A stretch of 64,000 bases of DNA from Auricularia sp. M13. Lineage: Eukaryota > Basidiomycota > Agaricomycetes > Auriculariales > Auriculariaceae. The stretch is from NCBI GenBank assembly GCA_037042915.1, contig CM073199.1:930001-994000 (forward strand), in the 5' to 3' direction. This document shows positions 1 to 64,000 of this stretch, one piece after another (positions within the stretch are counted from its first letter, which is position 1; every line of letters begins with the position of its first letter). The notes under the pieces were generated by a model. It saw only the letters and a program-made list of their open reading frames with translations. It had not been told where the DNA came from and did no database searches. The position numbers and the translations under genes were made by a program.

Positions 1-3000
1 AATAAATCAGAACGATGAGGGAGGGAACACCGCAGGACCTACTTGTGCGCGGTATCCATGGTTGCGTGCGCAGCGAGTCCCAAACGATACTCGTCCGACT
101 CGTGCAGCTTGCTATACTTGCCGACCATGTCGCGATCGTCACACGCAGAGTGCGTGATGCGCATTAGATCACGACACTCGAGGTGCGGCTGCTCGATAAA
201 CGTCTTCATCCGTTCGGTACGAGTAACGAAGTATTTGGCTTTGAAGTCTGAAGTCGGGTCCATATACAAGTCCAACTTGCCGCTATAGTTGAACATGCTG
301 ACAATTTCGGGATCCCAGATGACAACTGCGGTGTCGCCGTCGTAGTCGCCTCCCGCCAACTTGCTCGCGAGAGAGCGTACACCTTTGCTGGAGAACACGA
401 TGACGTCCCGGTACTGGTAAAGCTCGGGCTTATAGACAGCCCGGACCTAAAGCCTGCCATTAGCACCTGTGCGCCGCTGTTGGGAGCAAGCAAACCTTCT
501 GAATGTCGCAGGGAAGGCGGACCGGGTTACGATATATCTACAATGCACCGTCAGCGTTTTACACGACCTTCTGAGATTTTCTATCAATTAGACTGACCAG
601 GACGTCCCCAATGAGATGATTGACCGTTCTGCCTGAATTGTCTGAGAGCTTCTGCGAGGAGGAAAGAAAAATCTCGTCCTCCTCAAGAGCGCCAGTGATA
701 TCTTGAAAATTGTCAACATCAGACTTGGCGCGGAAAATGATATGCAAACCAGATATGATCATGCCTTTAGAGAGTGATGAGCAAGAAGAAAAGCGAACAT
801 TTGTTCTGTGCGAACCTTCGGCAGACATTGGGATTTCTACTCTGAACTTCTTCAGATACTGGTCGCTCGACGTGCACAGGATTGCGCGAATATCGGCGCG
901 CAGAAGGGAGCAAGTGCCGGGGTTGAAGCCAGCGAGCAGCATTTGCAGTGCCCTGGCGCTTGCGCTGGTGTATGCCTGCGCGCTCGCCGTGTCCAAGCCG
1001 GAGACGGTCCCGGCAGTCGTGCTCTCCGGTTGGTCTTCTTCTTCATCAGGATCATCCTCGTCGTCGTCGTTGTCGCCGCCGAGCGCGTCACTAGGTACGG
1101 GCAAATCGTCGTCGCCGTCCTTGCGCTCGCGATACCAAAGGCCCTTAGCTCGGGAAGCAGCGCCGGCGGCTTGTGCGCGCCGCATAGACGTCACACCACC
1201 CAGCTGCAGGTGTTAGATGGACCACAGCAGTCCTAACCAGGGGACTTACTGTGTCGATAGTCTGCGCCACCTTGACGCAATCATCGTATGTCTCCCATGT
1301 GGTCAAAGTATCAAAATCTTCAAGCCAAGTCAGTCTTGTTTTATGCTTTGGAACAAAAGGTGCGGACCATTCTGCAGCTTGCCCTGGAATCTTTCCGAGA
1401 TTGTCTCCCGCATGGGCTTCATGGTTGGATCAGCGGCCTTCATATCCTTGCATTCAGCGTCTTTGAAGGAGTTGGAATCAAGATTGATGATAGATAGACC
1501 GGATATCCGTGAAGGAGTCTTGATTCTTGCCGGACGAAGATGCTCGAGAATGAGGCGCGCAACGTCAAGCGGTTGCCCCTCCCGCGGCTCAAGGGTGGGG
1601 TACTGGATCTTGATTTGCGAGGGGCGCAACCACACGCGCGGTTCGTTCGGGTCGTCGGCACCGTCCATGGACTGGTCAGCCTCCACCAAAACACCCTGGC
1701 GCAAGACTGTGAGCACAATGTAAGGGGCGAAGGCGTCGAAGCGGCACACCTTTGCACCAGCCAAACGAAATTGTATGGCCATACAGCGGTCCGTCAGACC
1801 CAGTACCGAGTGCACTAGGTTGAACCCAGCGCGATTCATCAAGCCCCAACCATCGGTCATAATTTCGCGCGACGCAGCAGTGTCCTTATTTTTACCATTC
1901 GCATCTACAAACAGCAAATCGTCAGCGGGTAGTGTAGAAAGCAGAAAACTACACGTACAGATATCAGGCATGAATCTTATGTTCTCCGGCTTAAGCTGGC
2001 AGATGGGTACAGAATTTGATGTCCCAAGGGCAAAGCGCGCAATCTTGACCATGGTGAATTCTGATATATCGAGCATCAAGCCAGGAGAAACTTACATATT
2101 TCTGCATTGACTGTTCACAATTATGCACGAACGGATTATGCTGGTCCATGAATTCCAAGAATTCCATAGCATTAGCAGGCACGGGGATATTGAGGTGTTT
2201 GTGCTGCGGCAACGTATGGCGTGTACGGTATAAGAAGCGCTTGGTCTGCGGCCATCCAAACCTCAGACGACGTGCAGCCAACAAGGATATCAGCACGTAC
2301 CTGCTCCTTGGAATACACCGCCTGGTAAACCCGGCCCATGATGACGAAAGGCCGCGTGAAGAAGTCCGTCCACTCCTCGGTCTTCTGAGTCCTGTATGTC
2401 TTCTTCGATATCGAGACCGGTATCCAGTTTTCGGACCCATGGCGGGAGAAGCGGCAGGACGGGCCCAGCGCGACGGGCATGAAGACCGCGTAATATTTCT
2501 CCTCGTCTGGTCCAGGCTTCTCGCGCGCGCGAATCGAAAGGCAATATTGGACCTTGCCGCCATACCAGGGCTTGCCAGGTACGACATCCTTCGACGCGTC
2601 GCCCCCAAACCCTGCCGTGCAGTTGGCCGCGATGGCTTTGGCCTCGATATCGGCTTCTTGGAGAACGCTGGGCTGAAAAGACGCAATCAGCTCATGGACA
2701 CGGGTTGCTCAGTCCCAACGCACAGGAAACGACTCAAGGTCGTTAGAGCACTTCATAGCCTCGAGCAAAGCCCGGACGCCGTCCACGTTGTTGCTCATCT
2801 TGACGGCGTTCATCTTCTCGTCCGAAAGCTTCTCGAGCGCATCCGGATGACGCGCGGCAGCCCAGACGACAACGAACGGCGCGCGCGCGAGCGCACGCAG
2901 GTGCTTCTCCGAGTGCGCGACAAAGAAGGGGCGCATCTCCGTCAGCGACTTGCCGCGGAATCGCTGGATGGTCCAAGTTTCCAGCGACGGCGGCGCAGTC

Positions 3001-3105
3001 GGTTTGGGCATAAGCAATGCCCGGCCCGATGCAACGACTGTGTTGTCCGGCGGCGCGGGCAACTCTTCGTCCACCACAGTCTCGGAGAGCGAGCGCGAGG
3101 TGTCT
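1..3105 (-). CDS. RNA-dependent RNA polymerase, QDE-1/RdRP family (3' end outside window)
   Basis: Eukaryotic cellular RdRP, which makes double-stranded RNA for RNA silencing. Reading right to left, a segment near 2170-2500 has LGPSCRFSRHGSENW and FFTRPFVIMGRVYQ, typical of the start of the fungal RdRP domain. Next come FLEFMDQHNPF and KIARFALGTSNSVP (2000-2200), then IMTDGWGLMNRAG, IQFRLAGAKV and VWLRPSQIKIQYP (1600-1900). LAGFNPGTCSLLRADI and FRVEIPMSAE follow near 830-960, and the catalytic loop GGDYDGD lies at about 331-351. Many short introns interrupt the frame. One at about 2650-2700 (donor GTGCGT, acceptor TTTTCAG) joins the core in frame to an upstream exon covering about 2705-3105. 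The last visible exon stops at a donor near base 42, so the gene continues beyond the window. The amino terminus is uncertain and may include the basic region at 3120-3979. The three Asp of DYDGD are present, so the enzyme is probably active. Confidence 0.9.
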
Positions 3106-3119
3106 ATGCTCTCTACGGG

Positions 3120-3979
3120 TTATTCAACAGACAGGGTAAGCCGAAGCCCAGGTAAAAACAGAAGGCGGGATAATGACGCACTCCTCTTCAAAACGAAACC
3201 CTTCAGCGTGCTTTGCTTAGCTGAGAAATTAACGTAAGGACTTGACAAAAAAAGGCTCAAGGCATGCGCGTACCTCCGTCTTCGCTCTCGCGTTTCTTCC
3301 CCGCTTTGGCCTTGGCAGGCGTCTTCCCTTTCTTCTTCTTAGACGTCGAAGGTCCCTCGTCGTCTGAGCCAGCTGCCCTTTTGGCCTTTTTGGCCGGCGG
3401 CTGCTTGACTTCGACGACCTCGTCGTCGTCCGAAAGCGCAGCCGTCTTGCGTTTCTGCCCTCCAGGAGCAGGAGTATCCTTTGCTGCCACAGTATTCGCG
3501 CGTGCACGCTTCGACTCAGGTTGCGGTTCCGGCTCCGGGGAAGCGGACGGGGACGCGTACTTGCGCTTTCCAGAGGCTTTGGAGGTGTTCTTGACCGGTG
3601 CGGGATTTTCGTCGCCATCAGCGTCGCCAACGAGCGTCTTATTCGAATCGCGGTGTGCGAGGGTCCGTTGTTTCTCGAGGGGCTCGCTGGGCTCGGCCTC
3701 CTTAGACTTCTCGGGCACGGTGTCTGCGCTGACGGCGGAGACCATGCTGGTGTTGTTGCTGCGCAACTCCTCGGCCTGCTGTACGAGCACCTGCGTCGGC
3801 GGGAGGTCGGGACAATCCTGAGCGGCCGTCAGAATTAATGAGGCCGCATACCGGAGACATGTATGTATACCTGACTCAGGCCCTCTAATAGCTCGTCGTC
3901 TTCTCGTTCGCCGGTCAGTCAAAATCTGGGACCTAGCTGCAGTGACGCTCAACTCACCAATTTCCGGAATATCGGCCAT
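3120..3979 (-). CDS. Basic low-complexity, probably nuclear protein; separate gene or amino terminus of the adjacent RdRP
   Basis: The ATG at 3979 starts MADIPEI. Two small introns (donors near 3957 and 3870) are needed to reach an acidic stretch (EDDELLEGL) and then a long exon rich in Lys, Ser, Pro and Glu. That exon has nuclear-localisation-like clusters (KKAKRAAGS, KKKKGKTPAK). At about 3274 a good donor (GGAG|GTACGC) and a 53-base intron lead to an exon reading AKQSTLKGFVLKRSASLSRL. The QSTLKGFV in it resembles a PCNA-binding PIP box (inference only). That frame meets a TAA at 3120, which would make this a separate protein of roughly 240 residues. Alternatively, a further short intron could join it to the RdRP exon at 3105. 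I cannot decide between the two, and no enzymatic domain is recognised. Confidence 0.5.
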
Positions 3980-6900
3980 TCACCGCGTCGTCCAGTGTTC
4001 TTCGGTGTACTTCAGAGATGTGTAAATGTCGCGCGAAATGCTGGCAGCGAGAATTCGGCAGGTTGGGAGGGGAAGAGTGTGCAAGGGAGGTCGAAAGGGA
4101 ATCGGCCGAGTCCGGTTGACTCTCGCGCGCAGAACGAACGAACAAGATTCCAGCACGGAGAATATAATCGCGCTGAAGTTCGAAGGTCGAACAGAGCAGC
4201 CAACGTCGCGGCGCTATCTGCGCGGAATGTCAGATTGGCGCCGGCGCTGGAGGACGCCGCAGGACAGCGCGCACCAGTATAACGCGCGCAAACACGGAAA
4301 ATCGCGTGGATACCGCGCGGTATGTCGGTCGGGCAAGGGGTATGGTGGTATAGCACGTCGGTGGTGCTGCAGCGGCTTGGCCGGAAGCAAGTCGCGTTCG
4401 TCGTTCGGATAACGCCGCAATGTCCGTCCCGAAAGCCGCCACAATCGCGGAAATAATCCTGCTAGCAGATCGCGGGATCAGTATGGGTGAGGCTAAATTG
4501 CTGAGCGCGACGGTGGAGGTACTGACAAGAGTGTGAGAATGTGAGAGATGAATAACCGTCGAGGGAACGCGACCCTCAGCAGCATCGAAGTCGTGCACGT
4601 GATCCAGTATAAAGCAGTGTGACGTCGTGATCTTGAAGACTGCGAGCTCTTGCAGCAATGACTTGAGGAGGACACGTGCGTGCATAGCGAAGGCGTGAGC
4701 TGCACGCGTGCACGGTGAAGACTTCGAGTAGCAACATCATAGGTTCGTGGTATCTCTGGTATTTGGCGAAGCAGGGCACAGACCGCACACGCTAAGTAGT
4801 TCAATATCTGGCTATGAGAACGGAGATGAAACCAGCCGTACAGTATGCAACTGAAGTGCCCGCTGAAACGATGACGTTAGATTCGCTGGAACGTGTGCTG
4901 CAAGGGGACTCACGTCTAGCCCGGGCACGGGCAGCGCCGCATTAGATATCGATTAATTCCATTGGGATCGCCTCCTCCTCTTTGCGCACGGCCCGCGTAT
5001 GGACGAATACCACGAACCGGCCGCCAGCAGAAGATCAGCCGGGCTGAAATCCATAACCGACTCAGTCAGCCGCGAACGAGACGCCGATGGAAGGCAGACA
5101 GACCTCGGAAAACTGGGAGTGTCGAAGAGCCCGTGACGCATAGATGCCTACAGATTGTAGAAGCCAGCGGTGGATCGCTCGCCGCGTCCTGAAGCTGAAG
5201 CCCGTGCAACTTCCACCGTCTGCCTGAAGGAATAAACGACCCAGTTAGCCGCGAACGACACGCGTACAGAAGGCAGACACACCTCGAGGAACCGTTGGCA
5301 AGGGTGCTGGAGAGCCTGTGGCATACACGCTTACAGATTGTACTGAGGAAGCCGGTGGTGGATCGCTCGCAGTCTTCTCGCAGAAAGCCCGCTTCACCGT
5401 CTGCCTGCTCCTACCCTGCGCACATTAGTGGGTGAAGCAAGTAGCGCTTGACGGGGATGCAGGCGTACCGGCGCCAACGAAGCCGAAGGTCGTTGTGCGG
5501 GCACGAGGCTTTTCGTGCAGGCAGCAACCCGGCCCAGGTAATATACTGTATAACTTCAAGAAGAAAGGATGAACGTCACAGCCTGGGCCCTGCTAATCCT
5601 GGACGCGTTGTTCAATGACCCGTAGCAGCGAAACTGGAGAATAGAACGCACCTAGCAAGCTCGGTTCTACGGTGCGAAGCCAGCACGACCAGGCCACTCG
5701 ACGAATGTGGCGCGCCCAGCACGATACGATAGGCAGTCAGCAAGGCAAGGCGTGGACAGGGTGTGCTGTTGTATCGCGCGTCCAAAATTGCTCCTTGTTC
5801 GCGTCCAAACGGTGCCAGCGAGCAGCGCATAATTCGGCGTGCAGAGCGACGACGACGAGCTCGCGCGCTATAGCAAGGCCGCCCTCCAGAACGCGCATAC
5901 ATCGCCAACACGGCGCGAAGAACTTATATCCGAGCGCGGCAGCCGTTCGCCGCTTCCGAACGGCACGTGCGAACCAAGGGCCAGATGGTAAATCTGGGGC
6001 CCCAGGCAGGTTGGGGCATGTTCTGTTCAATCGTCCGGTTATTAATGAATCACAGACCAAGTTGATTATTTAGAGCGTAATACCCACTGTAGGCGCGTAC
6101 ATGGGTTGCTTGAAGTGCATTTTGAAGGAGCGCCTTGGGTTCAGCGATTTTCAGCGAATGCGGTCAATGACAACCGCTTTCAAGCGAAACGCCGGGGCTT
6201 GCCGATCGGTCAACCGACGACACTCACGCCGTCGTTTGAGAGGGGATTTTCATTGAAGACGGTGGATAGCATGACTTGATTTGACGGCCATAGCTATCGT
6301 AATGAAAGAAATATTTTATAATGTGATGCATATGCTGTGATTTTCGCGAGTGCTCAGGACTAACAGGATGAAGGACTACTCAGAGCTTACTGCCACTGGC
6401 ATGGCGCCAATCTCTCTGAGCAGAACGCGTAGAAAGTTTCGAAGGCAGGATGTCCGATAACGACCCGTATAACAACTCTTAGATATCGAATATCCCCGTG
6501 TCATTTGGACACTGGACGCCCGGCCGCATTCACGGGAACCGCAGCGTGCATACCATCGACATCATATTCATCGCGTGATGGACTGCAGCACGCAGGGACC
6601 CGCATACACAGCGCGCCGAACAAATGGCGGGGGCGTAGGCCAAGTTCGTGTGCCACTTTGCCGGCGTACTCTGGTATGCCCTACTTGCGTTCATCCGGTC
6701 GCCAGTCCACACCACTTGAAAAAATGGATGTCCTGGAGAAGTTGCCTGGCTGTCGCGCTCCTTCTGCGTCGGAACGGGCAATGACACAACTGTGACAGCT
6801 GCAGCAATCTGCGGCCGCGCGTGACGCGTCGCGGCACGGTCGAGACCTGTTCCAGAGTCCCGCCACGGGCTTGAGGCAGCTCTTGGGACAGCAATAGAGG

Positions 6901-7047
6901 GCCAAAGTCCACAGTGCGAGGAGAGAAAAGAGAAGGTTCAATGCATTGAAATTGCTGCTACATTCGAGTTTCGAAGCAACACCTGCAGCGACGCGACAGG
7001 TCAGCTAAGGGAGTCAATGAACAATGACTGAGGACAACTTACAGCGT
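3980..7047. other. 3-kb stretch without a supported gene
   Basis: Only short open frames occur, on both strands, none with plausible exon structure, conserved motifs or codon bias like the neighbouring genes. It probably contains the promoter of the minus-strand gene starting at 3979 and degenerate repeated DNA (see the tandem repeat near 5.05-5.41 kb). A remnant of an old mobile element cannot be excluded. Confidence 0.5.
5050..5407. repeat. Degenerate two-copy tandem repeat, unit about 179 bases
   Basis: Matching blocks occur in the same order in two adjacent copies: GCCGCGAACGA at 5069 and 5248, AAGGCAGACA at 5091 and 5270, CTTACAGATTGTA or CCTACAGATTGTA near 5150 and 5330, GGTGGATCGCTCGC near 5169 and 5349, and CACCGTCTGCCTG near 5214 and 5395. 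The spacing is 179 to 181 bases. Each unit carries AGGCAGAC near its left end and GTCTGCCT at its right end, which are inverted complements, so each unit could fold back on itself. No coding frame runs through it. Confidence 0.75.
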
Positions 7048-7531
7048 CTATTTCGACTTGGCTGCGTGCTCCGCCTCCTTCTCGGAGAGCGTCTGCTCAG
7101 CGTTTGCCTGCGCATGCAAAGTTCAAGTCGGTGCGGGTGAACACCAATAGACCAAGTGATACGCACGAGCTCCTTCTTTGCTGCCTCAATCTGCATTACA
7201 GTTCAATGAGCATCAAGAGGCTCGAGAAAAGTAAGGAATTTGCGCACCGTCTCGCGCAGCTTCCTGAGCTTCTCGATCTCCTGCTGGTGCACGTACTGGT
7301 CTGCGCAAAATATCCCAATTATTACGCGTAGGCTGAGATTAGAATACGCATACCCTCTTGCGCCTTCTCCTTCGCGCTGTAGCCAGGTGAGTAACGCACG
7401 AAGCCATGGGTTTAGACGTACCTGAATCCCTTGGACTGGGCAACGCTGCCCTCGCTGCGGACCTGGCCGCCGCTCATGAAGCGCCGTCCGGCGAGCGCGC
7501 GGGTCTGGCGGAGAACGGAACGACCGAGCAT
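7048..7531 (-). CDS. INH1: Mitochondrial F1F0-ATPase inhibitor protein (IF1 family)
   Basis: A small mitochondrial-matrix protein that blocks ATP hydrolysis by F1-ATPase when the membrane potential collapses. The ATG at 7531 starts MLGRSVLRQTRALAGRRFMS, an Arg-rich, acid-free targeting sequence. It is followed by SGGQVRSEGSVAQSKGF, then after short introns by SAKEKAQE, DQYVHQQEIEKLRKLRE, IEAAKKEL and AEQTLSEKEAEHAAKSK, ending at a stop at 7048. The order basic-Gly-rich inhibitory segment, then KE/QE-rich heptads forming an antiparallel coiled coil, matches IF1, as does a length near 85-90 residues. Introns are about 50 bases. It is divergent from ATP synthase subunit h, with only 93 bases between the two start codons, so the two may be co-regulated. 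Confidence 0.85.
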
Positions 7532-7624
7532 TGGGATTGTACGGGTGGTGGGTGTTGGTACGTTGGTAGACGAGGCTGAGCCGAACTCCGACCCGCACCC
7601 ATCCTATTTCTCGCTGTCATCACG
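7532..7624. promoter_or_regulatory. Shared bidirectional promoter between IF1 and ATP synthase subunit h genes
   Basis: The two start codons lie at 7531 (minus strand) and 7625 (plus strand), leaving 93 bases for both 5' leaders and any core promoter. No obvious TATA box is visible, but the segment contains CGTTGGTAGACGAGG and several GGTGGGTGTTGG-like GT-rich blocks. The compactness is what indicates a shared control region; the actual sites are not identified. Confidence 0.6.
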
Positions 7625-8162
7625 ATGCTCGGCCGCGCCGCTGCTGCCTCGGTACGCCCGCCTTGCGCGTATTTCTAATGTCGTTGTGCTGAACGACGAC
7701 GTGCAGCTCCGCCAGGCGCGCCACTTTAGCACGAGCTCTGTCGCGCGCAAAGGTGGGATTTATTATAATTTATCCGATCCGAATATACGATTAATTCTCT
7801 GTCTAGATCTCGTGCAGGACTTGTACCTCCGCGAACTGAAGGCATACAAGCCCGCGCCCGCCGTGCGTCCTATCAATTATTCGCGCACTTCATTGGTGGG
7901 CTGAAGATCATCGTTGCAGGCCAAGGACGCCCATGTCGGCGCCGTGAAGGACTTCCACGCGCCCGCCGCCCCGACCGCGCCCGAGCTCCCGTCCAACCTC
8001 GCGGCGGAGCTGTCGGCATACGACGCCGCGGACCCCGACCTCGTCGCGCCCGAGCCGTCCGCGACGCCCGCCGCGCAGCAGAGCACCGGCGGCGCGCCGG
8101 CCTTCCTCGCCTTCCTCGAGGCCGACATCCCCAAGAACGACCACCACCATGAGGGCCATTAG
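7625..8162 (+). CDS. ATP14: Mitochondrial ATP synthase subunit h
   Basis: A peripheral-stalk subunit of F1F0-ATP synthase at the inner mitochondrial membrane. Four exons can be read in frame: 7625-7651, 7707-7752, 7807-7862 and 7920-8162. They give a targeting sequence (MLGRAAAAS, then LRQARHFSTSSVARK) followed by DLVQDLYLRELKAYKPAP, the diagnostic motif of fungal subunit h. Next is a segment with AKDAHVGAVKDFHAP and APELPSNLAAELSAYDAADP, and an acidic His-rich carboxyl end (KNDHHHEGH). The introns are 53-57 bases with clear GT-AG ends. The predicted length of about 124 residues fits yeast Atp14. Its divergent neighbour encodes IF1, a regulator of the same complex. Confidence 0.88.
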
Positions 8163-9433
8163 AACTGGGTGGCGGGCATTGTCGCTTGAAGTCGGTGTAG
8201 AACTGCAAAATCGACTATTTTCAATGTTCAATTTCGGCGTTCGACTTGCACCTGTCGTTCTTGATTTCCGGTCATCGACGCAACGTGCTCTTCGTCCTCC
8301 GTTCTACTGCTGGCTGGCTATGGCCGTCTTGTGCCGTTGTCGAGCAGGCTTCTGAGTCTGTGATGCTCTGAGTTCTTCCCCGCCGATTTGCTGAATGCAC
8401 CGTTGGCAGTCAGTGTCACTTCGGGGCTTGGTTGGAAGCCTTGGTACAACTGTCTTGCTTCGACAGGTCTACTGGTTGTGGATGGCATCAAGCCCTTCTC
8501 TGGCAACCAATGTAAGTTTGCAACTTGTGACCCCTGCAACCTCGTTTGAGGCATCGCTGTGAATTTTGAGGATTCATTGAAAGAACTTGAAGGGGACATC
8601 AACTCAAAGATCTCTCAGAGCTTGAAGCATTGCTACAAGTATGTCTCAAATGTGGTCAGAGTGGTTGTGAAGACAGGTTCTTATGATTGTCGACGGTGGC
8701 TTGGTATGGAGCCTGCTCTCTCCAATGCTCTTGGTCTACATGTTGCGGTCTTTGTTGGCTTCCTCCTCTCCCGCTTTTATCCTGCTGCCCAGTCGCCCTT
8801 GTGTGCTCCCCTGGCACGTTTATACAAACGCTCAGCCCCTTGGCACCCCGGTCGGCAGGTTGCAACGGCCTCTGGGCTTGGCTGGCATTCCGGTCCCCGT
8901 CCAGGAGGTCCTCTTGTACCTTAGGTTTGGTCTGGTCTATCATACCGCTTATCCACACTCTCTCCACCCATCCCTTCCCCATGAGTGTCGTCTCAGAGAG
9001 TGATATAGCAGTCACCATGACACACATGGCATCTTTTCGGAGGGCAATGGGTTGTCGAAGCAGGCATAGCGTGTACCGCACTCCGAACTGGCCCATCGCG
9101 TCTGCCACTGCATGCGTACAGCCTTTTTGAAAGTAGCACACAGAGCCAATGCACTGTCAAGGGAGCGAGTCGACTCAGGTGGGTGTCGGTCTCAGCGAGT
9201 GACGAGCGCTCTGCTGTCCTCCTTTACTCCTCTACGTGTCAGAATACCCTGGCTGCTGCTGAAGTATCACCTTCCATAGTGAGTGTCTCTAGTACTTTGC
9301 CTGGATAATTCTATGCGGCACTGCCACTGCTCAGCAGGCTCCGGGTGGCGCCGGCAAATTTTCGTTAACTGTCCTCGGTTCAACACTCTCACCCGGCCGC
9401 CTTCGCTGGCTCGCCGCTCCCACCAACCGCAAC
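8163..9433. other. Intergenic 1.27 kb with unassigned open frames, possible repeat remnant
   Basis: Both strands of about 8560-9140 stay open for 120-160 codons in overlapping frames, but no domain, splice pattern or protein family is recognised. Base composition is lower in GC and richer in CT than in the flanking genes. This would fit an old transposon fragment or chance openness. The right end must hold the promoter of the RNA polymerase gene starting near 9434. Confidence 0.4.
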
Positions 9434-12400
9434 ATGTGGCTTGCCGGCGCCAGACGCTCGCGACGAATCGACGCAAAATGGTCGCTGACACAGATGAAAA
9501 GGTCGCTCGCATCCGCGTCCACGACGCGTTACGCCGCCGCCGCCCAAGCGCAACTACGCGCCGAGTCGCAGCCCGAGCCCGGCTATGCGAGCTTCTTCAC
9601 GCGCCCGCAGGACTACCTCATCGTGCCCGTGCCGCTGCCGCGCGACCGGTCCTCTGCGCGCAACGACATGTACTTTGCGGACTCGTACACGCTCGACCAG
9701 ATCGCCATCATCGACGCGTGCCTGCACAACGGCTACAACGTCCCGCGCGCCAAGGCCCTGTTCGACAAAATACGCCAGTCGACCGCCGCAGACTCTGTGC
9801 TCGACGCGCGGCTGTATAATACTGTGCTCGAGGGCTATCTGAACGAGTGCGCGCGCGACCCCAAGGACCGCGATATTTGGCTCGAGGAGGCGTGGTTGCT
9901 GTTCGAGTCTATGGAGTCCGGCAAGGATAAGGCCCAGCCGACGCCGTTGACTTATGCTATTATGCTCCTCGCGTGGCATAGGTGCGTCCATTTAAACTGT
10001 TTGGGGGTGTCACAGTGCTCGCAAAGACCTGTTGTTTCAACAGTCTCTCCGCGGAGGGCGTTCTTTCCATTATTTTCTGCATCCTCCATCCACATGCGTG
10101 TTTGATTCCTCCCTCCCCACCCTGAGCGTGCGATGTTGCCGCAACGGCTCGCAGTCTCGCAACACTACTCGTCACAGGACTTTTGTCCGTGCACGATGTT
10201 GCGTGTAACGTTGTAGGAGGCGCGTTATGCGGGTCCATCCAGTCCCGCCTCCGCCATTTTGCCGCTGCACGCTTTCCCATTTCCCCCCTCTCCTCCATCT
10301 ACTATGTTACCCGGATACTATTGGGCGCGTGCCGCATCCTACCACACGCTCCTCCTTTCTGCGCGGCGCGCCTCGTATGCAGCGGGGAAGGGTGCTGCCA
10401 ATTATGCGGACGCGCGGCCGCAGGATAACAGGCGCGCGGACGTGTGGGTCCTGGCCGATGGCGGGGCACTCGCAAATAGGTCGGCAGGGCTCAGGGTAAC
10501 GGCGGCCACAGGTCGCGGGACTGGCAGACTGAGCTTTGCCTGGCAGCGCAGGCGAGTCCTGCGATGACTGCGACAACGGCTACGCTCGGGTCTAAGGCTC
10601 GTGCTGGGCCCTGACTCACGATCCGCAAAAGCTCGCGCGCCCTCTCGCACTGAATATCGCAACACCCGCTCACGGGACATCATTTACATTACTCCCATGT
10701 CACCCGTCCACAGCCCATCCATCTATGCATTTTACTTCATTGCCACGAGGTGCGCGGTGTTGCGAGCTCAGCAGTAGCGCTGCGAGGGTTATCACCCGGC
10801 TGCTGCTGCTGGGACGGAGCGTACATTCCCTTCTTTCTCGTGCCACAGGCGAAGGCCGGCGCTGGCGCGTCGGTAGGGCCGATCGTGGGGCACTCGCTGG
10901 TGACTGGCAGGTCCTGCGGAGCTGTGGCGGCAGGTCGCGGGTCCAAAGCGCCTGACCTTATGCTATCGCTGCAGAGGCAGTCAGTTCCATGCGCTTGCTG
11001 CTACACGACGGCAACTCCAGGTGTGCCTGGGTTTATGTCTTATAGAGCGCGCGGTCGTCGGTCGTCGTTGTTGCACCTGCTGTCGGCTGTTCCGAGGCCT
11101 CGCGACATTGGTGGAAGGGTTGACTACTTCTTCATACCGCGCTTGCCCTCCATGCTCTTGCAATGAAAGTTGCAGCAGGACGCAACGGCGCTCTCGCAGT
11201 TCTCTGCGGCGTCGTTGATTCACAAGTCGTGATTAACTCTCAATGGGTTTCGCAACACCTCTTCCCCCCGGGCTGTTCAACCCGTCATTCCTTCGTCGCA
11301 CCACACATCTCCCAGTATATCTTCTCGCTGCAGCGACATCTTGAAAGCCCACTGTGATACCCCCCTAGTTAATTTGCATTCCTCACACGTATTGCCAGAT
11401 ACTCGAATCCGACATCCGCTACGCACGTCCCGAAGGCCACCAAACGCACGCCTGAAGATTTTGTCAACCTCATGTACCGGCGCGACATCCCGGTCAGCGA
11501 GATGCTGAGCTCGCACGTCCTCGCCGAGCCCGAGGACCAGGCGGGCGTCGTCGCGCTGCTCTCGCGCGCTGCCATTCAACTGGGCGACCGCGCGCTGGTC
11601 GAAGCTTTAGGCGTCGTTGAGGCGGCCCAAGAGGAAGACGATGTGCTGGCGGACGTGCCGGAAGTCAAGCCCGTGGAGAAGCCGCTGAAGCTGCTCGCGG
11701 GCGACGACGCGATCCCGGCGAGCGAGGTGCCGTTCAACCTGCAGAACCTGCGGCGCTCGCTCGAGCTGGTCAGCAACGCGCGCCGGCTGCTGCCCGACGA
11801 CCACCTCGCGCGCCAGAAGCTGCTCGAGGAGTCCGTGTACGACGTCGCGCTGCACCGGCTCGAGCACGAGACCAAGCTCTTCGAGTCGCTGAACCTCGCA
11901 CCGGGCCTCTCGCGCGGGCCGCTGCGCCGCTGGATGTGGGACTGGCACCAGAAGCTCGTCGCGCAGCTCGAGCAGGAGATACCGAAAATCGAGGAGCATG
12001 AGCGCCGCACGACACAGACGCCTGCGCGCCCGCACATCGGGCCGTACCTGCGCCTGCTGCGCGTCGACAAGCTGAGCATGCTGACCATCATGGAGCTCAT
12101 GCGCCTGCACTCGGCCGGCTTCTCCGGCGGCGCGGGCGGCGCGGCGGGCGTCGAGTCCGGCGTCAAGCTCGCGCGCACGCTCATCTCCACCGCCCAGGCC
12201 GTCGAGCTCGAGCACGCCGCGCAGCTGTGCAGGAGACGCAAGGTCGCGCTGCCCGCCAATACCGGCGTGCAGTCGTTCTTCTCGCAGTCCGCGCAGGCGC
12301 GCATGCTGCAGCTGCGGCTTGAGCGCCAGAAGGCGCTGCAGGACGACGCGTGGCAGCCCGAGTGGTCGCAGATCACCCGCGTCCGCCTCGGCGCATTCCT

Positions 12401-15179
12401 CGTCGACCAGCTCATGGCCGTAGCCAAGGTCGAGCGCTCGCGAAAACACCCCACTACAGGCGAGATGATGTACGAGTCCTTCATTTTTTTTTGCCCGAAC
12501 TTTGCTGACCAGATTTTTTTCAGTACGGAGCAGCAGGTCGCGTTCACACATACGTACGAGTACCAGCGCGGGCAGAAGCTCGGTGTCATCAAGCTCAACC
12601 CGCTCGTCTCCGAGAGCCTCGCAGCGGCACCCGTTCGCGAGCTCGTCCACCCGCGCCACTTGCCCATGGTCGTCAAGCCCAAGCCCTGGATCGACCACGA
12701 CAACGGCGGATACCTCTACAGCCGAGGTACGCAGCAGAAACTATGACCTGATTGCACACTCACCTGCTCCCAGCGAGCGTTATGCGCATCAAGGACTCGC
12801 AGGAGCAGCTCACCTACCTGCGGCAAGCATCGGTGCTGGGCAACATGGAGCTCGTTTACTCTGGCCTCGACGTCCTGGGATCGACACCGTGGCACATCAA
12901 CAAAGGCGTTTTCGACGTCGTGCTCGAGGTGTGGAACTCTGGCGAAGGCCTGGGACACATTCCCCCGGCCAAGCTGGAAGAGCCCGAGCCCGAGAAGCCG
13001 CAGGACGAGAGCGACATGCAGGCTAAGGCGGTGTACCTGCAGAAGTTCAAGATCTGGAACCAGAACAAGGCCAACAACCATTCCGAGCGGTGTAGCGTCA
13101 ACTACAAGCTCGAGATCGCCCGTGCTGTACGTTCTATGTTTTCCACAGTTCCATTACTCAGTATGTTAATGCTCTTTCTTCACAGTTCCTCGGCGAAACG
13201 CTGTACTTCCCGCACAACATCGACTTCCGCGGTCGTGCGTACCCAATCCCACCGCATCTGAACCACATGGGCGACGACCTCAGTCGCGCGCTCCTGCAAT
13301 TCGCCGAGTCGCGCCCGCTCGGCGAGCGCGGGATCCGTTGGCTCAAGATTCATTTGTCCAATTTGTACGGGTTCGACAAGGCCAGCTTCGACGACCGTGT
13401 AGCCTTCACGGAAAACCATCTCGAGGACGTCTTCGACAGTGCGGATAACCCACTCACGGTATGTTTTCCGCCTCCTCTCGGCTCGGGTGTGCGGTGATGC
13501 TCATCACTTATTTGTCGTGGATGCACAGGGCAGAAAATGGTGGCAGCGTGCTGAAGACCCGTGGCAATGTCTCGCGGCGTGCAAGGAGCTGACCGCCGCA
13601 CTACGCTCGCCCGACCCGCAGGCGTACGAATCGTGTCTACCGGTGCACCAGGACGGTACTTGCAACGGCCTGCAGCACTACGCCGCGCTCGGCGGAGACA
13701 TGATCGGCGCGCAGCAGGTCAACCTCGACGTGACGGAGCGGCCCGCCGATGTGTACTCGTTCGTCGCGAACATGGTTGAGCGCGAGATCGCCAAGGACGC
13801 TGCGAAGGGCAACCAGTACGCGCAGCTGGCGCAGGGCAAGATTTCGCGCAAGATCGTCAAGCAGACCGTCATGACGACTGTCTATGGTGTGTACTCATTG
13901 TTTTGTCCCATAAATCAGGTAGCTGAACAAGGTACTTCTTCCAAGGTGTGACCTACATCGGCGCTCGCGACCAGATTCTGCGACAGCTCAGGGACCGGAA
14001 GGACCTCTTCCACTACGACGACACGTTCCAGATTGCGGGGTACCTTGCGCGCAAGACGCTCGACTGCATTGGTGATCTGTTCAAGGGCGCGAAAGACATC
14101 ATGTCCTGGCTCACGACGACGTCGCGCCTGATCGCCAAGAGCATACCGCCCTCGCGCATCGACGACGCTATTACGGACGGCGAGGGCGAGCCCTACCGCA
14201 ATATTGCGGGCAAGGGTGACCGCACGCGGAATTCGCGCGTGGACGCCGAGCAGATGACTGCTGTGGTGTGGACGACGATGCTGGGTTTGCCTATCGTACA
14301 GCCGTATCGCAAGGTCAAGCGCAAGCAGGTATATATCTGTTTTAATATGGCTGAGCCAAATTTGTGATCGGGACTGATGTGCGGTCGCTTAGGTCCTTAC
14401 GAGCCTGCAGACGGTGTACATCTCCGATCCGAACCTGCCAACGGAGGTCGACGCCAAGAAGCAGGCCACAGCATTCCCACCCAACTTCATCCACAGTCTT
14501 GACGCCACGCACATGATGCTTACGGCGCTGGAATGCCGCGTACGTGCCTTGTTCGCTGAGCTTTTTCGATGCTGACTGGTGCTGCTCAGGCAAACAATCT
14601 GACATTCGCTTCGGTGCACGACTCATATTGGACGCACGCATCGACGATTGACCACATGTCAATCATCATTCGCGACACCTTCATCGCGCTGCACGGCAGC
14701 AACGTGCTCGAACGGCTGGCGGATGAGGTGCGTTAGCTTGTGCTTCTGGCGCGGAAGGTGTGAAACTCATACTTGTATAGTTCAAGACTCGGTACGCAGG
14801 CCATGTCGTGCCCGTCGTGATGGGCACGCCGACCAAGAAGCGTACTGTGGCGAACACGCCGTTCGAGGTTGTCACGGGTAAGGAGATGGAGCAGCTCCCA
14901 GGCGAAGAGCACGAGGTCGTCGTGAAGGTCTCGTCTTCGAAAGCGAAGAAAGATGACGAGGCCGCGGCCGAAGCCGAGGCTGAGCAGGAGGAGGACGACA
15001 GCGAAGAGGGAGACGAAGAGCCATCCCAGTACGCAAAAGCGAAGGCGAGCAGGAAGCTGACGACCGCTGAGCTCCGGAAGAGCAAGATGGTTGACCTGTG
15101 GGCCCTTGTCCCCCCGCTTCCCAAAAAGGGCGACTTCGACGTGACCAAGATCAAGCAGAGCATGTATTTCTTCTCGTGA
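9434..15179 (+). CDS. RPO41: Mitochondrial DNA-directed RNA polymerase (T7-like, single subunit)
   Basis: Transcribes the mitochondrial genome and primes its replication. The ATG at 9434 begins [16 protein letters not shown], a basic targeting sequence. The first exon ends at 9981 and joins in frame, after a very long intron, to [21 protein letters not shown] at 11399. The amino-terminal extension is followed by the T7-like core. Its motifs are [20 protein letters not shown] (about 13200), [20 protein letters not shown] carrying the first catalytic Asp (13640), [13 protein letters not shown] (finger motif, 13850), [17 protein letters not shown] (14470) and [11 protein letters not shown] with the second catalytic Asp (14610). 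An acidic insert (about 14920-15030) precedes the terminal [14 protein letters not shown]. At least eight shorter introns are visible, one being GTACGAG...TTTCAG at 12470-12523. The family is certain, the exact start moderately so. Confidence 0.95.
9982..11398 (+). other. Unusually long (about 1.4 kb) intron 1 of the RPO41 gene
   Basis: Donor CATAG|GTGCGT at 9981/9982 and acceptor TTGCCAG|ATACTCG at 11398/11399 restore a continuous reading frame (AWHR joined to YSNPT). All other introns seen in this window are about 45-65 bases, so this one is some 25 times longer. It is CT-rich and contains two diverged blocks with the shared words GGCCGAT, GGGGCACTCGC and CAGGTCGCGGG near 10453-10520 and 10877-10940, about 424 bases apart. 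TCGCAACAC recurs near 10157, 10657 and 11249. No convincing gene lies inside it. Confidence 0.6.
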
Positions 15180-15744
15180 CCTTCCTGCATCTTGCTCCCG
15201 TCGTCGTGTCGATCCATATTTGGTTTATTAGCTGTCGTGCATCTGACTCCATGCTTACATCTACACTTACTTATTATTTGCTAAGGTACAACACTGTCGT
15301 GAGCATCTCTCTAGTATAGAACTACCCTCCCCTTTCAGTCTACTCTCTGCCATGCACCTTTTGCAAGCATCTGAGGGTATTGTGATACCTCACATGATTT
15401 TGTCAGGTTAGATATCGACTCGCGGGCAAACTCCATTACTGACTTGCCGCAGCACATGTTCATTGTAGTCGTGCTGAACATCTTCACTGTGTTGGCATGA
15501 GTTCCTCCGAATCTGACAGACCTGCAAAGCGGGGCACGATCGAAGACGCGTGCTGATCATTTGCAGTCCGCGGCATTTTCGGTTCTTCCACTGTCCAGGG
15601 TGTTTCTTACGGCTCACGACGTTTCACCATTATTTTCTGGTCAAGGTGATTTTTCTTTCTCAGGTCGCCCTTCTATATTTAGTGCTCTAGTCTAACCGGC
15701 GTCGGAACCGTGCTGGAGCATGACGTCGGCGGCGTCCCCACTAG
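15180..15744. other. Intergenic: RPO41 3' flank and decarboxylase promoter
   Basis: AT-rich relative to the genes. It holds the RPO41 3' untranslated region and presumably the promoter of the next plus-strand gene. No gene or clear site was found. Confidence 0.5.
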
Positions 15745-17527
15745 ATGGACGCCAAAGCCCGCTTGACTACGCTTTTCCCTCGTCGCAAACCAAGCACCAT
15801 GTCCGAACCCGATTCCAAGCAGCCAGCGCTCGACGCGGCGGAAAAGATCGCCGCAGCTGACGACGAGAAGTCACTCATTGCGAAGCTGGGCAGCAAGCTT
15901 GTGCCAGAGCAGGTAGGCAGGACTGCCTTCTGCCGGCCACATTGCTGACGATATGAATTTCAGCTTAGACAAAGACTGAATCTGCATGCAGCCCTCGAGA
16001 AGGCCGTTGGCAATAGCGCCAGTCCCTCCAGTGCGAGGCTATCTCATTCGTATCTCACCGGAGCCTCATAATCATCTGCAGTGAATGAGTCGAGTCTTTC
16101 TCAAGGGCATCACTGGCTAGCAGATCTCTTCGATGATGAAACGCTGGATAAAGTCAGTACCGCAGAGAACGAACGCTGTCTGTCTCAGTGTTATACCTTC
16201 AGCTATTCAAACGAGAAAATATGGGGAACTATGTCAAGGCAAGCCTGTGTCCAGAGCTAACGATATTATCCGTTGATAGCTATTTCTTGTCAGATCCGAG
16301 GGTCGGACGAGCAGATATTCGAATCAATGCCACTGTACGCGCGCATAGGCATGCACCTGCTTTTCTACGGCCGTTACGAGGTCTGTCCTTGTGGGATTGT
16401 ATAGTTGCCTGATATCAATTGCTCTTCAGATTCGAGCCTTGCACATCGCCAGCGTTCGCAAACTACTAGTCGAGCAGTCCATCCGCCGTAAGTCATCTCG
16501 TGCAATGGAGACATTACCTCCCGTCCCTCACAGAATGATCGTACAGAGGGCAAGATATATGATTCCACCGATCCAGAGATCGTCGTCCCCCACATCGAAT
16601 CTTTCATCAAGACATACAATGTCGACCTCAGCCAGCTGGCCAATCCCGACATCAAATCATACAAGACCATTAATGAATTCTTTTCGCGCAGTCTGAAGCC
16701 GGGCATACGTCCCATCGCGTCACCTGACGATAATAGTGGTGCGTAATCCTAGACCGCCTGGGACTGCATCTCATTGAGAGCTTATAGTCATTGTCTCTGC
16801 GGCGGACTGCCGTCTGACTGTTTTCAGAGACGTGAACGCGGCAACACAGATCTGGTGCGTCCTTCAAACGTGGCGAGCCTGAGAAACATCTATTTCCTGC
16901 TAGGCTGACGAGTCTTGCACCTCGCGCATAGGATCAAAGGCAAGAACTTCACGATCCCTAATTTGCTGGCCTCGAAGGAGCTGGCTGAACAGTTCGGGCC
17001 GTCTCCCTCACTGGCTATATTCCGGCTCGCCCCACAGGTATGCAGTGTTTCTATTATGCGTACATTGAATGCCAGTAATAATGCGTTGTTTACGCTGCGC
17101 TTCGTAGGACTATCACAGGTTCCATAGCCCTGTATCGGGCGTATTCGGCGGCATCGTGCACACCGGCACGGACCTTTTCACGGTGAACCCGCAGGCCGTG
17201 AACGAGCAGCTGGACGTCTTCACGGGCAACAAACGCGACGTGGTTGTGATTCGCAGCGCCGTCGACGGCGTGAACCTCCCCGTGGGATTCGTGGCGATCG
17301 GCGCCCTGCTCGTCGGTGCTATCGGGTGGACTTGTAAGGAGGGTGACGAGGTGCGCAAGGGAGACAACCTCGGGTGGTTCCAGTATGGCGGGTCGACCTG
17401 CATCTGTGTGTTCCCGACAGGCACGGTCACGTGGGACGAGGACTTGCTGAAGACATCCGAGACCGCGCTTGAGACGCTCGTTAAGGTCGGGGAGAAGATT
17501 GGCACCTTCCATCCTCCCTCGGTGTAG
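15745..17527 (+). CDS. Phosphatidylserine decarboxylase proenzyme (PSD family)
   Basis: Converts phosphatidylserine to phosphatidylethanolamine using a pyruvoyl cofactor made by self-cleavage. The first exon begins at 15745 (MDAKARLTTLFPRRKPSTMS; a second ATG is at 15799). Later exons, separated by short introns, read IKSYKTINEFFSRSLKPGIR, IVSAADCRLTVF (the conserved SPADG-like substrate loop) and IKGKNFTIPNLLASKELA. DYHRFHSPVSGVFG follows, with the catalytic His region, near 17110-17150. The last exon has the self-cleavage site as GWFQYGGSTCICVF, where Ser of GGST becomes the pyruvoyl group, and ends ...GEKIGTFHPPSV at 17527. The first 50 residues are basic then charged, so mitochondrial or endosomal targeting is unclear; I therefore leave PSD1/PSD2 open. 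It lies next to RPO41 in the same orientation. Confidence 0.88.
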
Positions 17528-18333
17528 ATATTCGCTGGACGAGCGAGCAGGACATCTGTTTTTCTACATGTAGACGCAGAAGACCATTCAAACTGAGACT
17601 TGAGATTACTATGTAGTTGGGTCACGGCCCATATTTGGAACTGACTGCTGTTCTCAAACATCCCGAAGATGATCCCACGGTGGGTTTTTATATGGTACGT
17701 GTCTATTCAGAGCAACTGCCGATTACCACCGGCCTCAGGCCTAATTTACTCTGCACAGTCGAACTATCAGCACCGAAAGTCAGCGTAAGAAACAGCCTTG
17801 AGTCTCATGGTGTGCAAGCGCTTCGCGGTGGCGTGCGAGTCTTTCTCCCCACAACGGCTGCATTTACACGGTTGACAGATCTGCCAGCAAGCGTTCGGAC
17901 CCTACCGGAGTTGTCCTCGTCGCGCGGCTTTAAGAGGTGCGATACTACTTCAAGTTGTCAGCGACCTCTTGTTAGTGAGTCCGAGATTAAACTATGGGAA
18001 CACTGAGAACCTGTCAACGCTATCAATTTCTTAGATAGACAATGCTAGGAACCCGGATTATTGTTGGACAGATGAATCATCGACCAGTAAGCGCTCGCGC
18101 GAGCGTAAAACTGCGCTCCCCGGAAGCCTATTCACCATATGCCACAGGTGCCTTTTTTCTCCTGCTACCAATGGTCAGCCAAGACCGAGCTGAGGAATGA
18201 CAGCTCAGTACTGCTCGGTGCTCAACGGTGTTCAATCTCGGGCCGAATCTGTCACCATTCTCGCTTGTGATGCGCTTCTTCGCACGACCGCGTATCTTAT
18301 AAAGGCACACGCGAATATCGCCACGCATGCCCC
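17528..18333. other. Intergenic, no supported gene
   Basis: One frame on the plus strand is open for about 130 codons (17617-18006), but it has no recognisable domain, start context or splice structure. I treat it as chance. Confidence 0.45.
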
Positions 18334-19933
18334 ATGCTTCCTGAAGGTGCCCCAGCGCCGCTGGCGGCCAGCCTTCCACCCTACGACGGCCCATCGCCCG
18401 GCAATGTGTGCGTTTCAAGGCGTCGAGAGTCTAAAAGCGTCGCTGATTCAGGGTCCGCTCGCTGCGGCTTGGTAGCACTGCCATCTTCTACGCGCAGCTC
18501 GCAAGCTCTGCCGTTCTTTTTTACGAGTGGCGTGCGCCCCAAGCAGATCCTGTGCGCTGCGATGGGCTCAGTTTTTCGCAGTGATAACATTTGACATCGA
18601 GCTCGATCGAATATGGAACCGACGGAAGTCTGGGTTCACCATCTACTGGGCACTCGTACGCTCCTCCGATGGCTATCTGTGTAATTGCTGAACGTATCTA
18701 CGCAGGTGCGCTATATCCCGCTGATTACGCGTCTCTTGAATGAGGTCGGTGCGTGAGGGCTTGGTTTGACATGCTTCGTTTCCTGACACTGACGTCTGAC
18801 AGCCATACACAGGACAAACTGGAGCGACCAGGTGCGTGCTCATTATCCTTTTTAGCTGCGTCACTCATTTTGATGCTCTCAGACGTACGTTCTCCCGTCC
18901 TCTGCCTACTATTTCTTCGTTCATCGAGCGTGGTCACCAGCTGTTCCCGTTTTGCCTACGTTCCCCCCATCTTCCAATCGATGAGCATAGTCCTCGCACA
19001 CGCCTCCTTTCTACTACGCACGTATGCCATATACCAACGGCGGAAGATCGTGCTATTCCCGCTGGTTACAATCTGGGTCGCAGAGATCGCGCTGGACATC
19101 TGGCCACTCGCGCGACCGAACGCCACGGCGAATCGTGTGCCTGGCCCAGGGTGCCTGGCGCAGCTATGGACGACAGACATTGTAGTCTCCCAGCTCAGCA
19201 CCGTCATCGCGTTCGACACACTTGTTCTCGGCCTCATAGTCGGCCGCTGTCTGTACCTGATCAGACATAATGGCTCTGCCCCACTTATTCGCGCGCTTGT
19301 ACGCGACGGTCTGTAACTTCCTTCGTCTATAAGAACCACGGCTGACTTTTCTGTAGGCATAGGATACTTTGGGCATGTCTATTGGCCCATTCGCTATGGT
19401 AGCTGACGGTATCATCAGCCTGGTCTTCGTCTGCAACGTCACGAACATTATTTTACTCTTCGTGAGTTGATTCAGAATGATTCTTTCGACTATAATTGAC
19501 ACGTACTATAGCATTCCCATGTGGGTAGCCAGAAATCCAGTGTAGAGTCGAGCTCAATTGTCGTCACCGAGCAGTTCGTCATCCAACAGACATTTTTGAT
19601 GTGAGTGACATTGTGATACCCTCGCATCGTGCTGAATGGCCTTGCCAAAGGTTTTCACTCGCGTACGTACCAACGGAGAGGTGCCGATATCTCCATATTC
19701 ATGAGTCACGTCTCAGGATTCCATCGATCATGGTGAACCGAATGCTGCTCAGTCTGCGAGCGATCGAGCCCGCCAAACATGCAGCCGACCAGTCGATATC
19801 ACAAAGCTTAATGCTGACCTCTCCGCATTCCGTGGTCAACGCCATCATGGACGAGTTTGAGGAAGATATAAGTCGCGAGTATCATCCCAGACGGACTCGC
19901 TCGAGGCTTCCTGTAGTGAACTCTGCACGATGA
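18334..19933 (+). CDS. Multipass membrane protein of the fungal DUF6533 type
   Basis: A seven-helix membrane protein family expanded in mushrooms; its function is unknown. A probable start near 18334 gives a short Pro-rich amino end. Then come STAIFYAQLASSAVLFYEW (helix 1) and, across a 50-base intron, ITFDIELDRIWNRRKSGFT followed by WALVRYIPLI, the hallmark of DUF6533. Further exons carry FQSMSIVLAHASFLLRTYAI, FPLVTIWVAEIALDIWPLAR, DIVVSQLSTVIAFDTLVLGL and FAMVADGIISLVFVCNVTNI. The carboxyl exon reads RIPSIMVNRMLLSLR and ends NSAR at 19933; its cytoplasmic tail contains the acidic stretch DEFEEDIS. Many small introns make the exact start and several junctions uncertain. Confidence 0.7.
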
Positions 19934-20005
19934 CTATAACTTCACGATGGAAAAAACGTCGAACATTTGGATGCATCGGGGAAGTGCTTCGCGCAATGCA
20001 CGGTA

Positions 20006-22656
20006 TTACCATTCAAGTCGAATGACGGAGAAGCTATTGCCGGGGATTTCAGCATTAAAACTGAGCACCCTAGCCTGGCTGTGTAAGCTCGCGTGTACAG
20101 TGAGGGCTTTGGGAGTAACCAAATCCAGGTTATCCAGTGTGTTGGACACGTTGACGGGCAATCCAGGTGCCTCCATCACAGTCGCAGTCGCCTTGAGTTG
20201 CGTCTGTGAAGCGGTGGCCCGTTGAGATAAGTTGGAAATGGTCGCAGACAGTGAGACCGACGGCGGGGCTGTGTTGGCTATCTGGATGAAGAACGTCTGC
20301 TTTGAGGATGTAGCCGAAGTTGCGACCCAATACAGAGGACCGAAAGCCGAATCCGCTACAACGGGGTGGACCATATCCGCGCGAGCTCGCGAAATCATTT
20401 GGTGGACATAGTAGCTGCAGGACGGGTGAGCCTCAGGTGGCAACAGTGAGTACTTCTGTAGTAGATGGCCCACCTGGTCGACCGTGAGACGTGCGTCGCA
20501 TTGAAATTGATGATATTAGGCGTCCATTGCGTTGATTCAACATTCTGCAACTGCGTGAGAAATCCTCACCGGCTATCGAGCGCTCGAAACCGTACTCACA
20601 GCAAGGTACGGGGCATAACTCGAGCTGAGAACGAGGTCCCCGTTACGCTGCATTCCAATCATGAAAACAGCTTCCGCAATCGATCCCTGCAGAGTCGGGA
20701 ATAGCAAGCGAAATTCAGGGTCTCCAAATGCGGCCTGGCGCATGAGTTAATGAACGGGCAACTAACTGCTCAAAGATGTTACCAATCATACCGCGCTATT
20801 GTTCGTGATGACCGCGTTCTCCAGCTCGACCACCTTCGTGCCAGTACGAGGTCTGTTATCAAATCTACGGCATGGCGGAATGTCAGTTGGGAGACGGATC
20901 CATTGGAAAGCAGTGACCTATCGAAAAATCCAATGAAAACGTCGGAGCCGCTGTAATCGTGAAGGTCGACCACCGCCGCCTCAGCCAAGTCCGCGGAAGC
21001 GACGTATTTCAGCTGTGGATACGCAGAGCTCATTGCTTTCGTGAAGCGGTCCCACCGGTAGCCGTACGTTGTCGATGTGAAGTCTACCCTGATTCAGTGA
21101 ACAGCGCTCGGCGAGGAACATGCATACCTTCGTTCCCCAGCTCGCTGTATTGCCGATCATGAGTTTGAGAGTAAATATGAGGGTGAAAGACTGCGACTGA
21201 CACATATTCAAGATGATATGGTTCGGGATGACCCAGGTCCGCACGCAACTTCGCCCAGGAGTTCGTGGCAGGATCTCCGAGCACAAAGCTAGATTTGGGT
21301 GTCAGAGCAGCCATTGATAACGAGGAAAGACCAGACGACGAACTGCAGTTCATTGACAGCGCTCTCAATGTATTTGTCCAATTGCGAAGTATTTGGCACG
21401 CTTTCGTCGTCAGAGGCATACGCTGCGTACACCCCAAGGATTGCGCTAGCGCCAAGGTCTTCACACATGTCAAGAAGCTCTTTCAAACCCAAGCCTTCCG
21501 TCTGGTAGCCGACTGAAAATCATCAGTCCAACTGCGCTGCGCAAGCTGTTATACTGTACACACCCCATAATCCTACTCGACCCGGCCGATCCTCGAGCGC
21601 TCCCAGAGTCGAGCTCCAGTTGTATCGATGCTCTATCGTCGTGCCTGCAAAGGGGGATATGAAAGAAATTCGTTATTGATGTCAACGAGGCCTCACCCTG
21701 CAGGTTGCTGCCACCCGGAATGCGAATGTACTTGACGCCCAAATCTCGGACAGCTTCCGCCAGGTCGGGTCTCAAACCATTCGCGCGGCCTTTGAAAGTC
21801 GGCGGGAACAGCGAGACAAGGTTAACCCAAAGTCCCTGATCCTGTCGCAGAACGTCGAGCGTGAGATTGAACGCGTTGTTGGCGTCTGGAGCCGCGCGTG
21901 TCGGCCGCAGAGTCGCGTAGAACTTCTTCCACTCGGTGGTAATGTCACGTGCGGGGATCGATGAGGAAGCGTAGACGCGGCCGTCCGTGAGCGACGAAAG
22001 AGAGAGGTCGATAGTTCCCTGGAGTGGAGCCGAGAGCAGTGCGCGCTTCGCGAAGAACGATGCTTGGTACGCCTGCGGTTTTACGGGGATACCCCACCAT
22101 CCTGAAGTGTAGTTTAGAAGCTGCGAAGAGGGTGTCGGAGCCTTCGTACCTGCGTTACTGATACCACCTCGCAACCCCCGCGTTTCGTTGGCCTGAAGCC
22201 AGATTTGGAGCGAGTTTTTGAGAGCGTGCAGCGGTTCCTCGGCATCCTTCATGAGGATTGTTCTTTCCCCGACCTTCGTCCACCCCGTGAGGCTGAGATA
22301 CTGGTCTTCCTCTGCAACAAAGATAAGCGGGTAACAAGAAGGATAGTCACTTGAAGGCACTCTCCTTGAAACGCTCTGTTTTGAACTTCAAGGAAGCAAT
22401 TAAGAAACGAACGGCTATCATGACGTTGAGACTCACCTAACTCCTATGGAGAAAGTCTGTAAGTCACAAGCCAGCCAATCATGGACTATCATACCGCATA
22501 CAGACCGCCATCATCCGTTCGGCCAATGTTGGTTTCGATGAACGCAGCAACAGTGAACTCGGTTGCATTTCCTGCAGACGCATCGATGTCCAGGTGCAAC
22601 GCATGTGCTGCAGCGCAGGCTGAGAGGACGAGTAGGACTTTGGAAGAATGCAGCAT
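20006..22656 (-). CDS. Secreted alpha-L-arabinofuranosidase, glycoside hydrolase family 51
   Basis: Removes arabinose side chains from hemicellulose and pectin outside the cell. The ATG at 22656 starts a signal peptide (MLHSSKVLLVLSACAAAHA), followed by LHLDIDASAGNATEFTVAAF and IETNIGRTDDGGLYA, the GH51 amino-terminal signature. Downstream exons read GWWGIPVKPQAYQASFFAKR, LWVNLVSLFPPTFKGRANGL, RPDLAEAVRDLGVKYIRIPG, LKELLDMCEDLGASAILGVY and FVLGDPATNSWAKLRADLGH. The acid/base Glu is in ELGNEG, across an intron junction at about 21126, and the presumed nucleophile Glu is in VVELENAVI near 20810. The carboxyl beta domain is SCSYYVHQM...SFSVIRLEW, with a stop at 20006. Ten or so short introns are present. 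A TATA-like element lies about 40 bases upstream of the start. Confidence 0.9.
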
Positions 22657-22691
22657 GATATCGTTGCAGTCCTTCCTGCAAATATCGAGCC

Positions 22692-22702
22692 TTCTTTATA
22701 TA
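22692..22702 (-). promoter_or_regulatory. TATA-like element of the GH51 gene
   Basis: On the minus strand the sequence reads TATATAAAG, about 40 bases upstream of the ATG at 22656. The fit to the TATA consensus is good, though the distance implies a very short 5' leader or an alternative role. Confidence 0.5.
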
Positions 22703-25700
22703 TCAGCGGGCATGGATCCTGACAGTCGCCCGCGCGAGCGGAGCGGCGGACCGTGAGCGACATACCAAGGCTTTCTTGCAGGCGCTATTCCCACGATGCA
22801 GCTTGATATAGTCCCATATGCTCATTATGTCCTGCGCTGCGAGAAGCAATCACTAGCGCTGACACGCTGACGGACCGGCAGAAGAGCCTGGCAAGAAGGC
22901 GTTCTGCACCTGAGGGCGGCAAACGCGGAATCACCAAGAATTGTCGCCACAATCAGGTTACAATGAGACATGATAGCTAGAATTTTCCATGCAGTCATAT
23001 GTCGATCGCGCAGGAGCAAGGCTGGGAGCGTAGAGAGCGGACGGCAAGTCGAGGTGAAGTTGAAGGGCTGCCTGCATAGACTTGCATGCGGGCCAGTGCC
23101 GATGTCGCGAGCGTAGACTCCAGAGCATCTGACAATGCCTGAGTCTCGTCAAGAGTAAGCTACATCGGCGTGCCCATGATGGCCGCGAAAAGAGACAAAA
23201 CACTCTGGCGGAGTTTGATCTCGCGTTGCGGACGCAATGCGGACTTCCAAATTTCCTGACAGAACATTGTTCTTCGACAAGTTCGATGGAAAGAGAGAAT
23301 ATACACCTCATAAAAGTAGGTCAAAGTAGCAAAAAAAAATTAAATAAGGCTTGCCAAAGTTAAAACGAGGGATGTTGAAGTCTTCAGCATCACAGCGGCT
23401 GCCATGGAAGCGCCGGGAAGCCATCCACTAACCCATCCATCCTCCTCCGTCCTTCGGGGCCGCAGATAATAATATATGCCAGCCGTATTTTTATCACATT
23501 CTGCTCCTGTGATCATTGCTGTGTTAACAAACCCGAGGTCGTAAACACGCGGCACTGCTGAAGGGCAATCTATCCGCGCATGACAACCGAGTAGACGTCA
23601 TTCTGCAAAGCAGGCACTCGCTACATTCCCGCTTCGTAGTCTTTATCCCGAGAACGTGCAAACTAGTGAAATCAAGGAGTCGCCATGAGGGAATATGTCG
23701 ACTTGCCATCGCTTACCGCGGAGCACAGGATTCAGGATTTCGCATATCATTCAGGCTGAATGACTCGAGAGACCGCTTGACAAGACCTTCTTCCTATGTC
23801 AACGATACGAGTAGGATATTGAAGTCGGCTTAACTGAGGGAGTATTGTTTGGGTGTTCTCTGGCTTTCCGGCTGGTACTAATGAGGACGTGAGCTTGGCC
23901 TTACTGATTCGGAAAGTGCGAAAGAACAAGCCAAGAGCGTTCCCTGGACGGACTGCACCTCTCAGTTACTTCAGCATTATGCCAGGCCACAGTTCGACTC
24001 ATGTTCATATTGCCATTTCTTTTCCGGCCACCTTGGCTTCCACTGTGCCGCAGCAAAAGCTAAAGGCTAGGTCGGGAATCCTGCAACCCAAGCTAGGGGG
24101 TCTGTACTGAGCATGTAAGGACGAAAATCTCGGCCTCTCATCTCGTCCTCCGAGGACCCTGCCGCAGCAGCGACTGGACCTCCGCGAATCTTAGCGCAAA
24201 TCATGCTTGCTGTTTCGCCGGAAACCGAAGCGAGAATCCCATTCATTTGCGCCGACTGTCGAGGATTTCCCCCGATTGCTGCCAGTGTTGTTGGCAGATG
24301 CGCGCGTGCAGGACGTAATTTGAAAATGCCGCGGACAAATCGATTCCTGGAATTGTCCACACGGCGCAGGAGCACCTCCCGCGACGGAATTCCAGGCCGG
24401 GACTTGAGAGGAAGTGTCCCGGACGGTGTAACGCGTTTAGCAGTCGTATGATGCTTGTGCATAGGATTTCCGATTATCTGTGGTCATGAATAGACCGCCG
24501 GCGCCAAACGTACGGAGAATGGGCTCCTCGGACATTTCAGTTGAACGGAAGGCGTGTTCTTCCATTGATGCTTGTGGATGATTGTTATTTTGACTGGAAT
24601 CGGTAGATTTTGCCATCCAATGCTACCTCCCGAGACGGCAAATCAAGAATTTCGCAGTGTCTACGAGTAAACTGCATGCGTTGCTTCTCGCATGCACAGC
24701 TGGGTGGCCCTTCTGCGCTAGCGCGAACTTTCAAAAGTAGGCGAATAGATGCCGCGATAGATGTGTACAGTAGCCACGGTGGCTGAGCTCTGAGGCTGAG
24801 CTAGTGTTATTCAGGATGGAACGGCCTCATCCAAGACCCTACGTCAAGCGTTCTCAATTGAGGTCGGCCGCCGCGTGCCACGACAAGGTCAGCGTGCCCG
24901 CGGACAGTCTCAGGTCTCAGATGCAACCGGACCCAGCGACACGCCGGGCGACATGTTGGGCAGCAGACGTGGAAATTGCGGCCGAGGGCTGGCACTGTGC
25001 CACCGCGCTCCGCTAGTCGCTGTCAGGGCCAGTGCGCGAAAGGATGTTTGCCTGATGCGATCCGCGCGAGGCAGGGGCCAGTTGCTATTTGCACGGAGAT
25101 GCAACTGTACGATCCTGTCCCCTGCAAATCTGACCATCGTGCTTCTCATGAAATAAGCAGTGAGCTGAAGCGGTGCGGTGATGCTTTTGTATTGCCATTC
25201 GCATTATCCTCAAGGCTGTGTGGATTGGTATCCTCGGCGCGGTCTGATCGCACGGATACAAACTTCACATCGCGTAAACTACAACGCCAGTGGGAAACGT
25301 TGCTCTCAACAACGGTTAGCATGTCTGATAAACCTTGCTTGATGGGCCTCGACCATGCGAGATCGCGAAACACAAATGGGGAGCTGGGCGCCGGTCCCGG
25401 CAGCTGGACTGCGAAGCTTGCGAGACCGAACAGCAACGAGTCGGTCCGCCACAGTTGTGTCCATATCAGTCCGTATCTTTTGATCCCTGAAAGGGAATCG
25501 TGCCTGGAAGTAATCCGCAGTGGACGGGCCGGAAGCGGTGCGGATAAAAAGTAATGAGACGATGAGGAGCTTGAGCCATCCAGGGATTATATCTCGCGTA
25601 CCTGAGAAACGCGTCTGAGAAGTGAGATGGGAAAATCGAATTATACTGGAAGAGGGAAGCGCGGGATTTGAGCGTGTGAGCGCGTCGCGTCGGCTCGATC

Positions 25701-25785
25701 AAGAAAGCTGTAACACCGATCCGTTTGCATCACCGACTTCAGCACTGCACGGCTGACTCCGCCCCTTGTACAATGTCGTTGTCAC
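22703..25785. other. 3-kb gene desert
   Basis: Only short, motif-free open frames occur on both strands, with no exon chain that can be linked by splice signals. The left end is the GH51 promoter and the right end the promoter of the peroxidase gene. I see no transposase, reverse transcriptase, tRNA or clear repeat. Confidence 0.5.
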
Positions 25786-25792
25786 TATAAAA
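25786..25792 (+). promoter_or_regulatory. TATA box of the heme-thiolate peroxidase gene
   Basis: TATAAAA lies 44-50 bases upstream of the ATG at 25836 in a GC-rich context, a common arrangement for highly regulated mushroom genes. Confidence 0.55.
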
Positions 25793-25835
25793 CGGGCCCC
25801 GGCACGAGCCAGCCAAGTATCCTAATCCCCCGCCA

Positions 25836-26666
25836 ATGTCCTCTTCAGCTCACCATCGTCAGCACCGCCCGACGCCGTCCAAGTCAATGCCGCCCTCGAC
25901 GCCAGAGTCTCAGCTCATTAAAGAGTGGCAGCGCCCCCCGTGCTCGCTGTCCCCGTGTCCAGCGCTCAACTCGCTCTGCAACCACAACGCTTATGGCCTG
26001 CCGCGGGACGGCAAGAACATCCATGCTCGCCAGCTGGTCGAGGCGCTCGTTGGCGTCTACGGACTGTCGCGCTTTTTCGCCGTCGTTCTTGCCTACGGCG
26101 CCTTCTTAGGCGTGAACCTGGGCAACAAGCACCGGTTTTCGTTCACACTGGACATGAGCGACCTCTGCTCCAAGGGCGTCCCGCATCCAGCGCCTTTAGT
26201 ACACGAAAATCCGCATCCAGTCACGCTCTCCGTCAAAGGACGGCCCAGCGCGTACCTTACGAACAAAGTGATCGAGCTCGCGGAGGACGCGCCAGACGTC
26301 AATCTCCAACACTTCGCGCACTGGCGGATAACCCGGGAACGCCAGCTCAGCACCCCCATCTCCTATGCCCATGCCCATATCGCTGCGGGTGAGCTGGCAC
26401 TGCTGCTGCAGATCTTCGGCGACGCCGAGCGCGACTACGCAGTCGACAAGGAGACACTTCGCGCATTCCTCGCTTGCGAACGACTGCCCGCGAACATGAG
26501 GCCACGCACGCGACCCGGCATCCGCTCTACGATCCGGACGACGAAAGCCATCACGCGCGCCATGGCCGCGCAGAACTGCACGCCGCGCATACCACTGTGG
26601 ACGTATCTGCTCGTCTTCGCGTCTGGCATCGCCGGCATCGTTATCGTCCTCTTCCGCCTCGTCTAA
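25836..26666 (+). CDS. Divergent heme-thiolate peroxidase (chloroperoxidase/unspecific peroxygenase family), carboxyl membrane anchor
   Basis: An intronless frame of 276 residues. LIKEWQRPPCSLSPCPALNS followed by LCNHNAYGLPRDGKNI is the family's heme-ligand region; the Cys of SPCPALN would bind heme iron. It continues with LVEALVGVYGLSRFFAVVLA and YGAFLGVN. Family members normally have an EHD (Mg-binding) triad; the aligned place here reads LVHENPHP, so Glu and Asp are replaced (my alignment by eye). The acid-base Glu region may be AAGELALLLQIFGD, and LRAFLACERLP matches the family's ERLP end. There is no signal peptide. The last 25 residues (WTYLLVFASGIAGIVIVLF) form a transmembrane helix, suggesting a tail-anchored intracellular enzyme rather than a secreted one. 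Confidence 0.8.
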   Translation: MSSSAHHRQHRPTPSKSMPPSTPESQLIKEWQRPPCSLSPCPALNSLCNHNAYGLPRDGKNIHARQLVEALVGVYGLSRFFAVVLAYGAFLGVNLGNKHRFSFTLDMSDLCSKGVPHPAPLVHENPHPVTLSVKGRPSAYLTNKVIELAEDAPDVNLQHFAHWRITRERQLSTPISYAHAHIAAGELALLLQIFGDAERDYAVDKETLRAFLACERLPANMRPRTRPGIRSTIRTTKAITRAMAAQNCTPRIPLWTYLLVFASGIAGIVIVLFRLV

Positions 26667-27773
26667 ACCTGAACATGAACGACACGTCACGTCCAAATGC
26701 CAATGTCTATCCTACTCGTGCGTAAACTAAAACCCGGCGCATCCCTTTTGCTCGCCACCACCTTGTATTATTAAATTATCCTTCGACCTTCAGCTGCGAC
26801 ATTATTGTATATAGTATGTACTTCGGGCTTCTCTGTCTGTCTGGGCTCTCGTCACCTGTATTAGAACTACTATGACACTCCATAAACTACTAGTTGTTCG
26901 CACCAGCTATCTTTTTCGCCTTGACGTCAACGCGTGCGCGATAGGGGGACCCGCGACAAAGGGACGATTTTTTTTCATTGCTGACGATGCTTCGCATGTT
27001 CGGCGCGGGGCCCCTTTCCCGATTTGGGGCAGCCGAGTGCGGGCCGACACGTGCGCCAGATATTGTCGAGCCTGCCAGCCGCCTCGAGGCAATGACACTC
27101 AATGACACTGACGAGATATAGCGCGTCATCTGGGGGCCCTAGAAGCCGTGGGGTCATCGATCATCTGGCGTGAATGTAGAGAACGAGCAGGAACGACGGG
27201 AACGCGTGCTCAGTCCCAAGGGACGCCATACGCTCATTGCGGGTGCACCTCAGTGGGGGATGTGGGGGCATTCAGGGCAGCCCAGGCAGCTGACTCACTG
27301 CAGCTGAGGCTGAGGGTTCTAGCTCGCTGTGACTGCATTCTGTAGGTGAACCTCAATGGTCATCGCATGGCAATGCGGGGTGGCTAAGCGCTGGCCTGTC
27401 GTCAATTTGGATCTGCGAGCGTCAGGGTGTATTCAAAAGCACCGCGTAGAGAAGCATGCTCACAGCAATGTAGTAACTGGATAAAGATACTCGATGGCGA
27501 TGAGCTGGGAGTTTCATTGGCTCCGATACGCACGCCTCAGAGCAGTGCGCGTTAAACTTGACCAGCTCCTGCAGCGCTCTGCAAGTCCGACACCGCACAA
27601 ACGGTGCCGCTGACATCCATGCCGAGCGAACTACGATGATACGCGAGGTGGAGCGCCTCAGAGTGTCAGATTCCTTGCTTCCCATTCGAAGAATCCGCCC
27701 AACGCTCAGCATATGATTCGTAAACGTTCTGCTATATTGCAGCAAGGATTTCATGCACATGCTCGAACAGTAT
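26667..27773. other. Intergenic between convergent genes, no supported gene
   Basis: The peroxidase 3' flank and the 3' flank of the minus-strand hydrolase meet here. Short open frames occur on both strands, without motifs. No tRNA-like A/B box pair was found on reading. Confidence 0.45.
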
Positions 27774-29697
27774 TCACCAGGTGAAGATATACCCCACCGA
27801 GCCCGCGACGGGCACGCTGATGCGCACCTCGCCGGACGCCAGGGACATGCTGCCGCCGCCATCGAGCACCTTCTCGGCCTTCGCACGCACCCGCGCGAGC
27901 GCAGGCACGCGGACCGTCGCGCTCTGTGCGAATGCGTTCAGGTTGGTCGCAAGCACGAGCGCGCGCCGCGCGTGCGGCTGCACCCACGTCCCGACGTCAA
28001 CGCGCGACACCGCGCTGCCAGTGAACGTAGACGCCGCGGAGAGAACGAACGGCGTCAGCTTCGGGAGGGCGAGGCCCAGTGTCGTCGCCGACGCGAGGAT
28101 GTCGGGCGTTGTAGGCATGTTCCACGCGAAGCTGCCTGTGTTCGCGGTCAGTCAAGATGGGGACAACAAGAGGCTTGTATCTGCGCACCTTTTGCGCCGT
28201 GGTTGATAGAAAGCACGTTTTGCAAGAGATATTCCGGTCCAGTTGGCGCACGAGACCAGTAGCTTCGGTATATGATGAGCCGCGATATCAAGCAAGAAAA
28301 CGTGACTACTTACGAGTCCCCGCCAAATGCCTGCGGTACCGTCCAAACGGCAGATTCGAGTCCGCGGCCGAGCCATCCAAGGCGTTCGTTGAACTCATCC
28401 ATTCTATCGCTGACATCTTCGAGCACGCCCTTGCAATTGTCGCATCCGCAGTCGCCATAGTCGAGCGTGCAGTCGGTGTTCCAGACCGTGCTATGCGTCG
28501 CGTTGATGCCAATCGTGTATGTGTCCTGCATGAGGATGTCGGCGCCGGCGCTGTACTCCGGGAAGAAGTAGTTTTCGCAGTTCAGCACGAGCGACACCGG
28601 GTGGTAGCCGTCCAGTGAGTTGATCAGGTCGTACGAGTGCGTCGTTGCGTTCAGAGGGTCACCCCAACCGTCCGGCCTATGCCATAGCGTTCAGCCACAG
28701 TAAAATAGGAGGCGCAGACACAGATCACGCACTCGTCGCCGGTGTACCAGATGAGCAGATTCGGACGGGACTTGATATGGTTAACCTCCTCAGTTACAGA
28801 TGTATCGTTCATGTACGTCCTGCGAGCGGTCAATCGGGAATGTTAACTATCAAAAGGCTTTACCCACGTACCAGCGCATGTCGTACATGAGCCACAGGCC
28901 CAGTTCTTCCATACGATCGAGGACCAAGTCCAACACTGTTATGTTGGCGAAAGTGGGAACGGGGTGGATTGTGTTAATCCTATGCCCCAAACGTTAGCCA
29001 GATACGAAGGGCATGGCTAATAATCAGAAACGAACCCGCGAGCCTTTACATCGTCAAGGATAGTCAGGTTCTTTGCCAGATAATCGTCGAAGGACGTGTA
29101 GAAGCCGAATGGGAAGATGGGCTCCCAGGATTTGCCCTGCTTGACGAGCAAAGCTCCTGTCCTTGCCTCGAACTTGACAGTGTTGCCCCCAAACGGATTC
29201 GGCGGCAGGAAGAATAGTTGCGAGGTTGCATGAAAGATTCCCTTGGGACCACCCAAGGGAACAGACGCGGTGCAAGTAATCGCACGCGGGTCCGCGCTAG
29301 GCTTGATGCTTGTCAGGGACAACGGAAGCTCGATGGTGCCGCCTGGCTGGACAAGACCATGCGCGACAGTCTTTCCCGCGATGGCAACAGTTACCGTGAG
29401 GGGTACGTTGCGAGCATGAGCCGGCAGCGCGACGGCACCGTCTTCGTGCACGCGTGTTATGTGTGCATCAACGACCACAGACGCTGTCGAATCCTCGCCG
29501 GACAGGTAAGGCTTTAGTGCTGGTGCACAGCGCAGCGCGAGCAGGTCCGTATCGGACGCAGCGGGCACCTGGAACCAGCTTTCCGGTGGCGGCGGGTCGA
29601 CAGGCTTTGCTGGGTCGTAGTTCTTTCCACACCAGTTGGGTTGGGCCAGCCCTCCGCCAACGAGGGACGCGAGGACAAGCGACGTAGAGAAGAGCAT
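27774..29697 (-). CDS. Secreted TIM-barrel-type glycoside hydrolase, family unassigned
   Basis: The ATG at 29697 opens a signal peptide (MLFSTSLVLASLVGGGLA). A beta-sandwich-like amino domain with six-residue Pro and Val/Thr alternation follows (LPAHARNVPLTVTVAIAGKT), then GKSWEPIFPFGFYTSFDDYL and ILDDVKARGF, a typical barrel entry. Later exons read INTIHPVPTFANITVLDLVL, RMEELGLWLMYDMRW, IKSRPNLLIWYTGDEPDGWG with a candidate acid/base Glu, LNCENYFFPEYSAGADILMQ and ESAVWTVPQAFG. A carboxyl beta domain ends SVPVAGSVGYIFTW, with the stop at 27774. It is probably a secreted carbohydrase of about 570 residues. I recognise the fold from motif order but cannot name a CAZy family. There are about five introns of 50-60 bases. 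Confidence 0.7.
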
Positions 29698-30738
29698 GGC
29701 TAGTGGCCGTGTAAGCAGCCGTGGGTGGCGACGGCGATTTCAATGTTGGGTCATTCTGCCAGCGTGCATCACGCGGCGCGGAGCTCCATGATGCCGCAGC
29801 TTCGATGAATGCTCAGGAGCGCCGTGGGAGTCGACGGCACAGTGACAGACGTTGTCCACGCTGTTTAGGCATGGGAAGCCGCGAATATCGAGCGTCGTAT
29901 CAGCATTGGCAACAGGCTGCCAGGAGTCAAGTGAACGGCCGAAGCAGCAGATTTAATCCCGATTGTTTTGGTTTGAAGCCCGCCTCACGCCCGCCTTCAT
30001 TCAACTTGAAGCTTATCGAAATCATTCAATGTGGTCCTTTAACCTCCTGGTAACGATCCCGTTACAGTAATATCAAAGCTCCGGGAAATTCGGTTGGAGA
30101 GATCCTGTATTTTGCAGCATACCATACCATGCTTCCTCCCGGTCCAGCCTGAGAGTCGACGCAGATCCAGAACAATACTTCCCAGAGTCTAGAATAATTA
30201 GCACTAAGCAGAGTTCTCAGTTGCCGTCCGGAGCAACCGCTCCCACATACTCCCGAGGCAGCAGCGTCTGGCGGCTTCAAGTTCGTATCTCATGCCGTCC
30301 GATTCGTTCCATTCGAGCGGCTTCGATCTGTGAGAGATGCTGCCCCCAGCACAAGGATATAATGTAATCGTACGTGTTCCATGACAGACTGAGGAATTCG
30401 TCAGTAGGATCAGGATGTCGAGGTACTTTAGCTGCTATCAGAACTTCACGACGACCACCAACACTCCGTGGCCGGCGACAGTCAATCCCATGTGCTGCGA
30501 CGCCAGATATGGGTGCAAAATTCACAAAGTCAGACGTCCCCTTTTGCACGCGACTCCACGCTAATCGTCAAAAGCTCCCTCACAGATCGCGGCTCGCGTC
30601 ATCTCGAGAAGCGAAACAAAGTATGGCCACGATCTACATTTTGAAGACGCATGGCAAACCTAGGAGAAGCCGGCCAGCGGTCTTCGGGCACGAACCAGTC
30701 TATAGGGACAATCTGAGAGGTTACCGGGGCATATTGGC
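29698..30738. other. Intergenic, promoter of the secreted hydrolase and 3' flank of the coiled-coil gene
   Basis: No supported gene. A 174-codon open frame on the plus strand around 30374-30898 overlaps the 3' exon of the minus-strand coiled-coil gene. It is Arg/Ser rich, has no motif and is judged spurious. Confidence 0.45.
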
Positions 30739-31539
30739 TCACGCGGGAGTGAGCCCCAGGAAGGTACGCAACCGCTCTCGTCGTTCTTCCTTCTCCCCTG
30801 TGACAGGAAGGCCGTACGCCTTCAAGAGCTCCGCATACCGTTCACCTAAGCAGAATGTCACCCAGACTGTCCTTGCAAAGAGAGATACACACGTGTAATG
30901 TGTTCGAATTCCCCTTGGAGACCGTTAGCATACGCGTCGACACCGGAAAACATACAACTTGCCTTTGGTGTTAGGAAAGTTGGGAGGGGTCTTTCCGTTT
31001 GTGCCAAGTGGCAGGGGCCGAATGGTAGCCCCAGACTTGAAGACTGTCGAGTTATAGAGCCGGGGCGGTAGCCTCAATTGTCTACTCAACAGTCAACGCG
31101 TCAGAAGAAGCGATTTGTGAACAACGTACTCCAGTTTGAACTCCTCTACCAGCTTCGCCAGCTCCTCGTCGGTCTTCGAGGTACTCGACCCGGATCCGGA
31201 CGCGCCCAAATTGCTCTGCAGCGTGTCCAGAGCCTGAAGGATACGCGCCTGCGTGGCCTCCACTGCGTCCAGTCGTGCAGCAAGCGCATCGGGCACAGAG
31301 GCAGCGCGCGCAGCCTCGAGTGCCTCAATTCTGGCGACCAGATTCTCGGGACCATGCTGGGCGTTGCGCAGAGATTCCGCGAGCTGAGAGAACGATTGCG
31401 CGAGGTCCTCCCGCCAGCTGCCGGTGGACGCGATGCTTCCCGGGCGCGTATGGTCCATGGTGTTGCGGGCGAAGAGGATGGACGCGCTCTCCACCGCGGT
31501 CGTAGATGTTGCAGAGGTGGTCTCGGGAGACTCGCTCAT
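30739..31539 (-). CDS. Coiled-coil protein with SAP-like carboxyl end, unknown function
   Basis: The ATG at 31539 starts a Ser/Thr-rich end (MSESPETTSATSTTAVES). A long amphipathic segment follows (LAQSFSQLAESLRNAQHGPE, RIEALEAARAASVPDALAAR, LDAVEATQARILQALDTLQS), predicting a coiled coil. The first exon seems to end near 31125 at EEFKLE with donor GTACGT. It joins an exon reading QLRLPPRLYNSTVFKSGATI then RPLPLGTNGKTPPNFPNTKG. The last exon reads ERYAELLKAYGLPVTGEKEE followed by RRERLRTFLGLTPA, stop at 30739. This is helix-turn-helix spaced like a SAP DNA-binding motif (inference). The start is divergent from the ABM-type gene, 238 bases away. Confidence 0.6.
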
Positions 31540-31777
31540 GCCACACTAGCGCTGTGTCGCGGTTTATCTGCTGCCCGAGATTGCCCAATGCCAGGCGTGG
31601 GAGGGCGGCGAGGGAATGAGGGAGGAAGGGGGCCCAATGGCCAGGCGTGCTGCCTGAAACGTCGTCCGGCAACCCGGCGATTCGGGTGCCTCTGCGCCCG
31701 ACGGTGACGGCTAGCAGGTGCCCGGTGCCACTGTTATACTGTATCTTATCCGTGCGAGCGTTGGATTTTGGAGAGCA

Positions 31778-32360
31778 TGCCGACCACCGAGATCGTGTCC
31801 TTCGAGCTCGCCGAGAACGCAGACATCGCCCACGCGCTGACCATCCCCGCGCGCCAGCCGGGGTGCATCGGCCATTCGGGCGGGCGCAGGGAGGACGACC
31901 CGCGCATCTTCGTCTGGTTCATCCGTGCGTTCGCCACCCACTCATTCCTGCAATACAGTATCCAATTATGCATCATGCCGGCCGGCGCGCAGATTGGGAA
32001 TCGCTGGCGGACCACGAGCGGTTCATGCAAAATCCAGTCGAGTATGGCGCCTTGCACGCCGCACTTGAGGGGAGGATGCTGAGCGATCCGACGATCTTGC
32101 ACGTTGAATTTGATGACCTGGCGACCTTGCGCGCTCCGATTTTGGACGTGCGCATCGTGGATGGGGACAGAGCGCCAATGTCGGCGCCGGGCACGCAATC
32201 CGCGCGGGGTCAATTGGTGGAAGACCAAACGAAGGTCGTCGTTGTGTCAGGCCTGCAAAGCGAGCATGATGACGCACAACCTTCTGAGGACAGCGCGAAT
32301 GCATACCGTGTTGTAATGTCGGTGCGATGCTGGCCGGATGAACCCAATGCTGCTACTTGA
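31778..32360 (+). CDS. ABM-type dimeric alpha/beta-barrel domain protein
   Basis: The first exon (31778-31922) reads MPTTEIVSFELAENADIAHA and EDDPRIFVWFI. Across a 68-base intron (GTGCGTTCG...GCGCAG) the frame continues as DWESLADHERFMQNPVEYGA, LHAALEGRMLSDPTILHVEF and DD, then a less conserved tail to a stop at 32360. The pattern beta strand-helix with WESxxDHxxFMxxxEYGALxxxL is that of antibiotic-biosynthesis-monooxygenase-like small proteins, which are common in fungi and often of unknown substrate. The carboxyl tail (from ATLRAPILDV) has no clear domain and may contain another intron. Reaction and pathway are not determinable. Confidence 0.6.
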
Positions 32361-32704
32361 GGCACTACCACCGTGAATACCCTTGTGCTCAAATAGGTTT
32401 GCGTGTCCGAGGCGTGACCAGGAATCCAATGGTCCATAGCGTTAGTACCATTGATCCACGCCGACTGTGCCGCCCGCTAGGTGTGGGAAGCGGGGTACTT
32501 CCGCGGTAGAACGTCCGCTCTGACTGGGGTGTGGTTCGTAATGTGCTTGCACGAGTATGCGTGTTGGAAGTGTAGGAGGAGCGCGCTGCGTCACGCGAGC
32601 ACCGTGTCGTTTTAGCGCCCTCAGTTGCAGTGAGCAAATTGGGCCATGGCTGATCGCTAAACGTCGCTGACGATGTGAACGCTTGACCGAAACACAACGA
32701 GGTG

Positions 32705-34028
32705 TCATATAGCATTGCCGCCCGTGAGCTGCATTATTTTCTCATATGTAGTAAATACAATGCCGCCACTCAACTGTGAACGAAACGCGTCAACAGGCTT
32801 CCAAGTGGATATCATGCAGACGTACCAAGAGTCGCGCCAACCGCGGCGTCGCGCCGGTCCAGAATCGTAGGACGCCTTCCTCCGTGAATATGCGGTAACC
32901 ACAGTGGAACGCGTTTCTATACTCCTTGCGTGCCTCCAGTGATTGCATACGAGTCTTGATCACGTCGAGAGGCATTGTCGCGTAGACCTATGGCGCTCAA
33001 ATTCAGCACATTTGCGAGCAGAAGTGTCGGCAGGAGGCTCACAGTGACGATGCCCGCAATGGCGCCAATACCGAAGGTGACGCTGCTGGGGAGCGTCGTA
33101 CCGGTCCGCGTGTTGCTCTGGACGAACTGCTTGAGCGTCGAGTAGGTCGTGAACCGCACAGCAGAGTTAGCGCCTTGGCGCATCATCTACGCCAGGCTGA
33201 GCACAGATCCAATGTGAATATTGCGATGCAACACACCACAGGACCAAGGCCACGATAAATTCCTGAGATTATTATCAACGACCATGCATGGAGATGCGTA
33301 TTGTAGCCAAAGGGCGCCAACCTCGTATTCCCTCTTCTTGAACGATAATTCGAGTGCCGTGTATCAACCCGTTGAACCGTGGTTGCGGCCGCTTTGCATC
33401 GTCAATGAGCTTAGTCCTCGTAAAATCAGCGTCGAGATAAGCAACGGCGGGCTGTCTTACTTGATGGTTTCAGATGGAGTAACCGCGAAGATGGCCTCCA
33501 TAAGACCTGCTCCAAGACCAGCTATGGGTTGTGTAAGCCACGGTTTGGGCAGAAAATGGCTGTGGCTGACCAACAAGGCTTCGAGAGGCCGATACTTTGC
33601 CCTGCATACCGCGATTAGATGTTGCTCGGGAACATAGATTTAGGCTGACATTGCTATCCGCCAGCATATTCTTGAAGTAATCGTAGCTAACGAAGCGCAC
33701 GCCAGCCTTGGTCGCGTTGCCAATGACCAAGGCCGTACACCCAGAATACAGGCCTGTCACGCCCTTTTCGCGTATTGTCGAGCGAACAATGGCAATGGGC
33801 CCTTCGCGCTGTGGTTCGTATCAGTCGGGCTTGCCTTTCAAGGAGAAAACTACGCGCCTTGCCGCCGAACTGGCTACGAGTTTTTACATATTCCGTGGGA
33901 TATGTGATAAACCTGGATGTCACGTCAAAATCGCGCGCGGTGGACTAGGCATAGGCGCACGCTTCGAGGGCTCCGGCCGCAGCTCCTGCGAACAGAGAGT
34001 GAAAGGGCTTTTCGCGCCGGGTGGTCAT
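32705..34028 (-). CDS. Mitochondrial tricarboxylate (citrate) carrier
   Basis: Mitochondrial carrier family, probably exporting citrate for cytosolic acetyl-CoA and lipid synthesis. The ATG at 34028 starts MTTRREKPFHSLFAGAAAGA (repeat 1 helix). The first carrier signature then reads FITYPTEYVKTRSQFGGK; TYPTEYVKT is characteristic of citrate carriers. After an intron it continues IAIVRSTIREKGVTGLYSGC and TALVIGNATKAGVRFVSYDY. Repeat 2/3 shows MRQGANSAVRFTTYSTLKQF, then MPLDVIKTRMQSLEARKEYR, FHCGYRIFTEEGVLRFWTGA and TPRLARL, ending QLSGGIVFTTYEKIMQLTGG at 32705. Five or more short introns are present. No key signature is lost. Confidence 0.85.
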
Positions 34029-34430
34029 GACGCGAAGTGGCAGCGGAAGGCTCGCGACATCGGCTAGAGCCGCGCTCCAAGCGAAGTGTTGGCCCAACAT
34101 CTCAATTTCCCTCAACTTGAAACCTGAAATACTCAATTAGCTAGATGCTTGAGGCTCTCAGCTTTTTATGAAGCTAATTATTAGCATTTTTCTCGGTGTT
34201 AACGTCTGACTACACGATTCCAATCCATTCCGAGTCTCCCTCAGTTCACTGCACCAGGAATATGCACGCATTATCCGAGGCGGCACTCGGTGGCAATCAC
34301 ATTACCAAGTGCGGGATGGAAATATCCGCGAGAGCAATAAATATCAGTAATACATGAACTGAAGAATCGAGGCCGAAAGTCCACAATCGAGCAGCCTCAG
34401 CAAAGGCTAGACGTTCAAGATGATGACCCT
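34029..34430. other. Short intergenic between carrier and eEF2-like genes
   Basis: AT-rich spacer holding the carrier promoter and the eEF2-like 3' flank; no gene seen. Confidence 0.5.
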
Positions 34431-37400
34431 TCAAAGCTTGTCCAGGAAGTTATCGAGCGGCGGTATAGAAGGCTTTGAGAGCTTCAGTCAGCAGCAGAAG
34501 CTTCCAAGAAGTCAGTGAACGTACATCTAATCCCTTTCGTTTCCTTATACTTTGCACAATTTCGTTCACCTTAGAGCCGACCGCGAGAGGCGCTGCAGAG
34601 TGTCAGCACCGCAAGGGCGGGTGAAGAAGAACAAATACTCACAGTCTTGCATGCTAAAGGGGTTGATCCTCACGACTTAGCGTTTGTTCAGGACTCTAGG
34701 TAGAACGAGCACTCACGTTTCCCAATGATCAAAGACACATTGAGGCGACGCCTGGCCTTGCGTCTCACCTCTCAGGTCTTCAGCGAACCCGAAGGACTCG
34801 GCTACGGGAATGTAGGCTTTGAGGTTGTAGAGCGTCGTCCCGGGACGCTGTTCCTCTGAGATGACCTGGCCGCGGCGCCTGTGCAGCACGCCATATATGC
34901 TGTGAACTGCCGACAGAGGACACTGAACCTCCGCTGCATCCAGTTGAAACCAGTGAGCCGAAGCGGCGTCGGTGAATGACCATCAACGTACCGAGGAAGA
35001 TGGGTTCCTGGATGGCGGGGTCCGCCAGCAGACATGCCGCGTTGATGACGCGGCGCATGGGCTGCAGAAGTTGACCTGAACCTCGATGTATCGCGTCCGC
35101 ATGAAGCTGCGTAGATTTACGCATGAGCGTCGTAGAATGAACGATCCATCAAAACTCAAAGCTCACCATCGCGTCTAGGAGATTAATGCGGACTCCGCGC
35201 AGAGGCTCTTCAGCGCACACTCCCGAGCGTGCGGCCCACTGGAAGCCACCGACCAGCGGCTCCTTGGATTCGGTGAGGTACTGAACGCCCTTGGTTGCAT
35301 CCACGAGTACGTTCGGACCAGTCCCATCCGGCCCGAAGCACCAGAGCTTGCGCGCGATTGCGTTGTCCCATCCGAAGTCGTCCGTCAGCATACGGGCGCG
35401 CACCTTCACGTCCGCCAGGGGGCTGATAACGCCGGATTCGATGGCCTCGGTGACGTCGCCCAACGGCTCTGCGACCGCATAGATGCGGTTGTGCTTGTTA
35501 GGAGACTTGGCCAGGGCTGTCATGGTGGACACGGCGCGAACGGTTTCGCGGTAAGCAATGACTGGCGCGGAGCGTTTGAGAGGCACACGCGCGTGGTCCT
35601 CCTCCAGATCCTGTTGCGGTCACATGAGTCCACGACTGCATAATGAGAATAATGGGTGCACCGACCTTCAGACAAATTTCAAGATGCATCTCACCCGCGC
35701 CAGCGACGATGTGTTCTCCCGTCTCCGGATCGATCCACGCCTGCACGCACGGATCACTCTTCGCAAGTCTCTTGAGGCCCTCGACGAGTTTCGGCAAGTC
35801 CACAGGGTTGCGGACCTCCACTGCGACCTGGACAACGGGGCTTGTGCTGAACTTCATGACGCGCATGTTGTGCGCCGTCTCTGACGTTGTGATAGTTCCC
35901 GACTTGAGCAGGAACTGGTCCAGGCCAGAGAGCCCGACGAGGTTCCCTGCGGGAACGTCCATTATGGGATCGTTGCTGCGACCCATCATCAAGACTGTGC
36001 CCTTGATGGAGGTGTGGAACCTACAAGTCATACAGTTAGGAAGTGGATTGAAAGGGATGAGGCACGTACAAATCGTCCTTGCGGCCAGGAACGAAGTTCG
36101 GTCCCTGAATGCGAACCTTGAGGCCAGAGCGAACGGTTCCCGAGAAAACGCGACCGAACGCGAAGAACCTGCCGCGATCCCTGCTGGGCACCATCTTGGA
36201 GACGTAGATCACGAGCGGCCCACTCGCACTGCACTCCCGGATGCCCACGGCCGACTCATCATCGAGTGGACCTTCGTAAAGAGTGTCTACGCGGTAGCGC
36301 TGGGCGGTCTGGGGCGATGGCAAGTGGACGACGATCATCTCCAGGAGCGAGTCTCCCGCAGGCAAGAAGCGACGTAGTACTGCCTTAAGGAGAGGCTTTC
36401 CCTCGAGGGCGCGCTCCTCGGGAGCGAGCTTGATGTCGAGCTTCGACAGACTCTCGTCGAGGAGCTCGCGTTTCGCGTTCATGGCGGCGTCGCAGATGCG
36501 GTAGATGGGGTCGAGCACAAACGCGTTGAAGCTGCGCTCGAGAGGTTGACCCGAAGCATCGAACCCCTTCGACGTCCACTTCTTGGTCGCCGGGTTGAAG
36601 TAGTTGTCGCCCCAGAGCTTACCCATAAGCTTCGCCTTGTCAACACCGAACTTGCGGCTGTAGCGCTCCGCGAACTGTCCGATGGTGAAGCCCCAGCCGT
36701 GCAGCGCAGACGCGAACGCTACGGAGCCCTTCTCAGGGCGCACCTGGACGTCGCCGAGAGCAGGGTCGTGGTACGTAGTGATTATCGTGTTGACGGAATC
36801 CACAGTCCGGGATAGCGCGCTGTAGAGGTCTTCCTTGTTGACCTGAAGCTCGAGGAGAGCGCGGTCAAGCTTGTTGATGACGAGGACAGGCTTGATCCTC
36901 TCCGTGAGAGCCTGGCGCAACACGGCCTCGGTCTGCACATAGACGCCCTCAATGCAGTCGACGACGACAACCGCACCGTCCGTGACGCGCAGAGCGGCTG
37001 TCACCTCGCTGGAGAAGTCGACGTGGCCCGGGCTGTCGATGAGATTGATGAGGAACTCGTTCCCTACAGATGCGTCAAACTTTCGCATTTGTATAACGTG
37101 AAGACGAGGCGAACCATCAGTTTTCTGAGAAATAGAGGAGACAGTATCGTCGGAGGACTTGAAGAACATGGAAATGGCGGTAGACTTGATGGTGATGCCA
37201 CGTTCCCGCTCATCCGCGCGGACGTGAGTGAAAGGCGTGGTGGACGATCCAGTCTGAGAGGGCGGGATAATACCCGCCTTCTGGACCAGGGTATCTGTGA
37301 GCGTTGACTTTCCGTGGTCGACTGCGACAGATGGATTAATTACTGAAAATCAGAGCACGAAGGGTGAGACAGCTGACCATGGGCAATGACGCTCATGTTC

Positions 37401-37565
37401 CGGATGTTGGTGGGTTTATCCATGAGGGCACGGACCTGGTCTACGCGACATCAAAAGGCGTTTCATTCCGTGGTGTCATGCATACCGATTGTGAAGAAAC
37501 TATGGGTGGATATGATAATGATTAACGCAACGGACAGGATATCGACGTATTGGAACGTACACCAT
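34431..37565 (-). CDS. Translation elongation factor 2 family GTPase (divergent eEF2-like)
   Basis: eEF2 drives ribosomal translocation. The first coding exon is only ATGGT (37565-37561), spliced to TTTCTTCACAATCG and then [20 protein letters not shown], giving MVFFTIDQVRAL like canonical eEF2. G motifs: VDHGKST at about 37310, [32 protein letters not shown] (DxPGH) and [14 protein letters not shown] (NKxD). Downstream are [77 protein letters not shown] with the diphthamide His, [20 protein letters not shown] and the terminal [16 protein letters not shown], stop at 34431. Length is about that of eEF2. It deviates at usually invariant places: switch I region FTHVR instead of [16 protein letters not shown] for DTVEGVCVQTE, and IHRGSGQ for IHRGGGQ. 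It may be a paralogue rather than the housekeeping gene. Confidence 0.88.
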
Positions 37566-37889
37566 TGCAAGACTTTAGGGCTGGTGAGCGCTCGAGTTGA
37601 ACTTGATGTCCGTCGTCGGTTATGGCGCCTAAAGGATCCCTTGCTTGAGAAGATATACCTCGCGAAGCAGCGACCTGACTCGCATTCGGTTCCGAACGTT
37701 TCAGGCACGCTAACGACGGGGCCGTAGCGGAAGGCGCCAGGCTCCAAGCTCCGATAGCCACAGACCAATGGACAGCTCACTTGGGCGTATCTTTCGAGTC
37801 ACCAGATTGTTTATTTTGGATTGGGGCGGTCCCGGGTCCGCGCTTGATACCCCGACAGCTTCGGTCTCAAACGTCACATCGGCCCTCTC
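37566..37889. other. Promoter region of the eEF2-like gene
   Basis: Short spacer upstream of the ATG at 37565. No TATA box is obvious and no gene was seen. Confidence 0.45.
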
Positions 37890-39737
37890 CTAAGTTGTCT
37901 CCGTAAAAAAACAGGTTTCTAATGCGCGACGGTTCTCACACCTATCGCCTACACCCTCCGACAAAGTCATCTCAGCGCCGGCGGCCTCGGGGCATGTCTT
38001 CTCACTCCCCGCGATCGCACAGGCGAAACGACGCGGTAAAGGCGCTGTAGGTCGACAAAGGCGCTCGGCACAGATTTGACTTGTGAGGTGCCACGGGTCT
38101 CTGCCGTCGTTGGGATCAATGTTCGAGCATATGTCCTTTGCCTGCCTGCATGGCAAGCCCCGTGTGCTGGCCAAAGCTAGCACGTCCCGAGCATACCTCT
38201 TCGACAGCATGTCGAATGCTCTGAGCCATAGTCCATTGGGGTTTATATCTTCGCTTGTATTAGCACGGTGCGCAGTGAGTTGACGAGAAGACATACCCAA
38301 GAAGTCGCCTCGCACGAGTGTCGTCTATTTCCACATCCGACAGGTACTCAAGGGTAGCGGGCTGAAGGAAGGCGACTTGACCAATCCAATCGGGCACAAG
38401 GCCTGGCGCATGCATGAAAAGGGAGAGCATGCGATAGCGCACCCATAAAAGTAACTCGACCAGGTGTGCAAGGACGAATATAAACAGCGGGGGCACAGGC
38501 CTTAGAATAACAGGACGGGTAGCGTAATGCTGAGAAAGCGGCTAAGAAGCGCGATGGTGACTGCAGTGAAGCGCACCTGAATCGCTTTCCTTATGTCGCG
38601 CAGACACCACCCAGGACCTTTGCAGGTCACCAGGAATCTCTGAGCTGTGAGTTCCTTCACGTCATCTACAAGACTTTTGTGAGATCTGCTAGCCAGAATG
38701 ATGATAGAGACCTCACTGTCAGAGGAAGTAATCAGTAGGTCGGCATATCTGATATGAGCTGCCGCAACATCCCAGACATTCACAGAGGTTTGAGAATAGT
38801 TCTCGTCAAAGACAGGTACCTCCGGCATCGTCAGAGTCGAGGTGATTAGCCGGTCATTTGGACCGACGATGGTGCTGGTGAGAAAAATGCGTTAATCGAG
38901 TTGGCAAGTTTTAAAACTTTCGACTGGCATTCAACTCACAAGCCAGGGCGAATCACACCAGTCCGCATACCTCGCCGGCCGTTGGCTGAAATGACAATCT
39001 CTTCCGCCATCAGCTTGCTCCGAGCATAGCAACTATGTGAGAATTTGGCTGGAGGCAGAGGCCCATCGCTATCACGAATCACAGGATTATTGCCGTACGA
39101 GAGTCGACAAAAGGTTGGGCGCGGAATAGCGACGTCGCCCGAGGAGCAGTAGACGAAGGCCTTGACGTCTGCGTCTGCAGCAGCTGCCACCAGAAACGAC
39201 GTCCCAAGCACGTTGACGCTGTACGTAGGGGCAAAGGTATAGGACCAACGTTCCCAGAAGCGAATGAGCGCTGCAGTATGGATCACGATGTCTGGCGCAA
39301 TCTTTGCCATAGCATCATGAACTGTGTGCTCAGATGTTATGTCTACGGCAGAGAAAGGGACTGCCAGCAGATCTTCGGGGGGAGGTACTCGGTCCAAAAT
39401 GTGGACATGCGGTTCGCCGCGCTTCAAGAGCAGTCGCACGATGTATCTGTATCAATGCGGTCAGCAACCATTCCAAAATCACGCCAATCGCCGCTTCTTA
39501 CGAGCCAACGAAGCCCGAGCCACCGACAACAAGGTACTTGAGCCCCAATGGCTTGCTACCAATGCAAGCTAAGAGGTCAATCTCATCATAGGACACTGCA
39601 TTCAACTCCTCAACATTCGGAGAGCGCTGCGCTCGTGCACTGGGATGGGGTCCACGGAGTCGTCGGGAGAGCAGTCTGAGGTAAGCTACGACTACGCCGC
39701 CGCCTAGGAGAGCGAGGACTGCACCGCGAGCGAGCAT
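37890..39737 (-). CDS. Membrane-associated NAD(P)-dependent 3-beta-HSD/SDR-type dehydrogenase
   Basis: Extended short-chain dehydrogenase of the 3-beta-hydroxysteroid/sterol-4-carboxylate dehydrogenase type. The ATG at 39737 begins with a helix (RGAVLALLGGGVVVAYLRLL) acting as signal anchor, then the NAD site KYLVVGGSGFVGS. Next are VRLLLKRGEPHVHILDRVPP, DIVIHTAALIRFWERW, VNVLGTSFLVAAA, FVYCSSGDV (Ser of the triad) and CYARSKLMAEE (YxxxK). Later exons read TIVGPNDRLITSTLTMP, VWDVAAAHIRYADLLI, a second hydrophobic stretch (LFIFVLAHLVELLLWVRYRM) and LGYKPQWTMAQSIRHAVEE across an intron; the last exon is uncertain (end near 37890). The substrate is probably a sterol or isoprenoid; the exact reaction cannot be read. 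Confidence 0.78.
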
Positions 39738-40025
39738 GGCACCTGTAGAGCGCACGATACTGGCACCCCGCTGGTAGGGCGCAGTTGAAAGGATAAGCGT
39801 GTGAAGTTGCGGGGTTGTTCCGGTGGGTGTTCTGCATTTGGAAAGTGCGCCTATAGTTGGGTTGGACAATTTCGGGAAGAGAACAACTTGCTATCCCTCA
39901 TCAGCTCACTTCACGTTATTTAGGCCGAGGCGCTATACATTTTACAAGATCCAACATGTAGTAAGAAGCAATGAAAGAGTGTGATAGATACTTCAGACGA
40001 CTCCGAGCGTGAGGGCATTGGAATA

Positions 40026-41258
40026 CTATAGCGCGCGGCCTATGCGAGAAGGCTGAGATTCACGTGTCTGTGATGCCTGGTCATAGTCACTGAACGTATC
40101 GAGAGCGGGCGACGATGGTTGAACAGTCCAGTGATTAGCGTTCCATGCCGCGATCGCCCGTGCGCGGATGTAGTCGCTTGACGCCGCGCGGCGGGCAATG
40201 AGGCGTCGGCGAAGAAACCAGAATCCAAAGCATAGTAAGGAGAGCCCGAGCGCGCCTGCAATGCAACCGCCTATGAGAGCACCGCGGTTTGATCCATCAG
40301 GTGCGGATGCGTTACCCCGCAAGTTCGGACCTATGGTGCCAGTGGATGGGAGTGGGGCTTCACTGGAATTCCCAGCCAGAGGTTCCCTGGTCTGTTCCAC
40401 GGGCGAAGGGTAATCGCCAGTTTCAGAGGGAGAGGGAGCGTTCGGAATTGCTAGCGTTGCATGTGTTATGGAGGGCGCCGCAGGCTTGGATGTCTTTTGG
40501 TCCGAAGACTTTGAGGAGCGAGACGAGCGAGACGATGCATCGGTAGCGGTGGTGTATTTCACTGACTGCGACGTGCTGACCGAAACGGGAGGCAAAGGAC
40601 TGAGTTACGGGTGAGACGATTAGGACTTTGCGGCTACGTTGTAAAGTACGTACTTGATAGCCACAGTGCGGTCAAAATACAGTGCCGCGATCGAGATTGT
40701 CTGGGGTCCTTCATAGGTGAATTTCAGGTTGTACGTCAAATCGGAATGAAGGTTGTCTAGCTCGAATATTGAGCCCTCGGTGGCGCTGGCAGTGAGTAAA
40801 TATTGAGTTCCGGGATCCAATGTTACGATCGCTTGTGCCCCAGAAATCTTCTGACCAGAAATGGCAATATACGAAGTCCCTGGAGAGGGCTCAGCTCTCC
40901 ATGAAGAGAATGGGGGTTGCGTACGTTGCGTACCGCTGAATCTGATGTTGAATTGAGCCGTAGAAGAGGCAGCGCTTCGTAGGAATGAAAAAGGAGAAAG
41001 AGGTCCCGATTTATCGCCAGGCTGTGTCCACCTGTTGACGCTCAAAAAAACTGAATTATACAGACTTGGTGCGTACCATCCAGAACATGGCAAATGGGCG
41101 CAGTCCGTTTCAAGATCCAGTAATGGATGATACACAATGCGTTGATCAACGGCGAGCAAAGTCGTATGATTTTGGGGGATATCAGCAGCGACTCGAGCGA
41201 TAAATCCGTACAGCAGGCAACTGCAGACGATGGGAAGGATGCGAGGCATGCAACGCAT
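40026..41258 (-). CDS. Receptor-like single-pass protein, array member A
   Basis: Most downstream copy of five tandem paralogues. The ATG at 41258 (a second in-frame ATG at 41249) opens a signal peptide (MPRILPIVCSCLLYGFIARV). The ectodomain starts IPQNHTTLLAVDQRIVYHPL with the Cys pair CAHLPC and a Trp at the first splice site. After introns (donors GTACGC twice) it continues RFSG / TSYIAISGQKI and YNLKFTYEGPQTISIAALYF, a beta-rich jelly-roll-like domain. A short Ser/Thr/Pro stalk follows (SSRSSRSSKSSDQKTSKPAA), then one helix (LIGGCIAGALGLSLLCFGFW) and the tail RRRLIARRAASSDYIRARAI, NANHWTVQPSSP, ending ESQPSRIGRAL at 40026. It is the most diverged tail of the array: AASSDY replaces APSYAFR. 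Function unknown; probably a cell-surface protein. Confidence 0.75.
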
Positions 41259-41908
41259 GCCAGCGGACGATACCTGTCCGAGTAAAGAGCGTGAGGGCGA
41301 CGGGTCTCAGCGATGTCGTCCAGGAGGCAAAGGAGTGTAACTAGAAGCAAGCACAGGTGCGACTTGAAGCGCCATAAATCGGAAACACAACCGAGGCGAC
41401 AGCACGGCCCCGTCGCATGGAATCAGACCCTAGCTAGTAGCAAAGCTTGCAGATCTTTTGCATTGGCATCTACAGCCGTAGGGCAACACCTTGATGATGA
41501 CTTGGGCGAACTGCGTACAATGACTGCTGAATTTGGGTGATCGTAAATGTGCACGTGCTTTGCAGCTTGACTGAGCTCGTCCACAGTTGCACTGTTGCTA
41601 GCTACTGCTGCATAGTAAACAGTGCGTCGTCTGCCCCATGCAATGCACAGCCAAAGTGGCGCTGTAGAACTGTCGGTGCGAGCAAGTCGTTGATATAGTT
41701 GCCAAAGAATGTCGAGCGAAGAGCAGGGGTCGGGAATTACCTTCAGGTCTCGCGCGCAAGAACCACCTGAGCCAAGTCATCCGCCACACCTATCGAGCTA
41801 TATGTCAGAGATTATATTAATTGCACAGATTCCTACAAGACAAACGATGGTTCCATAAAGAGAACATGAACGATATAACAATAAACTAGTACAAGTCCAT
41901 CTGCAGTG
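41259..41908. other. Spacer between array members A and B
   Basis: Holds the promoter of member A and the 3' flank of member B. Short open frames only, no supported gene. Confidence 0.5.
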
Positions 41909-43366
41909 TTACACCGCAATGCCCATGCGAGACTCGGCGGTCTGCTGTCGTTCCAGCGGCAGTCTCTCTGCCATCTCGGGTCCGGCGCTGCCTTCATCAT
42001 GGAAGCCTTGCCAGCCACTCGGGACGGGCTCGGCGGGCAACGCGCCGGCACCAACACCAGCGGTGAACGGCGCGACGTCGAACTTGCCGGGGCCATTGCG
42101 GTACGCGTACGACGGCGCTCGCCGTGCGCGAATCCAGCGACGGAGGTACCAAGCGGCGAGGCCCAGAAGGAGCAGGAAGACCAGAACGCCCGAGACGATG
42201 CCGCCAATCAGCGGGCCGTTGTCGTGATGGCTGCGCGGGCGTCCGGCGCCCTCGGTCCCTGTAGGAGCCGCCGCTGGATCTGACGGATCGCCATCGCCAC
42301 CGTCTCCCCCAGCGGTGCCGCCCGGCGAATTTGGGAGGCCGCCCGTGGGCACGTTCGCAGACTCGGGTGTAGTCGACGTCCCGCCAGCCGCTCCTGAGCT
42401 TGGATCGTTCGGCTTTCCCGAATTTGACTCAGCGGGCGGGGCATCAGGGTCTGAAGGCGCAGACGTTGAATCGGGAGGCGGCGCATCGGTAGGAGCGCCG
42501 TGAGGGGAGCTAGTCTGTTCCGGAGGTGATCCTGGCGAAGAGGTGGGTTTATCCGCGCCTCCACCCGCTGGCGGTTGTGTTGACGAGGGCTGCGGCGTCG
42601 ACTGAGGCGGAGGCTTCTGCGGCGACGATGTCGGCGGCGGAGATTGTTGAGGGGGAGGTTTCTGTGACGTTTGCGACGGAGGAGGCGCGGGATTGGACGT
42701 ACTGCAGGCAGAGTGAGCAGAATCCCATGCAATGCAGGAGAATTGACTCACGGTGCGCCTGGATGACCAACACTCTCGATATACAACGCGGCGATGCTCA
42801 GATAGCCTTGTCCGCCATAAGTCATTTTGAGTGTATAGGTTTGGCTCGCGGACAACGATTCTGTCCTGAAGAGTTCGGGCTCGTTTGCGGAGGTCATCGA
42901 AAATTGTTTGCCATTCAGAGTCACTTGCGCATTCACACTGGAATCCCGCTTTCCGACAATCGATATGGCACGGCTGCCTAAGCGAGCGTAAGTAAGGTAA
43001 ATGGAGATAAATTCTGACAGTCTTACCAGAGAACGTGAAAGTCAGCGACGCAGAGCCTTTCATCGTTGTGTGCGTGGTCGAAAACTGTGCGGCAGTCCCT
43101 CCCTCGTTTGGTTGAATCCACCTAGATGTCATGGGCGATCAGGAAGATCCAGGACGCTCGAACTGGACTATTTCGTACCATTTGTTGTCGCATGGAGAGG
43201 GTACCTTTGTGCAATCACCATGGCCCAAGCCAGCGGCGACCGCAGAGTACTTGACGTTCGCGTCATCGTGACGGATGGTCAGGTGGTTATCAAGGATGTT
43301 CGCAGCCAAAGCCCATGATATAAACAAGCACAGATAAAAGCTGAGGTGGAGGGCGTTTGGCGGCAT
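41909..43366 (-). CDS. Receptor-like single-pass protein, array member B
   Basis: The ATG at 43366 gives a signal peptide (MPPNALHLSFYLCLFISWAL). The ectodomain HDDANVKYSAVAAGLGHGDC continues with TKVPSPCDNKW, giving a Cys pair; the first intron falls at the Trp. It continues WIQPNEGGTAAQFSTTHTTM, KGSASLTFTFSG, RAISIVGKRDSSVNAQVTLN and TYTLKMTYGGQGYLSIAALY. About 190 residues of Pro/Ser/Thr/Gly-rich stalk follow, such as SQTSQKPPPQQSPPPTSSPQ. Then come one helix (LIGGIVSGVLVFLLLLGLAA) and the tail LRRWIRARRAPSYAYRNGPG, ending RQQTAESRMGIAV at 41909. The HWTxRP block is absent. The closest relative within the array is member E (YSAVAxGLGHxDCTxVPSPC in both). Unknown surface protein; the stalk suggests extension through the cell wall. 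Confidence 0.8.
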
Positions 43367-43933
43367 CCCTCCGAAGCCAGTGGATGGTCAAAGCTCGAGC
43401 CGCGACCAGTAGAGAGTGTAGAATAGCGCAGGCCTTGGGAGGCAGCGCGCGCAGATGCGAGCCTCGGAACGCTGGACCTATGGGCCAGGTAGAGAATGGC
43501 AGCCAAGGTTCTCGAGCGGACTATCACCAACCACAGCCCAGTTGCGCGTTCCGGGTGCATCAGTGCCGCCGTTGCAGAAGATGCAATCAGGTCGGTCTTT
43601 ATGCGGGTCGCGTCCTCACACAATCCCCAGCACTGTTGCCTGGTCTCTGAGCCACCCGAGCTTAGACACATGCCTTGGCGATGCCGAAGTTCGATTGTCC
43701 GCTCGCCATGACAGCGCTCTTGAGCATGTCGGGTTGCGAAGGATGTGGTCAACAGGCACCGCGATCTGTTTCCGGCGCGGTTGATCGGATGCATCTCCGT
43801 TGAAGCCGCTCCGAGTCGTCTATTAAGTACTCGAAAACCTGCGAACAGAAGGAAGCTTACAGATTGTTACAGGATTCAACGGTAATAACTACATAGGCAT
43901 ACTCAGGGGCACGCGAAAGGTATAGAAGACTGG

Positions 43934-45227
43934 TCAAAGAGCAATTCCCATCTCCGATTCGGTAACCGAAGAATGCCGCTCGAGTAGCGGAGAGTGCACA
44001 GTCTCCTCTTTCGCTGGGAGAGTGAAGCTCTCCCAGTCAGCAGACCTGGGAACCGCAGGAGACTGCGGACGTTGAGTCCAGTGGGCCCCGGCGTTGCTGG
44101 CTTTTCGGAATGCATAGGACGGCGCGCGGCGCGCGAGGATGCGCCGCCGGATGAACCATGCTGCAACGACAACGATGCACAGAGATGCGGAAGCTCCAGC
44201 AATCAGGCCACCCAGTGCAGCGTGGCTGATCGGAGGAGATGGCCCATCGAGCTCAGCGGGCCCTTGTCCGCTGCTGCTGCCTTCATCGCTGCTCGGGCGA
44301 GCATGCAGGCTCTGAGATACGCTGGAGCTGCCTGACGCTGGTGTTGTAGGTCGAAGTGTTTCAGTATTCCCTGTCCAAACGAGAGAATGTGAGATTGATG
44401 TCTGAGAATATGGACCGACAAACCATTGGTCGCCGAGGATGTCGAAAAATGCGGCGGCCTGATTAACACGATAAGTTTCTTCCCGTATGACCAGGAGCAG
44501 ACATACTGCATAGGAATAACCTTTGAGTTTGGGTCGAGGCCAAATCCTACGATTCTAAGCTCGCCCTCGCCTCCATAGTTGATGGTTAGATTGTATGTTT
44601 CATGCGGCCTCAGGTTACTGGCACCAGCAAATGGCCCAGAACTCTGAGTAGTGGTCCAGAATGACAGAAGTGACGAATCATTGTTTAACCGTATGTCCAG
44701 CCCGTGCTTATCCTTACTCCACGGGCAGCCACCAAAAATTGTGATGGTAGTGCTTCCTGCGGTACGTTGAGCCTGAAAGCCGCCTTTTGAAACCACGATG
44801 CCAGCAGCACACGCTACCTTTGAACAACATTGCCAGTCCTGTACTGTGGTCTGGTCCCGTCGTGACATAGGCCGACTCATTCTTGACCCGCATCCTGACC
44901 ATATCCAGTGATAAATAGTGGATAAGCACTGCCTGAGATTGCGCACCACGTATTGCGACAGGGATCCTTGCATTGATCGTCAATCAGAGGGTAATAGACT
45001 ATGCTGGAATCGTTGTATGGAATATTAAGCTTCGCGTGCCGAGGCGGCAACTCAGACTGCAGCATGGCAAAGGCTCGTAAGAAACGGAGTTGGGGTATCA
45101 AGCCAGAAGAAGAGGGTTCAGCGATTCGGATAAAGGACCAGCCACGCCTTGCAGAGGCGACAGTCGACCTGGAGCGATGGAAGACGCGGTGGATGTTTTG
45201 GGTCAACGCAGACACGGACGCAGTCAT
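43934..45227 (-). CDS. Receptor-like single-pass protein, array member C, 5' end doubtful
   Basis: Ectodomain LNIPYNDSSIVYYPLIDDQC continues with KDPCRNTW; the first intron falls at the Trp (donor GTGCGC). Then MRVKNESAYVTTGPDHSTGL, AMLFKG, STTITIFGGCPWSKDKHGLD, RLNNDSSLLSFWTTTQSSGP and HETYNLTINYGGEGELRIVG follow. A stalk of about 60 residues (TTPASGSSSVSQSLHARPSS) precedes one helix (LGGLIAGASASLCIVVVAAW) and the tail RRRILARRAPSYAFRK, GAHWTQRPQSP, SADWESFTLP, ending TESEMGIAL at 43934. Upstream of the ectodomain I find no credible signal peptide. The in-frame upstream ATGs (45227; 45065) give basic or non-hydrophobic sequence, so the 5' exon is either missed or decayed. Confidence 0.65.
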
Positions 45228-45632
45228 GGTTCTTCATAAAGCAGGCTAACAGTCGGAAGTGGCGGTTCTAAGACGTTGGTACAGCAGGCGGGCGGCCGTC
45301 AAGCAGGTTCTTTCACACCGCCTCGCTAACGCAAGCAGACAACCCAGGCGGGACCGGTAGGAACGGCGCTGGATTTCGCTAGAGAACAATAATGGACTGC
45401 GCACACAGGCACGGTACGCAGCTTGGGCTGGATTAGACGGCATCGCAGGTAGTCGAAGAGGAATGGGAAAAGAGCAAGAGACGGAAGCTTTACACATGGT
45501 GATCCGGACATCGACTGAACAGGCGATGAGCAGTTATCAACTGGAATTGTCCAAAAATGCGCCTAAGTTCCTATGAGCTCTAACAGACAGCGCTTGGGGT
45601 AACATCCTACAAAGGTACCTTGCTAACCAACG
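45228..45632. other. Spacer between array members C and D
   Basis: No supported gene. Several short open frames occur; any lost signal-peptide exon of member C would be expected here, but none was recognised. Confidence 0.45.
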
Positions 45633-46991
45633 TCACAGAGCGAGTCCGAGGCCAGATTCTGAGCCGAGCGTCGCGCGACGCTCGTCGAATAACGGTGTCT
45701 GCACACTCTGAATCTGCTTCTTCGTCTCGACTTGGCCGTCCTTCTCCAGCGGGAGCGCGAACGACTCCCATTCGGCTGAGCTTGGGACTATGGGCGATAT
45801 AGGCCGCTCAGTCCAATGCGCGTCCTGGTGGAATGTACGCGTTCGGAACGCGTACGATGGCGCACGACGTGCTCGCACGCGGCGACGGAGGTACAACACC
45901 GCCAAGGCTAGTATGAGGATGAAGATTAGGACACCAGCGACAATTCCGCCAATAAGTGCACCGCGTCCTTTCCTGCCACGCTTCAGCTGCACAGATTGTG
46001 TTGTGCTCGGTGCTGCCATATCGCTCATTGTCGTAGCGCTATACTTCTGGCCCGTTGTTGGTCCCACAGGAGGTGAAACTTCTACGGCGGGTTTGGTTGA
46101 TACTGGTGCGATCACAGAGGATTTCGTGGACGCCAGAGACGGCGAAGCACTCGGTGGAAGATCAGAATGAGTAACAGTGGCAGTGGAAGCATTCAAAGGG
46201 TCGCGGTCTGTATGGGTAGTGGGCGTCGGAGCTTGTGGATCTCTATCAGCGCTCGAACCTGGTTGAGAAGGTTCACTCGTTCTGAAAGATTAGAAAGAGT
46301 CTCCTCGAAATACGATTTGAACGTACTGTTTGGCGCTTATGTCAAGAAATGTGCCACTCGAGTCGATCCCTACGGCCATAATCCATAGAAAATCAACGCC
46401 CGAGTATTGCAATGTCATTGTATATGTATGTTGACGTTTGACGTCCGTCTTTTCGAAAATTCGCCCTTCGTCCTTAGGCTGGGCTGGAATTGGAATTGGT
46501 GTGTTACCAGTACGTGTGCTGATGGTGACGCGTGTGGCCTTCTTGGCCCCACCATCGACTTTCCCTAGGACGGCGATCGTTCTGCTACCTGCAGTATACA
46601 GTATCAATGATGCGGAGAAATGCCCTCCAACTCGATATCGTACCAGTGAATGCGACAGACATGGTCCGATTCTCAGAACCGAGTTGGGTTGTGTGCATTG
46701 TCTCGGAGCAGTTGAGACTGAGACTAGTACTCTTCGGTTCCTGCCACCTGAACGAGGGTTGATTCATTGCCATGTAACAGACATAACAGCTACGTACCAG
46801 CTGTTTTAACACCCATTAGTATCTCGAGGACAAATTCCATTCGACCCATCCACCACAGGGGAGTAGACGATTTTAGAATCGTCGTGCAAAAGTAGCTGAA
46901 GATCGGGCTCTGTGGTTCCGTCGTTGCAATTGACCACGTTAGAGGCAGCGCTGAGACGAATGGTCAAAAGGAGGATGAGATACGCCAGCAT
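45633..46991 (-). pseudogene. Receptor-like single-pass protein, array member D, with in-frame stop codon in exon 1
   Basis: The ATG at 46991 gives a signal peptide (MLAYLILLLTIRLSAAS). It is followed by DLQLLLHDDSKIVYSPVVDG, the Cys pair CPRDTNGC and then a TAA at 46806-46808, two codons before the Trp where homologues splice (donor GTACG at 46797). Beyond it the gene is intact. WQEPKSTSLSLNCSETMHTT, MSVAFTG, SRTIAVLGKVDGG and TYTMTLQYSGVDFLWIMAVG are followed by a Ser/Thr/Pro stalk, one helix (LIGGIVAGVLIFILILALAV) and the tail RRRVRARRAPSYAFRTRTFH, HWTERPISP, SAEWESFALP, ending ESGLGLAL at 45633. A single substitution explains the stop, so this is a recent pseudogene, a read-through case or a sequence error. 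Confidence 0.65.
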
Positions 46992-48019
46992 CTCTCCAGC
47001 GTCGAGCTGAAGCGAGTGAGAGCGAGTCAAGGAGCGTGTTCAAGGCTAGAATGCAGGCAAGTGACCGGCGCACAACACAGAAATGCACTGGTGAAGGGAT
47101 AAAGACACTGCACCCACACCGATCGTCAAGTACAAGAACAGCCACAGGTGCGGGAGCGTCGCTGCTTCTCAGGGACACGCTTCGCTTGTGTCGTTGTTGG
47201 CACTGCCCGGGAAACTGTCAGCAGTCTATCAATGCAGGTTGGGTACCGCGCGTCTGCTCGGTCGATGATCAGGCATCATGTTGGAGGAGCGTCAGTGAGG
47301 ACGAGGTCGCAATAGGCATGAACAAGCCAGGTCAGTCGCAACCGCGATAGTAAACAGAACGGTCACAGCAGGTCAAAGACTTGCGGTTCAAAAAGCAGCA
47401 GCTATCACTAGAAAGGGCGATCAATGTGGTTGTGACTTGTAGGGTAGCCAGTGGTATCAGATCAAAAGCCCTGACAAGACGGTCAGGAATCAGGATGCGC
47501 AAGTCCAAGATGCGCGTCTCGGCCATGATCTGCCCCTGCTGTGCAGTGTATCTGCTCGCGTCTCATTAGACTAGCTCTTCACCCGTTCGGTAGCACCAAA
47601 CGTCCAGGAGCAGGCTGTGCGAGGCAGATTCACGGTCGGGACGAATGCGACTTGGAGCGGAGCTGCAGCACCAGACGGGCAAGGCACTGTTGAGCAAAGG
47701 GATTGAGTCATGAACATCGCGAAGAACAATCGCAAATCTGGGGAGAAGGGCTATCCTCGTGCTAACCGCGGAGCTCAGGCGGTGTAGGCGCAGGGTGCAA
47801 ATCCAAGAAGATCGAAAGGGCTTAGTAGGCGGTACCGAGCGAGAACGGGCAGAGTGGCAGTCGCAGCTGCTTGCGCATCCTACATAAAGTGATCGTCGAA
47901 TTCGCAGCAGAACAACAAAGCGATTGCTTACAAGGCTTAAAACTATAACAATAGAGGTCCAACCCCCACAGCATGTGCACCGTGCAGCCCTCCACACAAA
48001 CACACCTTGCTGTATTGCA
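46992..48019. other. 1-kb spacer between array members D and E
   Basis: Contains the promoter of member D and the 3' flank of member E. A 386-codon minus-strand frame (47566-48726) runs through here but is Arg/Ser-rich. It overlaps member E in a different frame, where GC bias keeps alternative frames open, so I reject it as a gene. Confidence 0.5.
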
Positions 48020-49346
48020 CTATTGCAGTGGCTTCTCAACCATCTCGGGTTGCGGCGACGAAGGGCGTTGCGTCCAGTGCGGCGGCGGCGCGGCAAACTC
48101 GCCGGGGCCATGGCGGAATGCGTACGACGGCGCGCGGCGCGCGAGGACGCGCCGGCGGGCGTACCACGCGGCCAGCGCGCCGAGCAGAATGAGCGCGAGG
48201 ATGGCACCGACCACGCCACCGACGATGGCGCCCGTGGTCTTCTTTCTGCCGTTCTGGCTAGACTGCGGGCTGCCAGCGCCCGCGTTGCCAGGCTGGTCGC
48301 TGGCGGTGTCGGAACCGACGTTCTCGTCGTCGTCGCCAGAAGGCGGGGTGACGGCGTTGCTGTTGCCGTCATCGGGGCCAATAGCGGTGCCGCTCTCCGT
48401 CGGGGCCGTGCGCGTGCTTGAGGGAGAAGTGTCGTCGTGATCGCCCGGCGCGTCGGATGGCTGTTGTGCGCCTTCTGCCGGGTCTGACGACGGCTTCGGC
48501 TTGGACGAAGTCGAAGTGGACCCGCTGCCTGGCGGCAACGTCGTGTCTGTGGGCTTCTGGCTCTGGCCTGGTGGCGTCTTCGTTGGCTCGGTTGGATTGG
48601 AAGGAGCAGGCTGCATCGTGGGTCCAGGCAGATGACTCTGCTCGGGTTCCTGTGGTGCAGGCAATGCTTGTCCTGGGCTGAAAAGCTGATGAGCAATGCA
48701 TGTGTAGAAATAAAGCTAAGGCTCAACTCACGCTACGCGTGCGCTTTTGTCGACTGCAAAACCAGCAAAACCGAGCGTGCCGTGCCCTCCATAATTTAGA
48801 ACAACATTGTAGGTCTTCGAAGGGTTCAAGCTTGTTATCGAGAAAAGGAGGGCGTCTGTGTCGCTCGACAGCGGAAAGGGTGCGCCGTTGAGCGAGACGG
48901 CGGCGGACACACTGCTGTCGCGCTTTCCACCCAAGATGAGCTGTTTGCTACCTGGACGACTGTCAGAAAGACGCCTGTCACACGGGTTCAGACAGCTCCC
49001 TACCAGAAAAAGCGAATGATAACGAAGAGCCCGGACCCGTTGTCGCATGCCTGGTGCTAACGAGGTACGCGGTCCCGCCTTCGTTCTGCTCGGTCCACCT
49101 ACGCCTACGTTAGAAAGACTTGATCTCAGAGTCTAGCAGCATAACGCACCATTTGCTTGCGCAGGGAGACGGTACTCTCGTGCAATCAGCATGGCCCAGC
49201 CCGTTCGCGACCGCCGAATAACGAATATTGGCGTTCGTATGCGGGACCATTTGGACGTCGCCGCCGAACCCGCCACCGCCGCCCTGGGCAAGGACGCCGG
49301 TTATCAAGCTCAAGCAGGCGCCAAGGAAGAGGGAGTATTGCGGCAT
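48020..49346 (-). CDS. Receptor-like single-pass protein, array member E, short tail
   Basis: The first gene of the array in the direction of transcription. The ATG at 49346 gives a signal peptide (MPQYSLFLGACLSLITGVLA), then VQMVPHTNANIRYSAVANGL, GHADCTRVPSPCASKW and a splice at the Trp. Next are TEQNEGGTAYLVSTRHATTG, SSLSFAFSG, SKQLILGGKRDSSVSAAVSL and TYNVVLNYGGHGTLGFAGFA. A Pro/Ser/Thr stalk of about 150 residues follows (for example SQKPTDTTLPPGSGSTSTSS), then one helix (IVGGVVGAILALILLGALAA) and the tail RRRVLARRAPSYAFRHGPGE, HWTQRPSSP, ending PEMVEKPLQ at 48020. Unlike A-D it lacks the C-terminal xGxAL end; member B continues beyond the matching PEMAERLPL. Unknown surface protein. Confidence 0.8.
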
Positions 49347-50067
49347 CCCTCGAGTACCAGTGGTGGATGATAACGAGCGTTTAGTTGGAGCGGGTCCAGC
49401 GCCGGGACAGGAGCACGAGACACAGAAAGGCAGCCCAGGGCCCTAGGAGCAGGGCTAGCGACGGCGAGGTCGACGTCCAGGGATGAGTGTTGCCAGATCT
49501 GAGTTCTTCCCGGGTTCTATCAGCGTCAGTTCTCAGAGATGCATCCATCACCGCGGCCCGGCCGCAGCAGATCTCTATTTGCAATCCGCTGCAAGCGATT
49601 CCGCGGGGGAGTTTCATGGTATGTGGCTGCGAGAAGATATTCAGTAAACTGATTCCCTGAGCGTAGACTGGGTATACCAGGATATTCGGGTTTGCCGTGA
49701 ATCCTTAAATCCTGCATATATCAATTCATACCAACATCAAGAGGAACCTTGATCCGCTCTACAGGGGCAGCGACGACGAGCGCGTTCCGAAAGGAGTGTT
49801 TCGAGGATGAGAACAGTATTGCAGAACACATCACACCTCAATATAATAGCTGTCATGGCAAGTAAGGCTAAGATATTAAAATTCCGACGTTCACCTTGGG
49901 TTACAGCAGCACTTCTTGAAACCTCGTGGAATCAACTTTCGTTGGTAATCGTGGCTTGAAAACAGTGGTACAAATACAGGTCGCGCATTCGTGCGCCATA
50001 AAACCACAACAATCAGCAGAAGTAGGTACCGTAGTTCTGAAACAATGCAAATATTCGGACCGCAAGC
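49347..50067. other. Intergenic between array member E and otubain, with a small open frame
   Basis: A 78-codon frame on the minus strand (49381-49617) ends with a hydrophobic stretch (LALLLGPWAAFLCLVLLS) followed by RRWTRSN. It could be a small tail-anchored protein or the last exon of an unrecognised gene. Nothing else supports it, so I do not call it as a gene. Confidence 0.35.
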
Positions 50068-51276
50068 TCACGATCTTTCAAGAATGTCGTAGTGGCCGGG
50101 CCTGGAGAGACTTGTGTCAACAATGGAAGAGCACTTCCAAACGACACGCACCTATATAGCAGCTCAACCTCGTTCGACCCACTGCTCTCGCTAGGCAGGC
50201 CATCAATCCTGTTCTGGAACTCCACAAACTCGACATTGTCGCCGGACCCGCGGCCGTCGAGGTACGCGATGCGCACATTGACCTGCAGCGCGCGCGCAAG
50301 CGCGGTGACTTGCACATGGTCGGCCTCGCGCCCGATCGCCTCGACGAACGACTCGCAGAACTCGCGCACGCCCATCGGCTCGCCCGTCTCGGGGTGGAAG
50401 AGGAACGCGGCGTAGTTATCGGCATCCGCGCGAATTTGCGCTGACGTGAGCAGGCGCAGGAAGACCACAATCGAGTTGGACGCTTCCGCCGTTTGGAAGG
50501 CCTCGAGCAGGATGGCGGGCGTCAGCCGTTCACCCGTCGCGCCGTCGGGTTTGACGATCTGCTCGATCACGGAGCGGAAGACCTCGTAGAAATCTTCGTA
50601 CTGTAGTCAACGGTGAGAGTCGCTGGTGAAAAGCGTCGGTTTTGTGGAACGCACGACGAGGGGCTCAAAGCCCGCGCTCTTCAAGAGCGGCAGGGTTGCG
50701 TCCAGGGTCGAAAGCGCGCTCGCCACGGCCAAAGCCACGTCCGGTGCGTTCAGGATTTTCTCGATATACGCAAAAGCGATGGCTACGCAGATCTCAGTCC
50801 CCAGTGCAAATTGACAAGAATTCTGGAAGGAAGCTTACATCGATAAAAGCAGTCTCCGTCGCCTCGTGACCGCCGGAGAGAGGTGTAACCTTGCTTCACA
50901 AGCCAGTCTATGCGCCGGACGAATGCAGACGAGCCGCCTTCGTATTCGCGTCGTATCTCGCTCATAGGCAAAGACGGTGAAATCAGCTCGCGTTCGCGCG
51001 ACACAACGCCCGTCTCTTCCAACATCTTTTGGTTGAGCTCAAGCAATTGCGCATGTGAGAGTTTCGCAAGATCTGACACATATCAGGTGAGATTGTGTTG
51101 AGAACGCTATAAACAGCCCCATACTTACCAGGATCAGTGGCATTGGCAAAGCCAGTGTCTTGTGCTTTGTAGTTTCGAGGCAAAAAGGCGTTATAACGTG
51201 GCGGTGAGTACCGAGCGGCGGGCAAGAAGAACGCGTTAGAGTCGTAAGTGTAGCTCTCAGGGTAAAAGTAGTGCAT
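50068..51276 (-). CDS. Otubain-type deubiquitinase (peptidase C65)
   Basis: Cysteine protease that removes ubiquitin chains. The ATG at 51276 starts MHYFYPESYTYDSNAFFLPA. After an intron near 51125 the protein continues DLAKLSHAQLLELNQKMLEE, YTSLRRSRGDGDCFYR (Asp and Cys of the catalytic site in DGDC) and SFAFAYIEKILNA. Then come DFYEVFRSVIEQIVKPDGAT, FLRLLTSAQIRADADNYAAF, MGVREFCESFVEAIGREADH, VQVTALARALQVNVRIAYLD and VELLYR. An intron joins this to PGHYDILERS at 50068, which carries the catalytic His. Domain order and length (about 330 residues) match otubains. Four or so introns of 50-60 bases are present. The catalytic Asp, Cys and His are all present. Confidence 0.88.
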
Positions 51277-52175
51277 GCTGGCTGACTCTGGTCGTTGCGT
51301 TCAGTGATAGACGGTTCCTGTGCTGTTTGAGTCATCCTAGCTCTATATAGCGGCGAGCACAGGGCAAGGGTCTTGTGATACACGCGTCAGAGGCAAGGTA
51401 GGTGCGGTTATCGCCGGGAATGCTGCGCGGGTTCTCTTCCCGCCGCTCGCATGCTTTTAATCGTTTCTCTCCCAGATCTCATTCATTAAGACTCCATATT
51501 GCACGAATGGTTGCGGACAGGGCCGCACATAAAATTGATATCCGCAGACCAATGGTCCCGGGGTCCGCACAACAAGAATGGGGCAGGCAAGAAGAGACAT
51601 CCGCCTCGTGCTCTTCCTTCTCGGGCTTCTTAGCCATTATCGACGACGTCGTCGCCATGTCCCAGATCTTCCTTGGCGTCTTGCACCTGCAAGTTGGGTC
51701 GGGGCCTATATATGATGTGCCCTCCCGGCTGCAACTGAGTGTGGGGGCATCGACGGAAGCCACATGAATTGCTGATAGCTTGCGAAGCTTTGGACTTTTC
51801 CGGCCGGGTTCACAGATTTGTGCGCGCACAGCAGCATGTGTGACCGAGCTGGATCAGAGCGTGCGCGGTCCTAAGGCCTGCGGCGGGACGCGCTGCATTC
51901 GTGCTTGTCTTTGATGTCGAGCCAAGGGAGCTGCTGGCAAATTGGTAACGGTGCGTGGTCGCGCTCGGTCCCCAGACATGCGCGTTCATAGTAGGTGCGG
52001 GACGAGAATGAAAAAGAGCCAGTTGGACTTGGTGCCGAGGCAATGGAGTGGATATGTACGCGCCTAGCCGTCAGATTATTAAAGTCACTGTATGTGGAAT
52101 TGCAAGGAGAGATGCAGACGCACAATGCGAGGGACTATACGACATCTTGAAAAATGCGGGTGGAATAATTGATGA
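51277..52175. other. Intergenic, no supported gene
   Basis: Promoter of the otubain gene and 3' flank of the next minus-strand gene. A 121-codon plus-strand frame at 51402 overlaps a 116-codon minus frame; neither shows motifs or splice structure. Confidence 0.45.
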
Positions 52176-53296
52176 TCAGTCGCCCAGCGTCGATGCGTCG
52201 TCGGAATGTGCAGGCGTCAGAAACGTTCGCAGGGCCCCGACCATCTCGATATACGCCTTTGGATTCGAAGTCTTGGCGCCAACGTACTTGCTAACACTAC
52301 CAGACTTCTTTCCAGCGCGATAACTCTGGGCGTACTCCTCTCCAGTTTTCATTTTCAGGTTCGCGGACTCGCAGGCCTTGACCAGCGCCCGTTGGGGATT
52401 CGTATCACGCAGGAAGCCCTCGTAAAGACCGACGAACGTTTGCATGCGACCATTGGCTGTTAGAGCTTCTGGCTGCACGAGGTAGCGGTATGGGCGGGCA
52501 ACATAGACAATGCGCGGATCATCGGCAGCTGGTGGAGAAAGCGCTTTGTACAAGTCGAGCCCGATGCGCGGCGAGGAGTACACTGGCAACTGAGCATCCT
52601 TGCGGGCCGCAATGACCATACGCGGGCCTTCCGTGGTGTCCGGAAACGCGCGCAACGTGGTCCAGTATGCAGCCAACGCGGCGACGTTGGATGCATCGCT
52701 CTGGGCGAGTAGCTCGTCCACGATCAGTGACGGACCCGATATCAGCTTCGCGTCGGCAGTTGAAGACCGTCGTAGAGAGCGAAGGAGTATTCCGCCGCGT
52801 ATACCAGAGCCTGAAGGTCCGCCAAATGTCAAGTCCAGTCCTTTGCGCGTGCCGCCGCGGTAACCACCAGCGGTCGTTGGTTGGCGGGATGAACTCGACG
52901 CGTCGACAGCAACACCAGCACGAGTCGGGGCCTTGTGAAAGTACCAGTTCCCGCTTATCTTTTGCGCGTCCTCCCCGTGCGTGAAAGGGTCATTATGGCC
53001 TTCCTTGATCAAATAAAACTCGATTTCTAGGATGTTGTAGTCACTGGAGCAGTCAGCGGACTGCAATGTCTTCTTGGCAACACGAATGCCTACATGAACT
53101 TCGCAGCGTTTTCATCAGTATATAGACGTAGGCTTGACTTGTTGCAGAGCTCATGCGCGATGGAAGCGAATCGTTCTTGAAGTTCCTGGTGTGTCTGGAG
53201 TTGAGACACGTCCAAAAGCGTTCCTAGCGACACCGGCGAGAACTTCGCCTTCTTGCTACCTGCATCTTGAGCATCTTCAGATGCGGCGCGTTTCAT
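52176..53296 (-). CDS. Probable nuclear protein, possible distant alkyladenine-DNA-glycosylase-like fold
   Basis: The ATG at 53296 starts MKRAASEDAQDAGSKKAKF, a basic nuclear-signal-like end, then LGTLLDVSQLQTHQELQERF. After a short intron near 53100 one long exon follows. It reads EVHVGIRVAKKTLQSADCSS, DYNILEIEFYLIKEGHNDPF, THGEDAQKISGNWYFHKAPT, RGGTRKGLDLTFGGPSGSGI, RGGILLRSLRR, ISGPSLIVDELLAQS, YSSPRIGLDLYKALSPPAAD, PRIVYVARPYRYLVQPEALT and NGRMQTFVGLYEGFLRD, stop at 52176. The succession GGILLRSL - GPSLIVDELL - SPRIGLDL - ARPYRYLV resembles the layout of the AAG/MPG DNA glycosylase family. The similarity is weak and no catalytic residue can be assigned, so the function stays open. Confidence 0.55.
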
Positions 53297-53930
53297 CGGA
53301 AGCGGTCGAAGACAACACGGTAAGAGTCCAAGTCGAACATTTCAACTGTCGGAGTTTCTGACTTCATTTCCTGACCTTCTCTTACTATTATCGGCATCAT
53401 TCTCGACAATCCAACAGGGCTGTAAGGACGTGCTAAACGGTATACACGAATTCTTCAAGTGTGATTGATGTTCTGACGTGAAGGGATTCAGACTGGTGCG
53501 TCTCAAATCCGACAATTCAGCCCGATTCACTCCTCACATGCGAAGCGTCAGCTGTAAACACATGATGAGCATCGTTGCATGAGCTTCAGCGAACCTTCCT
53601 GAGCCATCGGCTCAGTTAGCAGCCCATTGTGCTGCTGGCTGCAACGCGGCAGCCAACCTTTCACAGCAAGCCACGAGGCAATGTTTGTGAGGCCGTTCCA
53701 GCAATATATTACTCGCCACAACCTCCGTCGTCTGGATGAGGCCACAATAGGGCCGCGATCACAATCTGCACTCAATTGCGCCTGCGATGTCGATGACTCC
53801 TATATGGCAGCTTCCACGCTTGCACCGTGCTGCACACGGCCATGCGCCGGCGACATGGGCAGCCGTTTAAAGACCCTTGTCGTGCCTGCGTCATCAGTTT
53901 CTCCCTCGCATCGTCGATCCGGCCTCTTCA

Positions 53931-56837
53931 ATGATCCAGCCACCGCACGGACTTGCTTTACAATCGGCGAATGGCGCGACAACGTTTCTGTCCCTGGAGG
54001 CCGTCGACGTGCATGCTACTATCGTTGACAGTGAGCTGTCGCGTTCATGATAGCATCTCCGACTCTGACGCGTCCCTCAGCATCTGCACATGTTGTCGTT
54101 AATCAACGCTTCCAGCATGCCGGCACTTCAGTCCCGTCCCCAGCTGGGGCACGATATATTTTCCCAACACCAGCGAGTGCTGCCGTCTGCGCTTTCCACA
54201 TGGAAACGTCTGGAGGTCGTGTAGTTCGCGCGAGGGTGAAGGAAATTTCCAAAGCCAAAGAAGAATATGACAAGGCCGTTGCTGATGATAAATGGGCGGG
54301 CTTGCTCCAGGAGGTCGCTGCCGATGGTGCGTTCTGCTTGTACTCCGGCGCGCAATTTTGCTCAGAGCTAGCAGCTTTCGTGATGTCGGTCGGCGCCATC
54401 CCCTTTGGTGAAGATGTTACGATTGTGATCACGGTGCGTGGCCGTCATTGTCTATTGCATTTCCTGACTATGTGCAGTATGTCCAAGACCTACCACAGGA
54501 CGACCTAGTCAGCGAGATTCGGTTTTTGTTCCCAACGCACATCGCGGAACGTTATGGAGCTGTGCCCCTTGAACTTCAAGGCAGCTCGTCCTCGTCCCGC
54601 AACGCGAAATTATCTCTCGCAATCGACGTGCAGATGACTTCTCCCATCGAGCGCATATCGTCGCCCACCCACGCAATTCTCGTCTCGACGGACAATGGGT
54701 CCTTCACCTCTACTGTTGGCCTTGATATGGCATCATATGTTCCGCTGCACAAAGATTTCGTGATGTCCGTTCGGTCTGCCGACGTCGCGCGGCCACGCTG
54801 CATCGCGGAGGTCGACGAGCGGCGAAACTCAGTCGCCATGTCTCTAACTCTCGTCCCGCGTCTCGGGATGGAGTCGATACCCGAGCAGGAGTACATCTTC
54901 GTCCTTGACAGGAGCGGCAGCATGCAAGAGGATAACCGCATAGAGTTCGCCAAGTCTGCGCTGCAGATATTCTTGCGGAGTCTTCCCGCGGAGAAGACGC
55001 TGTTCAATATCGTCAGCTTTGGTTCGCACTGCTTGCCCATGTGGCCAAGCAGCCGTAGCTATTCACCTCGAATGTTGGACTATGCAGTACGCATTGATTT
55101 GTATATGATAGTCGTCCTTTATGCTCACGACTGTCCGTGCACCGTGTAGACTGTTCAAGTCGATGCCATGCAAGCAGATATGGGAGGGACTGAGATCTAC
55201 GCGGCCCTGTTACATGCAATGCGGACTCGGAACACACACATCCCTGCGTCTGTTTTCGTCCTGACAGATGGCAAGGTACAATCTTCGATTGGATCTTCTA
55301 CGGGTGTGCTCACAACTTCGTAGATATGGCATACAGACCGTGTTCTTTCGTTCGTCCGCTCTCAAGTCGAGAGCGCGGGACCGTCCAACCACATTCGCGT
55401 CTTCTCCATCGGGGTCGGTGATGGTGCTTCTACCGAGCTCTGCGAAGGACTCGCTCGCGTCGGAAACGGGATGTCCTTCATGGCGAGTCTGGCAGAAGAC
55501 ATTGCGGGACGCTGCACAACGCTTCTGCAAGCTGCTCGCGTGCAGCCGTCTGGGAATCTTCAGAGCCTGAGCGTTGACTGGGGATACTCCGGCTCCACGA
55601 CTTCAGCCAGCTCGCAGGATCTGCTGCAGGCGCCGTCCCTCATTCCAGACATATTTCCAGATACTCGCTACGTGGTTTCTGCTATCCTTAGCCAAACGAC
55701 AAACGTTCCGACGCATGTCTCCGTTGTTGGACTGACTCCTGCGGGTGGTCCAACGACGATGAGCTTTCCGGTCCACATTTTGTCCGCAAAGGCGCGCCGG
55801 ACCAGGCTGTTGCACGTCCTTGCGGCTCGGCGTCTTATCATGGAACTCGAGGATCGGGACTTGTCCTCATTGCCGCCGCAAGGGGCCTCTGCCGATGTCC
55901 GACAAAGCTTGGATAAGGATCGCATCGTGGCTCTGAGTGAGAAATATCAGATCGCTAGTAGGTATGCAGCTTTCGTCGCTGTGGATGACGGAGATGATCG
56001 AGGCGATGGTATGGACGATGGCGACAACGAGAGTGAGGGAGGTAGTGACGAATTCCAAACGCCAGAGACGCTGCCCTCGGAATTGGAGGATGAAGCAGAC
56101 GGGCTAAATAACGGCGGTGAGGCCATCTCGTACTGTGGAGATGTTTGTGACTAATTAAGATTTCAGAACAAGTCAATGGAGATCATTCTCGGCCTCCACC
56201 CGCGTCCCATTCACCGAATATGGGCCACGCGCCTCCATCCAGTTCAGCGTCTCCATCCACCACATTTTCCGATTCCAGTGGATCATCGACAACCTACGCG
56301 ATACTACCTTCGAGGACTAGTAACGCATTCCGCCCTGCCGTCATGTTCATCGCGAACGCATTTGTGCACTACATTCCCGCAATGGAGGACTTCGCTGAGA
56401 TCGTCACACTCTCGTCCGGACCGGCACGTACCATCCCTCTCACCCAAGTCTTCCGACGACCCCCACCGCGTCTCTCCCCACCAAGACCGAGGCTCGCTCA
56501 ACAGAGACCCGCGGTATCCCAGGAGCGGGTCACACAGATAGCTCGCCTGCAGGCGTACAACGGCTCCTTTTCGCTGTCACCATCGTTGGGCGCGCTCATG
56601 TCGCGCGATCCGGTGCCGTTCCTCGATCGATGTCGCGCTGCACGGCCAGCTGAGCTTGTCGACGAAAATGCATGGGCGACGATACTCGTGCTGGCGTTCC
56701 TCCGTGTCAGACTATCTGAGAGTCGGGCCGTGTGGGAGGGTCTTTGGACGAAGGCCATGGAGTATGCATCCCGATGTGTATCTGGAGGTAGCTTGGCCAT
56801 CATGCAGCTTGTAGACCAGGCTGCCACCCTGTTATAA
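53931..56837 (+). CDS. VIT plus von Willebrand factor A domain protein
   Basis: The ATG at 53931 opens MIQPPHGLALQSANGATTFL. The VIT domain (LEAVDVHATIVD, VVVNQRFQHAG, ARYIFPTPASAAVCAFHMET, VVRARVKEISKAKEEYDKAV) spans a 50-base intron at about 54027-54076. It is followed by VQDLPQDDLVSEIRFLFPTH, then the vWA domain: YIFVLDRSGSMQEDNRIEFA contains a DxSxS metal-binding motif, with FNIVSFGS, MGGTEIYAALLHAMRTRN and ASVFVLTDGK. A further exon gives VFSIGVGDGASTELCEGLAR. A Ser/Pro-rich carboxyl region leads to a helical end (DPVPFLDRCRAARPAELVDE ... LVDQAATLL, stop 56837). VIT/vWA proteins include vault PARP, inter-alpha-trypsin inhibitors and many uncharacterised fungal proteins. The intron near 56110-56155 is not resolved. 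Confidence 0.8.
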
Positions 56838-57123
56838 CCGTTCGCCAAAATGTTGGCATAGATTTTATATCGAATCTGGTCGCAATTCTCGATGTTTGCG
56901 GTAGATGACAAATTGGAAAGAGACGCGTCCGAAAAATACGATTAGAACCAGGGATTATGAGGGGTAAGGCACTTGACATCTGTCTACGATTTTGTCCAGG
57001 CTGAGTTGGCGCGCTGAGCCCGAATTTTTATGACACGGTCTGACTCCAACCTCATCTGGTCCGCTTGCATCCGTGGCTTCTACCAGCGTGCCGTTCGTGC
57101 TCCGTACGAGCACACGCATCGCG

Positions 57124-58629
57124 ATGTCACACGCGAAATACCAAGGCTGGACACGCGATGAGCTGATCACTCGTCTTCACAAACTCGAGATGGAGAAAAA
57201 CTCCAGGCTACGCGCTAAGCGTAACGAAACGCTAAAAGCCTGGAAAGGCGACAATGACTTCGACTTATCCACCTGCTATAAACGAAAGATCGCGCTGAAA
57301 TTCTGCTACGATGGCTGGGAATACAACGGGCTTGCGTCCCAAGGCGACCCGACTGCTCTGCCGACCGTAGAGGCCGTTCTGCAGGAGGCCTTGTACAAGA
57401 AACGGCTGATAGATCCTGACGCTGGCCCTGCTGGCTGCGGCTGGGATCGATGCGGCCGAACGGACAAGGGCGTCAGCGCTGCCAGTCAGGTCGTTTCGCT
57501 CTGGATTCGCAGTAATCTGCGGGAAGGACCTGGCATCATACCGCCTTCCCAGGACCTATCGGCAGCAGCAGCAGCTACCACTTCCATAGAACCCGATGCT
57601 GAGCCTTCTACAGCAGAAAAAGGCACCCTCACCGCCTCTGAATCTGACGAACCTTACGATCTCGGCGAATTGGCTTTCACGGCAGACGAGTCAGACGACG
57701 AGCTCTTGGAGCAAACGCCTGGTCCTTCAGGAGCTTCCAAGAAGGAGTTTCCATATGTTTCCATGCTGAACCGCGTCCTGCCCTCTTCACTACGCATCTT
57801 AGCTTGGGCACCCGTTGCGCCGACCTTTTCGGCGCGCTTCAACTGCCGTTACCGACACTACAAGTATTTCTTCGCGCCGGAGGGCATAGACCTCGAGCGA
57901 ATGCGCACCGCTGCGTCGCTCATGCTTGGCGAGCACGACTTCCGCAACCTATGCAAGCTGGACGCGGCAAAGCAGATCACCAATTTCCGCCGTCGCATTG
58001 ACCGCGCGGATATATCTGAGGTTGAGGGCACGGGTGGTGCGCTGTACGTCTTCGACCTTATTGGCACGGCATTTCTGTGGCACCAAGTGCGACATATCAT
58101 GGCCGTGCTCTTCATGATCGGTAGCGGCGCAGAACCCATCGAACTCATGCGCGCGCTGCTCAATACCGACGGGTCCGACACGGAAGCGCCGACCGTCGAC
58201 CGCAAGCCAGAGTACCAGATGGCCGACGGTCTTCCGCTCGTACTCTGGGACTGCGCGTACGACCCTGCCGACGTGCCCTGGGTGCAAGACACCGACGAGG
58301 ATGAGGACGCCAGCACAGATGCGAACGAGCCCAGCCGGTTGCTTGACCAGATGTCCGGCACCTACATCCGCTCGCTCATTCAGGCCACCATGCACAAGCA
58401 TTTTCTTGACACGGCGCGCCGCTACCGCAGCCCCGGCGCGAAGAACCCGAGCAGCGTGGACGTGCTACTTGGCGCTGGCCATGTGAAGACTCTGTCGCGG
58501 TACCAGCCTGTGTTGGAGCGCAAGCGGCTCGAGCCTGTTGAAGTGCTCAACGAGAGATGGCGGCTGGGCAGGGGCGTGCGGCGAGCTACTCGTGCTGCGG
58601 CTGCAGAGGGCGATGTTGACGAAGAATAG
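57124..58629 (+). CDS. PUS3: tRNA pseudouridine(38/39) synthase, single exon
   Basis: Isomerises uridine 38 and 39 in the anticodon arm of many tRNAs. I place the start at the ATG at 57124 (MSHAKYQGWTRDELITRLHK); the frame is open upstream but has no earlier ATG. A coiled-coil amino end (LEMEKNSRLRAKRNETLKAW) precedes the TruA-type core: KRKIALKFCYDGWEYNGLAS, PTVEAVLQEALYKKRLI and DRCGRTDKGVSAASQVVSLW with the catalytic Asp in RTDKGV. Next are RVLPSSLRILAWAPVAPTFS, ARFNCRYRHYKYFFAPEG, LMLGEHDFRNLCKLDAAKQI, LIGTAFLWHQVRHIMAVLFM and SRYQPVLERKRLEPVEVLNE. A Ser/Glu-rich insert (about 57560-57740) interrupts the core, and no intron is seen. Stop at 58629. Confidence 0.9.
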   Translation: MSHAKYQGWTRDELITRLHKLEMEKNSRLRAKRNETLKAWKGDNDFDLSTCYKRKIALKFCYDGWEYNGLASQGDPTALPTVEAVLQEALYKKRLIDPDAGPAGCGWDRCGRTDKGVSAASQVVSLWIRSNLREGPGIIPPSQDLSAAAAATTSIEPDAEPSTAEKGTLTASESDEPYDLGELAFTADESDDELLEQTPGPSGASKKEFPYVSMLNRVLPSSLRILAWAPVAPTFSARFNCRYRHYKYFFAPEGIDLERMRTAASLMLGEHDFRNLCKLDAAKQITNFRRRIDRADISEVEGTGGALYVFDLIGTAFLWHQVRHIMAVLFMIGSGAEPIELMRALLNTDGSDTEAPTVDRKPEYQMADGLPLVLWDCAYDPADVPWVQDTDEDEDASTDANEPSRLLDQMSGTYIRSLIQATMHKHFLDTARRYRSPGAKNPSSVDVLLGAGHVKTLSRYQPVLERKRLEPVEVLNERWRLGRGVRRATRAAAAEGDVDEE

Positions 58630-58836
58630 CGCACACCAAAGCTTTTCCCGCTCGCTGCTTCTGGGAATCATGTTCATTGCCCGTGCTGTATTTTTTATCC
58701 GCATAGCGTTTCCTTCGAATTATACTTGGAGGGAGGAACAACGAGCACCAATCGGTCTCCGCCGCTGCCGCTGCCGCGGTTGACCACGACCATTCCCGAT
58801 GTCGGCTTCGGATGCTCTTATTTGTTGCCCACAACG

Positions 58837-59815
58837 ATGACAGCTGTTCTGCTCCTCAAGTCGCCTACAGAGGTTCTCCTGGACGACCCGTACCAGAATG
58901 AGCTATCTGCACGTGGATTTCTGCCATTCTTCACTCCAGTATTGGACACGACCTTCGCGCGACAAGATGACCTGCAGCGCATCATCCGTGCTGGCCCTGG
59001 CTCTGTGTACTCTGGAGTTACTATAACGAGCGCACGTGCTGCTGATGCGTGGAAAGTTGCTGCCCAAGCGGTCGCAGCAGTCGATCCCAATCTGCAAGGT
59101 TCGGGCGCGTGTAATCACACAATCAGATTTTCTGAGCCAGTTGGTCGCAGACTGGTCTGGCACTCCGTTTTACGCTGTGGGGGATTCTACGGCCCGGGCA
59201 TTGTCAGCGCTCGCACAAACGTTGCCTCGCGAATTGGCGCCCAGGTCCGACTTGACGCTTGGGGCAGCAGAGTCTGGCACTGCAGAAGCACTTGCGCACT
59301 ACATCGTCGGCGAGTATCGAAGCCGCGGCGACCAGCAGGGCTTGCTCGAGCTTGTAGGGGACAAGAACAAGGATACTCTCCCTGCCATCCTGCGAGAAGC
59401 AGGAATTGCATCGCAGCGCTTGCAAGTGTACGGTACCGGCCCTTCGCAGACTTTCGCAAACGACCTAGAGCGTACTGTCGAACGTCTGCCAGAAGGTCGG
59501 GACCGCGCCAATCAACAGTGGATACGATAGCTGACGTTTCGTCCAGGAACCACGACATGGATCGTTCTGTTTGCGCCGTCTGCGACCGAGTTCGCGATTC
59601 CGCACCTTCAGAAGCACTTCGTCCTTCCCACCGTCGCTGGCCAACCGAATGCACAACAGCCAAACGGCCGGAGACGAGTCCGTCTTGCTACCATCGGGCC
59701 AACGACTGCCACATATCTGCGCGAAAAACTATCTTTAGATGTCGCCGTTGTCGCCGCGAAACCTGATGCCGTACAGCTGGCGGCTGCCCTGGCTGCATAT
59801 TCAAGCCAACAATGA
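58837..59815 (+). CDS. HEM4: Uroporphyrinogen-III synthase (heme biosynthesis)
   Basis: Cyclises hydroxymethylbilane to uroporphyrinogen III in the cytosol. The ATG at 58837 starts MTAVLLLKSPTEVLLDDPYQ, followed by GFLPFFTPVLDTTF, DDLQRIIRAGPGSVYSGVTI and TSARAADAWKVAAQAVAAVD. After an intron near 59096-59145 it continues WSGTPFYAVGDSTARALSAL, ESGTAEALAHYIVGEYRS and LLELVGDKNKDTLPAILREA, with GIASQRLQVYGTGPSQTFAN. A second intron leads to WIVLFAPSATEFAIPHLQKH, RLATIGPTTATYLREKLSLD and VVAAKPDAVQLAAALAAYSS, stop 59815. The bilobal HemD layout (GxxSA(R), VGxxTA, GDKxxxTLPxxL, FxSPSAxxxF, IGPTTAxxL) is visible throughout. It lies 207 bases after PUS3 on the same strand. Confidence 0.85.
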
Positions 59816-60204
59816 TTCACGATGAACATCCTGGGATCGTCTACTGCAGGGCTGTGCAGTACTCACAATAACACATCGCCATCTGCAAGTGCAATAGGAC
59901 TTCGCCGCGTCTCTCTGACTGGATGCGCTCCGTATTTATAGCTAAAGCCCCAGGGGGCTTCAGCTCTTGTGGCGCTGTCTTGACCTCACCTCAACTGGAT
60001 ACCGCCCGGCCGTCGTCAATGATCAATCTCTATTCATACCATGATCCTCGGACGTCGGGCGCACAATGATTATCCTTTCCAGGCATCCCGGCCGCCGTGA
60101 TTTTCAGATTTGCATGGTCGACATCTCATCGTGCGTCAGTTGTCAACGTCAGGGCCGGCCACTCCATCAGCGTGCTAATAGGCGAAACCTGTGCGCCGCA
60201 TCTC

Positions 60205-60210
60205 TATAAA
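60205..60210 (+). promoter_or_regulatory. TATA box of the GH5-like gene
   Basis: TATAAA (in CTCTATAAAGTC) lies 100 bases upstream of the ATG at 60310, a plausible core promoter position with a CT-rich leader between. Confidence 0.5.
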
Positions 60211-60309
60211 GTCTCGCATTCGCCTCTTCGTCGTCTCTATCTTTTTCCAGCACCAATTTCCCTTCACTTCTTCATCATCTTCCAGTCCTTTCTCTCCATA
60301 CTTCAGAAT

Positions 60310-61988
60310 ATGAAGTTTTCCTCGCTTTCTGCTGCTCTCGCTCTGGTCGGCGTTGCCACCGCGCTTCCCAGCCTCGGCTTGAAGCGCCGCTGCGACGGGC
60401 CGTCCAACTCCACCATGCTGCCTCCGACCAAGACGTCTGCTCCCGTGACGACAACGGTGCCGCCGGCCGAGGAACCCACTCCCACTCCTTCCGCGCCCTC
60501 ATCTTCTGACGGCGGGTCTGGCGCAACTGTCTTTGGCGGTTCGAATCTGTGAGCCGACTCTTTGCTGATACTCCGTGGTCCGTGGTTGCAGCTCATACCT
60601 CCGCAGATATTACGCCGCGGGCACCAATTCCGACCAGCGCAAGTACCTCTTCAAGTGAGATAGTCTCAGTGACGTTGAATGATTGGCTGCTAATATCCGT
60701 GCGTTAGAGCGATGCAGGAGGCCGATATGAAGGTACTCCGCGTCTGGCTCGACGGGCAGAAGAACGGGTTCACGAAGGGCACGACTATCCGCGACACGCC
60801 CGACCTCGAGTCGGACATCGGCCAGTGGGACGATACAGTCCTCAAGTGCGTGTTCTCCCTTATGATTCCAGTGAGGATACCATTACTGATCCGCCACTGC
60901 GCTGCGACAGCTGGATGGACGACGTGATGGTGGACGCGCACGCATACGGCATCAAGCTGCTCATCTCCATGCACTCGAACAACGCGCTCTACCGCTCGGG
61001 CGGCGGTGACGTCTACGCGCGCGCCTTCGGCGGGCCTGATGGGTTCTACACCCGCCAGGACGCGCAGGAGGCGTTCGATAACCGCCTCCGCCATGTTATG
61101 GACCATGTGCACGTTCGTCAACTTTGTCCTCTGCCGAGCTCATGAGACGGGGATGCTGACTAGGACTTCCGGCCCTGTGCAGACGTCGCTGGGCAAGAAA
61201 TGGTCGGAGCTCTCGGAGTACATCTTCGCGTTCGAGGCGCAGAACGAGGCGATGATCGGGCTCGGGCAGGACTATATCAAGAGCCACCAGGTGCGCTTTT
61301 GCCAGACGTCTTGTCAGACTGCGTTGACTGAAAGACTGGCAGGACTGGCAATGCAACCGCGCGAAGACGATCCGTGCAGCGCTGAACGGCAACGACGGCA
61401 TCCTCATAACTACAGGCGGCGCGTCGTGGCTCGACGAGTCCATCCAGGACGGCTGGCTCAACTGCCCCGAGCTGGACATCGTCGCCGTGCACGGTCCGTC
61501 TCAGTCTCCCGTGCAGTACATTCCGAAACTGAAGCTCGTCTAAACTCGGTGCAGCATACGGCCAGGGCGACTTCGACACGGGCAAGCTGCAGCAGGCCGT
61601 GCAGCGCGCGCAGAACGCGGGCAAGCGGCTCATGATGCAGGAGTGGGGCGTATGCTACTACCAGACGGGCCAGAACCAGAACTGCGACAGCGGGGCCGCG
61701 GACGGCAACCGCGGCAGCAACGTCGCGACGTGGGCCGCGCAGATCCAGGCCGCCGGCCTGTCGTGGCTCTACTGGTGCGTGCAACTGGCTTCCTTCGTCG
61801 TACATGCGTGATAGCGGGGCTCACACACGTTCTCCACTCACAGGCAGGTGCTTCCGAACGCCGACCCGCACTGGGGAGGCGACTTTGAGATCGGCGTTGG
61901 CGAGCCGGGGTGGGAGGAGCTCAAGCAGGCTGCGAAGGACGCGCGCTCGCTTCCTGGCGCCTTTGACTTCTCCGGATATATCCTCTAG
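60310..61988 (+). CDS. Secreted glycoside hydrolase, family 5-like (beta-glycanase/mannanase type)
   Basis: The ATG at 60310 gives a signal peptide (MKFSSLSAALALVGVATALP), then LKRRC, a likely Kex2-type processing site. A Ser/Thr/Pro linker follows (TPTPSAPSSSDGGSGATVFG). The barrel begins LSYYYAAGTNSDQRKYLFKA and MQEADMKVLRVWLDGQKNGF. After a 65-base intron near 60845-60909 it reads WMDDVMVDAHAYGIKLLISM, HSNNALYRSGG. Next comes YIFAFEAQNEAMIGLG with the acid/base Glu in QNE. NGNDGILITTGGASWLDESI, ELDIVAVHAYGQGDFDTGKL and RLMMQEWGVCYYQTGQNQNC with the nucleophile Glu in QEWG follow. The last exon reads DPHWGGDFEIGVGEPGWEEL, stop at 61988. Several introns; the subfamily cannot be read. Confidence 0.78.
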
Positions 61989-62726
61989 TGCCGATGAACT
62001 GCGTGCGCTATTCGTATTTATTCCTTCATTCTTTTGTAGCTTTCATTCATTTTCAATTCCATAATTCTATTTCTCGTCGGCAAGCAGTCATAAAATTCTT
62101 GGATAAGTGAGGCAAATTTAAGGACTCTCTCTGTCCTCCCAGGTTCTATCGACCTGAGGAAGTGCTCTGGAAAGCCAGTGGCAATAAAGTGGCTACGGGC
62201 TTTAGCCGCTTACGCCCGGCGATTTTACAGACTCCGCTGTGCTAGTTCTTTCAGCGCGACGATGCTCTTCAATCTCGAACGAGCTCATAAAGAGGCCCGC
62301 TCACCAGTAATGACCGCTCAATGGCTCCAGTTGCTTGTATTCTCGTCTGCATCTGTGTCAGCGCCGCTTTCAGGGCTCAGGGCGAACTTCGGGCTGGACA
62401 CAACGCTCAAAGACGACTTGCTCCGGCTCTCTTTGCGACACGATTGACCTAGACCCTTTGCTACAGCTATGACTTGGGCTTTCTGGCAACAATACGGCTG
62501 GCGCAGTGTGCTATTTTTGTTATGTCTGCTGGTGCTCTCGTCGCTCGATGATCCGGCGCCAGTGTGCAGCTCGAGCGCCTGACCACCCAGATCTGCTGCG
62601 TCCTCAAAATGGCGACTTTACCCCACCCAGGCACATGCACCGTGCACGCGTCACTGTGTTCGACTCTGGCGATCCTGGTGGCGCGCCCCACGACCTCGTC
62701 ATGGCTACGTCAAACAGCCCGGAGCG
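61989..62726. other. Intergenic between GH5-like and CsbD-like genes
   Basis: 3' flank and promoter region only. Short open frames occur on both strands and no gene was recognised. Confidence 0.45.
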
Positions 62727-62735
62727 TATAAAAGG
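62727..62735 (+). promoter_or_regulatory. TATA box of the CsbD-like gene
   Basis: TATAAAAGG lies 91-99 bases upstream of the ATG at 62826, followed by a CT/CA-rich leader. It is one of the best TATA matches in the window, suggesting strong inducible expression. Confidence 0.6.
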
Positions 62736-62825
62736 CGGTCCCTGTCTGCTTTCCTTGCCTCACAAATTCAACTACACACCCACTACAAACCACCTTTTCA
62801 CGACCCACTTACGACTAGTTTGACG

Positions 62826-63608
62826 ATGTTCTCCCGCAAGCACCAGAAGAACAACTCCCTCGACGCCCAGGCCCAGCAGCCCCAGCAGCAGCAGCAGCAG
62901 GGCTTCGCTCCCCAGCCCGGCCACAACGGCGCCGCGAACCCGACCAACATCACCATCCAGATCCCCGCGCCCCAGCAGATGGCCCAGGGCGCCCAGCCGC
63001 ACATCCAGCACCAGCCGCAGCCCGGCATGGGCATGGGCGGCGGCTTTGCGCCCGCCGGCCAGACGTTCCACACGAACGACGGCCAGATGCACCAGTTCGG
63101 CGCGCCCGGCACCGGCGCCCAGCCGCAGTTCCAGCAGCCCACTGGCATGGGCACGACCTCGCTCGCCGGCGGCCAGCCGCACCCCGCGGACTTTGCGCAC
63201 ATGGGCAACCAGAACCAGAACCAGCACGCGCACACCGACGCCGGCATGCACCCCACCACTGGCAACGTCGCCGGCCAGACTGGCAAGCTGCACCGCGGCA
63301 CTGGCGCCACTGCCGGCGCTGAGCGCCATCTGCCCAACCCCATGAACATCCAGCAGGCTCCCGAAGGTTCGCTTATCTTTCATTTAGTCTGCACCTCTGG
63401 CTGACTGGATTTTGTAGGCGGCGTCGCTGTCGACGGACGTGCTGGTCTGCCTCTTGGCCGCCCTACCATGGGCGACAAGGTCGTGGGCAAGATGGAGCAG
63501 GGCATGGGCAAGATGGTCGGCGACTGGAAGATGCACAACCAGGGCGAGCTCCGCGCCGCTGGAGGCAAGGCCGCCGCTGCTGGACAGGCCCGTGCGCCCA
63601 TCCAGTAG
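62826..63608 (+). CDS. Gln-rich protein with CsbD-like carboxyl domain, possible stress protein
   Basis: The ATG at 62826 begins MFSRKHQKNNSLDAQAQQPQ, with seven consecutive Gln codons soon after, followed by a Gln/Pro/Gly/Met-rich region (HIQHQPQPGMGMGGGFAPAG). This first exon ends at 63366. A 51-base intron (63367-63417, GTTCGC...TTGTAG) joins it to GGVAVDGRAGLPLGRPTMGD, KVVGKMEQGMGKMVGDWKMH and NQGELRAAGGKAAAAGQA, stop 63608. The GDKxxGKxxQxxGKxxGDxxxxxxGExxxxGGKAxxxG pattern resembles CsbD stress-response proteins, which in fungi are often highly expressed under stress and in fruiting. The role here is inferred. The low-complexity amino part could drive condensation, but that is speculation. 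Confidence 0.65.
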
Positions 63609-64000
63609 ATCGTTTTCTCCTTTGCACACCTTGGACATTTCTCGCACTATTGCGATCTAGTAACTTACTCTCCAGTTGTATTCCATTTGAAACCAAATAA
63701 TACCCTGTTTCACTGCGAAGAAATTGAGCGATCTCGCGTTTGCTCGAAAATGTGGACGAGTGCTCATCAGGAACGATGTCTTTGTGCAGACGCTGCCAAC
63801 ATTGATATCGAGCCTTTCTGGCTCATTCCAAGGCTTTTGCCTGGGCGATTTACGAGGGCCGTTCGAGAAATTTGTCTTCTAAAGTTTCGTGGCAAGAAGA
63901 TCACGTGATAGAAAACTATAATACAGATAGGATATCGACCAGCCCACTCAGGCCGGCTTGGAGATAATATGCGCGACATGGCCCGTCGTTTGATGCACGC
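63609..64000. other. 3' flank of the CsbD-like gene, no further gene seen
   Basis: Short frames only; nothing supported up to the window edge. Confidence 0.4.

Follow-up and report, generated by a model that had tools for sequence, protein, structure and literature searches.

A tandem array of five genes with diverged heads and a conserved tail in Auricularia sp. M13, candidates for wall-spanning surface sensors

What is encoded by five neighbouring genes that carry very different heads on similar inner tails, how did they arise, and do they stand alone in their genome? We addressed these questions for an array of Auricularia sp. M13 that lies in a 64,000-nucleotide stretch of DNA (contig CM073199.1, positions 930,001 to 994,000, forward strand), referred to below as the window; positions without a contig are those of the window.

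Gene models and architecture of the array

With splicing taken into account, genes A–E lie head to tail on the minus strand; the array opens with the ATG of A at 49346 and closes with the stop codon of E at 40026. Five complete spliced models of 305–433 aa were obtained, the splice sites being set by eye with the alignment as guide.

Gene A, 48020..49346, minus strand: 389 aa; exons 49346-49150, 49098-49004, 48951-48732, 48677-48020; introns of 51, 52 and 54 nt, phases 2, 1, 2
Gene B, 45633..46991, minus strand: 397 aa; exons 46991-46813, 46747-46644, 46588-46327, 46281-45633; phases 2, 1, 2
Gene C, 43934..45065, minus strand: 305 aa as modelled; exons 45065-44947, 44894-44818, 44756-44507, 44458-44424, 44370-43934; no signal peptide found
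Gene D, 41909..43366, minus strand: 433 aa; exons 43366-43179, 43121-43027, 42977-42752, 42701-41909; phases 2, 1, 2
Gene E, 40026..41258, minus strand: 359 aa; exons 41258-41077, 41031-40934, 40879-40654, 40599-40026; phases 2, 1, 2

Three introns, with phases 2, 1 and 2, are located at matching places of the alignment in all five genes; array introns are 45–65 bases in length, and gene C contains a fourth one (and a fifth exon). Intron 2 follows an F-x-G and intron 3 lies at the head end. A sequence-only reading of this DNA had proposed five minus-strand genes of one architecture, which is borne out by the complete models with their shared introns, stalk, helix and tail. It had also placed the first splice at the same Trp throughout; the site is indeed shared by all five genes, but intron 1 splits a Trp codon in A, C, D and E only, and a Gly codon in B, where the donor (GTGTTA) is unusual. 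The array is neighboured by 3-beta-HSD/epimerase-type exons (38939-39451) and otubain-type exons (50016-50606), and six-frame profile searches of the window gave no further head or tail copy at E<0.01 outside A–E. A separate tail exon belongs to every one of the five models, which speaks against a locus of the clustered-protocadherin type, where variable exons are spliced to one constant exon, unless trans-splicing is involved.

In gene E, the lengths of introns 1 and 2 (45 and 54 nt) are divisible by three and neither contains a stop, which leaves the head open in a single frame of 228 aa (40623-41306, minus strand); intron retention would give a longer head. Elsewhere in the window, an open frame on the minus strand (29020-29739) begins like a signal peptide (MLFSTSLVLASLVGGGLAQPNWCGKNY...) and matched nothing in Pfam at E<=0.001.

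In the array proteins, a beta-rich head is followed by a stalk of Ser, Thr and Pro, a single membrane helix and an inner tail that is conserved; signal peptide, stalk and helix were judged by hydropathy and composition. The head is 133–143 residues in length. The stalk is of 66–166 residues, 43–51% of them Ser, Thr or Pro in all five proteins, and the single hydrophobic helix starts with GG in all five, both as previously proposed. The signal peptide and the Cys pair, which the same reading had assigned to every gene, are less general. Signal-peptide-like starts with a hydrophobic peak of 2.26–2.70 are present in A, B, D and E, but none was detectable among the three starts enumerated for gene C, whose best peak is 0.55; C is therefore mis-modelled at its 5′ end, decaying or routed differently. 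The Cys pair is located just ahead of the intron-1 splice site in A, C, D and E, whereas B has one Cys at this place. Gene C (43934-45065) also lacks the second Trp and has a shorter exon 2 in addition to its extra intron and the absence of a signal peptide in the starts tried; judged by these features, the copy may be decaying or re-purposed.

Counted from the first RR, the tail is 45–84 residues in length, and its net charge is +2 to +5. It is basic mainly next to the membrane; the earlier description of a short basic tail is thus right as to charge but less so as to length.

Gene A helix and tail, 48020..48238, minus strand: RRRVLARRAPSYAFR, HWTQRPSSP; without the C-terminal motif of B–E
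Gene B helix and tail, 45633..45968, minus strand: RRRVRARRAPSYAFR, HWTERPISP, C-terminal ESGLGLAL
Gene C helix and tail, 43934..44227, minus strand: RRRILARRAPSYAFR, HWTQRPQSP, C-terminal ESEMGIAL
Gene D helix and tail, 41909..42220, minus strand: RRWIRARRAPSYAYR, C-terminal ESRMGIAV
Gene E helix and tail, 40026..40289, minus strand: RRRLIARRAASSDYIR, HWTVQPSSP, C-terminal PSRIGRAL; the most divergent tail

All tails start with RR(R/W)xxARRA, in which ARRA is invariant; A–D continue to ARRAPSYA(F/Y)R, and E has a worn form of it. In the alignment, HWTxxPxSP is shared by A, B, C and E, and a C-terminal Sx(M/L/I)GxA(L/V) by B–E. A degenerate DNA pattern for ARRAPSYA has four matches in 52.1 Mb, all in A–D. 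Read backwards, the pattern has seven matches in 52.1 Mb, so chance matches are to be expected elsewhere, yet the forward pattern gave none outside A–D. Searched genome-wide, the helix-plus-tail piece of gene C finds the other four array genes with E-values of 1.5e-20 to 3.5e-8, and one match at E<=10 (E 1.87) outside the array.

Duplication history and conservation of the tail

The shared intron phases and the genome-wide tail matches rule out chance resemblance of A–E, and common descent by tandem duplication, as first suggested from the splice position, follows from the shared introns and the tail homology. Head identity is 22–49% between pairs. Tail identity is higher than head identity in all ten array pairs, and tail dN is lower than head dN in all ten, in D–E barely (0.74 vs 0.76); the idea of ectodomains diversifying on a constant intracellular end is supported by both measures. 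Recent duplication is ruled out, because synonymous sites of the head are saturated in nine of the ten pairs.

Compared to the head, the tail has lower pS in 10/10 pairs (0.54–0.77 vs 0.72–0.87), and tail dS could be measured in eight pairs, at 0.96–2.55. Among identical residues, codon identity of the heads is at the shuffled level (118 vs 122.5), whereas that of the tails is slightly raised (123 vs 108.4 expected; 35/1000 shuffles), with the largest excess in A–C (16 vs 9.6), followed by B–D (19 vs 14.9). We rejected gene conversion as the main reason why the tail is conserved; a partial contribution is possible, since tail pS lies below head pS in every pair. A and C share an exact run of 22 bases in their juxtamembrane codons (48126-48147 and 44118-44139), and this run, together with the clearest codon excess, possibly reflects gene conversion between the two. 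Taken together, the substitution patterns fit best with old duplication and purifying selection on the tail, to which gene conversion or codon constraint may contribute.

The conservation of the tail also bears on whether the five proteins signal at all. They might be structural wall glycoproteins that are tethered to the membrane and have no signalling role, and the family profile search found no known signalling domain in any of them. We nevertheless think this very unlikely: conservation is higher in the tail than in the head in 10/10 pairs, ARRA is kept in 5/5 and a similar C-terminus in 4/5.

A larger receptor-like family in the same genome

A search with the head of D returned A, E and B (B with E 0.052), then C4:241862 (E 0.117) and C7:1911255 (E 2.07). 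The last of these is a sixth gene, F, about 0.93 Mb from the array (contig 7 near 1911 kb, locus L022). Read by eye, F has a signal-peptide-like start, C-C-KWW, a helix plus basic stretch and a tail with PPSY; its splice sites, phase 2 at the Trp and phase 1 at F-x-G, are the first two of the array. With database size set by hand for the E-values, identity of the F head is 33% both to A (E 2e-17) and to D (E 1e-20), 24% to C and 19% to E, and no match to B was obtained. F therefore resembles the array in its head, in the Trp and F-x-G splice sites and in the helix with its basic stretch, but differs in its PPSY-containing tail and in its location outside the array.

Used as a seed, the head on contig 4 gave 23 places at E<=1; a second family seed gave 43 at E<=1 and 34 at E<=0.001, and a third gave 37. 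The genes of this family are partly clustered, several of them on contigs 2 and 8. None of the three seeds returned the array in these single-sequence searches, so the link between array and family was tested with profiles. In a profile–profile comparison, A–F matched 26 family heads with a probability of 91.6 and a score of 42.2, compared to 1.4 and 17.0 for the reversed alignment and 1.2 and 15.0 for the best of 100 column shuffles, none of which was as good. In a tree of 34 head pieces (the exon 3 part), A–E and F fall on one side with a branch support of 99/96, although, as the program cautions, the positions of C, F, B and E are unsure on account of their long branches.

The gene structure of the family is similar as well. 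A phase-1 acceptor (AG|G) after F-x-G was counted by eye, from acceptors only, in 21 of 37 distinct family matches, 12 others running through and four being uninformative; the intron is thus common but not universal in the family, and it is present in 5/5 array genes. A helix plus basic stretch lies at most 1.8 kb downstream of 47 of 52 family head matches, the other five being without a helix within this distance. These matches include overlapping loci and amount to 26 distinct places with a helix. On the opposite strand the count is 3/52, and at random points in other loci, partly taken from the eight loci of a genome-wide pattern search, it is 5/200. The layout had been thought special to the array; 26 other places with a related head followed by helix and basic stretch, the paralog F and the recurring clusters contradict this.

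Different from the head and helix, the tails of array and family are not alike. [PL]PxY is found in 17 of 26 family tails (13 of them PPxY), compared to 1.2 on average and never more than 5 in 2000 shuffles. The survey covered 36 scanned loci, a subset of the places found by the seeds, and some tails may be cut at an intron; two pairs of the 26 tails are identical copies, so the count is 15/24 with one of each kept. No array protein (0/5) has a PPxY-type motif, the ARRAPSYAFR-type segment being present instead. The branch leading to the array either lost its PPxY link or never had one. PPXY proteins are bound by the WW domains of the ligase Rsp5, which has a role in internalising and sorting membrane proteins in a ubiquitin-dependent way (PMC2171029). 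WW domains have 13 matches in the genome, six of them in two three-WW loci.

Array and family (heads L030 at C8:2280168, L029 at C4:241730 and L044 at C2:408423) are thus related in the head by profile, and have in common the phase-1 F-x-G intron (in many members), the single helix with basic stretch and the clustering; the conserved His and Asp of the family are absent from the array heads in the alignments. Judged from sequence, the array belongs to a large receptor-like family of this genome, in which it forms an old, distinct and divergent branch specific to its locus. Such proteins are abundant in mushroom-forming fungi. The literature searched contained no description of this receptor-like family, which does not prove its absence from print.

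Two further features of the family were observed. Receptor-like genes occur twice on contig 2, at 397-416 kb and 627-645 kb (L041/L042 and L044/L045), about 229,460 bases apart; the match scores are equal, and wherever both copies were read the peptides are identical too. This would be a recent segmental duplication or an assembly artefact. At least two heads in succession precede one helix at L035 (contig 3 near 2568 kb), L036/L039 (contig 10 near 3001 kb) and L031/L040 (contig 9 near 2350 kb).

The heads that diverged on a conserved tail, and the many further family members, partly clustered, would suit recognition receptors, along the lines of the sequence-only reading, each head binding a different outside glycan of other hyphae, bacteria or plant polysaccharide. 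We consider this unlikely, as the array gives no sign of recent expansion and synonymous sites of its heads are saturated in 9/10 pairs. A bolder version, which we hold to be highly improbable, sees the array as a set for contact recognition in the fungus: five heads, each reading a glycan ligand of its own, would share one branch-specific tail partner, the family's PPxY tail (for Rsp5-type turnover) having been swapped for an ARRAPSYAFR docking site, and kin or neighbour identity would be read by combination.

Head fold, proposed mode of action and comparison with known systems

By profile search, the five array proteins together matched eight families at E<=1. TM_ErbB1 (PF21314), matched by three of the five with a best E of 0.09 and 13 of the required 27.1 bits, was rejected as below the curated cut-off. 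CE2_N matches gene A with E 0.13, below cut-off, and the best family member with E 0.0013 (19.2 of 27.9 bits, sub-threshold). PDB profile searches gave nothing at E<0.01. With a partial head model, Foldseek gave 534 weak matches, none at E<=0.001; many of them are bacterial toxin-pore, phage and protease domains, which we take as a shared sandwich arrangement and not as kinship. Profiles and model weakly favour a carbohydrate-binding-like jelly roll for the array head. Like the CE2_N and CBM jelly-roll domains, it appears to have a similar partial fold, and family members match them by profile below threshold; however, the array stays below every curated cut-off, and no esterase domain was found in the five.

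The structures of the genes, their common descent, the conserved tail, the remote relation to the larger family and the absence of PPxY are all read from the DNA itself. Building on them, we arrive at a reading to which we give even confidence: the array would be a tandem family of five single-pass proteins that span the wall and sense glycans, their heads having diverged while all of them use a single cytosolic partner. The jelly-roll head, probably glycan-binding, would read the ligand; the glycosylatable Ser/Thr/Pro rod would cross the wall; and the conserved tail would most likely dock one shared cytosolic partner at its basic, APSY-containing ARRAPSYAFR segment. Through their different heads, the proteins could in this way feed different ligands or wall states into a single output, much as Wsc-type sensors do, although the head is not related to theirs.

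A genome comparison describes fungi as being without leucine-rich-repeat pattern-recognition receptors (PMC2939053). Part of this missing surface-sensing repertoire might be supplied by a large family whose heads are glycan-binding-like and whose tails are anchored in the membrane. The array offers a clean test object, with five natural head variants on one conserved tail; paralog F serves as an outgroup with a different tail, and the array tail motif is matched nowhere else in the genome.

Wsc1 and Mid2 are wall-stress mechanosensors that feed the cell-wall-integrity pathway. The array proteins could likewise be pure mechanosensors, the head anchoring in the cell's own wall, the stalk acting as a spring and the tail feeding this pathway. 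The order of parts, which is that of the Wsc sensors described in PMC9024836, speaks for this explanation. We find it doubtful, because the five have no WSC domain while the genome has 61 WSC exon matches at E<=0.001 elsewhere, and because heads of 22–49% identity differ more than a single wall ligand common to all would appear to require. These 61 matches, many of them close together, constitute a large WSC set, so canonical WSC heads are not missing from the genome.

For the wall-spanning glycan sensors that we favour, the comparison with Wsc proteins is one of layout. Wsc sensors consist of an extracellular domain, a glycosylated Ser/Thr-rich region, one helix and a cytoplasmic tail, and Wsc1, Wsc2 and Wsc3 of yeast match the array in the order of these parts (PMC9024836). 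In the array, the signal peptide of this layout is present in 4/5 and the Ser/Thr-rich stalk, single helix and tail in 5/5. PF01822, the WSC head, is absent from the eight families matched at E<=1, and the array was therefore not assigned to the WSC family; the likeness between the two lies in the order of parts.
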